DNA from: Nocardioides marmoriginsengisoli
Lineage (GTDB): Bacteria; Actinomycetota; Actinomycetes; Propionibacteriales; Nocardioidaceae
Reading direction: 5' to 3'
DNA: 64,000 nucleotides
Assembly: GCF_003725695.1 (NCBI RefSeq)
Contig: NZ_RJSE01000007.1
Coordinates: 1,490,508-1,554,507 of the forward strand
Shown one piece after another: positions 1 through 64,000 of the stretch; the first letter of the stretch is position 1; each line of letters starts with the position of its first letter. Made by a program: the position numbers and the translations under genes. The notes below the pieces were generated by a model. The model did not search any database. It was not told the DNA's origin and saw only the letters and a list, made by a program, of their open reading frames with translations.

Positions 1-500
1 TCGGCGACCCGTCGGTGCTGATCCTGGACGAGCCGGCGAATGGTCTCGACCCGGCCGGCATCCACTGGATGCGCACCCTGTTGCGCGGGTACGCCGAGCG
101 CGGCGGGACGGTGCTGCTGTCCTCGCACCTGCTGCACGAGGTCGAGATGATCGCCGACGAGCTGGTCCTGATCGGCCGCGGCCGGATCGTCGCCCAGGGG
201 ACCAAGGCCGAGCTGCTGCAGACCGCCGGGACGTTCGTGAAGGCGGAGTCCCCGGAGAAGTTGACGGCAGCCCTCGGTGAGGCCGGGATCAAGGCCAGCG
301 CGTCCGGCGACGGCGGATTCCGTGCCGAGGTCGACCCGATCGACGTCGGCCGTGTGGCCGCTGCGGCCGGTGTCGTCCTGATGGAGCTGAAGCCCGCAGA
401 AGGCGCGGGCCTCGAAGAACTGTTCCTCGAGCTCACCGCCGACGATGCGCGCGAGCCCGTCGGCACCACCGGTACCACCCAGCAAGGAGCCCCCGCATGA
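1..500 (+). CDS. ABC transporter ATP-binding protein, 3' part (5' end outside window)
   Basis: C-terminal part of an ABC-transporter ATPase; the reading frame is open to the window edge, so the true start lies upstream. The visible part begins just before Walker B (LILDEP, about nt 18-35), followed by the D-loop (NGLDP) and the switch histidine in LLSSHLLHEVE. After the nucleotide-binding domain is a roughly 90-residue C-terminal extension, typical of ATPases of ABC-2 type (drug or lipid) exporters. The stop overlaps the next start by 4 bp (ATGA), so it is translationally coupled to the permease, its expected partner. The substrate cannot be told from sequence. Confidence 0.93.
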   Translation, partial: GDPSVLILDEPANGLDPAGIHWMRTLLRGYAERGGTVLLSSHLLHEVEMIADELVLIGRGRIVAQGTKAELLQTAGTFVKAESPEKLTAALGEAGIKASASGDGGFRAEVDPIDVGRVAAAAGVVLMELKPAEGAGLEELFLELTADDAREPVGTTGTTQQGAPA

Positions 501-1279
501 GCACCACGACTGCCCTCCCCGACACGCTCGACGTGTCGCAGACGCCGGCCGTCCCGTTGTCACGGCTGATCCGGGTCGAGCTGCGCAAGATGTACGACAC
601 CCGGGCAGGGCTCTGGCTGCTCGCCATCATCGGGATCGTCACCACGCTTGCCATCGTCCTGTTTGGCGTGTTCGCCAAGGACGCCGACAAGACGTTCTCG
701 AACTTCTCGGGCTTCGCGGCCACTCCGCAGGGCTTCCTCCTCCCGGTGATGGCGATCCTGCTGATCACCCAGGAGTGGGGACAGCGGACGGCGATGGTGA
801 CGTTCACGCTTGAGCCGCACCGGAGCAGGATTCTGACGGCGAAGGTTGCCGCTGCTCTGGTCATCGGCCTCGGCGCGTATGTGCTCGCCATGGTCGTGGC
901 GCTGTTGTCGGCGCTGGTCCTGGGCGGCAGCGGGGCGTTCGACGACTTCAGCAGTCTCGACCTCGGCACCTTCGGGATGCTCCAGATCCTCGGGATCCTG
1001 CAGGGGCTCGGGTTCGGTCTGGTGCTGCTGAACAGCGCAGCCGCGATCGTCCTGTACTTCGCGCTCCCGACGATCTTCGGCATCATCGGCGGGATCTGGC
1101 CGGCGTTCGCGGACAAGGCGGCCTGGTTCGACCTCGGGACCGCGCAGACGCCGCTGTTCGACGGCGCCGAGAGCCTGACCGGTCAGGAGTGGACCCAGCT
1201 CGGGGTCACCGCGGTGATCTGGGTCGGCATCCCGCTGGCAGTCGGCACCTGGCGGATGCTCCGGGCCGAGCTGAAGTAG
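497..1279 (+). CDS. ABC-2 type transporter permease
   Basis: 260-residue integral membrane protein, the membrane partner of the ATPase just upstream (ATGA overlap). It shows an N-terminal cytoplasmic stretch ([16 protein letters not shown]), typical of ABC-2 permeases, then about six hydrophobic segments, including ones near residues 38-58, 78-98, 118-140, 160-200 and 230-248. There is no signal peptide and no catalytic motif. The pair forms a half-transporter that probably works as a dimer of each subunit. It is followed by a strong hairpin, so the operon ends here. Substrate unknown. Confidence 0.88.
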
Positions 1280-1293
1280 GCACCCCCACGGAC

Positions 1294-1329
1294 GACGCCG
1301 GCGCACTCCCTCCCGAGAGCGCCGGCGTC
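1294..1329 (+). terminator. Rho-independent-like terminator after the ABC operon
   Basis: Perfect 11-bp inverted repeat (GACGCCGGCGC at 1294-1304, complement at 1319-1329) with a 14-nt loop, followed by a T-containing stretch. It lies between the permease stop and the rph promoter. Confidence 0.75.
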
Positions 1330-1341
1330 TTCGTGTCTCAG

Positions 1342-1347
1342 TACGCT
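1342..1347 (+). promoter_or_regulatory. -10 element of rph (leaderless)
   Basis: TACGCT ends 6 nt before the rph ATG, which places the transcription start at the start codon. No Shine-Dalgarno sequence is visible. Confidence 0.5.
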
Positions 1348-1353
1348 CCTCCC

Positions 1354-2079
1354 ATGACCCGCGCAGACGGCCGTGCCGACGACGAGCTCCGACAGATCAC
1401 CTTCACCCGCAACTGGCAGGACCACCCCGCCGGATCGGTGCTGGTCGAGTTCGGTCGGACCAAGGTGCTCTGCGCCGCCTCGGCCTCGGTCGGGGTGCCG
1501 CGCTGGCGCAAGGGCTCGGGACTCGGCTGGGTGACCGCCGAGTACGCGATGCTCCCGTCCGCGACGAACACCCGCTCGGACCGCGAGTCGGTCAAGGGCA
1601 AGATCGGCGGCCGCACCCACGAGATCTCCCGGCTGATCGGCCGGTCGCTGCGCTCCGCGATCGACTACCAGGCGCTCGGGGAGAACACGATCGTGCTGGA
1701 CTGCGACGTGCTCCAGGCCGACGGCGGCACCCGCACCGCGGCGATCACCGGGGCGTACGTCGCCCTCGCCGACGCGGTGGCCCACCTCAAGGCGCAGGGC
1801 GCGCTGGCGGGCGAGCCGCTGACCGGGTCGGTCGCGGCGGTCTCGGTCGGCATCATCGACGGGGTCCCGCGGCTCGACCTCCCCTACGAGGAAGACGTCC
1901 GCGCCGAGACCGACATGAACGTCGTCATGAACGGGGCCGGGTCCTTCATCGAGGTGCAGGGCACCGCCGAAGGAGCCCCCTTCGACCGCGCCGAGCTGGA
2001 CGCCCTGCTCGCGCTCGCCGAGAAGGGCTGCGCCGACCTGACCCGGCTCCAGCAGGAAGCACTCCGGGCGGCCCGGTGA
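1354..2079 (+). CDS. rph: Ribonuclease PH
   Basis: 241-residue phosphate-dependent 3'-5' exoribonuclease that trims tRNA 3' ends, releasing nucleoside diphosphates. It opens with the family signature (R-x-D-G-R, then [10 protein letters not shown]) and carries [10 protein letters not shown], the phosphate-site region around [27 protein letters not shown], and [19 protein letters not shown]. Length matches the family. The ATG at 1354 is chosen because family proteins start with this motif, although the frame stays open further upstream. It overlaps rdgB by 4 bp (GTGA). The rph-rdgB pair followed by a tRNA gene is a common actinobacterial order. Confidence 0.96.
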
Positions 2080-2708
2080 TCGAGCCTGTCGAAATCTTCC
2101 TCGCGTCCCGCAACCCCAAGAAGATCGCCGAGATGGAGCGGATCCTCGGTGAGACGCTGCCGGGGCTGCGGGTGCTCGGCCTGGACGACGTGCCGGCGTA
2201 CGACGAACCGGTGGAGGACGAGCCGGACTTCGCCGGCAACGCGCTGCTGAAGGCTCGCGCCGGCTTCGCGGTCTCCGGGCTGCCGTCGATCGCCGACGAC
2301 AGCGGACTCTGCGTGGACGCCCTCAACGGGATGCCCGGGGTGCTCTCGGCCCGGTGGTCGGGTCCGCCGAAGGACGACGCGCGCAACAACCGGCTGCTGC
2401 TCGACCAGCTGGCCGACGTACCGGACGAGCGCCGTGGGGCGGAGTTCCGCTGCGCCGTCGCGCTCGTGCACGCCGGACCCGACGGTCAGGTGCGCGAGGA
2501 GGTCGTCGACGGGGTGATGCGCGGCCGGGTGATCCGGGAACTCCGCGGCGAGGGCGGCTTCGGGTACGACGTCCTCTTCGTCCCCGACGACCAGGACGGC
2601 GAGCTCACCAGCGCTGAGATGACCGCCGAGCAGAAGGACCTGATCTCGCACCGCGGGAAGTCGGTGCGGGCGATCGCCCCGATCGTGACGGTTGCGCTCG
2701 CTGGGTGA
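2076..2708 (+). CDS. rdgB: RdgB/HAM1 non-canonical purine NTP pyrophosphatase
   Basis: 210-residue cytosolic house-cleaning enzyme that hydrolyses XTP/dITP (and ITP) to the monophosphate, keeping deaminated purines out of DNA and RNA. Family motifs: the N-terminal [13 protein letters not shown] substrate loop, [13 protein letters not shown], the [14 protein letters not shown] metal-binding segment, [22 protein letters not shown] and the late [10 protein letters not shown]. It starts with GTG inside the rph stop (GTGA), so it is translationally coupled. The first codons coincide with a sequence resembling a dispersed actinobacterial repeat (see findings). Its stop is 1 nt from a convergent tRNA-Leu gene. 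Confidence 0.95.
2079..2095. repeat. Possible copy of a dispersed GAGCCTGTCGAA repeat
   Basis: ATCGAGCCTGTCGAAAT lies at the beginning of rdgB. From memory, related sequences (or their complement, TTTCGACAGGCTC) are scattered through many high-G+C actinobacterial genomes. Only one copy is seen here. Confidence 0.35.
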
Positions 2709-2709
2709 G

Positions 2710-2792
2710 TGCCGAAGGGGGGACTTGAACCCCCACGCCCGAAGGCACCAGATCCTAAGTCTGGCGTGTCTACCAAATTCCACCACTCCGGC
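2710..2792 (-). tRNA. tRNA-Leu (anticodon TAG)
   Basis: Read on the minus strand, the 7-bp acceptor stem GCCGGAG/CTTCGGC closes with discriminator A. The anticodon arm is CCAGA-CTTAGGA-TCTGG, giving anticodon TAG (Leu, CUA codons). It has a long variable arm (TGCCTTCGGGCG region) as expected for a class II leucine tRNA, and the T arm GGGGG-TTCAAGT-CCCCC. CCA is not encoded. The gene sits 1 nt from the end of the convergent rdgB gene. Confidence 0.97.
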
Positions 2793-2812
2793 TCGGCGAC
2801 GAGTTTAGGTCG

Positions 2813-3283
2813 TCAGCCGTCCAGCCCGAGATCCCGGCGCAGCTTGCCCACGTGCCCGGTCGCCTTGACGTTGTACTGCGCCAGCTCGACCTTGCCCTTC
2901 TCGTCCACCACGATCGTGGAGCGGATGACTCCCTGGACGAGCTTCCCGTAGAGCTTCTTCTCACCGAAGGCGCCGTACGACGTCATCACGGACTTGTCGG
3001 GGTCGGAGGCGAGCGTGATCGTCAGCCCGTCGCGCTCGCGGAACTTGGCCAGCTTCTCGGGCTTGTCCGGCGAGATGCCGACGACCGTGTACCCGGCCTT
3101 CTCCAGCGTGTTCAGCGACTCGGTGAAGTCGCAGGCCTGCTTGGTGCACCCGGGGGTCATCGCCGCCGGGTAGAAGTACACGATCACCTTCGTGCCGCGG
3201 AGGTCCTTGAGCCGGACGGTTCCGGTATCGGTGCTCAGGTCGAAGTCGGGAGCCGTGTCGCCAGGGGACAGTCTGAGACTCAT
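2813..3283 (-). CDS. bcp: Peroxiredoxin of the Bcp/PrxQ family
   Basis: 156-residue thiol peroxidase that reduces hydrogen peroxide and organic hydroperoxides. It has the AhpC/TSA thioredoxin fold with the signature FYPAAMTPGCTKQACDF. Cys46 is the peroxidatic cysteine and Cys51, five residues later, the resolving cysteine of the atypical two-Cys PrxQ type. No signal peptide, so cytosolic. The start ATG at 3283 has a GAGGA ribosome site about 6 nt upstream. It is convergent with rdgB across the tRNA-Leu and divergent from the DUF3618 gene. Confident as a family; the electron donor (thioredoxin or mycothiol system) is not shown by sequence. Confidence 0.94.
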   Translation of the reverse strand: MSLRLSPGDTAPDFDLSTDTGTVRLKDLRGTKVIVYFYPAAMTPGCTKQACDFTESLNTLEKAGYTVVGISPDKPEKLAKFRERDGLTITLASDPDKSVMTSYGAFGEKKLYGKLVQGVIRSTIVVDEKGKVELAQYNVKATGHVGKLRRDLGLDG

Positions 3284-3374
3284 CCGCGTCCTCGCTTCGC
3301 TCCGGGCGCGGCCGAGGCACGAGCCGGGCTGTACTGATTGATTCCCTCACTGCGTTCGGTCATGGCAGACACGG

Positions 3375-3380
3375 TAACGT
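3375..3380 (+). promoter_or_regulatory. Possible -10 element for the DUF3618/GroES-like pair
   Basis: TAACGT would give a leader of about 28 nt before the GTG at 3415, which has its own ribosome site GAGGAG at 3404-3409. The -35 region is not convincing. Confidence 0.3.
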
Positions 3381-3414
3381 TCCGTCGCAGACGTCCGAGC
3401 AATGAGGAGTGGTC

Positions 3415-3663
3415 GTGGCAGAGAAGAACCTGAGCTCGATCGAGAGCGACATCGCGCTGACCCGTGAGCGGTTGGCCTCGACGATCGACCAGCTCGCCTA
3501 CCGGACCAGCCCCAAGACGATCGCCAAGCGCGAGGTCAACCAGGTCAAGGGCTACTTCGTCGACGCCAACGGTGCGCCGCGCCAGGACAACATCATCAAG
3601 GTCGTCGGCGGCGTCGCGGGCGTCATCGTCGTCTTCGCGCTGATCCGCAAGATCGTCAAGTAA
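3415..3663 (+). CDS. DUF3618 small membrane protein
   Basis: 82-residue protein with an N-terminal charged, probably helical region (IESDIALTRERLASTIDQLAYRTSP), the hallmark of DUF3618, and one C-terminal transmembrane helix (VVGGVAGVIVVFALIRKIV). The GTG at 3415 is preferred to one 6 nt upstream because GAGGAG at 3404-3409 lies 5 nt before it. The gene is 8 nt from the GroES-like gene and probably co-transcribed with it. DUF3618 proteins occur next to phage-shock-like and membrane-stress genes in actinobacteria (memory). No biochemical role is known to me. Confidence 0.82.
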   Translation: MAEKNLSSIESDIALTRERLASTIDQLAYRTSPKTIAKREVNQVKGYFVDANGAPRQDNIIKVVGGVAGVIVVFALIRKIVK

Positions 3664-3671
3664 CAACCTCA

Positions 3672-4031
3672 GTGACCAAACCCAAGCCTGCCGCGTCGAC
3701 CGGGGTCGACGCCGAGAAGATCCCGATCCGGATGCTGAACGACCGCGTCCTGGTCGCCCTCGACCGCGAGGCCGGTGAACGTCGCTCCAGCGGCGGCATC
3801 CTGATCCCGGCGACCGCGGAGATGGGCGGCAAGCGGCTGTCCTGGTGCAAGGTCGTGGCCGTCGGATCGCTGGTCCGGGCCGTCCAGGTCGAGGACCGGG
3901 TTCTGTTCGATCCCGACGACAAGGCCGAGGTCGAGGTGCACGGCGAGGTCTACATCGTCGTCCGCGAACGCGACATCCACGCGGTCGCCGCCGACCGGTT
4001 GGGCGACAGTCCCACCGGGCTCTACCTCTAG
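3672..4031 (+). CDS. GroES-like (Cpn10 family) protein
   Basis: 119-residue protein matching the co-chaperonin fold: IRMLNDRVLVALDREAGERRSSGGILIP covers the first strand and a mobile loop with the GGILIP tip, followed by KVVAVGS and VEDRVLFDPDD and EVHGEVYIVVRERDIHAV. It differs from canonical GroES by an N-terminal extension of about 15 residues (TKPKPAASTGVDAEK), a WCK insertion near the middle and a C-terminal tail (DSPTGLYL), so it is probably a GroES paralogue and not the partner of the main GroEL. No groEL lies nearby. It uses a GTG start. The neighbour is the DUF3618 membrane protein. Confidence 0.85.
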   Translation: MTKPKPAASTGVDAEKIPIRMLNDRVLVALDREAGERRSSGGILIPATAEMGGKRLSWCKVVAVGSLVRAVQVEDRVLFDPDDKAEVEVHGEVYIVVRERDIHAVAADRLGDSPTGLYL

Positions 4032-4052
4032 CAGCCCCGCTCCGGCGGCAGG

Positions 4053-4061
4053 TTATCCACA
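4053..4061 (+). other. Single perfect DnaA-box-like 9-mer
   Basis: TTATCCACA matches the classical DnaA-box consensus TTATNCACA. It is directly followed by a 7-bp hairpin (AGGTCGC-GA-GCGACCT, 4061-4076). A lone box in an intergenic region is not an origin. Confidence 0.4.
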
Positions 4062-4166
4062 GGTCGCGAGCGACCTCGCCCGGACCACCCCCGAGGGTGA
4101 CCACAATTCCCGGCACCCAGGCAGACGCCTGGACGGACCGGCCTGACGGCCATCTCGGGAGGCGAC

Positions 4167-4883
4167 ATGTGGAGTGTTCGGAAGCGCGACCGGCGGGTCG
4201 GTGCCGGAGTCGGAGCGGTGCTGCTCGTCAGCACCGCGATCGGATTGATCGGGGGCGCCGCGTTGCGGCTCCCGGGCGCCGGGAGCGACGCCCGTGCATC
4301 GGTGCCGGCTGCTGGTCCGCGGGCGCCGAGTGCGGCGCCGCTGCAGCAGGGCACCGTCGTCGTCGACGACGCCGTCGGCGACCTGACCACCGAGGTCGCC
4401 CTGGGTCGCACCCGGACGCCGGACGGCGCGGTCGCGGCCTTCGCCGGGTACGCCGCGTGGTTGATCGGCTCGCCGGCCGCGGCAGCCGATCCGAGCGGCG
4501 CGGTCCGTGCGGTCGGCGGCGCCTCGGTCAACCCGGCGGACGCTCAGCTGCTGGCCGGCATGCAGCGTGTCCCGGGTGACGACTTCGCTGCCGAGTCCGG
4601 TGCCTACCGCGTGCTCGGCCTCTCGGGCGACGCCCGGGCGCCCGCCGAGGTGATGGTGGAGGTCGCGGCGCCGCTCACGGTGGCCGGCACCAGCCGCTGG
4701 TCGCGGGTCGGCGGCGTGGTCGCCTGGACCCCCTCGGGCTGGCGGGTGGTGAGCATCAGGCCGGGCGAGCTGCCGCAGCCGGAGCAGGCCCGGACCGACG
4801 TCCGCACCTTCACGGCCGAGGACCGCGCAAGGACCCTGGCCGGACTCGGCTGGCGCGCGTTCGCACGCGGAACGGGCCGGTGA
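4167..4883 (+). CDS. Exported or membrane-anchored protein of unknown function
   Basis: 238 residues with a basic N-terminus (MWSVRKRDRRVG) and one hydrophobic segment (about residues 11-33) acting as signal anchor, then an Ala/Pro/Gly-rich stretch and an extracytoplasmic domain. The C-terminal 55 residues (SRWSRVGGVVAWTPSGWRVV, ending FTAEDRARTLAGLGWRAF) resemble the C-terminus of the lipoprotein two genes on, suggesting the two share a fold. The start has a GGGAGG ribosome site 5 nt upstream. The gene overlaps the next by 4 bp (GTGA) and is the first gene of a three-gene operon with a secreted SGNH hydrolase. I do not recognise the family. Confidence 0.75.
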   Translation: MWSVRKRDRRVGAGVGAVLLVSTAIGLIGGAALRLPGAGSDARASVPAAGPRAPSAAPLQQGTVVVDDAVGDLTTEVALGRTRTPDGAVAAFAGYAAWLIGSPAAAADPSGAVRAVGGASVNPADAQLLAGMQRVPGDDFAAESGAYRVLGLSGDARAPAEVMVEVAAPLTVAGTSRWSRVGGVVAWTPSGWRVVSIRPGELPQPEQARTDVRTFTAEDRARTLAGLGWRAFARGTGR

Positions 4884-7009
4884 GTCCGGTGCGTCGCTCC
4901 CTGCGAGGACTGCTGCTGACCTGCCTGATCGCCGTGGTGGTCTCTCCGCTCGGGCCGGTCGAACCTGCGCAGGCCGCGGACCGCCACCGGATCCTGATCA
5001 CCGGCGACTCGATCACTCAGGGTTCTGCGGGCGACTACACCTGGCGGTACCGGCTGTGGGCGAAGCTCGCCCGGACGGCTCCCGGTTCCTCCTTCGTCGG
5101 CACCCGCTCGGACCTGTACGACGTGGTCAACCGCCGTCCCGGGTCCCGCTCCTACGCGGCCGGCTTCCCCGCGACCGCGCACGCCGCCGGCTGGGGCGAC
5201 TCGTACCGGAGCGGCGTCGGCACCATCGCCGCGCAGGTGCGGAGCACGAAGCCCGACGTCCTGGTGGTGATGCTGGGCGGCAACGACCTCAGCCACCTGA
5301 CCTCGCCGCTGGCGACGATCGCGAACGTGCGGACCTACATCGCCCGGGCACGCGCCGCCCGGCCCGGACTCGACGTGGTCGTCGGGGAGGTGCCGACCAG
5401 GTACGACCCCTGGTCCAGGAAGTACCAGCTCCGCGCCCAGGCCGCGGACTACGCGAGTCGTCTGCGGGCGCTGGCGGACCGCCTCGACACCGGAACCGAG
5501 CGGGTCGTGACCGCCCGCACCGGAGACGGCTGGGATCCCGCCCGCCACACCTGGGACGGCACCCACCCCAACTCGACGGGCGAGGCGCTGATCGCGCAGC
5601 GGGTCTCCCAGGCTCTCGCCAGGATCGGCATCGGGTCGGCCGGGCCGGACGTCTCGGGGACCAGGTCGTGGTCGGTCCCGGGGCCTGCGGCCACCCTCGA
5701 GCCCGGCGCGGACCAGGTCGCACTGACCTGGAACCGCGCCGCCACCGGATCCACCGGGATGTATGTCGAGCAGCGCTTGCGCGACAGGCGCGAGGCCTGG
5801 CGGCGGATGCCGTACGCCGTCGCCGCGAACGGCTGGGTCTCGAAGCAGCTCACCGCCGGCGGGCGCTACGAGTTCCGCCTGGTGCCGGTGAAGGGGTCGA
5901 GCGTCGGGAGAGCGGGTCCGGTGACCCGCGCGACGGTGACCGGGCCGAAGCCGGGCCCGATCAAGTCGATCAAGGTGACTGCCGGCGGCAACTCCCTGTA
6001 CGGCGGCAAGGTCGGCAGCACGACCTGGAGCCGGTCCGCCCACGCCAACGCCTACCTGGTCGCCCAGCGGCGGATGAGCAACGGCAAGCTCGTCTGGGAG
6101 GACCTGCCCTACCCGGTGACGAAGCCCGCGTGGACCTTCCAGGGGTTGGAGCAGGGGCGCCGCTACGAGTTCCGGATGCGGGGAGCGCGGGGTTTCCTGC
6201 GCGGCGCCTGGCGCACCAGTGCGGTTACCCGGATGCGGGGATGGGCGATGCACAGCGTGCAGGTCTCCCTGGGGGATTCGTACTCCGCCGGTCTCGGGTC
6301 GCGCCGCCAGTACACGGACTACCGGTGCTTGCGGAGCACGAGCGCCTGGCCCTACGCCATCAACAAGGTCGCTCGCGCGCTGATCTCGCACCCGGCCTGC
6401 TCAGGTGCGCGAGTGCCGGGGGTGCGCGAGCAGGTGAAGACGATGAACAAGGTGTTCGGATCTCGTCGCGGCTCGCCGCAACTGGTCACGCTGACGATCG
6501 GCGGGAACGACGTCGGGTTCGTGGGTGCGTTGGAGGAGTGCGTTCGACAGAACTGCGTCTCGAGAGAGCGTGACCTGGTCGAGCGGATCGATCGGGTCCA
6601 GGCGCTGTTGCGGACCGTCTACCGTGAGGTCCGCAAGGCGCAGCCGTTCGCCGACATCGTCGTCGGGGGCTATCCCTCGGTGGTCGAGCCGGGTGACGTG
6701 TCGTCGGACTTCGTCTGCCTCAGGTTCACGGCCGACGAGCGCAACATGATCGCGCGGCTCGCCTCCCGGCTCAACGCCCGGATCACAGCGGCCGCCAAGG
6801 CTGCTGGCGTCTGGTCGGTAGGGCAGCGTGTCCGGGACGCCTTCCGTGGTCACAACGTCTGCAGCGGCCGCCCCTGGATCAACGGGGTCGCGATCGGCTA
6901 CGGCGGTCATGGCAATCCGATCAGCCCGAAATCGTTCCATCCCAACGACCTGGGCCAAGCCGGCTACGCCAAGGTCTTCCAGGGCACTCTGAACGGACTC
7001 TTCCGATGA
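4880..7009 (+). CDS. Secreted protein with two SGNH (GDSL) hydrolase domains separated by two fibronectin-type-III-like domains
   Basis: 709 residues. Signal peptide at about residues 1-32. The first SGNH hydrolase domain (about 36-252) has nucleophile Ser44 in GDS, GGND at 133-136 and the Asp226/His229 pair in DGTHPN. Two Fn3-like modules follow at about 262-355 and 357-452 (YEFRLVPVKG and YEFRMRGARG mark their ends). The second SGNH domain (about 458-709) has Ser467 in LGDSYSAG, GGND at 541-544 and His687 in SFHPND; its cysteines suggest disulfides. Probably an esterase, lipase or carbohydrate deacetylase acting outside the cell. Two different catalytic SGNH domains in one chain is unusual. 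Middle gene of an overlapping operon. Confidence 0.88.
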   Translation: MSPVRRSLRGLLLTCLIAVVVSPLGPVEPAQAADRHRILITGDSITQGSAGDYTWRYRLWAKLARTAPGSSFVGTRSDLYDVVNRRPGSRSYAAGFPATAHAAGWGDSYRSGVGTIAAQVRSTKPDVLVVMLGGNDLSHLTSPLATIANVRTYIARARAARPGLDVVVGEVPTRYDPWSRKYQLRAQAADYASRLRALADRLDTGTERVVTARTGDGWDPARHTWDGTHPNSTGEALIAQRVSQALARIGIGSAGPDVSGTRSWSVPGPAATLEPGADQVALTWNRAATGSTGMYVEQRLRDRREAWRRMPYAVAANGWVSKQLTAGGRYEFRLVPVKGSSVGRAGPVTRATVTGPKPGPIKSIKVTAGGNSLYGGKVGSTTWSRSAHANAYLVAQRRMSNGKLVWEDLPYPVTKPAWTFQGLEQGRRYEFRMRGARGFLRGAWRTSAVTRMRGWAMHSVQVSLGDSYSAGLGSRRQYTDYRCLRSTSAWPYAINKVARALISHPACSGARVPGVREQVKTMNKVFGSRRGSPQLVTLTIGGNDVGFVGALEECVRQNCVSRERDLVERIDRVQALLRTVYREVRKAQPFADIVVGGYPSVVEPGDVSSDFVCLRFTADERNMIARLASRLNARITAAAKAAGVWSVGQRVRDAFRGHNVCSGRPWINGVAIGYGGHGNPISPKSFHPNDLGQAGYAKVFQGTLNGLFR

Positions 7010-7701
7010 ACCGCCGGGTCGTCGCCGGAGCCCTGCTCGGGGCAGTACTGATCTCCGGGTGCAGCAACGACGGAGATCAGGCCAAGGGTGGACCCGCTGC
7101 CAAGGTCACGACGATGCCCGACGGACCGCCCTTCACACCGCTGACCACCGCCGCGCCGGCGAATGAGGTTCCCGGTGCGCTGTCAGGCCAGCCGTCCCTG
7201 GCACGTGTCGCGGAGGTGGCGGCCGCTGGTCCGAGTCGGCTGGAGGCTGAGACGTTCGCGCTCGCAGTCGCACATCTCTTCACGGATTCTCGTCCCGGCT
7301 TCTCCGCCGAGCAGATGCTGAGGCTGGTCGCCGCACGGGCAATGCCGACGGAGCTTCGTAGCTACCTGACCCTGGAGCTCGACGGGCTCCGAAAGCTCGG
7401 GTGGGGGCAGCACTACGACACCAGCCTCGAGATGTGGATCAGATCGGCACCCCACGGCGATCCGGGACGTCCACATCGCGTCGACGTGGAGGTCTTCGCC
7501 CACGACGCGACCGAGGCCACCGGATCAGGCAGCTGGAGTCAACTGCGCTTCGGCGTCGTGCGCCAGGACGAGGAATGGCGGCTGCTGGAGTCGTCGGGCG
7601 GCCCGGTCCGGGGCGACGACGGCGAACCCGCCGACCTCACTCCCGCCCAGCGCAAGAAGTTCCTCACCGGCCCGGGGTGGCGCCGCATCCCACCTGCCTA
7701 G
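7006..7701 (+). CDS. Lipoprotein of unknown function
   Basis: 231 residues with a clear lipoprotein signal: a basic start, a hydrophobic stretch and lipobox LISGC with Cys19 as the lipidated residue. The mature part has a Pro/Ala-rich linker and then a folded region. Its tail (SQLRFGVVRQDEEWRLL, ending LTPAQRKKFLTGPGWRRI) resembles the tail of the first gene of this operon. It starts inside the stop of the SGNH gene (ATGA), so it is co-translated. It ends in a CTAG shared with the convergent histidine kinase. Likely works with the secreted hydrolase at the cell surface; no known function. Confidence 0.8.
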   Translation: MNRRVVAGALLGAVLISGCSNDGDQAKGGPAAKVTTMPDGPPFTPLTTAAPANEVPGALSGQPSLARVAEVAAAGPSRLEAETFALAVAHLFTDSRPGFSAEQMLRLVAARAMPTELRSYLTLELDGLRKLGWGQHYDTSLEMWIRSAPHGDPGRPHRVDVEVFAHDATEATGSGSWSQLRFGVVRQDEEWRLLESSGGPVRGDDGEPADLTPAQRKKFLTGPGWRRIPPA

Positions 7702-9728
7702 GCCGACTCCGGGAAGTCGACCCGGAACGTCGACCCGGCTCCGTGCACGGACTCGGCGCTGATCGTCCCTCCGTGCACGTCCGCGATCGCCTTGGCGATG
7801 GAGAGCCCGAGCCCGCTGCCGGGGACGCCGAGCTCGTGCGCGTGACTGGTCCGGAAGAAGCGGGTGAACAGCATCGCCTTGTCCTCGGCGTGGATGCCGA
7901 TGCCGGTGTCCACGACCTCCAGGGCCGGGCCGGCGGTCCCGGTGCCCGGGAGGAGGCGGACGACGATCCGACCGCCGTCCGGAGTGAACTTCACCGCGTT
8001 GGTGGCGAGGTTGATCACCAGCCGTTCGAGCTCGCCGGCGTCGCCGACGACGGTGACCGGTTCTGCGGGAAGCTCGAGGTCGAGGCGCAGGTCGCGCTGG
8101 TCGAGACTGGGGCGGACGATCTCCTCGGCGCGCCGGACCACCGCTCCCAGGTCGACCTGACTGCGCCGCCGCCGGTGGTCGATGCTCTCCATGCTCGACA
8201 GCGTCAGCAGGTCGTCGATCAGGGTCAGCAGCCGCCGGCTGTTCATGTCGATGCGGGCCATCGCGTCGGCCTGCCGGGCGCTCGGCTCGCCGTACACGCC
8301 GTCCATCATCAGCTCGAGGTACCCGACGATGTTGGTGATCGGCGTCCGCAGCTCGTGGCTCACCGACGAGACGAACGCGTCCTTGACCTGGTCGATCTCG
8401 GTCAGCCGCCGGACCGCCCGGCGCTCGGTGCGCAACGCCTTCTCCAGGGCTGCCTCGGCGTCGATGCGGTCGGTGATGTCGTCGGCGGTGGCGACGTAGC
8501 CGATGAAGTCCCCGTTGTCGTCGGTGACCGGGCTGAGGATCGTGGAGAGCGTGCGCGGGATGCCGTCCTTGCGCACGAATTGCCAGACCCGGGCCGTTCC
8601 CGGCGGGAGCTGGCCGGTCGCCTGGACGACCGAGACGTACGTCGGGTCGGAGCCGAGCTCCTCGGCGTGCCGGGCCAGCTCGGCCTCGGTGTGGAACATC
8701 CGGGTGGACTGGCCGTAGACCTCCTCCGGCTCGAACCCGAGGATCGAGACGGCGCCGGGGCTGAACAGGTTGATCCGTCCCAGCCGGTCGGTGCCGATGA
8801 TCGCGATGCCGCGGGCGCTCTGGACCAGGAGCTCGCTGCGGGCGCGCTCGCGCAGGGCCTGCAGAGCGCTCCACCGCTGCATCGCCACCGCCATCGAGAA
8901 CGGGATCGTGACCATCGCGCAGGCGATCAGGAAGGACTGCTGCGGGAGGTAGCGGAACTCCGGGTCGAGCCGGTTGACCAGGTACCCGTCCGAGAACGGT
9001 CCGAGTCCTTCGTTGCTCATCGTGCTGGAGATGCTGGCCACCGCGACCAGCAGCAGCAGCGACTCGCGGGTCGGTGCCCGGAAGGCGACCCAGCCGAGCA
9101 GCGGGATGATCAGGAACGCGAGACTCGGGAGCTCGGTCGGGATGAACGCGACCACCGTGTAGCCGAGCGTCACCGACCAGACCAGTATCCGCTCGGTCGC
9201 CCCGTACGACGTCCGCGGCCCCTTGTGGTCGCGGAAGAGCGCCACCAGGACGGCCTGGCTGGCGAGGTGGGTGGTGAAGGTGGCGACACCGATCCGCCAG
9301 GGCACCGCGAAGTCGTTGAGCTGCGCGACACCGGCGAAGACGAGTGCTCCGACCAGGGCGCCGGCCGTGCAGGCGAGCGCGTACCGACCGAGGTCGTTCA
9401 CCTCGGCGAGGCTCCACCGCCGTGACCAGCCGACCGTGATGACCCGTTGGGTGACCAGTGCCTCCAGAGCGATCCCGAGACCGAAGCCGGCCGCGATGCT
9501 GGTGTCGAAGTCGCCGATCGCGAACGACGCGGTCGCCAGCAGCGCGATCGTGACGCACAGGATCGGCACCAGGCGGCGCGGCACCAGGATCAGGACGCCG
9601 GTTGCCAGCCCGACCGGCCACATGTAGCCGATGTGCCCGCCCTCAGGTCCGTAGAGGATGGCGCCGAGCCCCAGGCCGAACATCGCCGCCAGCAGCGCGA
9701 CGAGGCGGAGTGCCTGAACCCTGGTCAA
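7698..9728 (-). CDS. Membrane-bound PAS sensor histidine kinase (MASE1-like)
   Basis: 676 residues. An N-terminal region of about 8 transmembrane helices (residues 1-285) resembles the MASE1 sensor. It is followed by a PAS/PAC domain (about 300-425; GIAIIGTDRLGRINLFSPGA), a HisKA domain with the phospho-acceptor His458 in SVSHELRTPI, and a HATPase_c domain with the N box (NLATNAVKF) and G boxes (DTGIGI, GSGLGLSIAKAI). The TTG at 9728 is chosen because AAGGAGG lies about 6 nt upstream; a TTG 18 nt further upstream is less likely because that ribosome site would lie inside the gene. No response regulator is adjacent, so it is an orphan kinase. The stop shares CTAG with the lipoprotein gene. Confidence 0.92.
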   Translation of the reverse strand: MTRVQALRLVALLAAMFGLGLGAILYGPEGGHIGYMWPVGLATGVLILVPRRLVPILCVTIALLATASFAIGDFDTSIAAGFGLGIALEALVTQRVITVGWSRRWSLAEVNDLGRYALACTAGALVGALVFAGVAQLNDFAVPWRIGVATFTTHLASQAVLVALFRDHKGPRTSYGATERILVWSVTLGYTVVAFIPTELPSLAFLIIPLLGWVAFRAPTRESLLLLVAVASISSTMSNEGLGPFSDGYLVNRLDPEFRYLPQQSFLIACAMVTIPFSMAVAMQRWSALQALRERARSELLVQSARGIAIIGTDRLGRINLFSPGAVSILGFEPEEVYGQSTRMFHTEAELARHAEELGSDPTYVSVVQATGQLPPGTARVWQFVRKDGIPRTLSTILSPVTDDNGDFIGYVATADDITDRIDAEAALEKALRTERRAVRRLTEIDQVKDAFVSSVSHELRTPITNIVGYLELMMDGVYGEPSARQADAMARIDMNSRRLLTLIDDLLTLSSMESIDHRRRRSQVDLGAVVRRAEEIVRPSLDQRDLRLDLELPAEPVTVVGDAGELERLVINLATNAVKFTPDGGRIVVRLLPGTGTAGPALEVVDTGIGIHAEDKAMLFTRFFRTSHAHELGVPGSGLGLSIAKAIADVHGGTISAESVHGAGSTFRVDFPESA

Positions 9729-9795
9729 TCCGGCCTCCTTCGGCAACGTGGACCAGGGCTCAGAGTAGTGCCCGACTCGGGCCGGACCCGATCGA

Positions 9796-11346
9796 TCAGC
9801 GGGTGTCGGCGATCCGGACCAGACCGCCCAGCGTGCCGACGTACGCGGCCCCGTCCCGGCCGAGGGTCACCGGGGCGTAGTTGTTGTTGTACCCGAGGTT
9901 GGTGCCGACCAGCCGGGACCACACCTGGCGTCCGGTGCGCAGGTCGACCGCGGTCAGGAACCAGGACTCGGGGGCGAGCGCGTTGGCCAGCGGGAGGCCC
10001 TTCCAGGGCAGCTCGGCGGCGCTCGGGTGGGTGTAGGCGTAGAGCAGGCCGGTCGCGAGGCTGGCCTTGCTGACCAGGGTCGGGATCCGGATGGTGGTGT
10101 TGTTCCAGGCGATGTGGCAGCCACCGTTGCGGTAGTCGACGGCGACCTTGACGAGGCCCGGCTCGGTGTCCGGGGAACGGGTGGTCACGTTCTTCGGCAG
10201 CGGGCCGGTGTAGCCGTAGTTGTTCTCGGCGATCAGCCCGCCGGGCACCGAGACGAGGCTGTTCTCGTCGGAGCCCTTGTCGGCGCCGAAGATCGGCTGC
10301 TTGCAGAGCGCCGGCCCCGGTCCGGCCTTGCCGCGCCGGAAGACCAGGACGTTCATCCGCGGGTCGGCGTTGTCGGTGATCGCGATCGAGCCGCCGCCCT
10401 TCGACGAGGCGGAGCCGATCAGCGTCGGGGTGGTGCCGCTCCCTTGGCTGACCTGGCCGGGCTTGATCCGGGACCCGTTGTCGTAGGTCCGGCGCCAGGT
10501 GACCGACGGCCGACCGCGGGTCACGTCGAACCGGTACAGCGCGTGCGTGGAGACGATGAAGACGCCGCCGGACTCGTCCATCGCGAAGCTGTTCGCGATG
10601 GTCTCGCCGGCCGGTAGCGCGACGCTGCGCACGACGCCGGCGGTGGTGATCATGCCGACCTTGCCGGAGACCGTGACGAACCAGAGCCGGCCGGCCCAGT
10701 CCGGGAGGGCCGACTGGATGCCCGAGCCCCGGGCGACCCCGGAGACGTCGATGTCGCGCACCTTGACCAGCTTGGCGCCGTCGTACCGGAGCGTGAGGAT
10801 GTGCCCGTTGAACGTGGGAACCACCGCGCGGTCGGCGTTGTCGAGGTAGAAGTAGCCGCCGCCGGAGAAGTTCTGGAACGAGAACGACAGCGGGTTCTTC
10901 CGGGCCGGCAGGTTGTACGACGCCAGGGTGGCCAGCGTGGTCGGGTCGAGCACCCGCAGGGTGGCTCCGGTGATGCCGACGCAGACCGTGATGATCCGCC
11001 CGGCGCGGTCGAACGTGACCGAACCGCAGTCCGCCAGGAAGGCGGTGCTGGTGACCTTGAGATTGCGTCCCAGCGGCCCGGGCCGGTTGTAGGTGTCGGA
11101 CTGGTAGGCGTCGTTGTGGAGGTTGTTCTCCTCGTTGCGCGCCATGAACGGGTGCTGGGGGATGTTCTGCCGGGGGAGCGGGCGGGCGGTCGCGGGGCTT
11201 CCGGTGAACGGGTGCAGCATGGCGTCCCGCGGGTCGGACGGGATCGGGATCGCCCGCGAGCCGGCGAGCGCGGGAGCGGTCACGGTCACCAGGGCGAGCA
11301 GCAACGCCGCAGGGAGGCGTAGGGCCGTGGCTCGAGGTCGGCGCAT
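9796..11346 (-). CDS. Secreted PQQ-type beta-propeller-like protein
   Basis: 516 residues with an N-terminal signal peptide (RRPRATALRLPAALLLAL, cleavage near residue 28-30). The body is rich in short beta-strand motifs of the type found in PQQ/BamB-like propellers: DRAGRIITVCVG, NGHILTLRYDG, GKVGMITTAGVV, TGRQVWSRLVG and GAAYVGTLGGLVRIAD. I infer an extracellular or envelope beta-propeller of unknown ligand. The ATG at 11346 is preferred for the signal peptide; ATGs further upstream exist. It is divergent from a TetR-family gene, and a near-perfect inverted repeat overlaps its -10 element, so repression by that regulator is likely. Confidence 0.7.
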   Translation of the reverse strand: MRRPRATALRLPAALLLALVTVTAPALAGSRAIPIPSDPRDAMLHPFTGSPATARPLPRQNIPQHPFMARNEENNLHNDAYQSDTYNRPGPLGRNLKVTSTAFLADCGSVTFDRAGRIITVCVGITGATLRVLDPTTLATLASYNLPARKNPLSFSFQNFSGGGYFYLDNADRAVVPTFNGHILTLRYDGAKLVKVRDIDVSGVARGSGIQSALPDWAGRLWFVTVSGKVGMITTAGVVRSVALPAGETIANSFAMDESGGVFIVSTHALYRFDVTRGRPSVTWRRTYDNGSRIKPGQVSQGSGTTPTLIGSASSKGGGSIAITDNADPRMNVLVFRRGKAGPGPALCKQPIFGADKGSDENSLVSVPGGLIAENNYGYTGPLPKNVTTRSPDTEPGLVKVAVDYRNGGCHIAWNNTTIRIPTLVSKASLATGLLYAYTHPSAAELPWKGLPLANALAPESWFLTAVDLRTGRQVWSRLVGTNLGYNNNYAPVTLGRDGAAYVGTLGGLVRIADTR

Positions 11347-11349
11347 GGC

Positions 11350-11376
11350 GTGAAACATAATCACGGAATGTCTCAC
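11350..11376. promoter_or_regulatory. Candidate TetR-family operator between the divergent genes
   Basis: Inverted repeat GTGAAACAT (11350-11358) and ATGTCTCAC (11368-11376), 8 of 9 positions complementary, spacer 9 nt. It overlaps the -10 of the beta-propeller gene and lies just upstream of the -10 of the regulator gene. Confidence 0.6.
11354..11359 (-). promoter_or_regulatory. -10 element of the beta-propeller gene (leaderless)
   Basis: TATGTT on the minus strand ends 7 nt before the ATG at 11346. No ribosome site is visible. It lies within the left arm of the candidate operator. Confidence 0.5.
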
Positions 11377-11383
11377 CGTCAAC

Positions 11384-11389
11384 TAGGAT
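11384..11389 (+). promoter_or_regulatory. -10 element of the TetR-family gene (leaderless)
   Basis: TAGGAT ends 6 nt before the ATG at 11396. No Shine-Dalgarno sequence is visible. Confidence 0.55.
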
Positions 11390-11395
11390 GGCGCC

Positions 11396-11998
11396 ATGGA
11401 CTTGGCCATGCAGCTGCAACGCGAGTTGCGAGTGACCCCCGGTGGCGCAGACGGGGCCACCACTCCGGAGATCGTCCTGGCGACGGCGACACGGCAGTTC
11501 CTGGCCGGCCAGCGGATCGACATGCAGATCCTCGCGCTGGAGGCGGGCGTCAGTCGCGCCACCCTCTACCGCTGGTACGGCGACCGCGAGCGGCTGGTCG
11601 GGCAGGTGCTCTGGAACCTGAGCCGGCAGGCGCTGCAGTGGCTGGCGGACCAGTCCGAGCCCGGGGACACCGAGCACGCCCTGGACACCATCGCCGCGTT
11701 CATGCAGGTGACCAGCGAGTTCCAGCCGTTGCGCCGGTTCCTGGCCGCCGAACCGACCCTCGCGCTCCGCGCCCTGCTCGAGCCGGACGCTCCGCTGGTG
11801 GTCGCGCTGGGGGACTGGGCCACCGACCGGCTGACGCTGGCCGGCTACGGGTCGGACCCTGCCGGACCGAACCCGCGCGAGCTTGCGGAGGTGCTCGTCT
11901 CGGTGACCAGTACGTACTGCTGGGCCCGGATCATCGCGGGTGGCGAGGCGGACGTCGCCGCGGCGATGCGCGCGGTGCGGGTGCTGCTGCGCGCCTGA
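11396..11998 (+). CDS. TetR-family transcriptional regulator (QsdR-like)
   Basis: 200 residues. The N-terminal helix-turn-helix (about residues 24-70) contains RIDMQILALEAGVSRATLYRWYGDRERLV, with the recognition helix SRATLYRWY. The rest is an all-helical ligand-binding domain. The wording of the HTH and the C-terminal part match my memory of the QsdR subgroup, whose founder regulates a lactonase; this is a resemblance and not proof of ligand. It is divergent from the secreted beta-propeller gene with an operator-like palindrome between them, so autoregulation and control of that neighbour are the simplest reading. Followed by the first of two secreted EEP-fold genes. Confidence 0.9.
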   Translation: MDLAMQLQRELRVTPGGADGATTPEIVLATATRQFLAGQRIDMQILALEAGVSRATLYRWYGDRERLVGQVLWNLSRQALQWLADQSEPGDTEHALDTIAAFMQVTSEFQPLRRFLAAEPTLALRALLEPDAPLVVALGDWATDRLTLAGYGSDPAGPNPRELAEVLVSVTSTYCWARIIAGGEADVAAAMRAVRVLLRA

Positions 11999-12041
11999 GC
12001 CGGATTGCCGGATTCGCCGACGCCCGGACCGCGTGCCCGCC

Positions 12042-12047
12042 TAGCAT
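12042..12047 (+). promoter_or_regulatory. Possible -10 element for the first EEP-fold gene
   Basis: TAGCAT gives a predicted leader of about 14 nt that contains the GAAGGA ribosome site before the ATG at 12068. Confidence 0.35.
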
Positions 12048-12067
12048 TTGAGCCTCTCTCCCGAAGG

Positions 12068-13636
12068 ATGGCCGTGCGCACTCGTCTCCCTCTCGTGCTC
12101 GCCCTGCTCGCTGCGCTCGTCGTCGGCCTGGCGATCCCCGCCGCCGAGGCGAAGGCGGCGTCGGTGCCGAAGGTCGGCGGCCTGGCCGCCGCCGGTCAGG
12201 ACTGGTTCAACTCCAAGCTCAAGGTGAGGTGGAAGCGCGTCGCCCGGGCGCGCTACCAGGTGCGCTGGGCTGCCGCGCCCGCCAAGCTGGCGAAGGCCAA
12301 GATCTACGGCACCACGGCCACCTCCGCGACCTCACCGACCCTCAACCGGTGCGTGCCGGCGTACGTCCAGGTCCGAGCCGTCCGCGGTCGCAAGGCCGGG
12401 GCGTGGTCGACCACGAAGAAGCTCCTGTTCACGAACACGCGTCCGGGACCCATCACGATGACCGGGACCGGAGTGCCCAACGGGGTGAAGTTCAGCTGGC
12501 CGCGGACCGCCTACGCGTCGCGGTACCGGGTGGTCTGGAACGCGGCCGTCTCCGGCAAGTTCCCCGGTCCGGTGACGTACGTGAACAGCCCGACCGGCAC
12601 TTGGATGCCGCAGACCGCGACGAGCACCACCCTGGCGCTGCCGACCGTGCCGGAGCCGGGCGACAAGATGATGGGCGTCGCCTACGCGAACCCGGTGTTC
12701 GCGAAGATCCAGGCGAACAACGCCTGCAAGCCGACCGACATCCCGTCCCAGCAGTACATCCGGGTCTTCCCGAAGGCTCCCGACCCGGGCACCGGGGACG
12801 CGTTCTCGTTCGGCAACTACAACGTCGAGGCCTCGCCGACCCTGCCGACGGCCTCCGCCCGGATCGCCTCGATCGTCGCCAACATCGACCAGCGCGACCT
12901 TCAGGTGGTCGCCCTGGTCGAGGCGCACGCGCAGACCGCCACCGACATCGTGGACGCCCTGAACCTGCTTCCCGGCAACACCGGCTGGACGGCGGTCGCG
13001 AGCGCCGGCGACCCGGACCAGCGGATCCTCTACCGCTCGGACGTGTTCAGCCTGGTTTCCAGCGGCGAGTTCGGGGGCGATGCGCCGGGACCCGGAGTTC
13101 CGATCCTGACCCCGTGGGCGCGCTTCTCCCAGGTCGCCCCGAGTGACCCGGACAAGGACCAGGACCTCGTCGTCGTGGCGGTGCACACCACCCTCGACGG
13201 GGCCGACCGGGCCGCGCAGAAGAAGGACGCGCACGACGAGGCCGTCGCTCTGCTCGGCGAGATCAACGGCGAACCCGCCGTGGTCGGCGTGCCGCTGGTG
13301 CTCTCCGGAGACCTGCAGGGCGTCCGGGAGCCGTACGCCGACGACCCGCTCGACCAGGAGCACGTCGAGGGGCAGCCGACGTACATCCGGAACGGGTTCT
13401 ACGACGCGATGGCCGCGGTCCAGAAGGTCGGCATCGACTACAACACCGTCAACGCGCACACCGGCGCGGACCAGCTCGTCTACCCCTCCTCGCCGCGCGC
13501 CGACTACATCCTGCTCCGCGGATTCAACGGCAGCGCGTACTACGAGAACGTCACGAACTGGTACGTGACGGATCACGTCACGCCGAGCGACCACAACCTG
13601 GTCTTCGCGCGCCTGGTGATCCCGTACAGCTCCTAG
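12068..13636 (+). CDS. Secreted endonuclease/exonuclease/phosphatase-fold protein, copy 1
   Basis: 522 residues. Signal peptide at about 1-29 (cleavage after AEAKA). The region from 35 to 235 reads as two fibronectin-type-III-like modules (YQVRWAAAPAKLAKAK, YVQVRAVRGRKAGAWS, ASRYRVVWNA). The C-terminal 270 residues carry the EEP (DNase I-like) fold: FGNYNVEASPT (metal Asn/Glu), VALVEAHAQ, VPLVLSGDLQG and the closing TPSDHNLVFARLVI with the catalytic Asp-His. Likely an extracellular nuclease or phosphodiesterase. The ATG at 12068 has GAAGGA just upstream. It has a tandem homologue immediately downstream that shares most of its motifs. Confidence 0.85.
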   Translation: MAVRTRLPLVLALLAALVVGLAIPAAEAKAASVPKVGGLAAAGQDWFNSKLKVRWKRVARARYQVRWAAAPAKLAKAKIYGTTATSATSPTLNRCVPAYVQVRAVRGRKAGAWSTTKKLLFTNTRPGPITMTGTGVPNGVKFSWPRTAYASRYRVVWNAAVSGKFPGPVTYVNSPTGTWMPQTATSTTLALPTVPEPGDKMMGVAYANPVFAKIQANNACKPTDIPSQQYIRVFPKAPDPGTGDAFSFGNYNVEASPTLPTASARIASIVANIDQRDLQVVALVEAHAQTATDIVDALNLLPGNTGWTAVASAGDPDQRILYRSDVFSLVSSGEFGGDAPGPGVPILTPWARFSQVAPSDPDKDQDLVVVAVHTTLDGADRAAQKKDAHDEAVALLGEINGEPAVVGVPLVLSGDLQGVREPYADDPLDQEHVEGQPTYIRNGFYDAMAAVQKVGIDYNTVNAHTGADQLVYPSSPRADYILLRGFNGSAYYENVTNWYVTDHVTPSDHNLVFARLVIPYSS

Positions 13637-13745
13637 AAATCCTCGGATCCGGGCACAAATGGCCGATCTCCGGCATAACGGCGCGAGAGGTACGGATCGG
13701 TACGCAACAGTTCCGAATACGGCTGCAGTACGGGCGCGCCCGACC

Positions 13746-13751
13746 TAGTCT
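13746..13751 (+). promoter_or_regulatory. Possible -10 element for the second EEP-fold gene
   Basis: TAGTCT lies in the 147-bp gap between the two paralogues and would give a leader of about 26 nt containing GAAGGG. Confidence 0.35.
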
Positions 13752-13783
13752 GGATCGACGGTTTAATGCTCGAAGGGATCCCC

Positions 13784-15310
13784 GTGTTTTCTCGTATGCG
13801 TGTCTCGGCGGCGGTGGCTCTGGCTGTCGCTGTGGTCGTCGGTCTCACGGCCCCCTCGGCCGAGGCCGCGGTGGCCAAGGTCAGCGGTGTCACCTCGGTC
13901 TCCGCGGATTGGTACAACTCCAAGCTCACGGTGCGCTGGAAGGCCGTGCGCGGCACGATCTACCAGGTGCGCTGGGCGTCCTCCAAGGCCGGACTCGCGC
14001 GGGCCAAGCCGATCGCGGCACGCGTCCCGCGGGCGACCTCCCCGACGCTGAACCGCTGCGTGACGTCGTACGTCCAGGTGCGCGCCTTCAAGGGCCGGGT
14101 CGCCGGCAAGTGGTCGACGCCCAAGGGCCTCCGCTTCACCAACAAGCGTGCCAACCCGGTCGCGATGACCGGGACCGGGATCACCGACGGGGTGACCTTC
14201 AGCTGGCCGTACACCTCGTTCGCCTCGCGCTACCGGGTGCTGTGGAACGCGGCCCCGTTCGGCAGGTTCCCCGGCGCCGCCACGTACGTCGGCGGTGGCT
14301 GGTTCGGCCAGACCGCGCGGAGCGCCACCCTGAAGCTGCCGACCGTGCCGAAGATCGGCGACAAGATGATGGGCGTCGCCTACGCGAACCCGGTCTACGC
14401 GCAGATGCAGGCGAACAACGCCTGCAAGCCGACCGACATCCCGCACAACCAGTTCATCTACGCGTTCCCGAAGGCTCCGGACCCGGGCACCGGTGACAAG
14501 TTCCGGGTCGGCACCTACAACGTCGAGGCGAACCCGACCGGGGCCCGGCTGGCCACGATCGCCGACAACATCGGCGACCACGGCCTTCAGGTGGTGCTCC
14601 TCCAGGAGGCCAACGCGGCCACGGCCGAGTCGGTGGCCCGCGCCCTCGGCAGCACCTGGTCGAAGGTGGACTCGATCCTGGCGTCCGACCAGCAGATCCT
14701 CTACCGGAACACCTACTTCGACCTCGTCGCGAACAACACCTTCGAGGTCGGCCCGAACCCCCGGCCGCCGAACAAGCCGCTGGTCACGCCGTGGGCCCGG
14801 CTCAAGGTGAAGGACGCCGACCCCGCGGCCGTGGAGCGCTCGGTGATCGTGTCCTCGGTGCACTTCCTGGAGAACACCGCGGCGAGCGCGTACTCGCAGA
14901 AGGCGTCCACCGGCGTCCAGGCCCGGGACGCCATCGCGGAGCTCGCCCGGATAAACCGCGACAACGTCCCGGTGATCGTGGGCGGCGACTTCCGCTACAA
15001 GCGGGAGCCGTTCTGCGACGAGCCGGCCTGCGACATCGAGGCGCCGCCGACCTTCGTCCGCGGCGGCTACTACGACGCGATGGCGGCCGTCACCAAGGTC
15101 AACTTCAAGTACCCGACCAACCAGGACAACCACTCGACCTCGGTGGCGAACGCCTCCGGAGTCGCGACCCGCGCGGACTACCTCATGCTCAAGGGCTTCC
15201 GCGGCAGCCTGCGGTACGAGAACGTGATCAACCGGTTCCTGCCCGGGACCCGGACGACGCCCTCGGACCACAACCTGGTGCTCGCGGACGTGGTCCTGCC
15301 GGCTCCCTAG
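13784..15310 (+). CDS. Secreted endonuclease/exonuclease/phosphatase-fold protein, copy 2
   Basis: 508 residues, paralogue of the gene just upstream: same signal peptide, Fn3-like and EEP layout, with long shared stretches such as GDKMMGVAYANPV, NNACKPTDIP and FPKAPDPGTGD. EEP motifs: VGTYNVEANPTG, VVLLQEANAAT, VPVIVGGDFRYKREP and TPSDHNLVLADVVLPAP. The GTG at 13784 is chosen because GAAGGG (13772-13777) lies 6 nt upstream and the signal peptide then begins with FSRMRVSAAVAL; an ATG 18 nt earlier lacks a ribosome site. Probably an extracellular nuclease or phosphoesterase. Ends before a strong palindromic terminator. Confidence 0.86.
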   Translation: MFSRMRVSAAVALAVAVVVGLTAPSAEAAVAKVSGVTSVSADWYNSKLTVRWKAVRGTIYQVRWASSKAGLARAKPIAARVPRATSPTLNRCVTSYVQVRAFKGRVAGKWSTPKGLRFTNKRANPVAMTGTGITDGVTFSWPYTSFASRYRVLWNAAPFGRFPGAATYVGGGWFGQTARSATLKLPTVPKIGDKMMGVAYANPVYAQMQANNACKPTDIPHNQFIYAFPKAPDPGTGDKFRVGTYNVEANPTGARLATIADNIGDHGLQVVLLQEANAATAESVARALGSTWSKVDSILASDQQILYRNTYFDLVANNTFEVGPNPRPPNKPLVTPWARLKVKDADPAAVERSVIVSSVHFLENTAASAYSQKASTGVQARDAIAELARINRDNVPVIVGGDFRYKREPFCDEPACDIEAPPTFVRGGYYDAMAAVTKVNFKYPTNQDNHSTSVANASGVATRADYLMLKGFRGSLRYENVINRFLPGTRTTPSDHNLVLADVVLPAP

Positions 15311-15340
15311 GGAGAGGCCCGAACAGGCCCTGAACATCGA

Positions 15341-15378
15341 GGAAGCCCCCTCCCGACCTAGGTCGGGAGGGGGCTTCC
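15341..15378. terminator. Perfect 38-nt palindrome, bidirectional terminator
   Basis: A 19-bp inverted repeat without loop (GGAAGCCCCCTCCCGACCT and its complement), centred on CCTAGG. In RNA it folds as a long GC-rich hairpin followed by TCGTG. It lies between the EEP gene and the convergent tRNA-Lys and can serve both strands. Confidence 0.85.
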
Positions 15379-15390
15379 TCGTGCTTGCTG

Positions 15391-15463
<73 letters not shown>

Positions 15464-15532
15464 CTGAAGCGGTGCAAACTTTAGCAGCGGTTCCGGCGGA
15501 ACTGAAATCGGGGGGCACCCTCGGGCGCTCGC

Positions 15533-17122
15533 CTACCGGAGTGCCAGAACCGCCTGCGCCGCGTTGTGCCCGCCGAGGCCGCTGACGGCCCCGCCGCGAC
15601 GCGATCCGGAGCCGCACAGCAGCACCGAGCCGACGTCGGTGGCGACGCCCCACTGCTGCGCCGGGGTCTCCAGCGCCTCGCGGTTCGACGCCCACGGCCA
15701 GGCCAGGTCGCCGTGGAAGATGTGGCCGCCGGGCATGGCCAGATCGGCCTCGACGTCCTGCGGGAACTTGGCCTCGACGCAGAGGTTGCCGGCCTGGTCG
15801 GTCATCACGCAGCTGAGCAGCGGTTCCATCAGGTGCGCGTCGATGGCATCGATCGCGCGCCGTACGGCGTCCAGCCGGCGGGTCTCCGTGTCGACCGCGA
15901 AGAGCGCCTCGGGCATGTGCAAGCCGAAGTAGGTCAGCGTGTGCGACCCGTAGTCGGCGAGCCCACCGAGGATCGACGGGTCGGTCAGCGAGTGGCAGTA
16001 CAGCTCGCCCGGCGGCGTGCTCGGCACCCGGCCGGCGGCGGCCTCGGCGTACGCGGTCGCCAGGGCGCCGTACTCCTCGGCGACGTGGAAGGTCCCGGCG
16101 AAGGCGGTCCGCGGGTCGACCCCGGACTTGAGGCGGGGGAGCCGGGAGAGCAGGAAGTTGATCTTGAGCTGTGCGCCCGCCGGCTTGGTGTCGACGGCGG
16201 CGTCCTCCCCGAGCAGGATCCGGAGCACCCACGGTGCGACGTTGCTGAGCACCGTTCCGGCCCGGACGCTGTGCTCGCGGGAGCCGTCGTGCCAGGTGAC
16301 CTCGGCGCCGCCCGCACCGTCACCACCGGCGTCCGCACGGATCGCGCTGACCCCGGCGCCGGTCAGGATCTCGGCACCTGCTTCGACTGCCGCGCGCGCC
16401 ATCGCGTCGGTGACCGCGCCCATCCCGCGCACCGGCACCCGCCACTCGCCGGTGCCGTTGCCGATCAGGTGGTAGAGGAAGCAGCGGTTCTGGATCAGCG
16501 ACGGGTCGTGGACGTCGGCGAAGGTGCCGATCAGGGCATCGGTGGCGACCACGCCGCGGACCAGGTCGTCGGCGAAGCGCGCCTCGATGACCTCGCCGAT
16601 CGGGCGCTCGACCAGCGCCGACCAGATCTCCTCCCCGATACCGGACGCCATCGCGCGGGCGGTCAGCAGCGGCTGGGTCAGCGTCGGCGCGACCCGGGCC
16701 GCGACCTCGGCGACCTCGGCGTAGAACTGCTGCCAGGCGGCGTACTCCTCGGTGCCTCCGGTCAGGTCCCGGAACGACTGCGCGGTGGCCGGACCGGGCT
16801 CGTGCTCGACCAGCAGGCCGACGTTGCGTCCGTCGCGGAAGGCGGGGGAGTACGACGCCACCGCCCGCGAGCGCAGCTCGACGTTGAGGTCGAGGTCGCG
16901 GGCGATGCTCTCGGGCAGCAGCGAGACCAGGTAGGAGTACCGGGACAGCCGCGCGCCCATCCCCGGGAACGCCTCGGTGCTGACCGCCGCGCCTCCCACG
17001 TGGGAGAGCCGTTCCAGGACCAGCGTGGAGAGCCCGGCCCGGGCCAGGTACGCCGCCGCGGTCAGGCCGTTGTGTCCGCCGCCCACGATCACGACGTCGT
17101 AGGAGTTCCCCCGCGAGCTCAT
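15533..17122 (-). CDS. FAD-dependent oxidoreductase of the phytoene-desaturase-like family
   Basis: 529 residues. The N-terminal Rossmann FAD-binding motif YDVVIVGGGHNGLTAAAYLARAG starts at residue 8, followed by LVLERLSHVGGAAVSTEAFPG, as in the CrtI/retinol-saturase-like group. The C-terminal LLCGSGSRRGGAVSGLGGHNAAQAVLAL closes the FAD site. Such NAD(P)/FAD proteins are common in actinobacteria and often of unknown substrate; no carotenoid genes lie beside this one, so a role in carotenoid synthesis is not supported. The ATG at 17122 is set by the FAD motif and by a -10 element 6 nt upstream. No signal peptide. Confidence 0.9.
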   Translation of the reverse strand: MSSRGNSYDVVIVGGGHNGLTAAAYLARAGLSTLVLERLSHVGGAAVSTEAFPGMGARLSRYSYLVSLLPESIARDLDLNVELRSRAVASYSPAFRDGRNVGLLVEHEPGPATAQSFRDLTGGTEEYAAWQQFYAEVAEVAARVAPTLTQPLLTARAMASGIGEEIWSALVERPIGEVIEARFADDLVRGVVATDALIGTFADVHDPSLIQNRCFLYHLIGNGTGEWRVPVRGMGAVTDAMARAAVEAGAEILTGAGVSAIRADAGGDGAGGAEVTWHDGSREHSVRAGTVLSNVAPWVLRILLGEDAAVDTKPAGAQLKINFLLSRLPRLKSGVDPRTAFAGTFHVAEEYGALATAYAEAAAGRVPSTPPGELYCHSLTDPSILGGLADYGSHTLTYFGLHMPEALFAVDTETRRLDAVRRAIDAIDAHLMEPLLSCVMTDQAGNLCVEAKFPQDVEADLAMPGGHIFHGDLAWPWASNREALETPAQQWGVATDVGSVLLCGSGSRRGGAVSGLGGHNAAQAVLALR

Positions 17123-17128
17123 AGGAGC

Positions 17129-17134
17129 ACCGTA
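17129..17134 (-). promoter_or_regulatory. -10 element of the FAD oxidoreductase gene (leaderless)
   Basis: TACGGT on the minus strand ends 6 nt before the ATG at 17122. No ribosome site is seen. Confidence 0.45.
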
Positions 17135-17204
17135 GTGGAGCAATCGGGACGTGTCGTGTGTCACCGGGACATAACGCATCCCCGGACTGCCTCGTTGACC
17201 TGGC

Positions 17205-17606
17205 ATGGACGTCCCCTCCCTCCGGCCGGCACTCCGGCTCGCGCAGCGGCCGCGTCCGGCCCGTTCGCTGGGGTCGACCGTGCTGCGGGTGCTGGTGCCG
17301 CGGGCGCTGGTCTTCGCGACCCTGTCCGGGGTGCTGCTGGTCGGCAGCGCGATGGCGGTCAGTCCGTCCTCCGCGCCGGCGGAGGCGCTGCCCCGGGTGG
17401 CACCGACCTGGTCCGTCGCCGATCGCGCCGCGCAGCCCGACTGCGTGCCGACGGCGTCGTGGCCCGAGGGGCGCCTCGGCTCGGCCGTGGTCGTGCACCG
17501 GTTCAGTGACGACGCCACCGTGCGGCTGCCGTTCCTGGAGGCCTGGCGGACGAACCACAACGAGTCCGAGGCGGACGACCTCTGGGTGCTCGGTGTCTGT
17601 CCCTGA
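17205..17606 (+). CDS. Small membrane or exported protein of unknown function
   Basis: 133 residues: a basic N-terminus rich in Arg/Pro, one hydrophobic helix (about 36-55; LVFATLSGVLLVGSAMAV) acting as signal or anchor, and a short extracytoplasmic domain of about 70 residues with two cysteines (in QPDCVPTASW and the C-terminal VLGVCP) that could form a disulfide. I do not recognise a family. It stands alone between a divergent FAD oxidoreductase and the pirin gene, and no good ribosome site or -10 element is seen, which lowers confidence in the start. Confidence 0.6.
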   Translation: MDVPSLRPALRLAQRPRPARSLGSTVLRVLVPRALVFATLSGVLLVGSAMAVSPSSAPAEALPRVAPTWSVADRAAQPDCVPTASWPEGRLGSAVVVHRFSDDATVRLPFLEAWRTNHNESEADDLWVLGVCP

Positions 17607-17615
17607 ATCAGACCC

Positions 17616-17644
17616 TTGCATTTAGTTTAATCTTGAACTAATCT
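17616..17644 (+). promoter_or_regulatory. Promoter of the pirin gene (leaderless)
   Basis: -35 TTGCAT (17616-17621), 17-nt spacer, -10 TAATCT (17639-17644), then 7 nt to the ATG. GAGG is too close to the ATG to act as a ribosome site. A palindrome fills the spacer. Confidence 0.55.
17622..17641. promoter_or_regulatory. MarR-type operator candidate in the pirin promoter
   Basis: TTAGTTTAA-TC-TTGAACTAA, 8 of 9 positions complementary, lies between and over the -35 and -10 elements. The right arm differs at one position from the operator-like palindrome in front of yceI, which has the same 2-nt spacer. Confidence 0.6.
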
Positions 17645-17651
17645 TTGAGGC

Positions 17652-18632
17652 ATGCCAGCCGTAACAGTCGACGACCTGACCGTGCTGAACCGTCTGCCCG
17701 TTCCCGGGCTCGGCGACACGGTCCGCCCTGTCAAGCAGATCATCGACGCCCCCTCGGGCTACGAGGGCGAGGGGTTCCCGGTACGCCGGGCCTTCGCCGG
17801 TGTCGACCTGCGGGACCTCGACCCCTTCATCCACATGGATCAGATGGGCGAGGTCGAGTACGCACCCGGAGAGCCCAAGGGGACTCCCTGGCACCCGCAC
17901 CGCGGCTTCGAGACCGTCACCTACATCATCGACGGCGTCTTCGACCACCAGGACAGCCACGGCGGCGGCGGCACCATCACCAACGGTGACACCCAGTGGA
18001 TGACCGCCGGCGCGGGGCTGCTGCACATCGAGGCGCCGCCGGAGTGGCTCGTCCAGAAGGGCGGCCTCTTCCACGGCATCCAGCTCTGGGTGAACCTGCC
18101 CAAGGACGCCAAGTGGAACGCGCCGCACTACCAGGACATCCGCTCCGGCCAGGTCGGGCTGACCACCTCCGCCGACGCCGGCGCCCTGGTCCGGGTGATC
18201 GCGGGCAACCTGGGCGCGACCGAGGGTCCTGGGTCGACGTACACGCCGATGACGATGGTGCACGCCACCGTCTCCCCGGGTGCCCAGCTCGAGCTGCCCT
18301 GGGACCCGGAGTACAACGCGCTGGTCTACGTCCTCTCCGGGCACGGCACGGTCGGCCTGGAGAAGAAGCCGCTGCGGATGGGCAACCTCGCGGTGCTCGG
18401 CAAGGGCGACTTCGTCACCGTCGAGGGTTCCAGGACCCAGGACAGCCGTACGCCGGCCTTCGACGTGATCGTGCTCGGCGGCAAGCCGATCCGGGAGCCG
18501 ATCGCGATGGCGGGCCCGTTCGTGATGAACACCAAGGCCGAGGTCATGCAGGCGTTCGAGGACTTCCAGAAGGGCCGTCTCGGCACCATCCCGAGCGTGC
18601 ACGGGGCACCGACGACCCTGCAGGAGGGCTGA
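17652..18632 (+). CDS. Pirin family protein
   Basis: 326 residues, bicupin fold. The N-terminal cupin holds the metal site in GTPWHPHRGFETVTYII and the later GAGLLHIEAPPEW; the C-terminal cupin ends with VYVLSGHGTVGLEKKPLRMGN and PIREPIAMAGPFVMNT. Pirins are iron-binding cytosolic proteins; some act as quercetin dioxygenases, others as redox sensors or co-regulators, and sequence does not decide between these. Its leaderless promoter carries a MarR-type palindrome, so expression is probably induced by a ligand or oxidative signal through the MarR regulator at 36829-37323 or a relative. Confidence 0.94.
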   Translation: MPAVTVDDLTVLNRLPVPGLGDTVRPVKQIIDAPSGYEGEGFPVRRAFAGVDLRDLDPFIHMDQMGEVEYAPGEPKGTPWHPHRGFETVTYIIDGVFDHQDSHGGGGTITNGDTQWMTAGAGLLHIEAPPEWLVQKGGLFHGIQLWVNLPKDAKWNAPHYQDIRSGQVGLTTSADAGALVRVIAGNLGATEGPGSTYTPMTMVHATVSPGAQLELPWDPEYNALVYVLSGHGTVGLEKKPLRMGNLAVLGKGDFVTVEGSRTQDSRTPAFDVIVLGGKPIREPIAMAGPFVMNTKAEVMQAFEDFQKGRLGTIPSVHGAPTTLQEG

Positions 18633-18698
18633 CCTCCGCAGGGCCGCCGGCTCGACGCACCGCCCCGAGAACCGGGCAGATTCAGCCGGGAGTCCCCG

Positions 18699-19163
18699 TC
18701 AGTGCGGGAACAGCGGTGCGACGGTCAGGGTGAACGCCCGGGCGGGGTCGGCGGCGCGCTGGCGCTCCAGGAAGTCGTGCGCCGAGGTCAGCGCCTCCAG
18801 GCCGGTGTCGAACGGGCCGCTGGAGGTGACCACCCCGGTCGCGACGTCCCGGGTGATCACGATGTGCGCGCAGGTGGCTGCCTCGGCCTCCGCCTCGAGG
18901 GTAGCCCGGTGCAGCAGCAGTGCGGCGGCGCCGGTCGACATCCCGGCCAGGTCCTCGACCGGGTACGCGCCCGGTGGTGGCGGGTTGATGTCGGCGTCCG
19001 GCCACGCCCCGGGCGCGTGCGCGCCGTACTCGTGGTAGCCGGGCGGGCAGCCGCAGTCGGCAGGCCCGCCGTCGCGGATGCGGCGGCCGGGGATCGCACG
19101 GCCGCGCTTCTGCGCGCGACCAGGCTTGCGGTGCCGGGGAGGGGTCTCGTCGGGGCTGGGCAC
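18699..19163 (-). CDS. Conserved-looking protein of unknown function
   Basis: 154 residues starting at a GTG with AGGAG 6 nt upstream. The first 50 residues are basic and low in complexity (PRHRKPGRAQKRGRAIPGRR) and end in a short cysteine cluster (ADCGCPPGYHEYG). The rest is a compact domain (AAALLLHRATLEAEAEAATC, AHDFLERQRA) without a recognisable motif. No signal peptide. It lies convergent to the pirin gene. I do not recognise the family. Confidence 0.6.
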   Translation of the reverse strand: MPSPDETPPRHRKPGRAQKRGRAIPGRRIRDGGPADCGCPPGYHEYGAHAPGAWPDADINPPPPGAYPVEDLAGMSTGAAALLLHRATLEAEAEAATCAHIVITRDVATGVVTSSGPFDTGLEALTSAHDFLERQRAADPARAFTLTVAPLFPH

Positions 19164-19306
19164 AGGCGTCTCCTGGGAGGACTAGCCCCCTGGGAGGGGA
19201 GGGGACTCTCGCCAGGAAGACCTCGCGCGGATCGCCTTCTGACGCCAACGCCGCCGTGACCTGGATCACATTGCGGAACGGGACGGTCGAGGCGTATCCG
19301 GAAATG

Positions 19307-19343
19307 CGAGGAACCCCGCCGGAGAATCCGACGGGGTTCCTCG
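19307..19343. terminator. Hairpin terminator downstream of tRNA-His
   Basis: 11-bp inverted repeat CGAGGAACCCC (19307-19317) and its complement (19333-19343) with a 15-nt loop, 6 nt beyond the 3' end of the tRNA-His gene. Confidence 0.7.
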
Positions 19344-19349
19344 TCTCAG

Positions 19350-19423
19350 GGTGAGTAACGGGACTTGAACCCGCGACATCCGCCACCACAAGGCGGCGCT
19401 CTACCAGCTGAGCTATACCCACC
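19350..19423 (-). tRNA. tRNA-His (anticodon GTG)
   Basis: Minus strand: acceptor GTGGGTA/TACTCAC with the extra G-1 facing C73, the hallmark of histidine tRNA. The anticodon arm CCGCC-TTGTGGT-GGCGG gives GTG. T arm with GGGTTCAAGTCCC. CCA is not encoded. Confidence 0.97.
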
Positions 19424-19480
19424 ATCGCTCGCGCCACCGGCACGAGCAGGGAAGAGCATACCGAATGAATCGGTCTGCGT

Positions 19481-20101
19481 TTAACCGGGTTTCGTCGCGC
19501 CCGTCAGAGCGCCCTGGTGGACCGCCGCGATCCGCTTGGCCTCGTCGGCGTCGATGCCCGGCGACGGCTTGAAGACCGCCTCCCGGTAGAAGCGCAGCTC
19601 CTCGATGCTCTCCTGGATGTCGGCCAGCGCGCGGTGCCCGCCGGTTTTCGCCGGGGCGTTGAAGTAGGTCTTCGGGAACCAGCGCCGCGACAGCTCCTTG
19701 ATCGAGGAGACGTCGACGATCCGGTAGTGCAGGAACGCCTCCAGCTCGGGCATGTCGCGGGCCAGGAACGAGCGGTCGGTGGCGACGGTGTTGCCCGCCA
19801 GCGGCGGCCGGCTGCCGTCGGGGCAGTGCTCCCGGATGTAGGCGAGCACGCGCTCCTGGGCGTCCGCCATCGTGGTCCCGGTGCCGAGCTCGTCGAGCAG
19901 TCCCGACTTGACGTGCATGTCGTGCACGAACGGCACCATCTGCTCCAGCGCGCCGGGGGGTGGCGCGATGATCACGTCGATCCCGTCTCCGAGCACGTTG
20001 AGGTCGAAGTCGGTCACCAGGGCCGCCACCTCGATCAACGCATCCGCGCCCAGGTCGAGTCCGGTCATCTCGCAGTCGATCCACACCAGTCGGTCATTCA
20101 C
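19481..20101 (-). CDS. orn: Oligoribonuclease
   Basis: 206-residue DEDDh 3'-5' exonuclease that degrades 2-5 nt RNA oligomers, including pGpG from cyclic-di-GMP turnover. The motifs are complete: WIDCEMTGLD (Asp9, Glu11), PLAGNTVATDRSFLARDMP, then HRALADIQESIEELRFYR with the catalytic His and Asp. Cytosolic. The start is GTG at 20101, because the protein must begin a few residues before WIDCEMTG and a TAGGCT -10 ends 7 nt upstream; a longer open frame upstream is not coding. It is divergent from the MauE gene. Confidence 0.96.
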   Translation of the reverse strand: MNDRLVWIDCEMTGLDLGADALIEVAALVTDFDLNVLGDGIDVIIAPPPGALEQMVPFVHDMHVKSGLLDELGTGTTMADAQERVLAYIREHCPDGSRPPLAGNTVATDRSFLARDMPELEAFLHYRIVDVSSIKELSRRWFPKTYFNAPAKTGGHRALADIQESIEELRFYREAVFKPSPGIDADEAKRIAAVHQGALTGATKPG

Positions 20102-20108
20102 GTTGCGG

Positions 20109-20114
20109 AGCCTA
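20109..20114 (-). promoter_or_regulatory. -10 element of orn (leaderless)
   Basis: TAGGCT on the minus strand ends 7 nt before the GTG at 20101. No ribosome site. Confidence 0.5.
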
Positions 20115-20140
20115 CTCAGGTTCGCTTCAGGACTCGCCCC

Positions 20141-20146
20141 TACATT
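20141..20146 (+). promoter_or_regulatory. -10 element of the MauE-like gene (leaderless)
   Basis: TACATT ends 6 nt before the ATG at 20153. A GGAGG directly before the ATG is too close to serve as a normal ribosome site. Confidence 0.45.
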
Positions 20147-20152
20147 GGAGGA

Positions 20153-20650
20153 ATGCTCCGCTGGACCGGCCTCGCGGCCCGACTCGTCGTCGGCGGGGTG
20201 TGGGTCTACGCAGGTCTGCTGAAGCTCCCGCACCCCGAGTCCAGCGTGACCGCGGTGCGCGCCTACCAGCTGCTGCCGACCGGGATGGCGGACACCGTCG
20301 GGCGGGTGCTGCCGATGCTCGAGGTCGTCCTCGGGGTGTGCCTGATCCTCGGGCTGCTGACCCGGTTCAGCGGCGCCCTCTCGGCGCTGCTGCAGGTCGC
20401 GTTCATCGTCGGGATCATCTCGGTCTGGAGCCGCGGGATCGCGATCAACTGCGGTTGCTTCGGCGACGGCGGCCCGGATCCCGACGCGTTCAGCAAGTAC
20501 CCCTGGGAGATCGCCCGCGACGTCGGGCTGATGGCGCTCTCCCTCCTCCTCGTCGTACGGCCGCGGACGCCGTATGCCGTGGACACCCTCCTCTTTCCAT
20601 CCACGCACGAGATCCAGAAGCAGGGAACAGATGTCCAAGCAGAACCGTGA
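20153..20650 (+). CDS. MauE/DoxX-like membrane protein
   Basis: 165 residues with four transmembrane helices (about 5-25, 48-68, 75-95 and 120-140). The loop INCGCFGDGG between helices 3 and 4 is the signature of MauE-type proteins, which are linked to disulfide formation in the periplasm or outside the membrane. Its stop overlaps the start of the DsbA-like gene by 20 bp, so the two are one operon. The pairing of an electron-passing membrane protein (VKOR/DsbB-like role) with an anchored thioredoxin-fold oxidase suggests a protein disulfide system. The role is inferred from pairing. Confidence 0.88.
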   Translation: MLRWTGLAARLVVGGVWVYAGLLKLPHPESSVTAVRAYQLLPTGMADTVGRVLPMLEVVLGVCLILGLLTRFSGALSALLQVAFIVGIISVWSRGIAINCGCFGDGGPDPDAFSKYPWEIARDVGLMALSLLLVVRPRTPYAVDTLLFPSTHEIQKQGTDVQAEP

Positions 20651-21368
20651 GAGCAACCGGGCCGAGAAGGCCGCCGCGATCCGCGCCGACCAGGCGCGCA
20701 AGGAGCGCAACAAGCGAGTCGCCATCGTGGCCGGCATCCTGGTGGTGCTCGGCGCGATCGTCGCGGCCGGCGCGTGGTACTCCTCCGACGACACCGCTCC
20801 GGGAGACAACTCCAGCGTCGAGGTCGCGATCGGTGACGGCTCGGTCCTCGTCGGCAAGACGACCGCCCCGGTCAAGGTCGTCGTCTACGAGGACTTCCTC
20901 TGCCCGTACTGCCGCGAGCTCGAGGACTCCACCCGCGAGTTCCTCCGCGAGAACGCCGCGAAGGGCAAGGTCCAGGTCGAGTACCGGCCGATCAACCTGC
21001 TCACCCAGACGACGTACTCGGCGCGGGCCCTGAACGCGTGGGCGGCGGTGCTGAAGAACGCCAGCCCGAACGCGGCGCTCAAGCTGCACGACCTGTTCTA
21101 CGAGAACCAGCCCTACGAGGGGTCGGCGGACAAGACCACCGACGCGGACATCGCGAAGCTCGTCACGAAGGCGGGCGGCGACAACGCGGCCGTGCGGAAG
21201 GCGATGAAGACCCAGGACACGGCGTTCTTCGCCGCCGCGTCCCAGGCGATGACGGACCAGGGCATCCAGGGCACCCCGACGGTCTTCGTCGACGGCAAGG
21301 AGCTGACGGGATCCAGCATCGGCGACCTGGTGTCGCAGATCGAGAACGCGGTCGACAACGGGTCCTAA
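20631..21368 (+). CDS. Membrane-anchored DsbA-family thiol-disulfide oxidoreductase
   Basis: 245 residues: a charged cytoplasmic N-terminus (SKQNRESNRAEKAAAIRAD), one transmembrane helix (about 29-49), and an extracytoplasmic thioredoxin fold with the active site CPYC at 91-94 in YEDFLCPYCRELED and cis-Pro in GTPTVFVDGKEL. It catalyses disulfide formation in exported proteins. The ATG at 20631 is chosen because the lysine-rich start matches the family and AGGGAA lies upstream; an ATG 57 nt upstream would lie deeper in the MauE gene. It overlaps the MauE-like gene, its likely redox partner. Confidence 0.93.
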   Translation: MSKQNRESNRAEKAAAIRADQARKERNKRVAIVAGILVVLGAIVAAGAWYSSDDTAPGDNSSVEVAIGDGSVLVGKTTAPVKVVVYEDFLCPYCRELEDSTREFLRENAAKGKVQVEYRPINLLTQTTYSARALNAWAAVLKNASPNAALKLHDLFYENQPYEGSADKTTDADIAKLVTKAGGDNAAVRKAMKTQDTAFFAAASQAMTDQGIQGTPTVFVDGKELTGSSIGDLVSQIENAVDNGS

Positions 21369-21371
21369 AGT
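21366..21371 (+). promoter_or_regulatory. -10 element of the adenosine-deaminase-family gene (leaderless)
   Basis: TAAAGT begins in the stop region of the DsbA-like gene and ends 6 nt before the GTG at 21378. No ribosome site. Confidence 0.5.
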
Positions 21372-21377
21372 GTCCTG

Positions 21378-22403
21378 GTGACTGATCTGACCTCGTTCAT
21401 CGCCGGGCTCCCGAAGGCCGAGCTGCACGTCCACCACGTCGGTTCGGCCTCGCCCCGGGCGGTCGCCGAGCTGGCCCAGCGGTATCCCGGCACCGTGCCG
21501 AGCGACCCGGAGGCGCTGGCAGCGTTCTTCGAGTTCACCGACTTCGGCCACTTCATCGAGGTCTACCTCGCCGTCGTCGACCTGATCCGGACGCCGGAGG
21601 ACATCCGGCTGCTGACCTACGAGGTCGCCCGGGAGATGGCCGAGGGCCAGTCGCTGCGGTACGCCGAGCTGACCTGTACCCCGTACACCTCGGTGATCCG
21701 GGGGATCCCGATCGAGGCGTACAGCGAGGCGATCGAGGACGCCCGTACGGCGGCGCTGCGCGACTTCGGGCTCCGGCTGCAGTGGATCTACGACATCCCG
21801 GGCGAGAGCGGTCTGCCGGCCGCCGAGGCGACCCTGGAGTACGCGCTGAAGCACCCGACCGACGGGCTGGTCGGCTTCGGCCTCGGCGGTCCCGAGGTCG
21901 GCGTACCGCGGCCGCAGTTCAAGCCGCACTTCGACGCGGCGCGGGCGGCCGGGCTGCACAGCGTCCCGCACGCGGGGGAGACGACCGGACCGGAGACGAT
22001 CTGGGACGCGATCCGGGTGCTCGGCGCCGAGCGGATCGGTCACGGGACCTCGGCCGCCACCGATCCGGAGCTGCTCGCCCACCTGGCCGAGACCGGGATC
22101 CCGCTGGAGGTCTGCCCGTCCTCGAACATCGCGACCCGGGCGGTGGCGACCCTGGCCGAGCACCCGATCGCCGCGTTCCGCGACGCGGGCGTGGTGGTCA
22201 CGGTGAACAGCGACGACCCGCCGATGTTCTCGACCTCGCTGAACCAGGAGTACGCGATCGCCGCGGACCTGCTCGACCTCGACGAGGCCGGTCTCGGGGA
22301 CCTGGCGAAGGCGGCCGTCGGGGCGTCGTTCGCCGACGACGCGTACAAGCGCGAGCTCTGCGCGGAGATCGACGGCTACGTGGCGGCGTCCGGGAAGAAT
22401 TGA
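21378..22403 (+). CDS. Adenosine deaminase family protein
   Basis: 341 residues, TIM-barrel metal hydrolase. Metal ligands: His17 and His19 in PKAELHVHHVGSAS, the His of SVPHAGETTGPE, and the Asp pair in VTVNSDDPPMFST. The catalytic neighbourhood RIGHGTSA and the EVCPSSNI segment are also present. The usual HVHLDG is HVHHVG here, so the substrate may differ from adenosine (other members deaminate adenine or aminodeoxyfutalosine). Cytosolic. GTG start with a -10 element 6 nt upstream. A strong terminator follows the stop. Confidence 0.88.
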   Translation: MTDLTSFIAGLPKAELHVHHVGSASPRAVAELAQRYPGTVPSDPEALAAFFEFTDFGHFIEVYLAVVDLIRTPEDIRLLTYEVAREMAEGQSLRYAELTCTPYTSVIRGIPIEAYSEAIEDARTAALRDFGLRLQWIYDIPGESGLPAAEATLEYALKHPTDGLVGFGLGGPEVGVPRPQFKPHFDAARAAGLHSVPHAGETTGPETIWDAIRVLGAERIGHGTSAATDPELLAHLAETGIPLEVCPSSNIATRAVATLAEHPIAAFRDAGVVVTVNSDDPPMFSTSLNQEYAIAADLLDLDEAGLGDLAKAAVGASFADDAYKRELCAEIDGYVAASGKN

Positions 22404-22432
22404 GGGCCAGCCGACTCATACTCGGCTGGCCC
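22404..22432 (+). terminator. Terminator after the adenosine-deaminase-family gene
   Basis: Perfect 11-bp stem GGGCCAGCCGA/TCGGCTGGCCC with a 7-nt loop, followed by ACCACTTTTCT. It starts directly after the stop codon. The remaining gap up to the tRNA-Arg gene (about 275 bp) holds one further hairpin and no gene that I can support. Confidence 0.85.
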
Positions 22433-22554
22433 ACCACTTTTCTACGTCAGTGGCAGGGGTCAGCCTGGCCACGACACGCGTACGAGGTGGTGCGAATCAC
22501 CGTTCAGTGGGTGAATTCGCCGGAAATTGCACGGTGAGATCCGGCGCTGACGAG

Positions 22555-22598
22555 CGAAGCCCGCCTCGTCGCAGTGCGGTACGGCGAGGCGGGCTTCG
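22555..22598. terminator. Second hairpin in the intergenic gap, possible terminator
   Basis: 14-bp perfect stem CGAAGCCCGCCTCG and its complement with a 16-nt loop. It lies between the adenosine-deaminase-family gene and tRNA-Arg and could stop transcription from either side. Confidence 0.6.
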
Positions 22599-22708
22599 TA
22601 GGACGCCCGCTCAAGTCGGGCGCCCGTTCAGGGGGTGACCGGGACGTACCCGGACACTGCCCCGATCAAACCAGGACGCTCCAAAGGGCCGTGCGAACGA
22701 GGAACGGG

Positions 22709-22782
22709 CGCCCCCGGCACGATTCGAACGTGCGACCTAGAGATTAGAAGGCTCTTGCTCTATCCAGCTGAGCTACGGGGGC
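22709..22782 (-). tRNA. tRNA-Arg (anticodon TCT)
   Basis: Minus strand: acceptor GCCCCCG/CGGGGGC with discriminator G, anticodon loop CTTCTAA giving TCT (Arg, AGA), with AGAG/CTCT pairing in the stem and one C/U mismatch next to the loop. T arm with GTTCGAATC. CCA is not encoded. Confidence 0.93.
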
Positions 22783-22879
22783 CGGGACCGAGAGTGTGGT
22801 CGCGCGACTGGCCGACCGAACCCCCGGGCTCCGCGGCTGATTATTGCAGGCAGGGACGGTGCCGGGCCGGAACGCGGTC

Positions 22880-24829
22880 CTAGGCGTCGTAGTCGATCCG
22901 CAGCTCCTCGCTGACCGGGTGCGCCTGGCAGGTCAGCACGTAGCCGGTGGCGATCTCGTCCTCGTCGAGCGCGTGGTTCTGGTCCATCACGGCCTTGCCG
23001 AGCAGCACCTTCGCGCGGCACGTCCCGCAGGCACCGCCGGCGCACGAGTACGGCGGCTCGAGGCCCTGCTGCATCGCGGCGTCCAGGATCGTGTCGCCGG
23101 TGGAGCGCAACCCGAAGGTGGTCTCGACGCCGTCCAGCGCGACCGTCACCTGGCTCTCGATGTCGACGCCGACCTCGACCTGGGAGGGCTCGGTGTGGAA
23201 GACCTCGGTGAGCACGGTGCCGTCGATCGACGCGCTCAGCGAGTCCACCAGCTCCTGCGGCCCGCACAGGAACCAGGCGTCGACGTCGTGGGGCGCCAGC
23301 TCGTGCACCAGCTCGGCGGTGACCCGGCCCTCGAGCGGTGCTCCCGGCGTCCGGGACAGCACGTGGTGGACGGTGAGCCGGTCTCCGGCGAGGGCGTCCA
23401 GCTGGGGACCGAACATCGCCGACCGCGGGGTGCGGTTGCCGTACACGAGCGTGAAGGTGCTCTCCGGCTCCGCCTCCAGCGTGGTCGCGATGATCGACAT
23501 CAGCGGGGTGATCCCCGAGCCCGCCGCGACCGCCACGTAGCTCCGCCGCGCGGAGGCGTCGAGCGCGAGGTGGAAACGCCCGGTCGGCGACATCACGTCG
23601 AGGATGTCGTCGGCCACCAGGTCGCGGTGGACGTACGTGGAGAACACGCCGCCCTCGATCCGCTTCACCGCGACCCGCAGCGTGTTGGCGGAGACCGGCT
23701 CGATAATCGAGTAGCTGCGCCGGACGTCGGCCCCGTCGATGACCGCGCGCAGGGTGATGTGCTGGCCCTGGACGTAGCGGTACTCGTGCTCCAGGTCCGC
23801 CGGTACGTCGAAGGTCACGACCGTGCTGTCCTCGGTCAGCCTCGCGACCGAGCGGACCCGCAACGGGTGGAACACCGGCCGCTGCGCCGAGGCCCGGTCG
23901 GGGGTCGGTCCGAGGTCGTCGGTCAGCCGGCGCCAGGTGCGGTACTCGGTCGGGGTCAGCGACCGGCCGAACCAGGTCGAGATGGCCGCGTTGCGGTCCA
24001 GGTAGGCCTGCTCGTTGCGGCGCCAGGCCCGCACGTAGCGGTAGAACGGCACGCTCGGGTGCAGGTGATGGACCAGGTGGTAGTTCTGGTAGACGAACAA
24101 CGGGGTCAGCCAGAACTCGCCGCCGACCCGCACCCGGGTCGCCTGGTACTTGTTCTCGCGCTGGGTGACAGTCAGGCCGTGGTGCGGCAGGTAGTCGAAC
24201 CACCAGGCGAGGACGACCAGGCCGATCCGCTGGGGGATCAGGTAGAGCCAGAGGATCTCGGCGGCGTACCCGGTGGTCATCCCGACCGTCATCCCCGCGA
24301 TCACGACCACGAAGGTCGTCAGGGCGAGAGCCGCCTCCTGCCGGGGCCGGTGCGCGATGCCCTTGAGGTAGAAGACCAGGTACCAGAGGTCGATGGTGGC
24401 CCAGCGCAGCGGCAGCTGCCAGGCCGGCCCGGCGCTGGTCCAGTTGTCCGGATCGATCGTCATCGGCTCGTTGGTGTTGCGGTGGTGCTCGATGTGGATG
24501 AACTTGACCACCGGGAACGTCGTCCAGAGCACCACGAACGGCATCGAGAGGTGCCCGAAGGCGTCGTTGACCCGGGTGTTGGTGCTGATCGCGTGGTGGG
24601 TCGACTCGTGCAGCACGCTGAACATCAGGAACGTGACCGCGGCCCCGATCGGCACCGTCAGCCAGCGCGACCAGTCGCCCGCGAGGACGCCGTACGCCTC
24701 GGCGGCGAAGAGTGCCAGGGTGCCGGCGTACAGGGCCGCCGTCGGCCAGGCGAGCTGCGGGACCTTCTCGCCGGGGTCCGGGAGCCCGAGGACGGGCTGG
24801 GGCGCTGGCGGCAGGGCGGTCTGCGACAT
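22880..24829 (-). CDS. Fused membrane fatty-acid desaturase, FNR-type reductase and [2Fe-2S] ferredoxin
   Basis: 649 residues. Residues 20-285 form a membrane desaturase/hydroxylase with the three His boxes of the di-iron site: HESTHH (74-79), HIEHH (112-116) and HLVHHLH (251-257), plus membrane helices. Residues 320-545 form a ferredoxin-NADP reductase domain: RRSYSI (FAD, 370-375), GSGITPLMS (NADP, 437 on) and LCGP (521-524). Residues 558-649 form a plant-type ferredoxin with Cys596, 601, 604 and 634. It would pass electrons from NAD(P)H to the di-iron site within one chain. The substrate is unknown (acyl lipid or other). A perfect palindrome lies just upstream of the start. Confidence 0.93.
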   Translation of the reverse strand: MSQTALPPAPQPVLGLPDPGEKVPQLAWPTAALYAGTLALFAAEAYGVLAGDWSRWLTVPIGAAVTFLMFSVLHESTHHAISTNTRVNDAFGHLSMPFVVLWTTFPVVKFIHIEHHRNTNEPMTIDPDNWTSAGPAWQLPLRWATIDLWYLVFYLKGIAHRPRQEAALALTTFVVVIAGMTVGMTTGYAAEILWLYLIPQRIGLVVLAWWFDYLPHHGLTVTQRENKYQATRVRVGGEFWLTPLFVYQNYHLVHHLHPSVPFYRYVRAWRRNEQAYLDRNAAISTWFGRSLTPTEYRTWRRLTDDLGPTPDRASAQRPVFHPLRVRSVARLTEDSTVVTFDVPADLEHEYRYVQGQHITLRAVIDGADVRRSYSIIEPVSANTLRVAVKRIEGGVFSTYVHRDLVADDILDVMSPTGRFHLALDASARRSYVAVAAGSGITPLMSIIATTLEAEPESTFTLVYGNRTPRSAMFGPQLDALAGDRLTVHHVLSRTPGAPLEGRVTAELVHELAPHDVDAWFLCGPQELVDSLSASIDGTVLTEVFHTEPSQVEVGVDIESQVTVALDGVETTFGLRSTGDTILDAAMQQGLEPPYSCAGGACGTCRAKVLLGKAVMDQNHALDEDEIATGYVLTCQAHPVSEELRIDYDA

Positions 24830-24846
24830 GGGGCCTCGTTCGGTTG

Positions 24847-24871
24847 TTTACAAACGTTGGTGGTTTGTAAA
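24847..24871. promoter_or_regulatory. Operator candidate upstream of the desaturase fusion
   Basis: Perfect 9-bp inverted repeat TTTACAAAC (24847-24855) and GTTTGTAAA (24863-24871), spacer 7 nt, ending 17 nt before the start codon. Size and symmetry suit a TetR-type regulator, but none is encoded next to it. Confidence 0.65.
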
Positions 24872-24953
24872 ACCTCACCATGTTTCGCAGCGCTTGGGAA
24901 GGGGGTGCGGCTCCAGGGCGGTGCCCCGTCTCTGGACTTTCGGACAGTGCTCG

Positions 24954-25949
24954 CTACGCGAGGCAGCGGTAAACGGTCCGAACCCCGACGGCCCGGTGCA
25001 GCTGCTTCATCAACGAGCCGAAGAACTGGCTCCGGTAGGTCTCGTCGCTGACCGCGTAGACGGTGAAGTAGAGCCCGGAGAACGCGGCCAGGAACGTCGC
25101 GACCCGGACGAGCTCGTGGGTCAGCACCGGGAACCAGTCCACGAACGGGGTGGAGGGGTGACCGAGCCAGGACGTGATCACGTCGTCGTTGATCGCGACC
25201 GCTCCGAAGACGAGGAAGAAGGTGAACATCGCCAGGCTGAGCAGCAGCACCTGGAGCGCCTGGGAGATCAGCAGCGCGACCACCAGGTTCGCCTTCGCCA
25301 GCCCGGTGACCTGGGCCCGTTCCAGCAGGGTCCGGTCGTCGACCTCGGCCGCGCATCGGACCGCCTCGGTGTCCAGCGGCGTCCCGGCGCAGGCCGCCAC
25401 CAGCAGCTCCCCGGTCATCACGTCGTCGACCTGGTCGAGCTCCTCGGGGAGCCGGACCAGCAGGAACGCCACCGCGACCGCCGCGAAGAGCAGCACCGCG
25501 ACCCAGAGGACGCCGTCGTCCAGGGAGGACGCGACCTGCCAGACCTCGGTGTTGATGAACAGGAAGGTCACGAACAGCAGCAGCAACGGCAGCGCCTTGG
25601 TGACCAGCGGGATCAGCAGGCCGAGCGAGGAGAACGTGCGACCGATCGCCCAGCGGGCCACCGAGCCCGCGTGCAGGGACCGGAAGGCGTAGCCGACCAG
25701 CGGGATCCCGGCCGCCACCACCGCGGTCAGCACGCTGTTGCTGGCGTCCTGCCACCACCAGGCCGTGCCGACGGCGGTGGCCGCGGCGACGGCGGCCGCC
25801 ACCGCGGCGAGGCCGAGCAGGCGGCGCCGGCTCAGCCGCTGGCGGACCGCCGTGCGGGTGTCGTCGACGAAGTAGGGGAGACCCCGGGAGACGAACCAGT
25901 GCTCGGCGGCCTCGCGGTGGACCGCCGTGGGGTCGGGGGTGATCGGCAT
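24954..25949 (-). CDS. Polytopic membrane protein of unknown function
   Basis: 331 residues with about seven hydrophobic segments (near 45-65, 75-90, 108-130, 145-165, 222-250 and 285-305). The first 40 residues are cytoplasmic and charged (AAEHWFVSRGLPYFVDDTRT). A soluble loop (EELDQVDDVMTGELLVAACA) lies in the middle. No transport or catalytic motif is recognised. The GLPYFV phrase occurs in other actinobacterial membrane proteins (memory). The ATG at 25949 is preceded by a TAGAGT -10 element. Confidence 0.75.
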   Translation of the reverse strand: MPITPDPTAVHREAAEHWFVSRGLPYFVDDTRTAVRQRLSRRRLLGLAAVAAAVAAATAVGTAWWWQDASNSVLTAVVAAGIPLVGYAFRSLHAGSVARWAIGRTFSSLGLLIPLVTKALPLLLLFVTFLFINTEVWQVASSLDDGVLWVAVLLFAAVAVAFLLVRLPEELDQVDDVMTGELLVAACAGTPLDTEAVRCAAEVDDRTLLERAQVTGLAKANLVVALLISQALQVLLLSLAMFTFFLVFGAVAINDDVITSWLGHPSTPFVDWFPVLTHELVRVATFLAAFSGLYFTVYAVSDETYRSQFFGSLMKQLHRAVGVRTVYRCLA

Positions 25950-25955
25950 TCGCGC

Positions 25956-25961
25956 ACTCTA
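25956..25961 (-). promoter_or_regulatory. -10 element of the membrane protein gene (leaderless)
   Basis: TAGAGT on the minus strand ends 6 nt before the ATG at 25949. Confidence 0.45.
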
Positions 25962-26013
25962 TGCGCACCTCCGATGCGCCGATCCCTACCACCGAGATGG
26001 GAGGATGGCGCCG

Positions 26014-27228
26014 ATGAGCCCCTCCGCCCGCATCCGCACCGTGGCCGTCCTCGCCCTGATCGGCGTGGTCGTGGCCGTGCTCGTGCTGCTCACCAGGCCG
26101 AAGTCCGATGATCCCGGGGAGCGCCCGGTCGTCGACTTCTACGCCGCGCCGGCCGAGCTGCCCAGCAAGCCCGGGACGCTGATCCGCTCCGAGGAAGCCT
26201 TCGGCGCCCTGCCCGACGACACCCGGGCGTGGCGGATCCTCTACACGACCACCCGGGACAAGGGCGAGCCCGCGGTCGCCAGTGCGCTGGTGATCGCGAA
26301 GTCCGGCGTGGAGGGCGAGCGGCCCGTCCTCGCCTGGGCGCACGGAACGACCGGGGTCGCTCAGGACTGCGCCCCGTCGGTGCAGATGGATCAGCTCACC
26401 TTCGGCGCGATCGCCGACCTCGACAACGTGGTGGAGCAGGGCTGGGTCGTGGTCGCCACCGACTACGTCGGCCTGGGCACCCGGGGACCCCACCCCTACC
26501 TGATCGGCCAGGGCGAAGGCCGGTCGGTGCTGGACTCGGTCCGGGCCGCCCGCCAGTTCTCCGAGGTGTCGCTGCAGTCGAAGACCGTCGTCTGGGGGCA
26601 CTCCCAGGGCGGTCACGCCGCGCTCTGGGCGGGCATCCTCGCGCCGACGTACGCCAAGGACGTCGACGTAGTCGGCGTCGCCGGTATCGCACCGGCCACC
26701 AACCTCGGCGCACTGGCGCGCAACCTGGCGAGCGCACCGGGCGGGGTCGTCTTCGGCGCCTACCTGATCGCGTCGTACTCGGCCGCCTACCCGAGCCTGG
26801 ACTTCGAGGACTACGTCCGGGTCGCGGCCCTCGAACCGCTCCGCGAGATGGCGGACCACTGCATCTCCGACACCCAGCCGCTGATCGACCTGGCGCAGTC
26901 ACCCGCGCTGGCGAAGAACTACTACTCCCGGGACCCCGACTCCGGCTCGCTCGGCGCGCGCCTGGCGGAGAACAGCCCGACCGGGAAGATCGACGCGCCC
27001 GTGCTGATCGCCCAGGGCACCACCGACGCACTGGTGCTCCCGGCGACGCAGGACGCGTACGTCGCCCAGCGGTGCGCCTCCGGAAGCGGCGGCCCGCTCG
27101 ACTACCGCACCTACAAGAAGCTGGGGCACGTCACGATCATCGCCCCGGAGTCACCGATGCTCTCCGATTTGCTCGCCTGGACAAAAGCCCGATTCGCAGG
27201 GAAGGCTGCTCCGAGCACCTGTCGTTGA
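26014..27228 (+). CDS. Secretory-lipase-family alpha/beta hydrolase, copy 1
   Basis: 404 residues. N-terminal signal or anchor (TVAVLALIGVVVAVLVLL, about 10-27). Alpha/beta-hydrolase fold of the secretory lipase (LIP) type: YTTTRDKGEPAVASALV, LAWAHGTTGVAQDCAP (oxyanion region), the nucleophile elbow GHSQGGHAALW, then DAPVLIAQGTTDALVLPA (Asp) and KKLGHVTII (His). Acts on triglycerides or esters outside the cytosol membrane. The ATG at 26014 is preferred since GGGAGG lies 9 nt upstream; an ATG 9 nt earlier is directly against that site. A homologue follows 17 nt after the stop. Confidence 0.87.
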   Translation: MSPSARIRTVAVLALIGVVVAVLVLLTRPKSDDPGERPVVDFYAAPAELPSKPGTLIRSEEAFGALPDDTRAWRILYTTTRDKGEPAVASALVIAKSGVEGERPVLAWAHGTTGVAQDCAPSVQMDQLTFGAIADLDNVVEQGWVVVATDYVGLGTRGPHPYLIGQGEGRSVLDSVRAARQFSEVSLQSKTVVWGHSQGGHAALWAGILAPTYAKDVDVVGVAGIAPATNLGALARNLASAPGGVVFGAYLIASYSAAYPSLDFEDYVRVAALEPLREMADHCISDTQPLIDLAQSPALAKNYYSRDPDSGSLGARLAENSPTGKIDAPVLIAQGTTDALVLPATQDAYVAQRCASGSGGPLDYRTYKKLGHVTIIAPESPMLSDLLAWTKARFAGKAAPSTCR

Positions 27229-27245
27229 GCCCCGGAGGAGTCACC

Positions 27246-28496
27246 GTGCGTCGTCTCACCCTCGTCCTCGCCGTCGCCCTGATCGCCGCACTCGCGGGGA
27301 TCGGCGTCCAGGCCGCACCGGCGACCGCGGCGACGCTGCCCGACGACGACCCGTTCTACTCCTACACGGGGTCCGAGCCGCTGGGTTCGTTCGCCCCGGG
27401 GACGGTGCTCAAGCGTCGGGTGGTCACCCACCACTACGTCGGGCTGCCGACCCCGCTGAAGGTCACCCAGCTGCTCTACCGCACGACCGGTACGGCGGGG
27501 GAGCCGACCGTGACCGTGGCGACCGTGGTCCCGCCGGTGTTCAAGACGTTCCCGGAGCCGCGCCTGGTCTCCTACCAGTACGAGTACGACGCCCTGGGTC
27601 AGCAGTGCACGCCGTCGTACTTCTTCTCCGGCGGCTTCAACCTCTCCGGAGGCGCGACCGCGGGGGAGCAGAGCGCCCTGCTCGGCTACATCCTGAGCGG
27701 CTACACGGTGGTGGTGCCCGATTACGAGGGCACCCAGCGGCACTTCGCGGCCGGCCGCGAATCCGGGATGAACACGCTCGACGGCATCCGGGCCGCCCTC
27801 AACGACAAGTCCTACGGCCTCGACGCCACCACGAAGGCCGCGATGGTGGGCTACTCGGGCGGCTCGATCGCGACCGAGTGGGCCGCGGAGCTCGCGCCGT
27901 CGTACGCGCCGGACGTCAACCGCCGCCTGGTCGGTGCCGCCGCCGGCGGGGTGCCGACGGACCTGCCGCACAACCTCGAGTACGCCGACGGCTCGCTGCT
28001 CTGGGCGGGTGCGATCCCGCTCGGCCTGGTCGGCCTGGCCCGCGCCTACGACGTCGACCTGGACAAGTACGCCAGCGACTACGGCAAGAAGATCTTCGCC
28101 CGGGTCGCGGACCAGTGCATCGTCGACGTGCTCGGGGTCTACCCGGGCCTGACCTTCGCCAAGCTGATGAAGCCGCAGTACAGCAGCTTCGACAAGATCG
28201 CCGAGTTCGTCACGATCCGGAAGAAGCTGGTGATGGGCCAGGGGAATCCGCCGACGACGCCGCTGTTCCTGGCCTCGGCGAAGCTGGACCGGACCGGTGA
28301 CGGGATCATCGTCACCGACGACGTGAAGAACCTGGCGCGGAGCTACTGCGCCCGCGGCGCCGCGGTGACGTACCACCAGTACACCGGCCTGGAGCACGTC
28401 GGCGGGTTCGCGGTCTTCATCCCGGACGCGCTGAACTGGATCAGCGCCCGGTTCCGGGGATCGCCGCAGCCGGGCGTCTGCGCGCGCCTGGGCTGA
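27246..28496 (+). CDS. Secretory-lipase-family alpha/beta hydrolase, copy 2
   Basis: 416 residues with a cleavable signal peptide (about 1-29). Same family as the previous gene: YRTTGTAGEPTVTVATVV, VSYQYEYDALGQQCTPSY, the nucleophile elbow GYSGGSIATEWAAE (Ser in GYSGG), ASAKLDRTGDGIIV (Asp region) and TGLEHVGGF (His). The nucleophile motif GYSGG differs from GHSQG of copy 1, so the two are old paralogues. The GTG at 27246 has GGAGGAG 5 nt upstream. The two genes form an operon. The stop directly abuts the stop of the convergent peptidase gene. Confidence 0.87.
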   Translation: MRRLTLVLAVALIAALAGIGVQAAPATAATLPDDDPFYSYTGSEPLGSFAPGTVLKRRVVTHHYVGLPTPLKVTQLLYRTTGTAGEPTVTVATVVPPVFKTFPEPRLVSYQYEYDALGQQCTPSYFFSGGFNLSGGATAGEQSALLGYILSGYTVVVPDYEGTQRHFAAGRESGMNTLDGIRAALNDKSYGLDATTKAAMVGYSGGSIATEWAAELAPSYAPDVNRRLVGAAAGGVPTDLPHNLEYADGSLLWAGAIPLGLVGLARAYDVDLDKYASDYGKKIFARVADQCIVDVLGVYPGLTFAKLMKPQYSSFDKIAEFVTIRKKLVMGQGNPPTTPLFLASAKLDRTGDGIIVTDDVKNLARSYCARGAAVTYHQYTGLEHVGGFAVFIPDALNWISARFRGSPQPGVCARLG

Positions 28497-29924
28497 TCAG
28501 CCGCGCAGCTCCGCCATCCACTGCTCGATCGCGTCCGCCTCGCGGGGGAGCGCGGCCGAGAGGTTGCGGTTGCCCTCGGCGGTGACCAGCACGTCGTCCT
28601 CGATCCGGATGCCGATCCCGCGGAGCTCCTCGGGGACCAGCAGGTCGTCCTCCTGGAAGTACAGCCCCGGCTCGACGGTGAGCACCATGCCCTCGGCCAG
28701 GTTCGCCTCGGTGTAGGCCTCGTTGCTCGCGGCAGCGCAGTCGTGCACGTCCAGACCGAGCATGTGGCTGGTGCTGTGCAGCGTCCAGCGGGCGTAGACC
28801 TTGCTGTCCGGGGCGAGCGCCTCCTCGGCGGAGCAGGGCAGCAGCTTGAGGTCGGCGAGCGCGTGCACCAGCACGTCCATCGCGGCGTGGTGCGGATCGC
28901 GGAAGTGGGCACCCGGCCGGACCGCGTCGATGCCGGCCTGCTGGGAGGCCAGCACGATCTCGTACAGCTCGCGCTGCAGCGGGGTGAACGTGCCGATGAT
29001 CGGCAGCGTCCGGGTCACGTCGGCGGTGTAGAGCGACGACGCCTCGGCGCCCATGTCGAGGAGCATCAGCTCACCGGGGACCAGCGGGCCGGAGTTGTCG
29101 ATCCAGTGCAGCGTGGTCGCGTGCCGGCCGCCGCCGACGATCGAGTCGTAGCCGATGTCGTTGCCCATCGCCCGGGCCCGGCGGAAGAAGGTCCCCTCGA
29201 TCCAGCGCTCGCCGAACTCGAGCACCCGGTCCCACTCGCGGACGCTGTCCTCGAAGCCGAACGTGGTGATGTCGCAGGCGTGCTGAAGCTCGGCGACCTC
29301 CCAGTCGTCCTTGATCAGACGGAGCTCGGAGAGCACCCGGGCGAAGTCGTCGTCGCGACCGGGGTCGGCTCCGACGGCGGTGTCGACCCGGGGGTCCACG
29401 CCGCGCAGGACGCGGGTCTTGGCCTCGCCCTCCAACCGGGCGGCGAGCTCGTCGACGTGCCGGGTGGTGATCCCGAGGGATGCCGAGATCTCGTTCAGCG
29501 AGGGCCGGCGCCCGGCCCAGAGCTCGCCGTACTGGCGGTCCCGGAAGAACTCGTCGGTGTCCCGCGAGCTGCGCGGGCGGGCGTACAGGGTGGACTCGCC
29601 GTCCTCGATCACCAGCACCGCGTCGCTGGTCTGGTTGCCGGTCAGGTGGGTGTGCGCGGAGTCGGAGCGGAACCGGTAGTCGGTGTCGTTGGCGCGGGTC
29701 TTGAACACACCCGCCGGGATCACCAGCCGCTCGTCGGGGAACATCGCGGCCAGGCGGGCCCGCCGGCTCGCGGCCGGGTCGGCGACCGGGTGCGGGGGCA
29801 GGTCGAGCTCGCGCTCGCCCCAGCCGGTCCGCATGAACGCGGCGTACTTCTCGGGCACCGGCTGGTCGTGGTTCTCGGTGCGCGGAGCGTCGCTGCTGGG
29901 CTGGTCGTCGGCGGTGTTCTGCAT
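28497..29924 (-). CDS. pepP: Xaa-Pro aminopeptidase (aminopeptidase P, M24B)
   Basis: 475-residue pita-bread metallopeptidase removing an N-terminal residue before proline. N-terminal creatinase-like domain (FPDERLVIPAGVFKTRANDTDYRF), then the catalytic domain with ligands in LLDMGAE (Asp), YTADVTRT (Asp), HMLGLDVHD (His), VLTVEPGLYF (Glu) and GIRIEDDVLV (Glu). Cytosolic. The ATG at 29924 is supported by a TACAGT -10 element 6 nt upstream; an open frame continues further but is not coding. Divergent from the PrsW-type gene. Confidence 0.94.
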   Translation of the reverse strand: MQNTADDQPSSDAPRTENHDQPVPEKYAAFMRTGWGERELDLPPHPVADPAASRRARLAAMFPDERLVIPAGVFKTRANDTDYRFRSDSAHTHLTGNQTSDAVLVIEDGESTLYARPRSSRDTDEFFRDRQYGELWAGRRPSLNEISASLGITTRHVDELAARLEGEAKTRVLRGVDPRVDTAVGADPGRDDDFARVLSELRLIKDDWEVAELQHACDITTFGFEDSVREWDRVLEFGERWIEGTFFRRARAMGNDIGYDSIVGGGRHATTLHWIDNSGPLVPGELMLLDMGAEASSLYTADVTRTLPIIGTFTPLQRELYEIVLASQQAGIDAVRPGAHFRDPHHAAMDVLVHALADLKLLPCSAEEALAPDSKVYARWTLHSTSHMLGLDVHDCAAASNEAYTEANLAEGMVLTVEPGLYFQEDDLLVPEELRGIGIRIEDDVLVTAEGNRNLSAALPREADAIEQWMAELRG

Positions 29925-29930
29925 CCCGCC

Positions 29931-29936
29931 ACTGTA
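29931..29936 (-). promoter_or_regulatory. -10 element of pepP (leaderless)
   Basis: TACAGT on the minus strand ends 6 nt before the ATG at 29924. Confidence 0.5.
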
Positions 29937-29987
29937 CGACGACAAACAGGGACATCTCGCCTGACTTTGTCGCCGGAGCTCTGCCGA

Positions 29988-29993
29988 TAGGCT
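29988..29993 (+). promoter_or_regulatory. -10 element of the PrsW-type gene (leaderless)
   Basis: TAGGCT ends 7 nt before the ATG at 30001. No ribosome site. Confidence 0.5.
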
Positions 29994-30000
29994 TCCGCCC

Positions 30001-31119
30001 ATGCGCAGCGCCCGGAGCAATATCGCCTTCACCGTGACCCTCGGTGCGGCGTTGCTCCTGGGTGCCGTCCTGATGGCCGTGATCCTGCTCGCCTCCGGGG
30101 CTCCGGACGCGGTCGCGATCGGCCTGGTGCTGGCCGCGATCCCGGTCGGTCCGGTGATCGGCTGCTACCTGTGGCTGGACCGCTACGAGCCCGAACCGCG
30201 CTCGCTGCTGCTGCTCGGCCTGGGCTGGGGCGCGTTCATCGCGACCAGCGCGGCGATCTTCCTGCAGGCCTTCGACGCGTTCGCGTTCGGCCCGGGCGAG
30301 GCGGTCGAGTCGGTCCTGGTGGCTCCGGTCACCGAGGAGGCCGCCAAGGGGCTCTTCATCCTGCTGCTCCTGCTCTACCGGCGCGCGGAGCTCGACGGCA
30401 TCCTCGACGGGATCGTGTACGCCGGCATGGTCGGCGTCGGCTTCGCGTTCACCGAGAACATCCTCTACCTGAGCTCGGCCTACATCGGCGAGGACAACCA
30501 GCCGGGCGGCCTCGACAACGCGATCGCGCTCTTCGTGGTCCGCGGGATCGGCAGCCCGTTCGCGCACCCCTTCTTCACCGCGTTCGTCGGGATCGGAGTC
30601 GGTATCGCGGTCGGCAGCCGGTCGCGGCAGGTCCGGATCCTCGCGCCGACCCTCGGCTACCTGCTCGCGGTCGGGTCGCACGCCGCCTGGAACGGCTCGC
30701 TGCTGATCGACGGCGGCAGCGGTGCGATCGCGGCGTACCTGCTGCTGATGGTGCCGGCGTTCTTCGTGATGGTCGCGTTCGCGGTCTGGTCCCGGCGTCG
30801 CGAGGGGGTGCTGCTGGCCACCTCGCTGACCGACTGCGCCGGCCGCGGGTTCCTGGACGCGCGCGAGGTGCCGTGGCTGACCCGCATCCCCGCCCGCAAG
30901 GCCTGTCGGAAGCACGCGGCGCGGCACGGTGGTCCGGAGGCGCTGGCCGCGATGAAGAGCTACCAGGTGGAGGCGATCGAGCTCGGCTTCCTGCACCACC
31001 GCTTCCTGCGCGGCACGGCCCCCGCGCGCTACGAGGAATTAGGCCAGGCCCACGTCCAACGCATGTTCGCGCTTCGACCCCAGTTGGTCTGGCCCCAGGT
31101 TGCAGGAGCACTCCGATGA
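30001..31119 (+). CDS. PrsW-type intramembrane metalloprotease
   Basis: 372 residues with about eight membrane helices in the first 265 residues. Family motifs: PVTEEAAKGL (the EE pair), VGFAFTENILYL (second motif with Glu) and SHAAWNGSLL (His). This is the M82 peptidase signature; PrsW cleaves anti-sigma factors in Bacillus, but targets in actinobacteria are mostly unknown. The C-terminal 100 residues are soluble (RARGFLDAREVPWLTRIPARK type sequence). The stop overlaps the following GTPase gene (ATGA), linking it to the dynamin-like pair. Confidence 0.9.
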   Translation: MRSARSNIAFTVTLGAALLLGAVLMAVILLASGAPDAVAIGLVLAAIPVGPVIGCYLWLDRYEPEPRSLLLLGLGWGAFIATSAAIFLQAFDAFAFGPGEAVESVLVAPVTEEAAKGLFILLLLLYRRAELDGILDGIVYAGMVGVGFAFTENILYLSSAYIGEDNQPGGLDNAIALFVVRGIGSPFAHPFFTAFVGIGVGIAVGSRSRQVRILAPTLGYLLAVGSHAAWNGSLLIDGGSGAIAAYLLLMVPAFFVMVAFAVWSRRREGVLLATSLTDCAGRGFLDAREVPWLTRIPARKACRKHAARHGGPEALAAMKSYQVEAIELGFLHHRFLRGTAPARYEELGQAHVQRMFALRPQLVWPQVAGALR

Positions 31120-32846
31120 ACGCCTCACCCTTGTCCGCCCAGGCAGCGGCCCAGATGCTGTCGACCCTGGTCCGGCTGCGCGAGGCGCTGGAGTCCGCCC
31201 GGCTGCCGCTGGAGATCCCGGACGTCGAGATCGCCCGCAAGGCCCGCGTGGAGATGCTCGACCAGCTCGAGGACTACATCCTGCCCCGGCTGATCCAGAT
31301 CGACGCGCCGCTGCTGACCGTGGTCGGCGGCTCCACCGGCGCCGGCAAGTCGACCCTGGTCAACTCGCTCGTCGGCGCCCGGGTGACGCTGCCCGGCGTG
31401 CTCCGGCCGACCACCCGGTCGCCGGTGCTGGTCTTCAACCCGGCCGACGCGGAGTGGTTCGAGGAGGCGCGGATCCTGCCCGACCTCGAGCGCACCCTGG
31501 AGGCCTCGACCGACACCGGCCGGCTTCAGCTGGTCCGGTCCGAGGCGATCCCACCGGGGCTCGCGGTCCTGGACGCGCCGGACATCGATTCCGTGGAGGA
31601 GCAGAACCGGACCCTGGCCGCGCAGCTACTCGGCGCGGCCGACCTGTGGCTCTTCGTCACCTCCGCCGCCCGGTACGCCGACCAGGTCCCGTGGGAGTTC
31701 CTCAAGCAGGCGGCCGACCGCAGCGCCGCCGTCGCGATCGTGCTGGACCGGACCGCGCCGAGCGCGATCGAGGAGGTCAGCACGCACCTGGCCCGGATGC
31801 TCAGCGCGCGCGGGCTGCGGGACTCGCCGCTCTTCATCGTGCCGGAGGGGAAGGTCGACGAGGCCGGGCTGCTGCCCTCGACGACGGTCCGGGAGATCCG
31901 GGCCTGGCTGAGCTCGCTCGCGGCCGACGCGGGCGCGCGCCAGGCCGTCGTACGGACGACGCTGGAGGGGGCGATCCGGTCCCTGTCGACCCGGACCTAC
32001 GCGGTCGCCGACGCCTGCCACGACCAGGTCGAGATCGCCGGGCGGCTGCGTCGCGACGCGGAGGCGTCGTACGAGGCCGCGCTGAACGAGATCGACCACG
32101 CCTGCGCCGACGGCACCCTGCTGCGCGGCGAGGTGCTCGCCCGCTGGCAGGAGTTCGTCGGCACCGGCGAGCTGCTCAAGACGCTGGAGTCGAAGGTGAG
32201 CTGGCTCCGCGACCGGGTCACCAACGCGGTCAAGGGTCAGCCGCAGCACGCCGAGCGGGTGACCGTGGCGGTCGAGTCCGGGCTGCAGACGCTGATCCTG
32301 GAGCACGCCGAGGCCGCCGCCGAGCGCACCGACGCGGCCTGGCGGATGATCGCGGCCGGCCGGGACCTGCTGGGTGCCACCGAGCAGGACCTCTCCCGGG
32401 CCTCCCGCGACCTGCGCCCGCGCGCCGAGACGGTGATCCGCGAGTGGCAGCAGGGCGTCCTCGACATGGTCCGCGACGAGGGGGCCGACAAGCGCTCCAC
32501 CGCACGGTTCCTGGCGTACGGCGTCAACGGCCTCTCGGTCGCGCTGATGGTGACGGTCTTCGCCTCCACCGGTGGTGTCACCGGTGCCGAGGTCGGCATC
32601 GCCGGCGGCTCCGCGGTCCTCGGCCAGAAGATCCTGGAGGCCGTCTTCGGTGACCAGGCCGTACGCCGGCTGATCGAGCGGGCGCGCGAGGACCTGAACC
32701 TGCGGATGCTGCACCTGCTGGAGAGCGAGCGCCGCCGGTTCGGCGACCTGCTCGACGCGCTCGCGCTCTCCGCGACGGCCGAGGAGGAGCTGCGTGCCGG
32801 CGCCCGGCACATCGACGACATCCGCTTCGCGTCCCACCTCACCTGA
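31116..32846 (+). CDS. Dynamin-like GTPase, first of a pair
   Basis: 576 residues. G domain in the N-terminal half: P-loop GGSTGAGKST (71-80) and G3 DAPD (153-156); the usual N/TKxD G4 motif is replaced by VLDRTAP. It is followed by a long helical region and a hydrophobic segment near residues 465-505 (SVALMVTVFASTGGVTGAEV). The arrangement of two adjacent dynamin-like genes followed by a second ssb resembles the Streptomyces dynA-dynB region, whose products stabilise FtsZ rings at sporulation septa (memory; synteny not verified). The start is the ATG overlapping the PrsW stop. Confidence 0.85.
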   Translation: MNASPLSAQAAAQMLSTLVRLREALESARLPLEIPDVEIARKARVEMLDQLEDYILPRLIQIDAPLLTVVGGSTGAGKSTLVNSLVGARVTLPGVLRPTTRSPVLVFNPADAEWFEEARILPDLERTLEASTDTGRLQLVRSEAIPPGLAVLDAPDIDSVEEQNRTLAAQLLGAADLWLFVTSAARYADQVPWEFLKQAADRSAAVAIVLDRTAPSAIEEVSTHLARMLSARGLRDSPLFIVPEGKVDEAGLLPSTTVREIRAWLSSLAADAGARQAVVRTTLEGAIRSLSTRTYAVADACHDQVEIAGRLRRDAEASYEAALNEIDHACADGTLLRGEVLARWQEFVGTGELLKTLESKVSWLRDRVTNAVKGQPQHAERVTVAVESGLQTLILEHAEAAAERTDAAWRMIAAGRDLLGATEQDLSRASRDLRPRAETVIREWQQGVLDMVRDEGADKRSTARFLAYGVNGLSVALMVTVFASTGGVTGAEVGIAGGSAVLGQKILEAVFGDQAVRRLIERAREDLNLRMLHLLESERRRFGDLLDALALSATAEEELRAGARHIDDIRFASHLT

Positions 32847-32852
32847 GGTCGG

Positions 32853-32858
32853 TAGGCT
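32853..32858 (+). promoter_or_regulatory. -10 element of the second dynamin-like gene
   Basis: TAGGCT ends 6 nt before the ATG at 32865, giving a possible internal leaderless start within the operon. Confidence 0.45.
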
Positions 32859-32864
32859 GAGCGC

Positions 32865-34517
32865 ATGACCTCCTTGCTTGAGGGTGCCAAGAAGTTGGTC
32901 ACCCGCGGTACCGACATCGGCGTCCGCGTGAAGGGCCTCGATGCCGCTGTCGGTGCGGCTCGGGGTCGCCTCGACGACGCGCTGCTCGATCCCGCGGCCG
33001 AGGTGGTCACCCGGGCCAGCGAGCGGCTGCGGCTCTCCGCCGACCACACCGTGGTCGCGCTCGGCGGGGCGACGGGCTCGGGCAAGTCCTCCACCTTCAA
33101 CGCCCTCGTCGGGCTGGACCTGGCCTCGGTCGGCGTCCGGCGTCCGACCACCTCGTGGGCGACCGCGTGCACCTGGGGTACCGACGGTGCCGGCGAGCTG
33201 CTGGAGTGGCTCGGCATCCCGCCGCGCCACCAGGTCGTCCGGGACTCGATGCTCGACACCGGCCGCGAGGCGAAGGACATGAACGGCCTGGTGCTGCTCG
33301 ACATGCCCGACCACGACTCGACCGAGGTCTCGCACCACCTCGAGGTCGACCGCCTGGTCCGGCTCGCCGACCTGCTGATCTGGGTCCTGGATCCGCAGAA
33401 GTACGCCGACGCCGCCATCCATGACGGCTTCCTGCGGCCGCTGGCCGCCCACCAGGGCGTGATGATGGTCGTGCTCAACCACATCGACGAGGTGGCCGAG
33501 GACCGGCGCGACGGCATGGTCGCGGACCTGCGCCGGCTGCTCGACGCCGACGGCCTCCAGGGCATTACCCTGATCGCGGTCTCGGCGCGCGAGGGCATCG
33601 GCATCGACGAGCTGCGCCGGGCGATCACCAAGCGGGTCGCCGACAAGGCCGCCACCAAGGCCCGGATCTCGACCAACCTCACCGAGGTGACCGCCTCCCT
33701 GAGCGCGGTCAGCGGCACCGCGCCGGCTCCCCAGGTGACCGATCGCGACCAGGTGGAGGTCCGGGACGCGATCGCCGACGCGGCCGGGGTGCCGATCGTC
33801 GTGGACGCCGTCCAGCGCGCCAGCCTGATCCGGGCCCAGCGGGCGACCGGCTGGCCGGTCACCTCCTGGCTCTCCCGGTTGCGGCGCGACCCGCTGAAGA
33901 AGCTCAACCTGGACCTCGGCGCCTCCGGCAAGGACCTGCTCGCGAGCGCGCGGGTGGCGCTTCCGGACGCCAACCAGGTCCAGCACGCGCGGGTCGACTC
34001 CGCGGTGCGCCAGCTCTCCGACCGGCTGTCCGCCGACCTGAGCCGCCCGTGGGCGACGGCGGTACGGCGGGCCTCGACCTCGCGCCTCGCCGAGCTCGAC
34101 GACCGGCTGGACCGGGCGGTCGGCTCGACCGACCTCGGCGTCAGCCGGATCCCGCTCTGGACCCGCGCCGTCCGCGGCATCCAGTGGTTGCTGCTGCTGG
34201 CCGCGGTCGCCGGCGGTCTCTGGCTGGTCGCGCTGGCGGCGGTCGACTTCCTCAAGCTGGACGTGCCCAGCCCGGAGCTCGCCGATATCCCGGTCCCGAC
34301 CTTGCTGCTCGCCGGCGGTGTCGGACTCGGGCTGCTGCTTTCCGCGGCGTGCCACGCCCTGGTCTCGCGGAGCGCCAAGCGCCGCGCGCACCAGGCGGAC
34401 GTCCGGCTGCGCAAGGCCGTCGACGAGGTGACCGAGGAGCTGGTCGTCGGACCGCTCCGGGTCGAGCTCGACGCCTACCGGACGACCGTCGAGGGGCTGA
34501 AGACCGCTCGCGGCTGA
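32865..34517 (+). CDS. Dynamin-like GTPase, second of a pair
   Basis: 550 residues. Complete G motifs: P-loop GGATGSGKSS (67-76), G3 DMPD (146-149) and G4 NHID (204-207). Two transmembrane helices near the C-terminus (about 430-455 and 475-495: WLLLLAAVAGGLWLVALAAV and LLLAGGVGLGLLLSAA), so it is membrane-anchored, while the first GTPase has only one weak hydrophobic stretch. The two probably form a hetero-oligomeric membrane-remodelling complex acting on the division septum, by analogy with bacterial dynamin pairs. It lies 18 nt after the first GTPase gene. Confidence 0.87.
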   Translation: MTSLLEGAKKLVTRGTDIGVRVKGLDAAVGAARGRLDDALLDPAAEVVTRASERLRLSADHTVVALGGATGSGKSSTFNALVGLDLASVGVRRPTTSWATACTWGTDGAGELLEWLGIPPRHQVVRDSMLDTGREAKDMNGLVLLDMPDHDSTEVSHHLEVDRLVRLADLLIWVLDPQKYADAAIHDGFLRPLAAHQGVMMVVLNHIDEVAEDRRDGMVADLRRLLDADGLQGITLIAVSAREGIGIDELRRAITKRVADKAATKARISTNLTEVTASLSAVSGTAPAPQVTDRDQVEVRDAIADAAGVPIVVDAVQRASLIRAQRATGWPVTSWLSRLRRDPLKKLNLDLGASGKDLLASARVALPDANQVQHARVDSAVRQLSDRLSADLSRPWATAVRRASTSRLAELDDRLDRAVGSTDLGVSRIPLWTRAVRGIQWLLLLAAVAGGLWLVALAAVDFLKLDVPSPELADIPVPTLLLAGGVGLGLLLSAACHALVSRSAKRRAHQADVRLRKAVDEVTEELVVGPLRVELDAYRTTVEGLKTARG

Positions 34518-34552
34518 GTCCACAGGGCCCTCGGGCCCGAGGGTTGTGCACA
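34516..34552. other. Palindrome flanked by DnaA-box-like sequences upstream of ssb
   Basis: GAGTCCACA (34516-34524, 7 of 9 to TTGTCCACA) and TTGTGCACA (34544-34552, 8 of 9) flank a perfect 16-bp palindrome CCCTCGGGCCCGAGGG (34528-34543). The palindrome could also serve as a short terminator for the GTPase gene. Confidence 0.35.
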
Positions 34553-34627
34553 GGCCTCCGGCGCCGAGCGGCACCGAGGTCGACGGTTCTCCAGGCTTGC
34601 TCCGACTACTAGTTGGAGGAGGACGAG

Positions 34628-35110
34628 ATGAACGAGACCTACGTGACCTTGCAGGGATGGGTCGGCAACGAGGTGGACGTCCGGGACGTCGGCGACACCC
34701 AGTGCGCGTCGTTCCGGGTGGGCTGCACGCCGCGGTACCTCAAGGGCGGTGACTGGGTGGAGGGCCAGACCTCCTGGTACACGGTGAATTGCTGGCGCGG
34801 CCTCGGTCGCAACGTGGCCGACTCGGTCCGCAAGGGCGACGCGGTGGTGGTGCACGGCCGGGTCCGCGTCGACGTGTGGGAGCGCGAGGACCAGCAGGCG
34901 TCGGTGAGCTGGCTGGTGGACGCGACCTTCGTCGGCCACGACCTGAGCAAGGGCACCAGCGCGTTCGCCCGGTCGACCCGGGCTCCGGTGGCCGAGCAGG
35001 CCCTGGACGAGGGCGTCCGTGAGCTGGTGCACTCCTACGACCCGGTCGGTCCGCGGCTGGACTCGGACGGGAACGCCCTGCCTGATCCGGGGCGCGAACC
35101 CGCTGCGTGA
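34628..35110 (+). CDS. ssb: Single-stranded DNA-binding protein (SsbB-type paralogue)
   Basis: 160 residues with an OB fold: TYVTLQGWVGNEVDVRDVGD, ASFRVGCTPRYLKGG, SWYTVNCWRGLGRNVADSVRKGDAVVVHGRVRV. It binds ssDNA as a tetramer. The C-terminus lacks the acidic DDDIPF-type tail that recruits partner proteins in the main SSB, so this is the second SSB; in Streptomyces the equivalent acts in chromosome segregation during sporulation (memory). The ATG at 34628 has GGAGGAG just upstream. The adjacent dynamin-like genes fit a role in cell division. Confidence 0.92.
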   Translation: MNETYVTLQGWVGNEVDVRDVGDTQCASFRVGCTPRYLKGGDWVEGQTSWYTVNCWRGLGRNVADSVRKGDAVVVHGRVRVDVWEREDQQASVSWLVDATFVGHDLSKGTSAFARSTRAPVAEQALDEGVRELVHSYDPVGPRLDSDGNALPDPGREPAA

Positions 35111-35128
35111 TCCGGGGCGCGCGGCCCG

Positions 35129-35134
35129 TAGGCT
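35129..35134 (+). promoter_or_regulatory. -10 element of ettA (leaderless)
   Basis: TAGGCT ends 8 nt before the ATG at 35143. No ribosome site. Confidence 0.45.
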
Positions 35135-35142
35135 TCTCGGTT

Positions 35143-36825
<1,683 letters not shown>

Positions 36826-36828
36826 GGC

Positions 36829-37323
36829 TCAGTGCTCGCGGATGTCCTCGAACTTCGGGTTCTCCTCGAGCAGCTGATCGCTGACCGCGTTCATCACCCG
36901 GCCGAGGGCGGCGAAGTCGTCCTTGTCGGCCAGGTCGACGAAGTGCGCCCGGACGCCGGCGACATGGGTGTGCGCGGCGGCCTGGAGCAGCTCCCAGCCG
37001 GCCGCGGTCATCACCGCGTCGACGCCGCGCTTGTCACCCTCGGCGGCCTCGCGACGGATCAGCCCGGCCTTCTCCATCCGGCTCACCGTGTGCGTCACCC
37101 GGCTCCGCGAGTGCTGCATCGACTCGGCGATCTGCGCCATCCGCAGCGTCTTGTCCGGGCGTTCCGAGAGCCGGACCAGGATCTCGTACTCGGCCATCGA
37201 GATGCCGTGCTCGGTGCGCATCTCCCGATCCAGGGTGTCCATCAGCAGGGTCGAGCCGACCAGGTAGGCACGCCAGTCGTTCTGCTGGTCGGGATCCAGC
37301 CAACGTGTTTCTGATCCGGTCAT
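36829..37323 (-). CDS. MarR-family transcriptional regulator
   Basis: 164 residues, winged helix-turn-helix. HTH and wing at about residues 40-105: ISMAEYEILVRLSERPDKTL, then MAQIAESMQHSRSRVTHTVSRMEKAGLI (recognition helix SRSRVTHTVSRM) and RREAAEGDKRGVDAVMTAAG (wing). The Asp-Arg of the wing (GDKRG) matches the family. Binds DNA as a dimer and is released by ligands or oxidation. It is divergent from yceI, with a perfect palindrome in the yceI leader, and a similar palindrome lies in the pirin promoter at 17622. Likely represses yceI, pirin and perhaps itself. Confidence 0.93.
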   Translation of the reverse strand: MTGSETRWLDPDQQNDWRAYLVGSTLLMDTLDREMRTEHGISMAEYEILVRLSERPDKTLRMAQIAESMQHSRSRVTHTVSRMEKAGLIRREAAEGDKRGVDAVMTAAGWELLQAAAHTHVAGVRAHFVDLADKDDFAALGRVMNAVSDQLLEENPKFEDIREH

Positions 37324-37330
37324 GGGCGGG

Positions 37331-37336
37331 AGTCTA
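37331..37336 (-). promoter_or_regulatory. -10 element of the MarR gene (leaderless)
   Basis: TAGACT on the minus strand ends 7 nt before the ATG at 37323. Confidence 0.5.
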
Positions 37337-37375
37337 AGCCTGACGAGCCCCGGGAATATCTCGCCGCGCCAGTAG

Positions 37376-37404
37376 TTGAACTTTGTACGACCTGATGCTA
37401 AGGT
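37376..37404 (+). promoter_or_regulatory. Promoter of yceI
   Basis: -35 TTGAAC (37376-37381), 17-nt spacer, -10 TAAGGT (37399-37404). Predicted transcription start near 37411, immediately before the operator-like palindrome. The -35 lies in an additional half-site (TAGTTGAA, 37373-37380). Confidence 0.55.
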
Positions 37405-37412
37405 CGTTCAAG

Positions 37413-37428
37413 AGTTGAAAGTTCAACT
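37413..37428. promoter_or_regulatory. MarR-type operator candidate in front of yceI
   Basis: Perfect inverted repeat AGTTGAA-AG-TTCAACT, positioned over the predicted transcription start. The extended right half TTCAACTAA matches the pirin-site half TTGAACTAA at 8 of 9 positions, with the same 2-nt spacer. Confidence 0.65.
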
Positions 37429-37456
37429 AACCAGGATCTCAGGAAGAGGCACTCAC

Positions 37457-38005
37457 ATGACCAGCACCGCTCCCAGCACCGACGTCGTCGCCGGCGTCTG
37501 GACCATCGACCCCAGCCACTCCGAGGTCGGCTTCACCGTTCGTCACCTGATGAGCAAGGTCCGCGGCCAGTTCGAGAAGTTCGAGGGCAAGCTCACCACC
37601 GGCACCACCCTGGCGGAGACCGCCGCCGAGGCGACCATCGACCTGAACTCGATCAACACCCGCGACGAGCAGCGCGACGGCCACCTGCGCTCGGGCGACT
37701 TCTTCGACACCGAGAACACCGGCCCGATGACGTTCTCGTCGCTCTCCTTCGACGGCGCGACCGCCAAGGGCACCCTCACCATCAAGGGCGTCGCCCGTGA
37801 GGTCGACCTGGACGTCGAGTTCCTCGGCATCGACAAGGACCCGTGGGGCGGCACCCGGATCGGTTTCGAGGCGACCACCGAGATCAGCCGCAAGGACTTC
37901 GGCGTCGACTTCAACATCCCGCTCGACGGCGGCAAGCTCCTGATCGGCGACGCGGTGAAGATCCACCTCGCCGTGGAGGCCGTGCTCGAGGCCCCGCAGG
38001 CCTGA
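37457..38005 (+). CDS. YceI-family lipocalin-like protein
   Basis: 182 residues. YceI fold: GVWTIDPSHSEVGFTVRHLMSKVRG at the start (highly conserved His), then EATIDLNSINTRDEQRDGHLRSGDFFD, TFSSLSF, GTLTIKGVAREVDLDVEF, and IGFEATTEISRKDFGVDFN. These beta-barrels bind polyisoprenoids or amphiphiles. No signal peptide, so cytosolic here. The ATG at 37457 has AGGAAGAGG 8 nt upstream. Under a promoter with a MarR-type palindrome, divergent from the MarR gene. Co-regulation with pirin suggests an inducible stress or aromatic response; this is inference. Confidence 0.95.
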   Translation: MTSTAPSTDVVAGVWTIDPSHSEVGFTVRHLMSKVRGQFEKFEGKLTTGTTLAETAAEATIDLNSINTRDEQRDGHLRSGDFFDTENTGPMTFSSLSFDGATAKGTLTIKGVAREVDLDVEFLGIDKDPWGGTRIGFEATTEISRKDFGVDFNIPLDGGKLLIGDAVKIHLAVEAVLEAPQA

Positions 38006-38015
38006 GCCCAAGCGA

Positions 38016-38048
38016 AAGCGCCCCGGACCCACTGGGTCCGGGGCGCTT
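38016..38048. terminator. Bidirectional terminator between yceI and the thiolase gene
   Basis: 15-bp perfect stem AAGCGCCCCGGACCC/GGGTCCGGGGCGCTT with a 3-nt loop. It lies between convergent genes. Confidence 0.88.
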
Positions 38049-38058
38049 CGTCGTTGGA

Positions 38059-39270
38059 TCAGACGCGCTCGAGGATCATCGCCATGCCCTGGCCGCCACC
38101 CACGCACATGGTGATCAGGCCGGTGGACTTGTCGTGCCACTCCAGCGAGTTGAGCATGGTGTTCTGCAGCCGGGCGCCGGTCATGCCGAACGGGTGGCCG
38201 ACCGCGATCGCGCCGCCGTTGACGTTGAGCCGGTCGATGTCGATGCCCAGGTCCTGGTACGACGGCACGACCTGCGCGGCGAACGCCTCGTTGATCTCGA
38301 CCAGGTCGATGTCGCCGATGGACATGTTCGCGTGCTTCAGCGCCTGCTTGGTCGCCTCGACCGGGCCCAGGCCCATGATCTCGGGGGAGAGGCCGGTGAC
38401 GCCGGTGGAGACGATCCGCGCGAGCGGGGTCAGGCCGAGCTCCTTGGCCTTCGTGTCGGACATCACGATCACCGCGGCGGCGCCGTCGTTCAGGGCGCAG
38501 CAGTTGCCCGCGGTGACCACGCCGTCGGGGCGGAAGACCGGGTCCAGGCCGGCGATCGCGTCGTAGGTGACGCCCGCGCGCGGGCCGTCGTCGGCCGTGA
38601 CGACGGTGCCGTCGGCCAGGGTCACCGGGGTGATCTCACGGGCCCAGAAGCCGTCCGCGATCGCCTTCTCGGCGAGGTTCTGGCTGCGCACCGCGAACTC
38701 GTCGAGCTCCTGGCGCTTCAGGCCGCGCAGGCGGGCGACGTTCTCCGCGGTCTGGCCCATCGCGATGTAGATGTCCGGGACCAGGCCGTCTTCGCGCGGG
38801 TCGTGCCAGTCCTGGCCGCCCTTGGCGTACTCCTCGGTGCGCTGCTGGGCGTCGGCGAAGATCGGGTTCTTGGTGTTCGGGAGGTGGTCCGAGGTGCCGA
38901 ACTGGAAGCGGGACACGGTCTCGACGCCGGCCGAGATGAAGACGTCGCCCTCGCCGGCCTTGATCGCGTGGAACGCCATCCGGGAGGTCTGCACCGAGGA
39001 GGAGCAGTACCGGGTGATCGTGGTGCCGGGGATCTCGTAGCCGAGCAGCGTCGAGACGATCCGGCCCATGTTGTTGCCGGCCTCGCCGCCCGGGAGACCG
39101 CAGCCGAGGATCAGGTCGTTGATCGTGCTCGGGTCGAGCCCGGGGATCTTGTCCAGGGCCGCCTTGATGATCAGGGCGCTGAGGTCGTCGGGACGGAACT
39201 CCTTGAGCGAGCCCTTGTTCGCGCGGCCGATGGGGGTCCTGGCTGCGGAAACGATCACTGCCTCGGGCAT
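38059..39270 (-). CDS. Acetyl-CoA acetyltransferase (thiolase)
   Basis: 403 residues. Thiolase fold with nucleophile Cys89 in ITRYCSSSVQT, the NEAFAAQV segment, His in NGGAIAVGHPFGMTGAR, and second Cys in MCVGGGQGMA. Cleaves or forms 3-ketoacyl-CoA in fatty-acid or sterol degradation or acetoacetyl-CoA synthesis. The ATG at 39270 is chosen: PEAVIVSAARTPIG is the normal N-terminus and GGAGAA lies about 7 nt upstream. The region upstream carries a KstR-like palindrome, which suggests lipid or steroid catabolism; I cannot assign a FadA number. Confidence 0.94.
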   Translation of the reverse strand: MPEAVIVSAARTPIGRANKGSLKEFRPDDLSALIIKAALDKIPGLDPSTINDLILGCGLPGGEAGNNMGRIVSTLLGYEIPGTTITRYCSSSVQTSRMAFHAIKAGEGDVFISAGVETVSRFQFGTSDHLPNTKNPIFADAQQRTEEYAKGGQDWHDPREDGLVPDIYIAMGQTAENVARLRGLKRQELDEFAVRSQNLAEKAIADGFWAREITPVTLADGTVVTADDGPRAGVTYDAIAGLDPVFRPDGVVTAGNCCALNDGAAAVIVMSDTKAKELGLTPLARIVSTGVTGLSPEIMGLGPVEATKQALKHANMSIGDIDLVEINEAFAAQVVPSYQDLGIDIDRLNVNGGAIAVGHPFGMTGARLQNTMLNSLEWHDKSTGLITMCVGGGQGMAMILERV

Positions 39271-39326
39271 GGGTGGTTCTCCGATCATCGTCTGTGAGGT
39301 GGACAACTCTGCGGCTGTCCTCCGTC

Positions 39327-39332
39327 ATCTTA
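39327..39332 (-). promoter_or_regulatory. Possible -10 element of the thiolase gene
   Basis: TAAGAT on the minus strand, giving a leader of about 50 nt with a ribosome site. It abuts the KstR-like operator. Confidence 0.4.
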
Positions 39333-39344
39333 GAACCAGTTCTG
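39331..39344. promoter_or_regulatory. KstR-like (TetR-family) operator candidate
   Basis: TAGAACCAGTTCTG contains the perfect repeat AGAAC-CA-GTTCT and fits TnnAACnnGTTnnA except for the last base. It lies between the divergent thiolase and thioesterase genes. Confidence 0.5.
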
Positions 39345-39361
39345 ATGGTTGGATCTGGGGT

Positions 39362-40216
39362 GTGCGTCACACCTACGAGTGCCCGCTGCGCTGGGCCGAC
39401 ATGGACCTGCTCGGCCACATCAACAACGTCGCCTACGTGGACTACCTCCAGGAGGCCCGGATCGCGATGCTGGCCGAGGTGCGGAAGATCGTCGGTAGCC
39501 GTCCGGAGGAGGGCGTCGTCGTGGTGCGGCACGAGCTCGACTTCGCGGCGCCGCTGAAGTACCGCAAGCGCCCGGTGCTGATCGATACCTGGGTCAGCGA
39601 GGTGCGCGCGGGCTCGTTCACGACGGCGTACGAGATCTACGACGAGACTCCCGAGGGGCGGGTCGTCTACCTGCGGGCGTGGTCCCGGCTGGCGCCGATG
39701 TCGCTGGCGACCGGAGCGCCGCGGCGACTCGGTGCCGAGGAGCGTGATGCCCTGGCGGCGTACGTCGAGCCGGCCGAGCCCCGGACGGCGCTCACCGCGG
39801 AGGGCCGGTCGCAGCACGTCTACCCGGTGCACGTCCGCTGGTCCGACCTGGACACCTACCACCACGTGAACAACGTGAAGTTCATCGAGTACTTCCAGGA
39901 GTCCCGGATCGCCTACACCCGGTCGTTCCACCAGGAGGGCGACGTCTTCGGTGCGTTCGTGGTGGCCCGGATCGACGTCGACTTCCTCCGCCCGATCACC
40001 TACCGGGCGGAACCGTACGAGGCGCACAACTGGATCAGCAAGGTCGGCAGGACCTCGGCGGTGTTCGCCAGCGAGATCCGGGACGGCGACGCCGTGCTGG
40101 CGAGGAGCCAGGTGGTCGCGGTCGGGTTCGACCCCGACACCCAGCGCTCAGCTCCGCTGCCGCCGGACCACCACGGGCGGCTGCTCGAGCAGCTCGCGCT
40201 CTCCGGCCTCGGCTAG
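39362..40216 (+). CDS. Acyl-CoA thioesterase with two hotdog domains
   Basis: 284 residues built of two 4-hydroxybenzoyl-CoA-thioesterase-like hotdog domains: YECPLRWADMDLLGHINNVAYVDYLQEAR (about 4-32) and YPVHVRWSDLDTYHHVNNVKFIEYFQESR (about 152-180). Each carries an Asp in the (R/L)W-x-D-x-D motif and the HxNN segment. Hydrolyses acyl-CoA to free acid and CoA; the cytosolic double-domain chain equals a dimer of single-domain enzymes. GTG start at 39362 by homology of the N-terminus. Divergent from the thiolase, sharing the operator region. Confidence 0.9.
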   Translation: MRHTYECPLRWADMDLLGHINNVAYVDYLQEARIAMLAEVRKIVGSRPEEGVVVVRHELDFAAPLKYRKRPVLIDTWVSEVRAGSFTTAYEIYDETPEGRVVYLRAWSRLAPMSLATGAPRRLGAEERDALAAYVEPAEPRTALTAEGRSQHVYPVHVRWSDLDTYHHVNNVKFIEYFQESRIAYTRSFHQEGDVFGAFVVARIDVDFLRPITYRAEPYEAHNWISKVGRTSAVFASEIRDGDAVLARSQVVAVGFDPDTQRSAPLPPDHHGRLLEQLALSGLG

Positions 40217-40219
40217 GGC

Positions 40220-40597
40220 TCAGCCCTCGGGCGTGTTCACCATGAACTGCGCCGCGTGCGTCACGTAGTCCCAGAACTGGGCGTCCTGCTCAGGGGTCAG
40301 GTCGACGCTGTCCAGGCCGGCGCGGAAGTGCTTCAACCACAGCCCGGCCGCGGCCGGGGTGACCTCGAACGGCGCGTGCCGCATCCGCAGCCGCGGGTGC
40401 CCGCGGGTCTCGGAGTACGTCGTCGGCCCGCCCCAGTACTGCGCCAGGAACAACCGGAAGCGCTCCTCGGCAGGACCGAGGTCCTCCTCGGGGTACATCG
40501 GTCGCAGGGCCTCGTCGGCGGCAACACCTTCGTAGAAGCGGTGCACGATCGCGGTGATCGTCTCCATCCCGCCGATCTCGTCATAGAACGTTGCCAT
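40220..40597 (-). CDS. Truncated haemoglobin, group II (GlbO type)
   Basis: 125 residues. Features of group II globins: FYDEIGGMETITAIVHRFYEG (helices A-B, Tyr22 at B10), LFLAQYWGGPTTYSETRGHPRLRMRHAPFEV with proximal His74 (F8), and Trp87 (G8) in AGLWLKHF. A haem protein for oxygen or nitric-oxide handling. The ATG at 40597 is chosen as the normal N-terminus. Convergent with the thioesterase, gap 3 nt. The name GlbO is by analogy with mycobacteria. Confidence 0.93.
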   Translation of the reverse strand: MATFYDEIGGMETITAIVHRFYEGVAADEALRPMYPEEDLGPAEERFRLFLAQYWGGPTTYSETRGHPRLRMRHAPFEVTPAAAGLWLKHFRAGLDSVDLTPEQDAQFWDYVTHAAQFMVNTPEG

Positions 40598-40620
40598 GGG
40601 TCCATTGTGCCGAGCCGGGT

Positions 40621-43128
40621 TCAACGCAGGTCAGCCAGGTACCGCTCCGCCGCCACCGCGTCGCGACGACGGGCCTCCCAGGTGATCCCGACGAGCAGCA
40701 GCGCCACGCCGACCGAGCCCAGCGAGATCCACCGGGGGAGCGCCGCGGCCTCGGGGCCGAGGTGGCGGACCGCCAGGATCCCCACGACCGCCGCGCCGGC
40801 CAGGAACGGAGCTCCCCAGCGCTGCCGGATACCGACGGCGAGCGCGGCCACTCCGGCAGCGGCGACGAGCGCGCCCCGGACCGAGACCGGGTCCTCCAGG
40901 GTGAGCAGCAGGCTCGGCACCAGGCCGACGGTCAGTCCGCTGCCGAGGGCGCGCCAGCTGCTCACCGGCTCGTCGCGAAGCAGCCTCCAGACGCCGGCGG
41001 TGACGAGGACGGCGGCGGCCGGGACGGCGTACAACTCGGGCGCGACTGCGCCGTCGGCGAGCCGGTACAGGGTCGCGACCGCGAGCAGCGCCGCGGCCAG
41101 CCAGGAGAGCCGGTCCCGGTCGCGGTTCAGGATCGAGACCAGGGCGACGGCCGAACCGGTGACGCTCAGCGTCAGGGCGACGACGACGTCGGAGTTCGCG
41201 AAGAACGGTGCGGTGAGCGCGCAGAGCAGTGCGGTGAGCTCCAGGGTGACCCGGGTGGCCGGGGTCCGGCCGATCGGGGCCGCGGCGAGGCCGACGGCGG
41301 CCATCAGCAGCGCCAGGGTGAGGGCGGCGGTGTCACCGGTCGCGTGCGCCAGGTAGGGCCAGTGCGTGGCCGCGAAGCCGGCCAGGACGACGGCCGCACC
41401 GGCCAGGAACGGCTCCAGGACGCCGTCGAGGCGATCGGCGCGGGTCCGGGTCGCGGCTGCGGAGAGGACTCCGGCAACCAGGGTGGCGAACAGGCCGACC
41501 AGGAGGTGCGAGGGCACCGCGAGCCTGATTCCGACGGCGACCAGGTAGGCGGTGACGACGAGGCCGCCGACCAGAGCGACCGGTGTGTTCCGGCCGGCGA
41601 CGGCGAGGGCGGCCGCGACCGCGGTGAGGGCGGCCCAGGTGAGCACCGCCGGGAGCAGCGTCGGGCCCTGCTCCAGGACGGCGGTGACCAGGCCGAGCGC
41701 GACCACTGCCGGGGCGCCGACCAGCCACGCGGTCCGGGCCTCGGCTCGGGCCGCCTCGGGAAGGTGCCGGATCAGGCTCAGCGCGGTCAGGACGGCGACC
41801 GTCGCGATCAGCGGGGCGGTCCAGGACGCCACCTCCCAGGTCGTCCGCGGCAGCTGCTCGCCCAGGTTCAGTGCGAAAGCGGGACCGGTGGTCGGGAGCT
41901 GCAGGAGAACGTCGAGGGGGCGGCTCGCGGTGAGGAGGCCGGCGGTCAGGCCGGCACCGAGGGTCATCGCCGCGGCGGGCCGTGCCCAGACCCGCGGTGC
42001 GATCGCCGCCACCCCGGCCAGGCTCAGGGCCACGCCGGAGAGCAGCATCGTCTGGGGATCGGCGTCCAGGGTCCCACCGAGCGTGAAGGCGACCAGGCTG
42101 AGCAGAGCGGCGGACGCGGCGACGTACCGGACGGGTTCCGGGATCCGCCGCACGGCAGTCGGTGCGGCGGCCCAGGGAGCGGCCCAGAGTGCGGCGACCA
42201 GGAGCGGCCACCCGCGGAGGTGCTGCCACCAGTCGGCGGCGTCGATCCCGGTCCGGTCGAGGCCCTGGCCGACCAGGATCGCCCAGCTCAGGACGCCGAT
42301 CGTGCCGACCGCATAGCCGAGCGGACGCAACCGGCCGGCGAACGAGCCCCCGAGCAGGACTGCCGTGCCGAGCAGCAGCGGCACGGTGATCGCGGTCGCC
42401 ACCTCGGCCCGGTCGGCGGCCCAGGCCTCGGTAGCGGTCAGCAGCAGGGCGCCGAGGCCGGCGCCGAGGACCGGTCCGCTCAGTCGGCGGGTGGCGGTCG
42501 TGGTGGCCCACGCGGCGACGGCGGTCGATCCGAGCAGCAGGATCCCGCCGAGCAGGGCGGCCACGTGCCGAGGAGCGAGGTCGTCGATCAGGCCGGCCCA
42601 GCGGGCGGCGACGACGTCGATCGCGACGAGAGCCCCGGTCAGCAGCCACAGCGTCTCCGCGCCGCCGCGCAGCCCGCGCCGGGTCAGGGCCACCGCGATG
42701 CCGCCGACCAGCAGGGTGATCGCGGTCATCACGAGGGTCCGGCCGCCGAGGCCGAGGTCGCTCCAGCTCACCGCGACGAAGACCGCGGCCGCGACCAGCA
42801 GGCAGAGCCCGCCGACGGCGAGCAGGACCACCTGGGCCGAGAACGTCGAGACCCGCGGGGGAGCGGCCGACGGCTGGGTCGACGACGCGCGCGGCGGGGC
42901 GGCGGGGAGGTCGAGGGTCCTGATCGGTGGCGCCGGTGCTGCCGGCGCTGCCGCTAACGCCGGTGCGAGACGGAGCCTCTCGATCAGCCGGTCGGCGCTG
43001 ATCAGGTGCTGCCAGAGCGCCGAGGCGTCCGGTCCGATGAGGGCGAGGCCGCATCCGGTGCAGACCGACGAGGGGTCCAGCAGCGAGCGGCAGTCCGGGC
43101 AGGCGAGGGGATCGAGGAGCTTGCTCAT
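40621..43128 (-). CDS. Large polytopic membrane protein with N-terminal zinc ribbon
   Basis: 835 residues. Residues 10-30 form a short zinc ribbon (CPDCRSLLDPSSVCTGCG), then a Pro/Ala-rich linker with a helical segment, and from about residue 100 more than twenty hydrophobic helices to the end (for example VVLLAVGGLCLLVAAAVFVA). The composition is dominated by Ala, Val, Leu and Gly. It belongs, by memory, with the actinobacterial SCO7613-type membrane proteins; function unknown. No transport signature. The ATG at 43128 is set by the zinc ribbon. Upstream of the globin gene on the same strand. Confidence 0.82.
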   Translation of the reverse strand: MSKLLDPLACPDCRSLLDPSSVCTGCGLALIGPDASALWQHLISADRLIERLRLAPALAAAPAAPAPPIRTLDLPAAPPRASSTQPSAAPPRVSTFSAQVVLLAVGGLCLLVAAAVFVAVSWSDLGLGGRTLVMTAITLLVGGIAVALTRRGLRGGAETLWLLTGALVAIDVVAARWAGLIDDLAPRHVAALLGGILLLGSTAVAAWATTTATRRLSGPVLGAGLGALLLTATEAWAADRAEVATAITVPLLLGTAVLLGGSFAGRLRPLGYAVGTIGVLSWAILVGQGLDRTGIDAADWWQHLRGWPLLVAALWAAPWAAAPTAVRRIPEPVRYVAASAALLSLVAFTLGGTLDADPQTMLLSGVALSLAGVAAIAPRVWARPAAAMTLGAGLTAGLLTASRPLDVLLQLPTTGPAFALNLGEQLPRTTWEVASWTAPLIATVAVLTALSLIRHLPEAARAEARTAWLVGAPAVVALGLVTAVLEQGPTLLPAVLTWAALTAVAAALAVAGRNTPVALVGGLVVTAYLVAVGIRLAVPSHLLVGLFATLVAGVLSAAATRTRADRLDGVLEPFLAGAAVVLAGFAATHWPYLAHATGDTAALTLALLMAAVGLAAAPIGRTPATRVTLELTALLCALTAPFFANSDVVVALTLSVTGSAVALVSILNRDRDRLSWLAAALLAVATLYRLADGAVAPELYAVPAAAVLVTAGVWRLLRDEPVSSWRALGSGLTVGLVPSLLLTLEDPVSVRGALVAAAGVAALAVGIRQRWGAPFLAGAAVVGILAVRHLGPEAAALPRWISLGSVGVALLLVGITWEARRRDAVAAERYLADLR

Positions 43129-43208
43129 GCCCTCATCGTCGGCCGCGGCCGGCCGTGGAGCATCCGCGCCGGCACTCAGCCGGCCTGAGTACGGGTGCTC
43201 AGGGGCGC

Positions 43209-44207
43209 CTACTGCGGCTTGGTCGGGTCCTGCGAGACCACCCGTTGCGGGAGCGGCATGATGATGCCCTCGGCATCGAACCGGGCCTTGACCCGCTCGC
43301 GCATCTCGCGCAGGATCTTCCACTGCTGCTGCGGCATCGTCTTGATGGTCACCCGGACCACGACCGAGTCGGGGCCGAGGGACTGGACGCCCCAGACGTC
43401 CGGCTCCTCGATGATCTGGTCGCGGAACTTCTTGTCGTCGGCCAGCTCGTGGGCCACCTCCTTGAGGAGGCGGCGGACCTTCGCGATGTCCTCCTTGTAC
43501 CCGACGGTGACGTCGAGCACCGAGCGCGACCAGTTCTGGGACTGGTTGCCGACCCGGAGGATCTCGCCGTTGCGGACGTACCAGACGGTGCCGTCGACGT
43601 CGCGCAGCCGGGTCACCCGCAGGCTGACCGCCTCGACCGTGCCGCTGGCCTCGCCGAGGTTCACGGTGTCGCCGACGCCGACCTGGTCCTCGAAGATCAT
43701 GAAGATGCCGGAGAGGAAGTCCTTCACCAGGCTCTGCGCGCCGAAGCCGAGCGCGACGCCGACGATGCCGGCGCTGGCGATCAGCGGCGCGATGTCGTAG
43801 CCGAGCTCGGAGATCGCCATCATCAGCACGACGACGAAGATCAGGCCGGTGACGATGCTCTTGAGCAGGCTGCCCATGGTCCGGGCGCGCTGCACCCGGC
43901 GGTGGGCTCCCGGCTCCCCGCCCGGATCCGCGAAGCCGCCGAGGGGGCCCTTGGCGAGCTTGGTCGGCACCACGCCGCCGATCGCCCGGTTGACCAGGCG
44001 GTCGATCAGCTTGAGCAGCAGCCAGCGGGCCACCAGGCCGAGGATGACCAGCCAGAGGATCGCGAACGGCTTCCCGATCAGCCAGCCGGCCGCGTGGGCC
44101 AGGTCCTTGTTGCCGGTCCAGTCGAGGACCGCGGCACAGGTCCAGCTCTCGTCGCCGCCCCGGATGCAGGTGTCGGTCATCGGGATCAGGCTCTGTGCGA
44201 CGGACAT
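43209..44207 (-). CDS. Mechanosensitive ion channel (MscS family)
   Basis: 332 residues. Membrane helices near 40-62 and 112-175; the pore helix has the glycine-rich pattern ASAGIVGVALGFGAQSLVKDFLSGIFMIFEDQVGVGDTV typical of MscS TM3, followed by the beta domain (GTVEAVSLRVTRLRDVDGTVWYVRNGEI) and a C-terminal alpha/beta domain. Opens on membrane tension to release solutes at osmotic downshift. A soluble loop (KGPLGGFADPGGEPGAHRR) separates the helices. The ATG at 44207 is supported by a -10 element 6 nt upstream. Confidence 0.94.
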   Translation of the reverse strand: MSVAQSLIPMTDTCIRGGDESWTCAAVLDWTGNKDLAHAAGWLIGKPFAILWLVILGLVARWLLLKLIDRLVNRAIGGVVPTKLAKGPLGGFADPGGEPGAHRRVQRARTMGSLLKSIVTGLIFVVVLMMAISELGYDIAPLIASAGIVGVALGFGAQSLVKDFLSGIFMIFEDQVGVGDTVNLGEASGTVEAVSLRVTRLRDVDGTVWYVRNGEILRVGNQSQNWSRSVLDVTVGYKEDIAKVRRLLKEVAHELADDKKFRDQIIEEPDVWGVQSLGPDSVVVRVTIKTMPQQQWKILREMRERVKARFDAEGIIMPLPQRVVSQDPTKPQ

Positions 44208-44213
44208 GGGGCG

Positions 44214-44219
44214 ACCATA
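44214..44219 (-). promoter_or_regulatory. -10 element of the MscS-type gene (leaderless)
   Basis: TATGGT on the minus strand ends 6 nt before the ATG at 44207. Confidence 0.5.
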
Positions 44220-44255
44220 ACGGGTGCTGAGGTGCTCGACCGGCGCCGCACTGAG

Positions 44256-44261
44256 TATCCT
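44256..44261 (+). promoter_or_regulatory. -10 element of the small membrane protein gene (leaderless)
   Basis: TATCCT ends 7 nt before the GTG at 44269. No ribosome site. Confidence 0.5.
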
Positions 44262-44268
44262 TCGGTGT

Positions 44269-44673
44269 GTGAGCACACGCCAGGCCCAGGACAAGACCCG
44301 TACCGCCTCATCCCGGACCCGGGCGCGTCGCGCCGTGATCGCGTTCGCGGTCGGCATGGTCGCCCTGGTGTCGCTGCCGGTGGCCGCTGTCGCGGACACC
44401 CCGGCCGCGTGGGACGACGCTCCGCACGTCTCCGGCCTGGAGTTCCTGGTCGTCCTGGTGCTGATCCCGGTCGGCCTGTTCGCGGTGATCGCGCTGCTCG
44501 CGGCGCTGCCGTCGATGATCAAGGACAAGGGCTACGAGCCCGGTCAGGCCTGGCGCTCGGAGCCGGAGTGGTTCGGCGGCCCGCGCAAGGGCGTCGAGTC
44601 CGCCGAGGAGCTGACCGACAAGCAGATCGAGGCGGCCGAGGCCGACCGAGGTGGCACCAGTGGCAAGTGGTGA
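44269..44673 (+). CDS. Small membrane protein of unknown function
   Basis: 134 residues with two hydrophobic segments: an N-terminal one (about 23-43, AVIAFAVGMVALVSLPVAAV, with an Ala-x-Ala end that could be a signal peptide) and a second (about 55-80, FLVVLVLIPVGLFAVIALLA). The C-terminal 50 residues are cytosolic and charged (EPEWFGGPRKGVESAEELTD). The GTG at 44269 follows a -10 element. It overlaps the DUF5130 gene, with which it forms an operon. Unknown family; the pairing with a DUF5130 protein is common in actinobacteria from memory. Confidence 0.75.
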   Translation: MSTRQAQDKTRTASSRTRARRAVIAFAVGMVALVSLPVAAVADTPAAWDDAPHVSGLEFLVVLVLIPVGLFAVIALLAALPSMIKDKGYEPGQAWRSEPEWFGGPRKGVESAEELTDKQIEAAEADRGGTSGKW

Positions 44674-45046
44674 CGGCTTCTCCGCCGACCAGCGTTACGA
44701 GATCGACCGCGCGATTCGCGCCGCCGAGACCGTCAGCCGCTACGAGTTCTCGGTCTTCGTCGGCGCTGCCGAGTCGGACCACGGCGCCTTCGCGCAACGC
44801 CTGCACGCCTCGCTGATCGCCCCGGCGCGCAGCGTCCTGATCATGGTCGACCCGGCGGCGCGGCTGCTGGAGATCGTCACCGGGTCCGTCGTACGCCGGG
44901 TGCTCGCGGACGACGCCGTCCGCCTCGCCGCGGCCGCGATGGAGTCCGCGTTCGCCCAGGGTGACCTCGTCGGCGGTATCACGCGCGGGGTCAACCAACT
45001 GGCCGACGCCGCCCGCCAGCCGGAGACCCTGCACAGCAGTAGTTGA
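44660..45046 (+). CDS. DUF5130 (TPM-like) protein
   Basis: 128 residues: FSADQRYEIDRAIRAAETVSRYEFSVFVG, HASLIAPARSVLIMVDPAARLLEIVTGS, VRRVLADDAVRLAAAAMESAFAQGDLVGGI. This matches the TPM-fold DUF5130 family of actinobacteria, thought to sit at membranes and of unknown role. The GTG at 44660 is preferred over one at 44651 because GAGGTGG lies 5 nt upstream of it. It overlaps the previous gene by 14 bp. The stop lies inside a TTGAGCAGGCCC element related to the repeats that follow. Confidence 0.82.
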   Translation: MASGDGFSADQRYEIDRAIRAAETVSRYEFSVFVGAAESDHGAFAQRLHASLIAPARSVLIMVDPAARLLEIVTGSVVRRVLADDAVRLAAAAMESAFAQGDLVGGITRGVNQLADAARQPETLHSSS

Positions 45047-45156
45047 GCAGGCCCTTTCCGTTCCTTGAGTAGGCCCTCGTGGCCCGCGGTACGCAGGTGA
45101 CCGGGCCGCTGGCGCGCAAGAAGGGCCTACTCGTGCTGCAGAACGGGCCTACTCAA
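45043..45156. repeat. Cluster of TTGAGYAGGCCC direct and inverted repeats
   Basis: Copies: TTGAGCAGGCCC (45043-45054), TTGAGTAGGCCC (45065-45076), a partial inverted copy GGGCCTACTCG (45123-45133) and GGGCCTACTCAA (45145-45156). The two outer copies contain the stop codons of the DUF5130 gene and of pepN. The whole gap between the genes is made of it. Confidence 0.7.
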
Positions 45157-47699
45157 CGGGCGTCTTTGGACTGACCCTTCAGGTAGCGGGCGACGTCGGC
45201 GCGGCCCTCGGCGATGTAGCGCTTCGCGCCGGGGTTGGCAGTCGTCGTGGAGAGCCAGGCGTCGACCTGGGTCAGCAGCTCCGCCGAGGCGAGCTGACGC
45301 GGGAACAGGGCCTCCAGGGCCACCGACGCCTTGTGGGTGCCGAGGTGCTCCCAGAGCGTCTCGGCTGCCTCCAGGTACTTCGCGACGTACGGCGTCAGGA
45401 CGTCGTCCTGGTCGTGGGCGTTGAACGCGCCCACGATCGAGCGGTGCGTCTCGTTGGCGGTGTCGGTCGCCACGACGGCTGCCTGCCAGGCCTCAGCCTT
45501 CGCCTCCGCGGTCGGGCGTGCGGCCCGGGCGGCGGCGGCCTTCTCCTGGCCGGAGATGGTGTTGTCGCCGGCGAGCTCGGTGTCGATCCGGGCGTCGCCG
45601 CGGCCGGCCCGGGCGAGGGCGCCGATCAGCGTCCAGCGCAGGTCCTGGTCGACGGCCAGGCCGTCGAAGGCCAGCGACCCGTCGAGCAGCTGCTCGAGCT
45701 CGGTCAGGGCGCCGTCGCTCACGGCCGCGCCGGCGTACGTCCGGGCGAAGGTGAGCTGGGCGTCGCTGCCCGGCTCGGCCTCGGTCAGCAGGGTGCGCAG
45801 GCCGCGCTCCCAGCGATCCTTCAGCGCTGCCCGGTTGGCCGGCGCGGAGAAGGAGTTGGCCGCCTGGGCGGCGTACATCGGGATCCGGCTGATGCCCCAG
45901 GCGTCGGTCTCCGAGCCGATGTTCGCGAGCACCAGCTGCACGAAGTCGGTGGCCGACATCTCGGCGTCCCGGGTCATGTCCCAGGCGGCGCCCCAGCACA
46001 AAGCCCGGGCGAGCGAGTCGTCCAGCTTGCCGAGGCCGTCGACCACGGTCGCCAGCGACCGCTCGTCGAGCCGGATCTTGGCGTAGGCCAGGTCCTCGTC
46101 GTTGAGCAGCAGCAGGTCGGGCTGCCGGAGGCCGACCAGCTCGGTGATCGCGGTGGAGGCGCCCTCGATGTCGGTCTCGATCGCCGTACGGCGGACCAGC
46201 CGGCCCTCGACCAGGTCGTAGAGGCCGATGCCGATCCGGTGCCGGCGCAGCGTCGGCCAGTCCGGGTCGGCGGTCTGGAGGACCGAGAACGAGGTGTAGC
46301 CGCCGTCGGCGTCGAGCTCGAACTCCGGCGTCAGGGTGTTCACGCCGGCGGTCTGCAGCCACTCCGTCGCCCAGCCCTGGAGCTCGCGACCGGAGGACTT
46401 CTCCAGCGCGGCCAGCAGGTCGGTGTACTCGGCGTTGCCGTACGCGTGGTCCTTGAAGTACTGGCGCAGGCCGGCCAGGAACGGCTCCAGCCCGACCCAG
46501 GCGACCAGCTGCTTGAGCACCGAGGCGCCCTTGGCGTAGGTGATCATGTCGAAGTTGACCTCGACCGCGTGCAGGTCGTAGTTGTCGGCCGCGATCGGGT
46601 GCGTGCTGGGCAGCTGGTCCTGGCGGTAGCCGGTCTGCTTGCGGGCGTTGGCGAAGCCGGTCCAGGAGTCGGTGAACTCGGTGGCCTCGACCTCGGCGTG
46701 GTAGCAGGCCCACTCGGCGAAGGACTCGTTGAGCCAGAGGTCGTCCCACCACTTCATCGTGACCAGGTCGCCGAACCACATGTGCGCCATCTCGTGCAGG
46801 ATCACGCTGCAGCGGAACTCGTAGAACGAGCGCGGCTGGCGGCTGCGGGGGAGGTACTCGTCGCGCAGCGTCACGGCGCCGGCGTTCTCCATCGCGCCCA
46901 TGTTGTACTCGGGGACGTAGAGCTGGTCGTACTTCTCGAACGGGTAGGGGAAGTCGAACGCCTCCTCGAAGAAGGCGAATCCCTGCTTGGTGAGCTTGAC
47001 GATCTCCTCGCGGTCGCGGTCGAGGAACTCGACCAGCGACTGGCGGCAGTAGTGGCCCAGCGGGATCGTGCCGAACTTGCCCTCGTAGACGTCCTGGACC
47101 TCGTAGTACTCACCGGCGACGAGCGCGGTGATGTACGTCGACATCTTCTTGGTGGTCGCGAAGCTCCAGACCGCCTTGCCGGCGCCGGCGGGGGAGGGCT
47201 CCGGGGTCGGCGCGTTCGAGACGACCTTCCAGTGCTCGGGTGCGGTGACGTGGAAGGTGAAGACGCTCTTCAGGTCGGGCTGCTCGAAGGTCGTGTAGAC
47301 CCGGCGCGCGTCCGGCACCTCGAACTGGCTGTAGAGGTAGACCCGGTCGTCGGCAGGGTCGACGAACCGGTGCAGGCCCTCGCCGCTGTTGCTGTAGGTG
47401 CAGTCGGCACGGACGACGAGCACGTTCTCGACGTGCAGGCCGTCGAGCTGGATCCGGCTGTCGGCGTACACCTGGGCGGGATCCAGGGAGACCCCGTTCA
47501 GGGTGATCTCGTGGATCTCGGCATCGACCAGGTCGGCGAACGTGCTGCCGCCGGGCTGGGTCGAGGTGAACTCGATGGTGGTCGTGGACGCGAAGGTCGT
47601 CTCGCTGGTCGTGAGGTCGAGCTCGATGGTGTAGGAGTCGACGTCGATCAACCGGGCGCGGGTCTGCGCCTCGTCGCGAGTGAGGTTGGTTCCTGGCAT
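45153..47699 (-). CDS. pepN: Aminopeptidase N (M1 family)
   Basis: 848-residue zinc aminopeptidase. The substrate-recognising GAMEN motif is at 268-272 (NMGAMENAGAVTLRDEYL). The zinc site HEMAH (302-306) with distal Glu325 lies in HEMAHMWFGDLVTMKWWDDLWLNESFAEW. The N-terminal beta domain starts LIDVDSYTIELDLT and the C-terminal half is the ERAP1-like helical domain. Length matches actinobacterial PepN. Cytosolic, removes N-terminal residues in peptide turnover. The ATG at 47699 is chosen by similarity; an ATG 9 nt upstream is possible. The stop falls in an inverted repeat. Confidence 0.96.
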   Translation of the reverse strand: MPGTNLTRDEAQTRARLIDVDSYTIELDLTTSETTFASTTTIEFTSTQPGGSTFADLVDAEIHEITLNGVSLDPAQVYADSRIQLDGLHVENVLVVRADCTYSNSGEGLHRFVDPADDRVYLYSQFEVPDARRVYTTFEQPDLKSVFTFHVTAPEHWKVVSNAPTPEPSPAGAGKAVWSFATTKKMSTYITALVAGEYYEVQDVYEGKFGTIPLGHYCRQSLVEFLDRDREEIVKLTKQGFAFFEEAFDFPYPFEKYDQLYVPEYNMGAMENAGAVTLRDEYLPRSRQPRSFYEFRCSVILHEMAHMWFGDLVTMKWWDDLWLNESFAEWACYHAEVEATEFTDSWTGFANARKQTGYRQDQLPSTHPIAADNYDLHAVEVNFDMITYAKGASVLKQLVAWVGLEPFLAGLRQYFKDHAYGNAEYTDLLAALEKSSGRELQGWATEWLQTAGVNTLTPEFELDADGGYTSFSVLQTADPDWPTLRRHRIGIGLYDLVEGRLVRRTAIETDIEGASTAITELVGLRQPDLLLLNDEDLAYAKIRLDERSLATVVDGLGKLDDSLARALCWGAAWDMTRDAEMSATDFVQLVLANIGSETDAWGISRIPMYAAQAANSFSAPANRAALKDRWERGLRTLLTEAEPGSDAQLTFARTYAGAAVSDGALTELEQLLDGSLAFDGLAVDQDLRWTLIGALARAGRGDARIDTELAGDNTISGQEKAAAARAARPTAEAKAEAWQAAVVATDTANETHRSIVGAFNAHDQDDVLTPYVAKYLEAAETLWEHLGTHKASVALEALFPRQLASAELLTQVDAWLSTTTANPGAKRYIAEGRADVARYLKGQSKDAR

Positions 47700-47831
47700 G
47701 CGACGCATCCTCTCACCCGCGCCGAAGCGTCAGAAATAGGGCAGAGGAAGTTCAAGAATGACAGCGGTGTAACGGCGTGTCGCAGCGCTGTAGTTTGGTG
47801 AAGGTGGTAGTCAGAGTGACGAAAGTTGCTC

Positions 47832-47837
47832 TAGCGT
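47832..47837 (+). promoter_or_regulatory. -10 element of the CHAP gene (leaderless)
   Basis: TAGCGT ends 6 nt before the GTG at 47844. No ribosome site. Confidence 0.45.
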
Positions 47838-47843
47838 ACGGAT

Positions 47844-49424
47844 GTGCCGTCCCGTCGCGTATGCCTCCCTGCCCTCGTGGCGACCCTGCTCGGGTTGCTC
47901 CTCGGGCTGCTGGTGACGGCCCCGTCCGCGCAGGCCACCTCGACGCTCCTCTGCAAGGGGTTCACGGCGTGCGCGAAGGCCGGGTACAGCAGCTTCGGCT
48001 ACGGCCCGACCAACTACAAGAAGATGTGGTGGCGGATGTACTCCGGCCACAACTGCACCAACTACATGGCCTACCGGATGATCAAGGCCGGCATGCCCGA
48101 GACCCGTCCGTGGTCGGGCAGCGGTGACGCCCGCAACTGGGGCGTCGTCTTCAAGTCCAAGACCAACCAGACGCCGACGGTCGGCTCCGTCGCGTGGTGG
48201 AGCAGCAACCACGTCGCGTACGTCGAGCAGGTGATCGACGCCAACACGATCATCATCTCCGAGGACCACTACCGGGGTGACTTCGACTGGCGCAAGATCG
48301 TCCGGGCCGGTGGAGGCTGGCCGACCGGCTTCATCCACCTCGTCGACGAGGCGATCACCGCGACCGCGCCGCCGACCGTCGTCGGAACGCCGCAGGTCGA
48401 CAAGAAGCTGACGGCCAAGCCGGGCACCTGGAGCAAGACGGGTGCCAGCTACGCCTACCAGTGGCTCGCCGGAGGCAAGGCGATCGCCGGTGCGACGGCC
48501 TCGTCGTACGTTCCGTCGGCAACCCAGGTCGGCGCGGCGTTCACGGTCAAGGTCACCGCCAGCAAGTCCGGCTACCGGACCGGGAGCAGCGTCTCCAAGG
48601 CGACCGCGGCCACGGTGCCCGGCACGATGGACGTCGCGGCGACCCCGGTGATCAGCGGCATCCCCAAGGTCGGCGCGGTGCTGGCCGCCTCGGCACCGAC
48701 CTGGGCACCGGCGCCGTCGGCGTCGAAGTGGGCCTGGTTCGCCAACGGCGTCTACATCCCGGGCGGCTCGAAGGCCACCCTCACCCTCAAGCCGGCCCAG
48801 CTCGGCAAGGCGATCCGGGTGGTCTCGGTGGGCTCGCGCCCCGGCTACACGGATGCGCAGGCCCGTTCCGAGGCGACCACCGCGGTCGGTCCGGAGAAGC
48901 TCAGCGTCGGGAAGGAGCCGGTGCTCTCCGGCTCGCCGTACGTCGGCCGCGCGCTCAGCGTCAAGCCGGGCGTGACCGATCCGACCGACGTGACCACCAC
49001 CTACCAGTGGTTCCGCGACGGCAAGGCGATCCCGGGTGCGACCGCCGCGTCGTACACCCCGACGCTGACCGACCCGGGTGTCCGGCTCAGCGTGCAGGTC
49101 CGCTACTCCAAGCTCGGCTACACCCCGATCGACCGGGTTCTCAAGCCGCGGACGGCGGTGCGTTCGCTCGCCCGGATCTACGTCAAGTCCAAGGCGCACC
49201 GCTCGGTCACCGTCACGGTGCTGGCCAACGGGGTCAGCCCGGTGCGCGGCGACGTGGTGCTCACGAACCGGGCCGGGACCAAGCGCACCCTGCCGCTGGT
49301 CCGCGGCAAGGTCACCTTCTCCCCGGACTGGCTGTACGCCGGCAACCGGCCGCTGACGGTCAGCTACCTCGGCTCGTACCGGGTCGAGGCCCGGAGCCTG
49401 ACCAAGACCTTCACGATCAAGTAG
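47844..49424 (+). CDS. Secreted CHAP-domain protein with Ig-like repeats
   Basis: 526 residues. Signal peptide (about 1-31, cleavage near AQATS). Residues 32-170 form a CHAP amidase/peptidase domain: catalytic Cys in GHNCTNYMAYRMI and His in WWSSNHVAYVEQV, then FIHLVDEA. Residues 175-430 contain three Ig-like or bacterial adhesion-type repeats of about 85-90 residues (GTPQVDKKLTAKPGTWSKTG, GIPKVGAVLAASAPTW, GSPYVGRALSVKPGV) with shared YQW and GYRTGS-type segments, and a last beta-rich domain. Probably cleaves peptidoglycan at the cell surface, in growth or attack. GTG start. Convergent with the exporter gene, gap 1 nt. Confidence 0.87.
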   Translation: MPSRRVCLPALVATLLGLLLGLLVTAPSAQATSTLLCKGFTACAKAGYSSFGYGPTNYKKMWWRMYSGHNCTNYMAYRMIKAGMPETRPWSGSGDARNWGVVFKSKTNQTPTVGSVAWWSSNHVAYVEQVIDANTIIISEDHYRGDFDWRKIVRAGGGWPTGFIHLVDEAITATAPPTVVGTPQVDKKLTAKPGTWSKTGASYAYQWLAGGKAIAGATASSYVPSATQVGAAFTVKVTASKSGYRTGSSVSKATAATVPGTMDVAATPVISGIPKVGAVLAASAPTWAPAPSASKWAWFANGVYIPGGSKATLTLKPAQLGKAIRVVSVGSRPGYTDAQARSEATTAVGPEKLSVGKEPVLSGSPYVGRALSVKPGVTDPTDVTTTYQWFRDGKAIPGATAASYTPTLTDPGVRLSVQVRYSKLGYTPIDRVLKPRTAVRSLARIYVKSKAHRSVTVTVLANGVSPVRGDVVLTNRAGTKRTLPLVRGKVTFSPDWLYAGNRPLTVSYLGSYRVEARSLTKTFTIK

Positions 49425-49425
49425 G

Positions 49426-52089
49426 TCAGCCGACCTGGTCGGCCGCGAGCTCGAAGTAGAGGCCGCGGCGCTCCAGCAGCTCGGCATGGGTGCCGCGCTC
49501 GGCCACCCGGCCGGCGTCGAGGACCAGGATCTGGTCGGCGTCGCGGACCGTCGAGAGCCGGTGCGCGACGACGAAGACCGTGCGATCCGCGGCTGCCGCG
49601 CGCAGGCTCGCCTGCAGGGCCGCCTCGGACTCGGCGTCGAGGGCGCTGGTGGCCTCGTCGAGCAGCAGGATCGTCGGGTCCCGGTAGAGCGCGCGGGCGA
49701 CGCAGATGCGCTGCCGCTCGCCGCCGGAGAGCCGGGTGCCGCGCTCGCCCACCCGGGTCTGGTAGCCGAGCGGCAACCGGCGTACGAAGTCGTCCGCGGT
49801 CGCCGCGCGAGCCGCCCGCGCGAGCCGCTCGGGGTCGACCTCGTCCGCGCCGACGGCGATGTTCTCCGCGATCGTGCCGTCGAAGAGGTGACTGTCCTGG
49901 AGCACGATCCCGAGGCGGCGCCGGTGCGCTCGCAGGTCGATGCCGGCGAGGTCGACGCCGTCGCAGGTGATCGTGCCGGACTCGGGCTGCAGCAGCGCGG
50001 CGAGCAGGAGCAGCAGGGTGCTCTTGCCGGCGCCCGACCGCCCGACGATCGCGACGGTCTCGCCGGGGCCCGCCTGCAGGGTGATGTCGTCCAGCACCCG
50101 CCGGCCGGTCGCGCCGGGATGCCGGAAGCCGACCCGGTCGAACCGGACCCGGCCGTCGCCCGGTGCCGGCGCGATGCCCTCGCCGACCTGCTCGGGCCGG
50201 TGGTCGACGAACTCGCCGAGACGGTCGAGGAGCACCCGGCCCTGCTGGAAGACGTCCCACAGCGACAGCAGCTGGGTCAGCGGCGCGCTGGTCAGCATCA
50301 CCAGGGACAGGAACGGGACGTACTCGCTGATCGGGATGGTGCCCTCGACGACCTGGTAGGAGCCGTAGGAGATCGCCAGCGCGAGCGGCACCAGCGCCAC
50401 CACCGCGAGCGCGCCCTCGTAGAGCATGATCGTGAAGTCGGCACTGAACAGCCGGCCGGCGAGGTCGTCGAACTGGCCGGCGAGGCGTCGCTGGAGCTGG
50501 GGTTCGGCGCCGGTGGCCTTCACCGTGTCGATCCCGCGGATCGCGTCGATCTGGCGGGACTTGTAGCGGCCCCAGGATTCCTCGAGGCTCTGGAAGGCCG
50601 GGCGCAGCTTGCGCCGCGAGATGTACATCAGCACCAGGTAGAACGGGACGACCACGAGGTAGACGGCCGGCAGCCGGACGTCCCAGTGCGCCATGATCGC
50701 CCAGGCCCCGACGACCTGGAAGAGTGCCACGAAGGCGCCGACCCCACGGGTCAGGAAGAAGCTGCGCACCTCGCGCAGGCCGTTGAGCCGGCGCTCGATG
50801 TCGCCGGTCCTGCGGTTCGCGAAGAACGTCACCGGGAGGGCGAGCAGCGTCTCGGCGACCCGGTCGAGGCTGGCCCGGTCGATCCGCAGCGCCGCGCGGG
50901 TGATCACGTACCGCTGGACCACGGTGAGGCCGGCCGCGAGCCCGAGGACGCCGAGCACGATCAGCATCACCGGGAGCAGCGAGGCGGTGTCGTCGCGCTG
51001 GATGACCTTCTCGATCACCCACTTGCTGGACAGCGGTACCGCGAGGGTCGATGCGGCGATGCCGATCCCGCAGAGGGTGGCGATCGTGATCGCCGGCCAC
51101 TCGGCCCGCAGGAACGGCCGGAAGAACGGTCCGCCGGAGGATGCGACCGGTGCCTCGGCCAGCTTCTCGGTGGGTGCCGTCAGCAGCGCGAAGCCGGTGA
51201 AGCGTTCCTCGAAGGCCGACCGGCTCAGCGACCCGGAGGACCCGACCGGATCCATCACCCGGACCTGCTTGCGGTCGACCTTGTCGAGCACCACCCAGTG
51301 GTTGCCGTCGACGTGGCAGAGCGCCGGGAGGGGCAGCTCGTCGAGGCGCGACGGCGAGACCGTCGTCATCGCCGAGGTCAGGCCCAGCGCCTGGGCGCCG
51401 TGGTGGAGGCCGAGCAGGCTGGTGCCGTCCGAGGCCGACGACACGGCCTCCCGGACCGCGACCAGGCTGACCGGGTGGCCGAAGGCGCGGCAGATCGCTG
51501 CCAGTGCCGCCGCGCCGCAGTCCATCTGGTCGAGCGCGAAGACCTGCGGCACCCGGGGGCGCTTGCGGGAGCGGAAGGGCGCCCAGTCGTCGCTGGACGC
51601 GGTCTCCGCCGCCGGGGGCGCGGCGCCAACGGGATCGGAAGCCGGCGGATCGGGGAGCCGCGCGTGCCGGCGCCGGCGGCGCCGCTCCGGCGGGGGCGCG
51701 ATCGTGGCGTCGCGGAAGGCCGCTCCGGTCGGTGGCCAGAGCTTGGTCAGCGACCTCGCGATCGTGCCGTGCAACGTCAGCGTCTGCAGCGGCCCGGTGG
51801 CGCGGACGCTCACCGGTGACGGCTCCCGGGCGGCCGCCTCCGGTGCGATCAGTGCGCCGGGCCCCAGCAGCCCGAGCTGGACCTCGGCCCCGTCGTGACC
51901 GCGAGCGCTCGCCCGGGCCCGGCCGCGGACGACGATGTGGACGGTGTCGGGGACGGCGCCCTCCGTCACGAGCTCGTCGCCGAGGTCGTGGTGCGCGGCG
52001 CCGAGAGCCCCGGCGATCAGCCGGCGTACCTCGAACGGGGCGTCGTCGAGGTCGAGGAGCCCGGCCGGCAGGCGTGATCCGAGATCCAT
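49426..52089 (-). CDS. Peptidase-containing ABC exporter with N-terminal cyclic-nucleotide-binding-like domain
   Basis: 887 residues. Residues 1-115: a cNMP-binding-like domain (EGAVPDTVHIVVRGRA), but its phosphate cassette (GALIAPEAAAREPSPVSVRA) lacks the usual FGE and the Arg. An Arg-rich linker (135-145) follows. Residues 180-300: C39 peptidase with Cys191 (DQMDCGAAAL), His264 and Asp280. Residues 330-610: six-helix ABC exporter. Residues 645-887: ATPase with Walker A GRSGAGKS (683-690), Q731, LSGGE (787-791) and Walker B ILLLDE (807-812). It cuts double-glycine leaders and exports the product. The substrate candidate is the peptide at 52920-53072 in the same operon. Confidence 0.93.
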   Translation of the reverse strand: MDLGSRLPAGLLDLDDAPFEVRRLIAGALGAAHHDLGDELVTEGAVPDTVHIVVRGRARASARGHDGAEVQLGLLGPGALIAPEAAAREPSPVSVRATGPLQTLTLHGTIARSLTKLWPPTGAAFRDATIAPPPERRRRRRHARLPDPPASDPVGAAPPAAETASSDDWAPFRSRKRPRVPQVFALDQMDCGAAALAAICRAFGHPVSLVAVREAVSSASDGTSLLGLHHGAQALGLTSAMTTVSPSRLDELPLPALCHVDGNHWVVLDKVDRKQVRVMDPVGSSGSLSRSAFEERFTGFALLTAPTEKLAEAPVASSGGPFFRPFLRAEWPAITIATLCGIGIAASTLAVPLSSKWVIEKVIQRDDTASLLPVMLIVLGVLGLAAGLTVVQRYVITRAALRIDRASLDRVAETLLALPVTFFANRRTGDIERRLNGLREVRSFFLTRGVGAFVALFQVVGAWAIMAHWDVRLPAVYLVVVPFYLVLMYISRRKLRPAFQSLEESWGRYKSRQIDAIRGIDTVKATGAEPQLQRRLAGQFDDLAGRLFSADFTIMLYEGALAVVALVPLALAISYGSYQVVEGTIPISEYVPFLSLVMLTSAPLTQLLSLWDVFQQGRVLLDRLGEFVDHRPEQVGEGIAPAPGDGRVRFDRVGFRHPGATGRRVLDDITLQAGPGETVAIVGRSGAGKSTLLLLLAALLQPESGTITCDGVDLAGIDLRAHRRRLGIVLQDSHLFDGTIAENIAVGADEVDPERLARAARAATADDFVRRLPLGYQTRVGERGTRLSGGERQRICVARALYRDPTILLLDEATSALDAESEAALQASLRAAAADRTVFVVAHRLSTVRDADQILVLDAGRVAERGTHAELLERRGLYFELAADQVG

Positions 52090-52095
52090 CGCTGC

Positions 52096-52923
52096 TCAGG
52101 TCCCGATGTGCCGCGCCACGGCCCGGGAGAGGGCGTCGGCCCGGACGACGGCCTCGGCACGACCCCGGGTCGCCGGGTCGGCCAGCGTCGGTTCGGTGCG
52201 GGCGACCACGGTGACGAGGGCCCAGCCGGGATCGGCCTGGACGGGTCCGACCAGCTCTCCGGTGCGGGCTCCCGCCAGAGCGGCGCGGAGGTTCGGCGCG
52301 CCGATGCTGCCGAGGACGTCGGCGGATTCCTGCGCCGACGTCCCTGCCCGGCGGGCGGCGTCGCGCAGGTCGGCTCCGTCGTGGAGGACCTGGTGGCGCA
52401 GCTCCTCGGCGACCTCGCGGCGCTCGGTCGTGACGCTGAGGGTGTCCAGGTGGGTCCAGTCGAGTCGACGCGACTCGATCGCCGAGGTCAGCGCCTCGGT
52501 CGTGGTGCTCGCACCGATCAGCCGGTCGGTCCAGCCGGCCGGGTCGAAGCCGGCCGCGTCCATGGGGGCGGCACCGAGCTCGCAGGCGGCCGCGGCGGCG
52601 CTCACCACCTCCGCGGTGATCGCGTCGAAGGTGCCCGAGCACAGCAGCGTGCACCAGTCGGACGCCGTGGAGGTGCCGGCGGCTGCGTCCCGGGTCCAGC
52701 TCCGGAAGTCGTCACCGGTGAGGTCCCACGCGGCCAGCCATGCCTCCAGCTGATCTGCGGTCAGCAGGCCGCGCGCTCTGCGGAAGTCCTCCTCGGCGCG
52801 CTCCGCGCTCGCCGCCGTGACGGCTGCTCCGCGGTCGCCGACCCGCGCACGTCGTACGAGGTCGGCGACCGTGAAGACGACGCCGTTCGCGGTGAAGACC
52901 CGGCGGTCGTTGAGCAGGGTCAG
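52096..52923 (-). CDS. PpiC/SurA-like protein of a peptide export operon
   Basis: 275 residues. N-terminal helical region (RVFTANGVVFTVADLVRRARV, then AERAEEDFRRARGLLTADQL) as in SurA-type chaperones, and a C-terminal PpiC-like rotamase segment (RTGELVGPVQADPGWALVTVVARTEP). No signal peptide, so cytosolic. There is no ATG, GTG or TTG near the start: the best start is CTG at 52923 (or 52917), overlapping the precursor's stop (CTGA). PpiC-related proteins are known in peptide-maturation neighbourhoods (memory). It probably handles the precursor before export. 6 nt from the exporter gene. Confidence 0.75.
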   Translation of the reverse strand: MTLLNDRRVFTANGVVFTVADLVRRARVGDRGAAVTAASAERAEEDFRRARGLLTADQLEAWLAAWDLTGDDFRSWTRDAAAGTSTASDWCTLLCSGTFDAITAEVVSAAAAACELGAAPMDAAGFDPAGWTDRLIGASTTTEALTSAIESRRLDWTHLDTLSVTTERREVAEELRHQVLHDGADLRDAARRAGTSAQESADVLGSIGAPNLRAALAGARTGELVGPVQADPGWALVTVVARTEPTLADPATRGRAEAVVRADALSRAVARHIGT

Positions 52924-53072
52924 TCGATGTGGCCGAAGACGGTCACGAGGATGCCGCCGACGAGGGCGATCACGGCCGGTCCGATGTCCAGGAAGGCCGC
53001 TCCGCCGACGACACCGGAGGCGTCGGTCTCGGTGGGTGCAAGGTCCTTGAAGGTGTTCATGAGGTACCCCAT
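52920..53072 (-). CDS. Double-glycine precursor peptide (bacteriocin or signal candidate)
   Basis: 50 residues. Leader of 24: MGYLMNTFKDLAPTETDASG then VVGG, with Gly-Gly at 23-24, Val at -4 and an acid residue (Asp) at -8, as in leaders cut by C39 peptidases. Predicted mature 26-mer: AAFLDIGPAVIALVGG followed by ILVTVFGHID, strongly hydrophobic, with no Cys or Ser and one Thr, so no lanthionine or thiazole chemistry is expected. A second Gly-Gly at 39-40 offers a later cut. The ATG at 53072 has GGGAG about 8 nt upstream; an ATG at 53060 would shorten the leader by four residues. First gene of the export operon. Confidence 0.8.
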   Translation of the reverse strand: MGYLMNTFKDLAPTETDASGVVGGAAFLDIGPAVIALVGGILVTVFGHID

Positions 53073-53114
53073 CTCGTTGTCTCCCGGACTGGGGGCCCGG
53101 GTAGGTGCTCTCTC

Positions 53115-53143
53115 TTTGTAGGCGCGGTCCCCGCGATTTACAA
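53115..53143 (-). promoter_or_regulatory. Promoter of the peptide export operon
   Basis: On the minus strand, -35 TTGTAA (53138-53143), exact 17-nt spacer and -10 TACAAA (53115-53120), each 4 of 6 to the consensus. The predicted start near 53108 leaves a leader of about 36 nt with the ribosome site. The spacer holds a small inverted repeat (CGCGG/CCGCG). Confidence 0.6.
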
Positions 53144-53262
53144 CGGACGGACGGCGGGTCGGCGTTACGTTTTTGTTGCCGGCCCGGCGTTCTGTTCCGC
53201 AACGTCGCTTTTGTGGTGGTGCTCGTGGGAATACCGGTCGGCGGCGCCGGGTTGCGGCAGTC

Positions 53263-53883
53263 ATGACGACTTCTGACGCCGCGACCGGAACCGCAGACTT
53301 CTGGTTCGACCCGCTGTGCCCGTTCGCCTGGATCACGTCTCGCTGGATCCTCGAGGTCGAGAAGGTCCGCGACGTCCACGTGAAGTGGCACGTGATGAGC
53401 CTGGCGTACCTGAACAAGGACAAGGACATCCCGGAGCAGTACCGCGAGCTGCTGGCACCGGCCTGGGGCCCCGTGCGGGTGCTGATCGCCGCGTCGGCCA
53501 AGCATGGCGACGAGGTGCTGTTCCCGCTCTACAACGCCTTCGGCACCCGGATCCACCACCAGAAGCTGCCGATCGACCGGGACATGATCGAGGCGGTCCT
53601 GGCCGAGGTCGGCCTCGAGTCCGAGCTGGCCGACGCGATGGACGACTCCTCGCTGGACGAGGCGGTCGCCGCGTCGCACCACGAGGGCATGGACCAGGTC
53701 GGCGACGACGTCGGCACCCCGACGATCGCGATCAACGGGACCGCCTTCTTCGGGCCGGTGCTCAGCGCCATCCCGCGCGGCGAGGAGGCCGGCAAGCTCT
53801 GGGACGGCGCGGTCGCGCTGGCGGCGTACCCGCACTTCTTCGAGCTCAAGCGCACCCGCACGGGCGAGCTGGACTTCAGCTAG
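53263..53883 (+). CDS. Mycothiol-dependent nitroreductase/oxidoreductase family protein (Rv2466c-like) with CPFA active site
   Basis: 206 residues, DsbA-like thioredoxin fold with an inserted helical domain. The N-terminus [18 protein letters not shown] and the C-terminus GVAFFGP-type segment and [17 protein letters not shown] match Rv2466c of Mycobacterium tuberculosis very closely from memory. The family's CPWC motif is CPFA here (Cys19 kept, second Cys replaced by Ala22), so only one redox cysteine remains; a mono-cysteine mechanism with mycothiol is possible. Cytosolic. Divergent from the peptide operon. Confidence 0.9.
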
Positions 53884-53921
53884 GGCGGTCGGGGCGGTAC
53901 AGGCACGCCGCCGCCGCTCAC

Positions 53922-53927
53922 TAGGAT
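53922..53927 (+). promoter_or_regulatory. -10 element of metG (leaderless)
   Basis: TAGGAT ends 7 nt before the ATG at 53935. No ribosome site. Confidence 0.55.
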
Positions 53928-53934
53928 CAACGTC

Positions 53935-55728
53935 ATGACCCGAGTCCTCTCCGCCGTTGCCTGGCCGTACGCGAACGGGCCCCGGCACATCGGGCACGTC
54001 GCCGGTTTCGGCGTTCCCTCCGACGTGTTCAGCCGGTACATGCGGATGGCGGGCCACGACGTGCTGATGGTCTCGGGGACCGACGAGCACGGCACCCCGA
54101 TCCTGATCGCGGCCGACGAGGCCGGGATGACGCCGCAGCAGCTGGCCGACCAGAACCACCGGATCATCGCCGGTGACCTGGCCGCTCTGGGGATCTCCTA
54201 CGACCTCTACACCCGGACGACGACCCGCAACCACACCGCGGTCGTCCAGGAGCTGTTCACCGGGGTCTTCGAGAACGGCTACTTCCTGGAGCGGACGACC
54301 AAGGGCGCGATCTCGCCGTCGACCGGCCGGACGCTCCCGGACCGCTACATCGAGGGCACCTGCCCGATCTGCGGGTACGACGGCGCCCGCGGCGACCAGT
54401 GCGACAACTGCGGCAACCAGCTCGACCCGGCCGACCTGAAGAACCCGCGTTCGAAGATCAACGGCGAGACTCCGGAGTTCATCGAGACCCAGCACTTCTT
54501 CCTGGACCTGCCGGCGCTCGCCGAGGCGCTCAAGACCTGGCTCGACGAGCGCGAGGCCAGCGGGACCTGGCGTCCCAACGTGATCAAGTTCAGCCAGAAC
54601 ATCCTCGAGGACATCCGGCCGCGGGCGATGTCGCGGGACATCGACTGGGGGATCCCGATCCCGCTGGACGGCTGGCGGGACAACCCGACCAAGCGGCTCT
54701 ACGTCTGGTTCGACGCGGTGATCGGCTACCTGTCGGCGTCGATCGAGTGGGCCCGGCGCGGGGACGACCCCGAGGCCTGGCGGCAGTGGTGGAACTCGCC
54801 GGAGGCGCTGAGCTACTACTTCATGGGCAAGGACAACATCACCTTCCACAGCCAGATCTGGCCGGCCGAGCTGCTGGCCTACGCCGGCAAGGGCGACAAG
54901 GGCGGTTCGCTGCACGCGTACGGGGAGCTGAACCTGCCGACCGAGGTCGTCTCCAGCGAGTTCCTGACGATGGAGGGCAAGAAGTTCTCCTCCTCGAAGC
55001 GGGTCGTGATCTACGTCCACGACCTGCTGTCCCGCTACCAGCCGGACGCGTTCCGGTACTTCGTCGCGGCAGCGGGGCCGGAGAACCAGGACTCGGACTT
55101 CACCTGGGCCGAGTTCGTCCGGCGTACCAACGACGAGCTCGTCGCCGGCTGGGGCAACCTGGTCAACCGGACCGCGACCCTGATCAACAAGAACTTCGAG
55201 GCGATCCCGCCGGCCGGCGCGCTGACCACCGAGGACGCCGAGCTGCTGGCCGCCGTCGACGCCGGGTTCGGCGCGGTCGGTGAGCTGATCGGGCGGCACC
55301 GGCAGAAGGCGGCGATCAGCGAGGCGATGCGGCTGGTCGGCGAGGTCAACAAGTACGTGACCGACACCGAGCCGTGGAAGCTCAAGGGCGAGGAGAACCG
55401 TGAGCGACTGGGCACCGTGCTGCACGTCATCGCGCAGTGCGTCTCCGACCTCAACCTGATCCTGTCGCCGTTCCTGCCGTTCTCGGCGAACGCCGTCGAC
55501 GCGACCTTCGGCGGCAGCGGGGAGATCGCGCCGATGCCGCGGATCGTCGAGGCCGACGACCTCGACGGGGGAGCGGGCTACCCGATCCTCACCGGTGACT
55601 ACACCGGCGTACCGGCGTGGGAGCGGCGTCCGCTCGTGGTCGGCACCCCGGTCGCCAAGCCGACGCCCGTGTTCACCAAGCTGGACCCGTCGGTGATCGA
55701 GGAGGAGCTCGCCCGGCTGGACTCCTAG
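53935..55728 (+). CDS. metG: Methionyl-tRNA synthetase
   Basis: 597-residue class I synthetase charging tRNA-Met. HIGH at residues 18-21 ([11 protein letters not shown]), the zinc knuckle [18 protein letters not shown] (Cys143, 146, 156, 159), the KMSKS-type loop KKFSSSK (349-355) and the anticodon-binding helical domain ([13 protein letters not shown]-type region near 400). It ends soon after that domain without the C-terminal tRNA-binding (EMAPII-like) extension. Cytosolic. The stop TAG is shared within CTAG with the convergent YrdB-type gene. Confidence 0.97.
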
Positions 55729-56063
55729 TCGGTGACCAGCACCTTGATGGACGGCAGCTGCGCCAGCGCGTTGATCAGCACGGAGAACGCGAAGTAGGCG
55801 ATCGCCAGGGTCTCGTGCCCGGAGACCCACAGGCCGACCGAGGCGAGCGTGAAGACCAGCACCTTGACGACCGGGCGCACCCAGCGGCCGCCGTACCGGG
55901 CCTTGGGCGAGGCGAACAGGTACCAGACGACGACCACCGCGAGTGCGGCCGCGATCGCCAGCGGGGTGCCGCCCTGGTACTCGCCCCACGTCGCCGCGGC
56001 GGAGATCGCCAGCAGCTCGTCGACGAAGACCAGGAACAGCACGGACCAACCGAAGATCGCCAT
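55725..56063 (-). CDS. YrdB-family (DUF2568) membrane protein
   Basis: 112 residues with four hydrophobic helices: [20 protein letters not shown] (1-22), [20 protein letters not shown] (33-52), a short soluble stretch [23 protein letters not shown] (68-80) and [16 protein letters not shown] (86-101). This is the layout of the YrdB/DUF2568 family (Glu in helix 1, conserved Pro/Lys-Arg loop). Function unknown. Its last codons overlap metG by 4 bp. Leaderless, with a -10 back-to-back with the neighbouring gene's. Confidence 0.86.
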
Positions 56064-56069
56064 GCTCGC

Positions 56070-56075
56070 AGCCTA
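56070..56075 (-). promoter_or_regulatory. -10 element of the YrdB-type gene (leaderless)
   Basis: TAGGCT on the minus strand ends 6 nt before the ATG at 56063. Confidence 0.5.
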
Positions 56076-56086
56076 GGACCAGGAAC

Positions 56087-56092
56087 TAGGGT
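56087..56092 (+). promoter_or_regulatory. -10 element of the LURP-one-like gene (leaderless)
   Basis: TAGGGT ends 7 nt before the GTG at 56100. Only 11 nt separate it from the divergent -10 element. Confidence 0.5.
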
Positions 56093-56099
56093 TTACCCC

Positions 56100-56684
56100 G
56101 TGACCGAGCCCAAGCACGAGCCGCCGATGCACCTGCCCGCCTTCTTCATGAAGCAGAAGCTCACCCTGATGGTGAACCGCTACGAGATCCGCGGGGTCGG
56201 ACCCGACGGCGGTCCGGGCGACCTGATCGCGTTCGCGCAGCAGAAGCGGATGGCGTTCAAGGAGCAGGTGACCTTCTACTCCGACGAGCAGCGCACCCGG
56301 GCGGTGTTCTCCTTCAAGGCCCGCCAGGTCATCGACCTCTCCTCCGGCTACGACGTGTACGACGAGCGCGGCGACGCGATCGGCTTCTTCCGCAAGGACT
56401 TCGGCAAGAGCCTGCTGCGCTCGACCTTCCACCTCAACGGCCCGCACGGGCTGGACGCGATCGGCCAGGAGCGCAACCAGGCGATCGCGATCATCCGGCG
56501 CTTCATCGAGCTGCCCTTCACCTTCCACTTCGACTTCGTCGACCAGGCCGGCCGCCCGGTGATGCACGTCGACCGGCAGTTCTCGATGCGCGACCGGTAC
56601 CAGGTCCAGGTGCCCGACCCGCGGCTGGACTTCCGGTTGGCCGCGGCGATGACGGTGGCTCTGGACGCGTTGATGGGGCGCTGA
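56100..56684 (+). CDS. LURP-one-related (tubby-like/scramblase-fold) protein
   Basis: 194 residues: FFMKQKLTLMVNRYEIRGVG, AFAQQKRMAFKEQVTFYSDE, AVFSFKARQVIDLSSGYDVYDERGDAIGFFRKDFGKSLLRSTF, HLNGPHGL and FDFVDQAGRPVMHVDRQFSMRDRYQVQVPD. This repeated beta-barrel pattern fits the LURP-one/tubby-like superfamily (DUF567/phospholipid scramblase-like). No membrane segment. Role unknown. GTG start 7 nt downstream of the -10. It lies 2 nt before the alpha/beta hydrolase gene, so the two are co-transcribed. Confidence 0.8.
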   Translation: MTEPKHEPPMHLPAFFMKQKLTLMVNRYEIRGVGPDGGPGDLIAFAQQKRMAFKEQVTFYSDEQRTRAVFSFKARQVIDLSSGYDVYDERGDAIGFFRKDFGKSLLRSTFHLNGPHGLDAIGQERNQAIAIIRRFIELPFTFHFDFVDQAGRPVMHVDRQFSMRDRYQVQVPDPRLDFRLAAAMTVALDALMGR

Positions 56685-56686
56685 GC

Positions 56687-57562
56687 GTGACGCTCTACCC
56701 GCAGGCGCGGGCCGCGGTGGCGGAGTACGTCAGCGAGCAGCTGGACGCCGACGGGATCGTGGCCGCCCGGGCCGAGGCGCGCGCCGTGGCCGCGGCCGCT
56801 CCCCGGGAGGCGGTGGACCGGGTCGACGAGATCGATGCCGACGGGGTTCGCTGCCGCCTCTACCGCCCGGCCGGAGCGACCGCCGTGACCGTGCACCTGC
56901 ACGGCGGCGGGTTCGTCTTCCACGACATCGACGTGCACGACGCCGCCGCCCGGCGCCTGGCGAACCGGTCCGGGACGGCGGTCCTCAGCGTCGACTACCG
57001 GCGGCCGCCCGAGCACCGCTTCCCGGCGGCACCGGACGATGTGGACACCGTGCTCGGCTGGCTGGGGCGCGAGGCCGCCGGTCTCGGCCTGTCCGGGCCT
57101 TGGTTCGTGCACGGCGACAGCGCCGGCGGGAACCTGGCCCTGGTGGCCGCGCTCCGCAATCCCGGCCGGTTCGCGGCCGTCGCGCTGACCTACCCGTTCC
57201 TGGACCCGTCGGCGGGCTTCGACTCCTACCGGTCCACCGGCGTGGGCTTCGACCCGGACGAGGCGGCCTGGTACTGGGACCAGTACGCCGCCACCGAGGC
57301 CGACCTGGTCAATCCCGACCTGGCGCCGCTGCTCAGCGACCGGCTGGGCACGCTGCCCCCGACGCTGGTGGTCACCGCCGAGCACGACCCGCTGCGCGAC
57401 GAGGGCGAGGAGCTGGCCCGCCGGCTCGCCGAGCTCGGCGTCGTGGTCACCGCCACCCGGTACCTCGGCCAGGTCCACGGGTTCTGGCGCCAGGTCGACG
57501 TCTTCGACGCGGCCGAGCCGCTGACCCGGCAGATCGCCGGCTTCCTCGGCCAGTACCGGTAG
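56687..57562 (+). CDS. Alpha/beta hydrolase of the hormone-sensitive-lipase family
   Basis: 291 residues. Oxyanion motif HLHGGGFVFHD, nucleophile elbow GDSAGGNLAL (Ser), Asp in VVTAEHDPLRDEGE and His in GQVHGFWR: the complete HSL-type triad. It has YRRPPEHRFPAAPDDV, typical of the group. Cytosolic esterase, substrate open. GTG start 2 nt after the preceding gene. Convergent with the cardiolipin synthase gene, gap 2 nt. Confidence 0.93.
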   Translation: MTLYPQARAAVAEYVSEQLDADGIVAARAEARAVAAAAPREAVDRVDEIDADGVRCRLYRPAGATAVTVHLHGGGFVFHDIDVHDAAARRLANRSGTAVLSVDYRRPPEHRFPAAPDDVDTVLGWLGREAAGLGLSGPWFVHGDSAGGNLALVAALRNPGRFAAVALTYPFLDPSAGFDSYRSTGVGFDPDEAAWYWDQYAATEADLVNPDLAPLLSDRLGTLPPTLVVTAEHDPLRDEGEELARRLAELGVVVTATRYLGQVHGFWRQVDVFDAAEPLTRQIAGFLGQYR

Positions 57563-57564
57563 CC

Positions 57565-59040
57565 CTACTGCAGCGCCGCGGTCAGCCGCATCACGTTGTC
57601 CAGGTACTTCAGCCGGGCCGGCCGTCGCGACCACTCGTCGAGCGTCAGCGTCCGGGACAGCGACCGGTAGTGGTCCTCGACGGTCCGCATCCGGCGGACC
57701 ACGTCCTCGCCGAGCATCAGCAGCGAGACCTCGTAGTTCAGCGCGAACGAGCGCAGGTCCATGTTGCTCGACCCGATCACCGCGACGTCGTCGTCGATGG
57801 TGAAGTGCTTCGAGTGCAGCACGTACGGCGCGGGGTAGAGCCGGACGGTGATGCCGGCCTCGAGCAGGGCGCGGTAGTACGACGACTGGGCGTGCCCGAC
57901 CATGAACTGGTCGGACTCCTCGCTGACGAAGAGCTCCACCTCGACGCCGCGCTGGGCTGCTGTCGTGACGGCGTACAGCAGCGACTCGTCGGGGACGAAG
58001 TACGGGCTGGTCAGCGAGATCCGGCGCTCGGCCGCGTAGATCAGGCTGGTGAACATCCGCAGGTTGTTCTCGGTGTCGTAGCCGGGACCGCTCGGCACCA
58101 CCTGGGCGAGGACGCCGGCCGCGTCGACGTCCGCACTGCCCGGCGCGGTCCGGACCCGGACCTCCAGAGGCTCGCCGCTCTCCAGCAACCAGTCGGAGGC
58201 GAACACCGCGTCGAGCTCGGCGACGACCGGGCCTTCGAGCCGCACCATCAGCTCGACCCACGCGCGGCCGACCTTGTGGTTCTTCGGCTTGTTGTAGCCG
58301 GGCTCGGTCAGGTTCTGGGAGCCGGTGAAGCCGACCGACCCGTCGACGACGAGCAGCTTGCGGTGGTTGCGCAGGTCCGGGCGGCGGAACCGGCCGCGCA
58401 ACGGCTCGATCGGGAGCATCGGGTGGTACCTGATCCCGGTGGCGTCGAGGCGGGTCAGCAGGTCCTGGTATCCGGGGATGCCGCGTGAGCCGAGGTGGTC
58501 GAAGAGCAGCCGCACCTCGACGCCGCGCTCGGCCGCCTCGGCGAGGGCATCGAGGAGCGGCTCGGTCACCTCGTCCCAGGCGGTGATGTAGAACTCGACG
58601 TGCACGTACTCGCGGGCCGCGCGGACCGCGGCCGCCATCTCGGTGATCGAGCCGCGGTAGTCCTCGAGCACGGTCACCGCGTTGCCGGGCGTGACGGGCA
58701 ACGAGGTCAGCGTCCGGTTCAGCCGGGTCACGCCGAGCACGCTCGGCCGCAGGTCGGTGCTCGCCTCCGGGACCGCCGCCGTGGCCGCCCGGATCCGTTC
58801 GTTGACCTCGCTCAGCCGGCGGCGCCTGGACTTGCCGACGTGGTTCGACCCGAAGAACCAGAACGCGACCAGCCCGATCAGCGGGGAGAGCAGGACCAGC
58901 AGCAGCCAGGCCATCCCGGTCGAGGGTCGGCGTCCGCCGGGGATCACGCCGAGCGCGACGACCCGCGCGGTCAGGCCCAGCGCCGCCAGGATCACGCCGA
59001 GCAGGGTCAGGTCGGTGGAGGTGTCCCCGGTGGGGCTCAC
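57565..59040 (-). CDS. Cardiolipin synthase (phospholipase D family)
   Basis: 491 residues. Two N-terminal membrane helices (about 8-30 and 42-62) and two HKD phospholipase-D motifs: HRKLLVVDGSVGFTGSQN and HSKHFTIDDDVAVIGSSN. This fits bacterial cardiolipin synthases, which join two phosphatidylglycerols at the membrane. The GTG at 59040 has AAAGGA upstream. Divergent from the following operon. Confidence 0.93.
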   Translation of the reverse strand: MSPTGDTSTDLTLLGVILAALGLTARVVALGVIPGGRRPSTGMAWLLLVLLSPLIGLVAFWFFGSNHVGKSRRRRLSEVNERIRAATAAVPEASTDLRPSVLGVTRLNRTLTSLPVTPGNAVTVLEDYRGSITEMAAAVRAAREYVHVEFYITAWDEVTEPLLDALAEAAERGVEVRLLFDHLGSRGIPGYQDLLTRLDATGIRYHPMLPIEPLRGRFRRPDLRNHRKLLVVDGSVGFTGSQNLTEPGYNKPKNHKVGRAWVELMVRLEGPVVAELDAVFASDWLLESGEPLEVRVRTAPGSADVDAAGVLAQVVPSGPGYDTENNLRMFTSLIYAAERRISLTSPYFVPDESLLYAVTTAAQRGVEVELFVSEESDQFMVGHAQSSYYRALLEAGITVRLYPAPYVLHSKHFTIDDDVAVIGSSNMDLRSFALNYEVSLLMLGEDVVRRMRTVEDHYRSLSRTLTLDEWSRRPARLKYLDNVMRLTAALQ

Positions 59041-59131
59041 GGCGGTCCTTTCGTCGTACGGAGGGGTCTCGGGGTGCCATCATGGCGCTGTCCGAGTGCA
59101 TCCGTGTGCTTGTCGCTCGAAGGAGGACCGG

Positions 59132-60058
59132 TTGGCCGGCCAGAGTCTGATCCGCGTCGTCCTGGTCCGGGGCGCTGTCGCCCTGGTCGCGCTGCTGCTC
59201 CCGCTGGGCATGCTCTCGTCCTGGACCGCGAGCGTCCTCAGCGACACCGACCGGTACGTCGACACGGTGGCTCCGCTCGCCAGCGACCCGGTGGTGAAGA
59301 AGGCGGCGGTCAAGCACCTCACCCGCGAGACGGTCAAGCTGGTCGAGGGTTCCGCCGACGATCCGCGGATCGGTGACGTCCTGCGCCGGCTCGGGTACGA
59401 CGCCCTGGCCGACGCCGTCCGCCCGCAGCTCGAGCGTGCCGTCCGGGCGGTCGTCGTCACGACCGTGGAGAGCCCGTACTTCGCGGACGCGTGGCGGGAG
59501 GCCAACCGGTCCGCCCACGCCCAGCTGGTCGCCGTCCTGGAGGGGCGGCGCGGGGCGATCCTGGACGACGAGGGCCGGGTCAGCATCGAGCTCGGCACCG
59601 TGCTCAACACGATCCGGGCCGCCCTGCAGCGCCAGGGGCTGCCGGTGGGCCTGAGCCGGCTGCCGACGGTGGACACGTCGTTCGCGCTGGTCAAGGCGGA
59701 CGACCTGGACAACGCCCGGTTCGCCTACGAGACGCTGAAGGCGGCCGGGTTCTGGCTGCCGATCGCCTGCCTCGCGGCAGCGGTCCTGGCGCTCGTGCTG
59801 AGCGGCCGGCGCTGGCGGACCCTGCGATCCCTCGGCACCGTCTCCGCAGTCGCGATGATCCTGCTCCTGCTGCTGCTCGCCTGGGTGCGCTCGGCGCTGG
59901 CGGGATCGTCCGGCGACCCCGAGGTCACCCGGGTGATCTGGGACGTGGTCGTCTCCGACCTGCGCTCCGGCGTCCTGGTCGCGATGGTCGTAGGCGCACT
60001 GGTCGCCGTGGGCGCCGGGTGGATGTCCGGCCGTTCCGCGACCGAGGCGGCGTCGTGA
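59132..60058 (+). CDS. Membrane protein of unknown function
   Basis: 308 residues. Helix 1 at about 5-28 (IRVVLVRGAVALVALLLPLG), a roughly 170-residue extracytoplasmic domain (SDTDRYVDTVAPLASDPVVK, AAVKHLTRETVKLVEGSADD), then three helices (about 210-228, 236-255, 275-296). The start TTG at 59132 is chosen because AGGAGG (59121-59126) lies 5 nt upstream. It overlaps the RDD gene by 4 bp (GTGA), so the two act together. Unknown family; the DTDRYV motif with following helical domain occurs in other actinobacterial membrane proteins. Confidence 0.82.
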   Translation: MAGQSLIRVVLVRGAVALVALLLPLGMLSSWTASVLSDTDRYVDTVAPLASDPVVKKAAVKHLTRETVKLVEGSADDPRIGDVLRRLGYDALADAVRPQLERAVRAVVVTTVESPYFADAWREANRSAHAQLVAVLEGRRGAILDDEGRVSIELGTVLNTIRAALQRQGLPVGLSRLPTVDTSFALVKADDLDNARFAYETLKAAGFWLPIACLAAAVLALVLSGRRWRTLRSLGTVSAVAMILLLLLLAWVRSALAGSSGDPEVTRVIWDVVVSDLRSGVLVAMVVGALVAVGAGWMSGRSATEAAS

Positions 60059-60987
60059 CCGGGCCGGAGCAGCAGTCGGTGCTCGGCCGGCTCACCGGCG
60101 CGGTGACCGGCAAGGTGCTCGACACCATCGACCCGGACACCGTGCTGGACCACATCGACGTCAATGCGCTGCTCGACCGGATCGACGTCGACCGGTTGCT
60201 GGACCGGGTCGACGTGGAGCGGCTGCTGGCCCGGGTCGACATCGACAAGCTGCTGGCGACGGCCGACGTCGAGGCGCTGGTCCGGCGCTCCGGCGTACCG
60301 GACATCGTGGCGGCCAGCACCGGCCGGTTCGCCGGGTCGGCGCTGGACCTCGCCCGCCGGCAGGTGCTGGTGGTCGACGTCGTCGCCGGTCAGGTCCTGG
60401 ACGCGCTGCTGCGCCGCAAGCGCCGGATCTGGTCGCACGCGCCGCCGCTGCTGCGGACCGAGGAGCCGCGGGTCGGGGCCGACGGGCGCCTGGACGTCAG
60501 CGGCCGGTACGCCGGCGTGGTGCCGCGGGCGATCGCAGTGCTGGTCGACGCCTGGGCGATGCTGACCGCGGGCACCCTGGTGCTGGCCGGCATCGACTAC
60601 CTCGGGCGCACCGTGCTGGACCGCTCGATCACGGTCGACGCGTCGGCGCCCGGCTGGGTCGCGGCGTTCGTCGCGACCGGGTTCCTGTTCGTCTTCCTCT
60701 GCCTCGAGGTCGCCGGCCGGACGCCCGGCAAGGCGCTGCTCGGCCTGCGGGTGGTCAGCTGGGACGGCAGTCCGCTGCGGCCCGGGGCCGCACTCGCCAG
60801 GACGCTGATGTTCCCGGTCAGCCTCGGCCTGGGCGGACTCGGCTGCCTGCTCGCCGTGGTGCAGCGGGACCGTCGCGCGCTGCACGACCTGGTCGCCCGC
60901 TCGGCCGTGGTCCACGACTGGACCCCGCGTGCCGCAGAGCTGCCGGTCGCCCTCTCGACGTCGTTGCTCGGAGCCTCGATACCCTGA
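60055..60987 (+). CDS. RDD-family membrane protein with N-terminal nonapeptide repeats
   Basis: 310 residues. Residues 21-74 hold six nonapeptide repeats of the type LLDRVDVER (VLDTIDPDT, VLDHIDVNA, LLDRIDVDR, LLDRVDVER, LLARVDIDK, LLATADVEA), an unusual regular acidic/basic pattern. After a linker, residues 165-290 form the RDD domain with the Arg/Asp signature region (GVVPRAIAVLVDAWAML) and EVAGRTPGKALLGLRVV, and about three helices. RDD proteins include transporters (for example of sodium or compatible solutes) and lipid-linked proteins, so the role is open. It overlaps the preceding gene (GTGA). Confidence 0.87.
   Translation: MTGPEQQSVLGRLTGAVTGKVLDTIDPDTVLDHIDVNALLDRIDVDRLLDRVDVERLLARVDIDKLLATADVEALVRRSGVPDIVAASTGRFAGSALDLARRQVLVVDVVAGQVLDALLRRKRRIWSHAPPLLRTEEPRVGADGRLDVSGRYAGVVPRAIAVLVDAWAMLTAGTLVLAGIDYLGRTVLDRSITVDASAPGWVAAFVATGFLFVFLCLEVAGRTPGKALLGLRVVSWDGSPLRPGAALARTLMFPVSLGLGGLGCLLAVVQRDRRALHDLVARSAVVHDWTPRAAELPVALSTSLLGASIP
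60115..60276 (+). repeat. Coding tandem nonapeptide repeat (six copies)
   Basis: Six degenerate 27-bp units encoding LL(D/A)R(I/V)DV(D/E)R inside the RDD gene, followed by the start of a seventh (LVRR). Confidence 0.8.
60980..60985 (+). promoter_or_regulatory. -10 element of rpiB (leaderless)
   Basis: TACCCT lies at the end of the RDD gene and ends 6 nt before the ATG at 60992. Confidence 0.4.
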
Positions 60988-60991
60988 CGCC

Positions 60992-61501
60992 ATGCGCGTG
61001 CACCTGGGATCCGATCATGCCGGCCTCGAGCTCAAGGACCACCTGCTCGGCTGGCTCCGCGACAACGGCCACGAGCCGATCGACCACGGACCGTTCGTGT
61101 ACGACGCCCTCGACGACTACCCGGTCTTCTGCATCCGGGCCGCCGAGGGCGTGGTGAACGACCCGGGCAGCCTCGGCGTCGTGATCGGCGGCTCCGGGAA
61201 CGGTGAGCAGATCGCCGCGAACAAGGTGATCGGCGTCCGCTCGGCCCTCGTCTGGAGCAAGGAGACGGCGGTGCTCGCCCGCGAGCACAACAACGCCAAC
61301 GTGATCTCGGTCGGCGGCCGGATGCACAGCCTGGAGGACATGACGAGCTTCGTCGAGGTCTTCCTGGCGACCCCGTTCACCGACGAGGAGCGGCACGTCC
61401 GGCGGATCGCGATGATGGCCGACTACGAGACCACCCGGGAGCTGCCGCCGCTGCCCGAGTCCGCCGTGGGTCACTTCTCGGACCCGGGCGCGGATGCCTG
61501 A
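60992..61501 (+). CDS. rpiB: Ribose-5-phosphate isomerase B
   Basis: 169 residues converting ribulose-5-P and ribose-5-P in the pentose-phosphate pathway. HLGSDHAGLELKDHLL, DHGPFVYDALDDYPV, VVIGGSGNGEQIAANK, GVRSALVWSKETAVLAREHNNANVISVGGRM. The catalytic base position has Glu72 (in SGNGE), as in mycobacterial RpiB, and no Cys at the E. coli position. Cytosolic dimer. It overlaps the following glycosylase gene by 8 bp. Confidence 0.95.
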   Translation: MRVHLGSDHAGLELKDHLLGWLRDNGHEPIDHGPFVYDALDDYPVFCIRAAEGVVNDPGSLGVVIGGSGNGEQIAANKVIGVRSALVWSKETAVLAREHNNANVISVGGRMHSLEDMTSFVEVFLATPFTDEERHVRRIAMMADYETTRELPPLPESAVGHFSDPGADA

Positions 61502-62330
61502 GGGCCACACCCTCCTCAAGCTCGCGAACGACCTGGACGCCGCGTTCGCCGGCCGGCCGGTCCGGGTCAGCAGCCCCCAGGGCCGGTTCGCGGCCGACGC
61601 GGCGCTGCTCGACGGGGGTGAGGTGGTCCGTGCCGATTCGGCCGGCAAGCACCTGTTCGTCGAGTTCGCCGGCGAGCGCTACCTGCATGTCCACCTGGGC
61701 CTGATCGGGAAGTTCGACCTGTACCCGGGCACGCCGCCGGCCGTCACCGTCGGCCAGGTCCGGGTGCGGCTGCAGAACGAGACCGGGTACGCCGACCTGC
61801 GCGGCGCGACCCAGTGCGACCTGATCGGCGCCGAGAAGCGCGCCGCGATCCTCGACAAGCTCGGTGCGGACCCGCTCAAGCCGGACCCCCAGGCGTGGGA
61901 CCGCGCCTGGACGTGGATCTCGCGGAGCAACCGGCCGATCGGCGACCTGCTGATGGACCAGGGTGTTGTCGCCGGCGTCGGCAACGTCTACCGGGCCGAG
62001 ATCCTCTTCCGGCACAAGATCCACCCGTTGCGTCCCGGCCGGACGCTGCGCCGACCGCAGTTCCAGCGGCTGTGGGCGGACCTGGTCGAGCTGATGGAGT
62101 ACGGCGTGCTGACCGGTCGGATCGACACGGTGCGTCCCGAGCACACCCCGGAGGCGATGGGCAGGCCGCCGCGGAAGGACGACCACGGCGGTGAGGTCTA
62201 CGTGTACCGGCGGTCGGGACAGGAGTGCCTGGTCTGCGGCGCGCGGGTGCGGACCGAGATCCTGGTCGGGCGAAACCTGTTCTGGTGCCCGCGATGCCAG
62301 CCCGTCTTTCGCTCCCGGGCCGTAGGCTGA
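61494..62330 (+). CDS. nei: Fpg/Nei-family DNA glycosylase
   Basis: 278 residues. Catalytic N-terminus PEGHTLLKLAND (Pro2 as nucleophile after Met removal, Glu3), Lys in the SAGKHLFVEF loop, the helix-two-turn-helix around DLLMDQGVVAGVGNVYRAEILF, and the zinc finger (CLVCGARVRTEI, then WCPRCQ). Excises oxidised pyrimidines and nicks the abasic site. Begins with PEGHT as in mycobacterial Nei2 (memory), so Nei-type is more likely than Fpg. The ATG at 61494 lies in the rpiB reading frame end (8-bp overlap), so coupled. Confidence 0.93.
   Translation: MPEGHTLLKLANDLDAAFAGRPVRVSSPQGRFAADAALLDGGEVVRADSAGKHLFVEFAGERYLHVHLGLIGKFDLYPGTPPAVTVGQVRVRLQNETGYADLRGATQCDLIGAEKRAAILDKLGADPLKPDPQAWDRAWTWISRSNRPIGDLLMDQGVVAGVGNVYRAEILFRHKIHPLRPGRTLRRPQFQRLWADLVELMEYGVLTGRIDTVRPEHTPEAMGRPPRKDDHGGEVYVYRRSGQECLVCGARVRTEILVGRNLFWCPRCQPVFRSRAVG
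62323..62328 (+). promoter_or_regulatory. Possible -10 element for the SpoIIE-type gene
   Basis: TAGGCT overlaps the end of the nei gene and gives a predicted leader of about 24 nt that contains the ribosome site before 62359. Confidence 0.35.
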
Positions 62331-62358
62331 CCCAGATCGGAACCGAGGGGGACGAGCG

Positions 62359-63477
62359 ATGCCCGGGATGAGCGACCTCGTCGCAGGTCCCCGCGAGCGC
62401 GCCCGCGCCCGGGTCGTCCGGCTGCAGCGGCAGATGGTCGATTCCGATCACCCGGCCTTCGTGTTCCTGGTGCTGCTGACCGCCGGCCTGGTCGCCGGCG
62501 GCCTGCTCAGCCCGGACGTCGTACCGCAGACGGCGATGTTCCTGCCGATCGTGCTGGCCAGCCTGTGGCTGGGCCCGCGGACGCTGCCGTGGCTGGTCGG
62601 CCTCTGCCTGATCGGCGTGCTGGTCCTGACGCTGGCCCTGCCCGAGATCACCCTGGTCACCGTCGTCCGGGTGCTGATCACGTTCGCGATCGCGCTGCTG
62701 ATCATGGTGACCTCGTTCCGCCGTACCAAGCTGGGCGTGGCCGGTCCGCGGGGCGAGTCGATGTTCGTCGACCTACGGGACCGGATCGCGAACCAGGGCA
62801 CGATCCCCGGTCTGCCGTCCGGCTGGCACGTCGAGTCGGCCTCCCGCTCGGCCGGCGGCACCTCGTTCGGCGGCGACTTCATCGTGGCCAGCAAGGCCAC
62901 CGACGGCTCGACGCTGGACCTGATCGTCGTCGACGTCTCCGGGAAGGGCATCGAGGCCGGCACCCGGTCGCTGCTGCTCTCCGGTGCTTTCGGCGGGCTG
63001 GCCTCCGCGGTCGCGCCGGAACGGTTCCTCTGCGAGGCGAACGAGTACCTGCTGCGCCAGGAGTGGCAGGAGGGCTTCGCCACCGCGATCCACCTGCACC
63101 TGAGCCTGCGCACCGGGGACTTCGAGCTCCGCAAGGCCGGACACCCGCCGGCGGTCTGGCTGCACGCCGGCTCGGGACGCTGGTCGGTGCTCGACTCCGA
63201 CGGACCGGTCCTCGGTCTGATCCCGGACAGCGCCTTCGAGGTCGTCCGCGGCCGGCTGATGCCCGACGACGCTCTGCTGATGTACACCGACGGCCTGGTC
63301 GAGACCGTCAGCCGGGACATCGCCAGCGGTATCGACAAGCTGGCCGGGCGGGGCCAGCTGCTGTTCCCGTCGGGCTACCAGCGCGGCGCCCGGAAGCTGA
63401 TCGACGAGCTGGCCAGCAGCAACGACGACGGAGCCCTCGTGCTCGTTCACCGGCGGTCCTCGCACCTCGCCCACTAA
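62359..63477 (+). CDS. SpoIIE-type PP2C protein phosphatase with membrane region
   Basis: 372 residues. Four to five helices (about 30-50, 55-75, 78-98, 105-125) and a C-terminal SpoIIE/RsbU-like PP2C domain: GGTSFGGDFIV (Asp of metal 1), LIVVDVSGKGIEAG (Asp), FATAIHLHLSLRTGDFELRKAGHPPA and LLMYTDGLVET (Asp). It dephosphorylates an anti-anti-sigma factor or related partner in stress signalling; partner unknown. The ATG at 62359 has GAGGGGGACGAG upstream. Confidence 0.92.
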   Translation: MPGMSDLVAGPRERARARVVRLQRQMVDSDHPAFVFLVLLTAGLVAGGLLSPDVVPQTAMFLPIVLASLWLGPRTLPWLVGLCLIGVLVLTLALPEITLVTVVRVLITFAIALLIMVTSFRRTKLGVAGPRGESMFVDLRDRIANQGTIPGLPSGWHVESASRSAGGTSFGGDFIVASKATDGSTLDLIVVDVSGKGIEAGTRSLLLSGAFGGLASAVAPERFLCEANEYLLRQEWQEGFATAIHLHLSLRTGDFELRKAGHPPAVWLHAGSGRWSVLDSDGPVLGLIPDSAFEVVRGRLMPDDALLMYTDGLVETVSRDIASGIDKLAGRGQLLFPSGYQRGARKLIDELASSNDDGALVLVHRRSSHLAH

Positions 63478-63480
63478 GGT
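63475..63480 (+). promoter_or_regulatory. -10 element upstream of the small ORF and LLM gene
   Basis: TAAGGT overlaps the stop of the phosphatase gene and ends 6 nt before the ATG at 63487, predicting a leaderless mRNA that begins with an 11-codon ORF. Confidence 0.45.
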
Positions 63481-63486
63481 GCCCGC

Positions 63487-63522
63487 ATGCTCGAGCAGGC
63501 CGCCGACGAGAGGCACCCATGA
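63487..63522 (+). CDS. Possible leaderless 11-residue upstream ORF (MLEQAADERHP)
   Basis: ATG-CTC-GAG-CAG-... ends in TGA, where the stop overlaps the ATG of the next gene (ATGA). The -10 TAAGGT 6 nt upstream would make this the first codon of the mRNA. It also contains GAGAGG, the ribosome site for the following gene. Likely a coupling or leader peptide with no function of its own. Confidence 0.4.
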   Translation: MLEQAADERHP

Positions 63523-64000
63523 CCGCGTTCGTGACCCGGTACGACTTCCGCGCGCCGGGGGAGGCCCTGGCCCGGCACCAGGAGATGTTCGCGCGCTGCC
63601 TGGAGCAGGCGTCGTACCTGGAGGAGCACGGGCAGGACGCGATCGTGCTCTCCGAGCACCACGCGACCACCGACGGCTACCTGCCCAGCCCGCTGCTGGC
63701 GGCGTCCGCGGTCGCAGCCCGGACCCGCACCGTCCCGATCTCGGTGGCCGCGCTGCTGGCCAACCTCTACGACCCGATCCGGCTGGCCGAGGACATCGCG
63801 GTCCTGGACCAGCTCTCCGGCGGTCGGGTCAGCTACACGATCGGGCTGGGGTACCGCCCCGAGGAGTACGCGATGTTCGGAGCGCCGTGGGAGACCCGCG
63901 GGGCCGACATCGAGTCCGCGATCGGGGTCCTGCGGCAGGCCTGGACCGGCGAGCCGTTCGACTACCGGGGGCGCACCGTGCGGGTGCTGCCGACGCCGTA
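63519..64000 (+). CDS. Luciferase-like (LLM) flavin-dependent monooxygenase, 5' part
   Basis: First 160 residues of a longer protein that runs off the window. TIM-barrel LLM family: QASYLEEHGQDAIVLSEHHATTDGYLPSPLLAASAVAARTRTV, LLANLYDPIRLAEDIAVLDQLSGGRVSYTIGLGYRPEEY and FGAPWETRG. Uses reduced FMN or F420; the group cannot be decided from this half. ATG at 63519 with GAGAGG 6 nt upstream and a 4-bp overlap with a small upstream ORF. Confidence 0.92.
   Translation, partial: MTAFVTRYDFRAPGEALARHQEMFARCLEQASYLEEHGQDAIVLSEHHATTDGYLPSPLLAASAVAARTRTVPISVAALLANLYDPIRLAEDIAVLDQLSGGRVSYTIGLGYRPEEYAMFGAPWETRGADIESAIGVLRQAWTGEPFDYRGRTVRVLPTP

Follow-up and report, generated by a model that had tools for sequence, protein, structure and literature searches.

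The window analysed here is a 64,000-nucleotide stretch of the genome of Nocardioides marmoriginsengisoli, a soil actinobacterium. On its minus strand (49426-53060), genes for a double-glycine precursor peptide, a PpiC/SurA-like protein and a C39-peptidase ABC exporter follow one another, as an earlier note on this DNA had described. The features of the locus are:

47844..49424, plus strand: flanking gene outside the cassette, for a CHAP-domain protein that is secreted; it converges on the exporter gene, 1 nt away
49426..52089, minus strand: cNMP-C39-ABC exporter gene (887 aa; stop included)
52096..52923, minus strand: PpiC/SurA-like protein gene (275 aa with the CTG at 52923 taken as start codon; stop included)
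52920..53060, minus strand: precursor gene (46 aa, MNTFKDLAPTETDASGVVGG / AAFLDIGPAVIALVGGILVTVFGHID; stop included), with nine family members in six genomes
52923..53000, minus strand: hydrophobic 26-residue core with a GRAVY of 1.73, a net charge of about -2 and a mass calculated as 2579 Da
53001..53060, minus strand: leader of 20 residues, its Gly-Gly end being the predicted C39 cleavage site
53064..53070, minus strand: putative ribosome-binding site GGGGTAC, from the alignment of cassette loci
53115..53143, minus strand: promoter-like element TTGTAA-17-TACAAA
53164..53172, minus strand: AAACGTAAC, a conserved box 29-30 nt upstream of the -35 element
53263..53883, plus strand: flanking gene for a mycothiol-dependent nitroreductase resembling Rv2466c, transcribed divergently from the precursor gene

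The Gly-Gly leader and the 26-residue core were read correctly at the outset, but the length of 50 residues given then was not: a start at 53072 was ruled out in favour of 53060, because it is at the second ATG that the six cassette loci line up, with a putative ribosome site, GGGG[T/A], overlying the first, and the precursor is hence 46 residues long. A profile search for the precursor returned nine copies (E <= 7.8e-17; next match, 0.0185). All of them lie within the six genomes that carry the cassette, two of which have one further precursor each outside it. With nine copies found by profile and relatives at the equivalent place in five other genomes, a small ORF arising by chance was ruled out. 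Leader residues F4, D6, L7, P9, T10, A14, V18, G19 and G20 are invariant in all nine precursors. Identity is 69% in the leader versus 38% in the core (eight precursors; G004, a near-duplicate of G016, omitted), and pN/pS is 0.33 versus 0.54 (five cassette copies), the core value giving no sign of positive selection. Each of the nine cores has one Pro (position 28), one Gly (35) and a C-terminal Asp, and the cores vary otherwise; the seven cassette copies of the precursor end in HID. The cassette-bearing strain Nocardioides marmorisolisilvae KIS18-7 has two cores, with calculated unmodified masses of about 2446 and 2505 Da, of which the second could hold a disulfide (-2 Da). Cysteine occurs in one of the nine cores and lysine in none, while no Ser/Thr position is common to all, the most frequent being core position 7 (3/9). 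As read from the sequences, these compositions argue against the usual modifications. The core charge of -2 differs from that of typical cationic antimicrobial peptides. The NHLP precursor family is marked by a long nitrile-hydratase-like leader; the leader found here has 20 residues and the precursor has no match in Pfam or NCBIfam. The peptide family looks new. In genome G019, the scattered precursor is followed about 0.9 kb downstream, on the same strand, by an ATP-grasp/Alpha-E pair that is circularly permuted.

The cassette is a genuine unit. Among 24 genomes of the genus sample (Marmoricola/Nocardioides group), all three genes occur together in six, always in the same order, and none of the three occurs in the other 18; within the six, the loci of G016 and G004 are near-duplicates. 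The co-occurrence of the genes with a conserved leader and a variable core, which had been put forward as a check, was thus found. Horizontal transfer may have played a part, judged from six taxa and few genes: metG groups G019 with G018, while the exporter sets G018 apart, and in G018 the cassette sits on the opposite side of the nitroreductase gene. The gene for the CHAP-domain protein was considered as a further member and ruled out, being present in three genomes without the cassette as well as in all six with it. The open-access literature, judged by titles and abstract openings, yielded no such cassette in Marmoricola or Nocardioides.

Upstream of the precursor, the pattern TTG[AT]AA-17/18-TA[CG]AAA occurs 81-85 nt upstream of the start codon at all six loci, the near-duplicates G016 and G004 included, and CGTAA[CT] is found at the spacing of the upstream box, again in 6/6. 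AAACGTAAC is a possible regulator site. The box and the promoter pattern together were not found before the two scattered precursors.

The exporter contains cNMP-binding, Peptidase_C39, ABC_membrane and ABC_tran domains, all above the Pfam cut-offs. Cys191, His264 and Asp280 are in place, together with the Walker A, signature and H-loop motifs and a Walker B (LLLDEAT) read by eye, which bears out the intact peptidase and ATPase described earlier. It is the sole Peptidase_C39 match in the window's genome, and it reaches 450.5 bits against TIGR03796 (cut-off, 853.3). As in PCAT systems, a C39 domain with Cys, His and Asp is fused to an ABC transporter and accompanied by a cognate Gly-Gly leader.

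The assignment of the second gene as PpiC/SurA-like agrees with a weak Rotamase_2 match of its frame (27.6 bits; Pfam cut-off, 27) and with the comparison to SurA (E, 4.8e-4). The CTGA overlap described by the earlier note stands insofar as a CTG lies inside CTGA, but it is not an ordinary coupled start: when the frame was read by eye, no ATG, GTG or TTG was found near the conserved N-terminus. The usual start region is missing, which leaves this CTG as the only possible start; CTG is a possible but rare start codon. In the relatives, a spacer precedes an ATG or GTG that belongs to the PpiC gene itself, and the proteins carry 8-10 more N-terminal residues (...LPDAP... in most) than the CTG start would give. 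The pN/pS of the frame is 0.58-0.80 versus the relatives, compared with 0.60-0.78 among relatives with intact starts (excluding the near-identical pair G016/G004, 0.36), and clear decay is absent.

Profile searches place the partner at a distance from known families. In hmmscan it reaches 29.5 bits against TIGR04500 (cut-off, 180; E, 4.3e-7), and the window's genome was not among the 46 of 396 genomes returned by a TIGR04500 search at E <= 0.001. Neighbourhoods were read in G242, G408 and G364 of these, along with pieces of G165, G203, G327 and G401; several other TIGR04500 genomes outscore G364, e.g., G058 (6.8e-10). In hhalign, the partner matched the PpiC proteins beside cyanobacterial cNMP-C39 exporters (95.6%; E, 1.2e-8) and, over 39 columns, a protein of a rosaritide-like cluster (75.6%; 2.4e-5). 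By these profile matches it is a distant relative of MirC. A plasmid search with the PpiC protein gave no match, and a first scan of genome contigs with the single protein as query found no relative.

Pfam analysis of 23 flanking frames (4 + 10 + 9), six of which match no family, identified no lanthionine, radical SAM or cyclodehydratase enzyme, as had been noted, and likewise no dehydratase or cyclase of the kind that, with Cys and Ser/Thr in the core (Cys here in 1/9), marks lanthipeptides. No ATP-grasp graspetide synthetase was found in the cluster, and there is no HlyD gene: the interval between exporter and partner is gene-free, and the family-matched flanking frames are others. No immunity gene, a mark of class II unmodified bacteriocins, is evident in the cassette, again in line with the first reading, nor does the cassette contain a receptor, regulator or kinase gene. 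The genome-wide search for remote modification enzymes covered TIGR04187. A TIGR04187-like ATP-grasp (150 bits) is present in the window's genome; its gene is separated from the cassette by about 380 kb and has its own small ORF adjoining. In the other cassette genomes matches are at most 25 bits (three genomes) or absent (two). Strong in one of six cassette genomes and furnished with that small ORF, this ATP-grasp was ruled out as the missing enzyme.

The view that this combination of partners is not a named system did not hold. According to Wang, Fewer and Sivonen (2011; PMC3140520), cyanobacterial bacteriocin clusters of groups I, II and VI contain both a SurA/rotamase protein and an exporter of the cNMP(CAP_ED)-C39-ABC type. 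Group I, the commonest (57/145) and described there as group II minus the additional modification genes, comprises this exporter, a SurA-type protein and HlyD, with a mean of 0.35 known precursors for each cluster. The cassette resembles these groups in its long-type CAP_ED, C39 and ABC exporter, in the SurA/rotamase protein (its PpiC domain being weak, 27.6 bits against 27) and in having small precursors nearby. It differs in lacking HlyD, which the cyanobacterial clusters have in two-membrane hosts, and in its precursor, which has no Pfam or NCBIfam match; known precursors are few per group I cluster. Judged by gene content, the cassette's kind is not new and is shared by the group I clusters.

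The rosaritide locus mirABCD of Micromonospora rosaria clusters a precursor, a TIGR04500 PpiC-type partner (MirC) and a TIGR03796 C39 exporter. There, MirC and MirB are both required for synthesis (PMC13097080), MirC acting as an enzyme partner and not as an export chaperone. Rosaritide has a graspetide synthetase and the cassette has none; its TIGR04500 and TIGR03796 scores are below the cut-offs, so that of the features of group 21 graspetides, to which rosaritide belongs, it has neither the synthetase nor a TIGR04500 partner above the cut-off. The exporter frame of the rosaritide-like locus in G242 showed no cNMP domain. The LanB clusters of G364, G408 and G626 share with the cassette a PpiC-like protein of the same family, a cNMP-C39-ABC exporter and leaders of the form D-L-..-A-..-V-x-G-G or similar, but they have a fused LanB dehydratase, many of their cores contain Cys and Thr, and their precursors number from several to many. 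In all, five distant actinobacterial relatives were followed up: three sit with LanB, one with an ATP-grasp ligase and one with no identified enzyme. HetC of Nostoc PCC 7120 is also a cNMP-C39 exporter; its cNMP domain binds ppGpp, and its substrate is given as unknown, with no double-glycine gene found near hetC (PMC10986499). The cassette differs in that a likely substrate gene adjoins the exporter.

We consider it probable that the cassette provides dedicated secretion for an unmodified, hydrophobic and acidic peptide of 23-26 residues; this concerns mechanism and product, not role. The PpiC-like protein would act as a cytoplasmic chaperone on the leader or the greasy core, so that the precursor stays soluble and can be presented; cleavage after Gly-Gly would fall to the C39 domain and export of the core to the ABC motor, and the N-terminal cNMP-like domain may gate the exporter by some nucleotide. 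In two genomes, the single exporter probably serves the scattered precursor too. Counted in favour were the three-gene co-occurrence, the intact catalytic motifs, the conserved Gly-Gly leader with its variable core, the promoter-like element, the restriction of all nine precursors to the six cassette genomes, the profile homologies of the PpiC-like partner, the lack of a RiPP enzyme among the 23 flanking frames, and the core composition with Cys in one of nine, no Lys and no common Ser/Thr position. Counted against were the lack of an immunity, receptor or regulator gene, the partner gene without a normal start, the six of 23 flanking frames without a family, the coverage of a single family, TIGR04187, by the genome-wide enzyme search, the modification enzymes beside four of five followed-up distant relatives, the role of MirC as an enzyme partner, the core pN/pS of 0.54 and charge of -2, the G019 precursor near the ATP-grasp/Alpha-E pair, and the miss in the TIGR04500 genome search at E <= 0.001. 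For the role of the peptide, a bacteriocin-like, membrane-active function is tentatively preferred over a signal, at somewhat below even chances. A secreted pheromone with its receptor elsewhere and nucleotide-gated export, which would use the same secretion mechanism, is possible but rather doubtful. The missing immunity gene, the divergence of the core while the leader is kept and the conserved promoter-like element with its upstream box would fit it, as would HetC, which is needed for cell differentiation (PMC10986499); the absence of a kinase, regulator or receptor gene from the cassette and the strong hydrophobicity of the peptide speak against it.

It is unlikely that the core is instead a target of some modification enzyme encoded at another site in the genome and assisted by the PpiC-like protein, in the way that MirC serves MirB. 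The joint requirement for those two proteins, the ATP-grasp of the window's genome, the LanB or ATP-grasp genes of the distant relatives and the Thr shared by three of nine cores at position 7 point that way. They are met by the restriction of a strong TIGR04187 match to one of six cassette genomes, far from the cassette and with a small ORF of its own, and by cores that lack Cys in eight of nine cases, lack Lys and have no common Ser/Thr position. Least probable, with a small chance only, is that the cassette is a decaying remnant, dead in the window's genome with the start of the partner lost. The spacer and the 8-10 N-terminal codons of the relatives are indeed missing there, and 18 of 24 genus genomes are without the cassette; yet the PpiC frame stays open for 275 codons with pN/pS like that of intact-start pairs, the precursor, exporter and promoter-like element are intact, and CTG could serve as a start.

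Returning to dedicated secretion of an unmodified peptide, a broader proposal, which we regard as speculative, is that the basic function of TIGR04500/SurA-like partners is to chaperone precursors for cNMP-gated C39 exporters and not to assist enzymes, with the cassette as the stripped form and LanB, ATP-grasp and perhaps HopA1/kinase as interchangeable additions. It is equally conjectural that, in such a stripped form, a leader-specific chaperone and a nucleotide-gated exporter would serve partly scattered unmodified hydrophobic peptides with a leader, one Pro, one Gly and a C-terminal Asp in common.

For most cNMP-C39 exporters of cyanobacterial group I no substrate is known, given the few precursors per cluster (PMC3140520), and the same holds for HetC (PMC10986499); in the literature found, the role of a PpiC/SurA-type partner was tested for one graspetide only. 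Being small, with a likely substrate gene and no linked modification enzyme found, and absent from sister species, the cassette could separate a chaperone role of such partners from an enzyme-partner role, and it could also serve to test the nucleotide gating of export.

The three cassette genes are found on the minus strand of the window, beside the gene of a CHAP-domain protein:

53060-52920, minus strand: precursor gene, 46 codons
ending at 52096, minus strand: PpiC-like frame, with CTG at 52923 as the only plausible start
52089-49426, minus strand: exporter, 887 residues
47844-49424: gene of a secreted CHAP-domain protein, between pepN and the nitroreductase gene

Pfam analysis placed every domain of the exporter above its cut-off (cNMP_binding, 35 bits; Peptidase_C39, 93; ABC_membrane, 112; ABC_tran, 121), and the C39 catalytic residues C191, H264 and D280 are present, which upholds the three-gene set described in the earlier note. 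The exporter is the sole Peptidase_C39 match in its own genome. We infer cleavage after Gly-Gly, export and activity of the peptide. An arginine is usual in the phosphate-binding motif of cNMP domains; judged by eye, this stretch of the exporter lacks it, so the ligand may be other than cAMP.

The precursor start, previously set at 53072, was corrected to the second ATG (53060), since this is where the six cassette loci align and since a GGGG[T/A] motif, likely the ribosome site, lies a few bases 5' of it, overlapping the first ATG. In relatives, the PpiC gene follows a spacer and has its own ATG or GTG start, yielding a protein 8–10 residues longer than that read from CTG 52923. The overlap noted at CTGA is not an ordinary coupled start: the CTG within it is the only plausible PpiC start, and the spacer, the ATG or GTG start and the N-terminal stretch of the relatives are missing here. 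The pN/pS values (uncorrected proportions) of the window copy against the others, 0.58–0.80, resemble those among the other copies (0.60–0.78, except 0.36 for the near-identical pair G016/G004), and therefore the frame shows no clear sign of decay.

Among 24 genomes of the Marmoricola/Nocardioides group, one only 75% complete, the PpiC profile, Peptidase_C39 (one match each) and the precursor profile (strong matches) each returned the identical six, so that the three genes co-occur. Nine precursor copies matched at E ≤ 7.8 × 10−17, the next-best match in these genomes being at 0.0185. The four named loci belong to two Marmoricola MAGs, a Propionibacteriales MAG and Nocardioides marmorisolisilvae KIS18-7. 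Across the family, the PpiC profile matched 8 of 197 genomes, namely these six and two at E ~3 × 10−4; across the phylum, it matched 12 of 396, strongly in the window's genome and in genomes G312 (1.1 × 10−20) and G364 (1.3 × 10−13). The sequence retrieved for seven of the nine weak phylum matches, in part short contigs, yielded no C39 exporter.

Seven precursors lie in cassettes (two in G018), and two are scattered, on a different contig from the cassette (G012) or about 194 kb off (G019). The leader F.DL.PT..[DE]A..[VI]VGG is shared by all nine, as are, within the core, a Pro, a Gly and the final Asp; the cassette copies end in HID, with cores of 23–26 residues, GRAVY 1.03–1.93 and a charge of about −2. 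The predicted conserved leader and variable core were confirmed at 69% versus 38% identity (eight copies; G004 dropped as a near-duplicate of G016). Of the nine cores, one contains Cys (a pair, second G018 copy) and none contains Lys; at no position do all nine have Ser/Thr, and Thr at core position 7 is found in three (G016, G004, G018).

In five of the six genomes, the cassette sits between the CHAP and nitroreductase genes; in G018 (locus L012), it lies past the nitroreductase gene, between the latter and metG. The G018 exporter is more divergent than metG would predict, and independent acquisition is possible. The corresponding place was fetched in 17 of 18 cassette-free genomes (G001 has no full-length pepN match), and tblastn found no exporter, PpiC protein or precursor there. 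In these 17, pepN adjoins the nitroreductase gene (gap up to about 1 kb, in G020), with the CHAP gene in between in three (G021, G007, G008); metG was seen in 15, the contigs of the other two ending before it. G021 is an empty site, its CHAP and nitroreductase matches being separated by 29 nt, stop codon included. The CHAP protein, present in 9 of 23 genomes with the pepN neighbourhood read, diverges fast (45–65% identity between most genomes).

All six cassette loci carry TTG[AT]AA-17/18-TA[CG]AAA 81–85 nt 5' of the start codon and CGTAA[CT] 29–30 nt further upstream, at most five independent views since G016 and G004 are near-duplicates. G018 keeps this element although its upstream neighbour is metG, and it therefore belongs to the cassette. 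The promoter pattern was not seen before the two scattered precursors.

The claim that no modification enzyme lies nearby held within 23 chosen frames scanned with Pfam (about 22.9 to 63.5 kb of the window; six without match). Elsewhere in the genomes, the search covered TIGR04187, with a strong match in one of the six cassette genomes. The window's genome carries an ATP-grasp of TIGR04187/MvdC type (C2, about 1158732-1159855; L050:8233-9356), whose 169 bits fall short of the cut-off. A 63-aa ORF of the same orientation immediately precedes it, and the two probably form a graspetide-like cluster of their own. Around the scattered precursors, ten frames were scanned, and the eight with family matches (G6PD, DUF429 and molybdopterin oxidoreductase among them) include no RiPP enzyme as such; a circularly permuted ATP-grasp with Alpha-E, about 0.9 kb downstream on the same strand, is a caveat for the G019 scattered copy alone.

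PMC13097080 describes MirC of rosaritide, a TIGR04500 protein, as required along with the ATP-grasp MirB and proposes a chaperone role, and PMC8939145 lists TIGR04500 among proteins associated with graspetide loci. The window's PpiC-like protein scored 29.5 bits against TIGR04500 (cut-off, 180), and the genome-wide search at E ≤ 0.001 did not return its genome. Five distant actinobacterial relatives were examined, an incomplete set, as the TIGR04500 search alone gave 46 matches. G242 has a TIGR04187-type ATP-grasp (236 bits; cut-off, 350) and TIGR04500 at 237 bits. G312 has two small D-L..V-x-G-G ORFs; its two scanned neighbours are a polyprenyl synthetase and a 129-aa frame without family match that by eye looks like a 2-oxoglutarate oxygenase. 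At L040:7857-8633, two tiny ORFs with D-L..V-T-G-G leaders and 10–12-residue cores, divergent from the PpiC-like gene, adjoin a 129-aa ORF of this description.

LanB dehydratases are present at the G364, G408 and G626 loci (L046, L084, L123), the strong ones among 12 matches of profile A7, which includes the G408 protein, in 66 genomes of the class of G364. There, a fused LanB dehydratase, a cNMP-C39 exporter and a PpiC-like protein are surrounded by small precursors, from several to many in number, whose leaders are of the DLDV..DA.DVRGG type and whose short cores often contain Cys and Thr; this may be an as yet undescribed lanthipeptide group.

SurA is the best solved relative of the PpiC-like protein (E-value, 4.8 × 10−4). 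HHalign matched the latter to PpiC-type proteins of two cyanobacterial plasmid loci (95.6%; E-value, 1.2 × 10−8), chosen from a list of 40 out of the 3170 plasmid records in which an exporter was matched; an N-terminal stretch, FRR.R.LL.A...WL....l...dF, is common to all of these proteins and also matches the G242 protein. Both loci (L124:5511-15026, L125:7116-17247) encode a cNMP-C39 exporter, HlyD and PpiC-type proteins; next in line in L124 are a HopA1-family protein and a phosphotransferase (both families confirmed), which we take to be reminiscent of class V lanthipeptide enzymes.

HetC has the same exporter architecture, with a cNMP domain that binds ppGpp (PMC10986499). The three-partner combination was held to be unnamed, a view that is not supported: cyanobacterial group I bacteriocin clusters (PMC3140520) share the exporter domains and a SurA-type protein, and differ in their HlyD and their host. 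From graspetides and lanthipeptides, the cassette differs in enzyme and core. Thus, belonging to none of these three groups and sharing the exporter and SurA-type protein, the Nocardioides cassette is a variant within a known kind.
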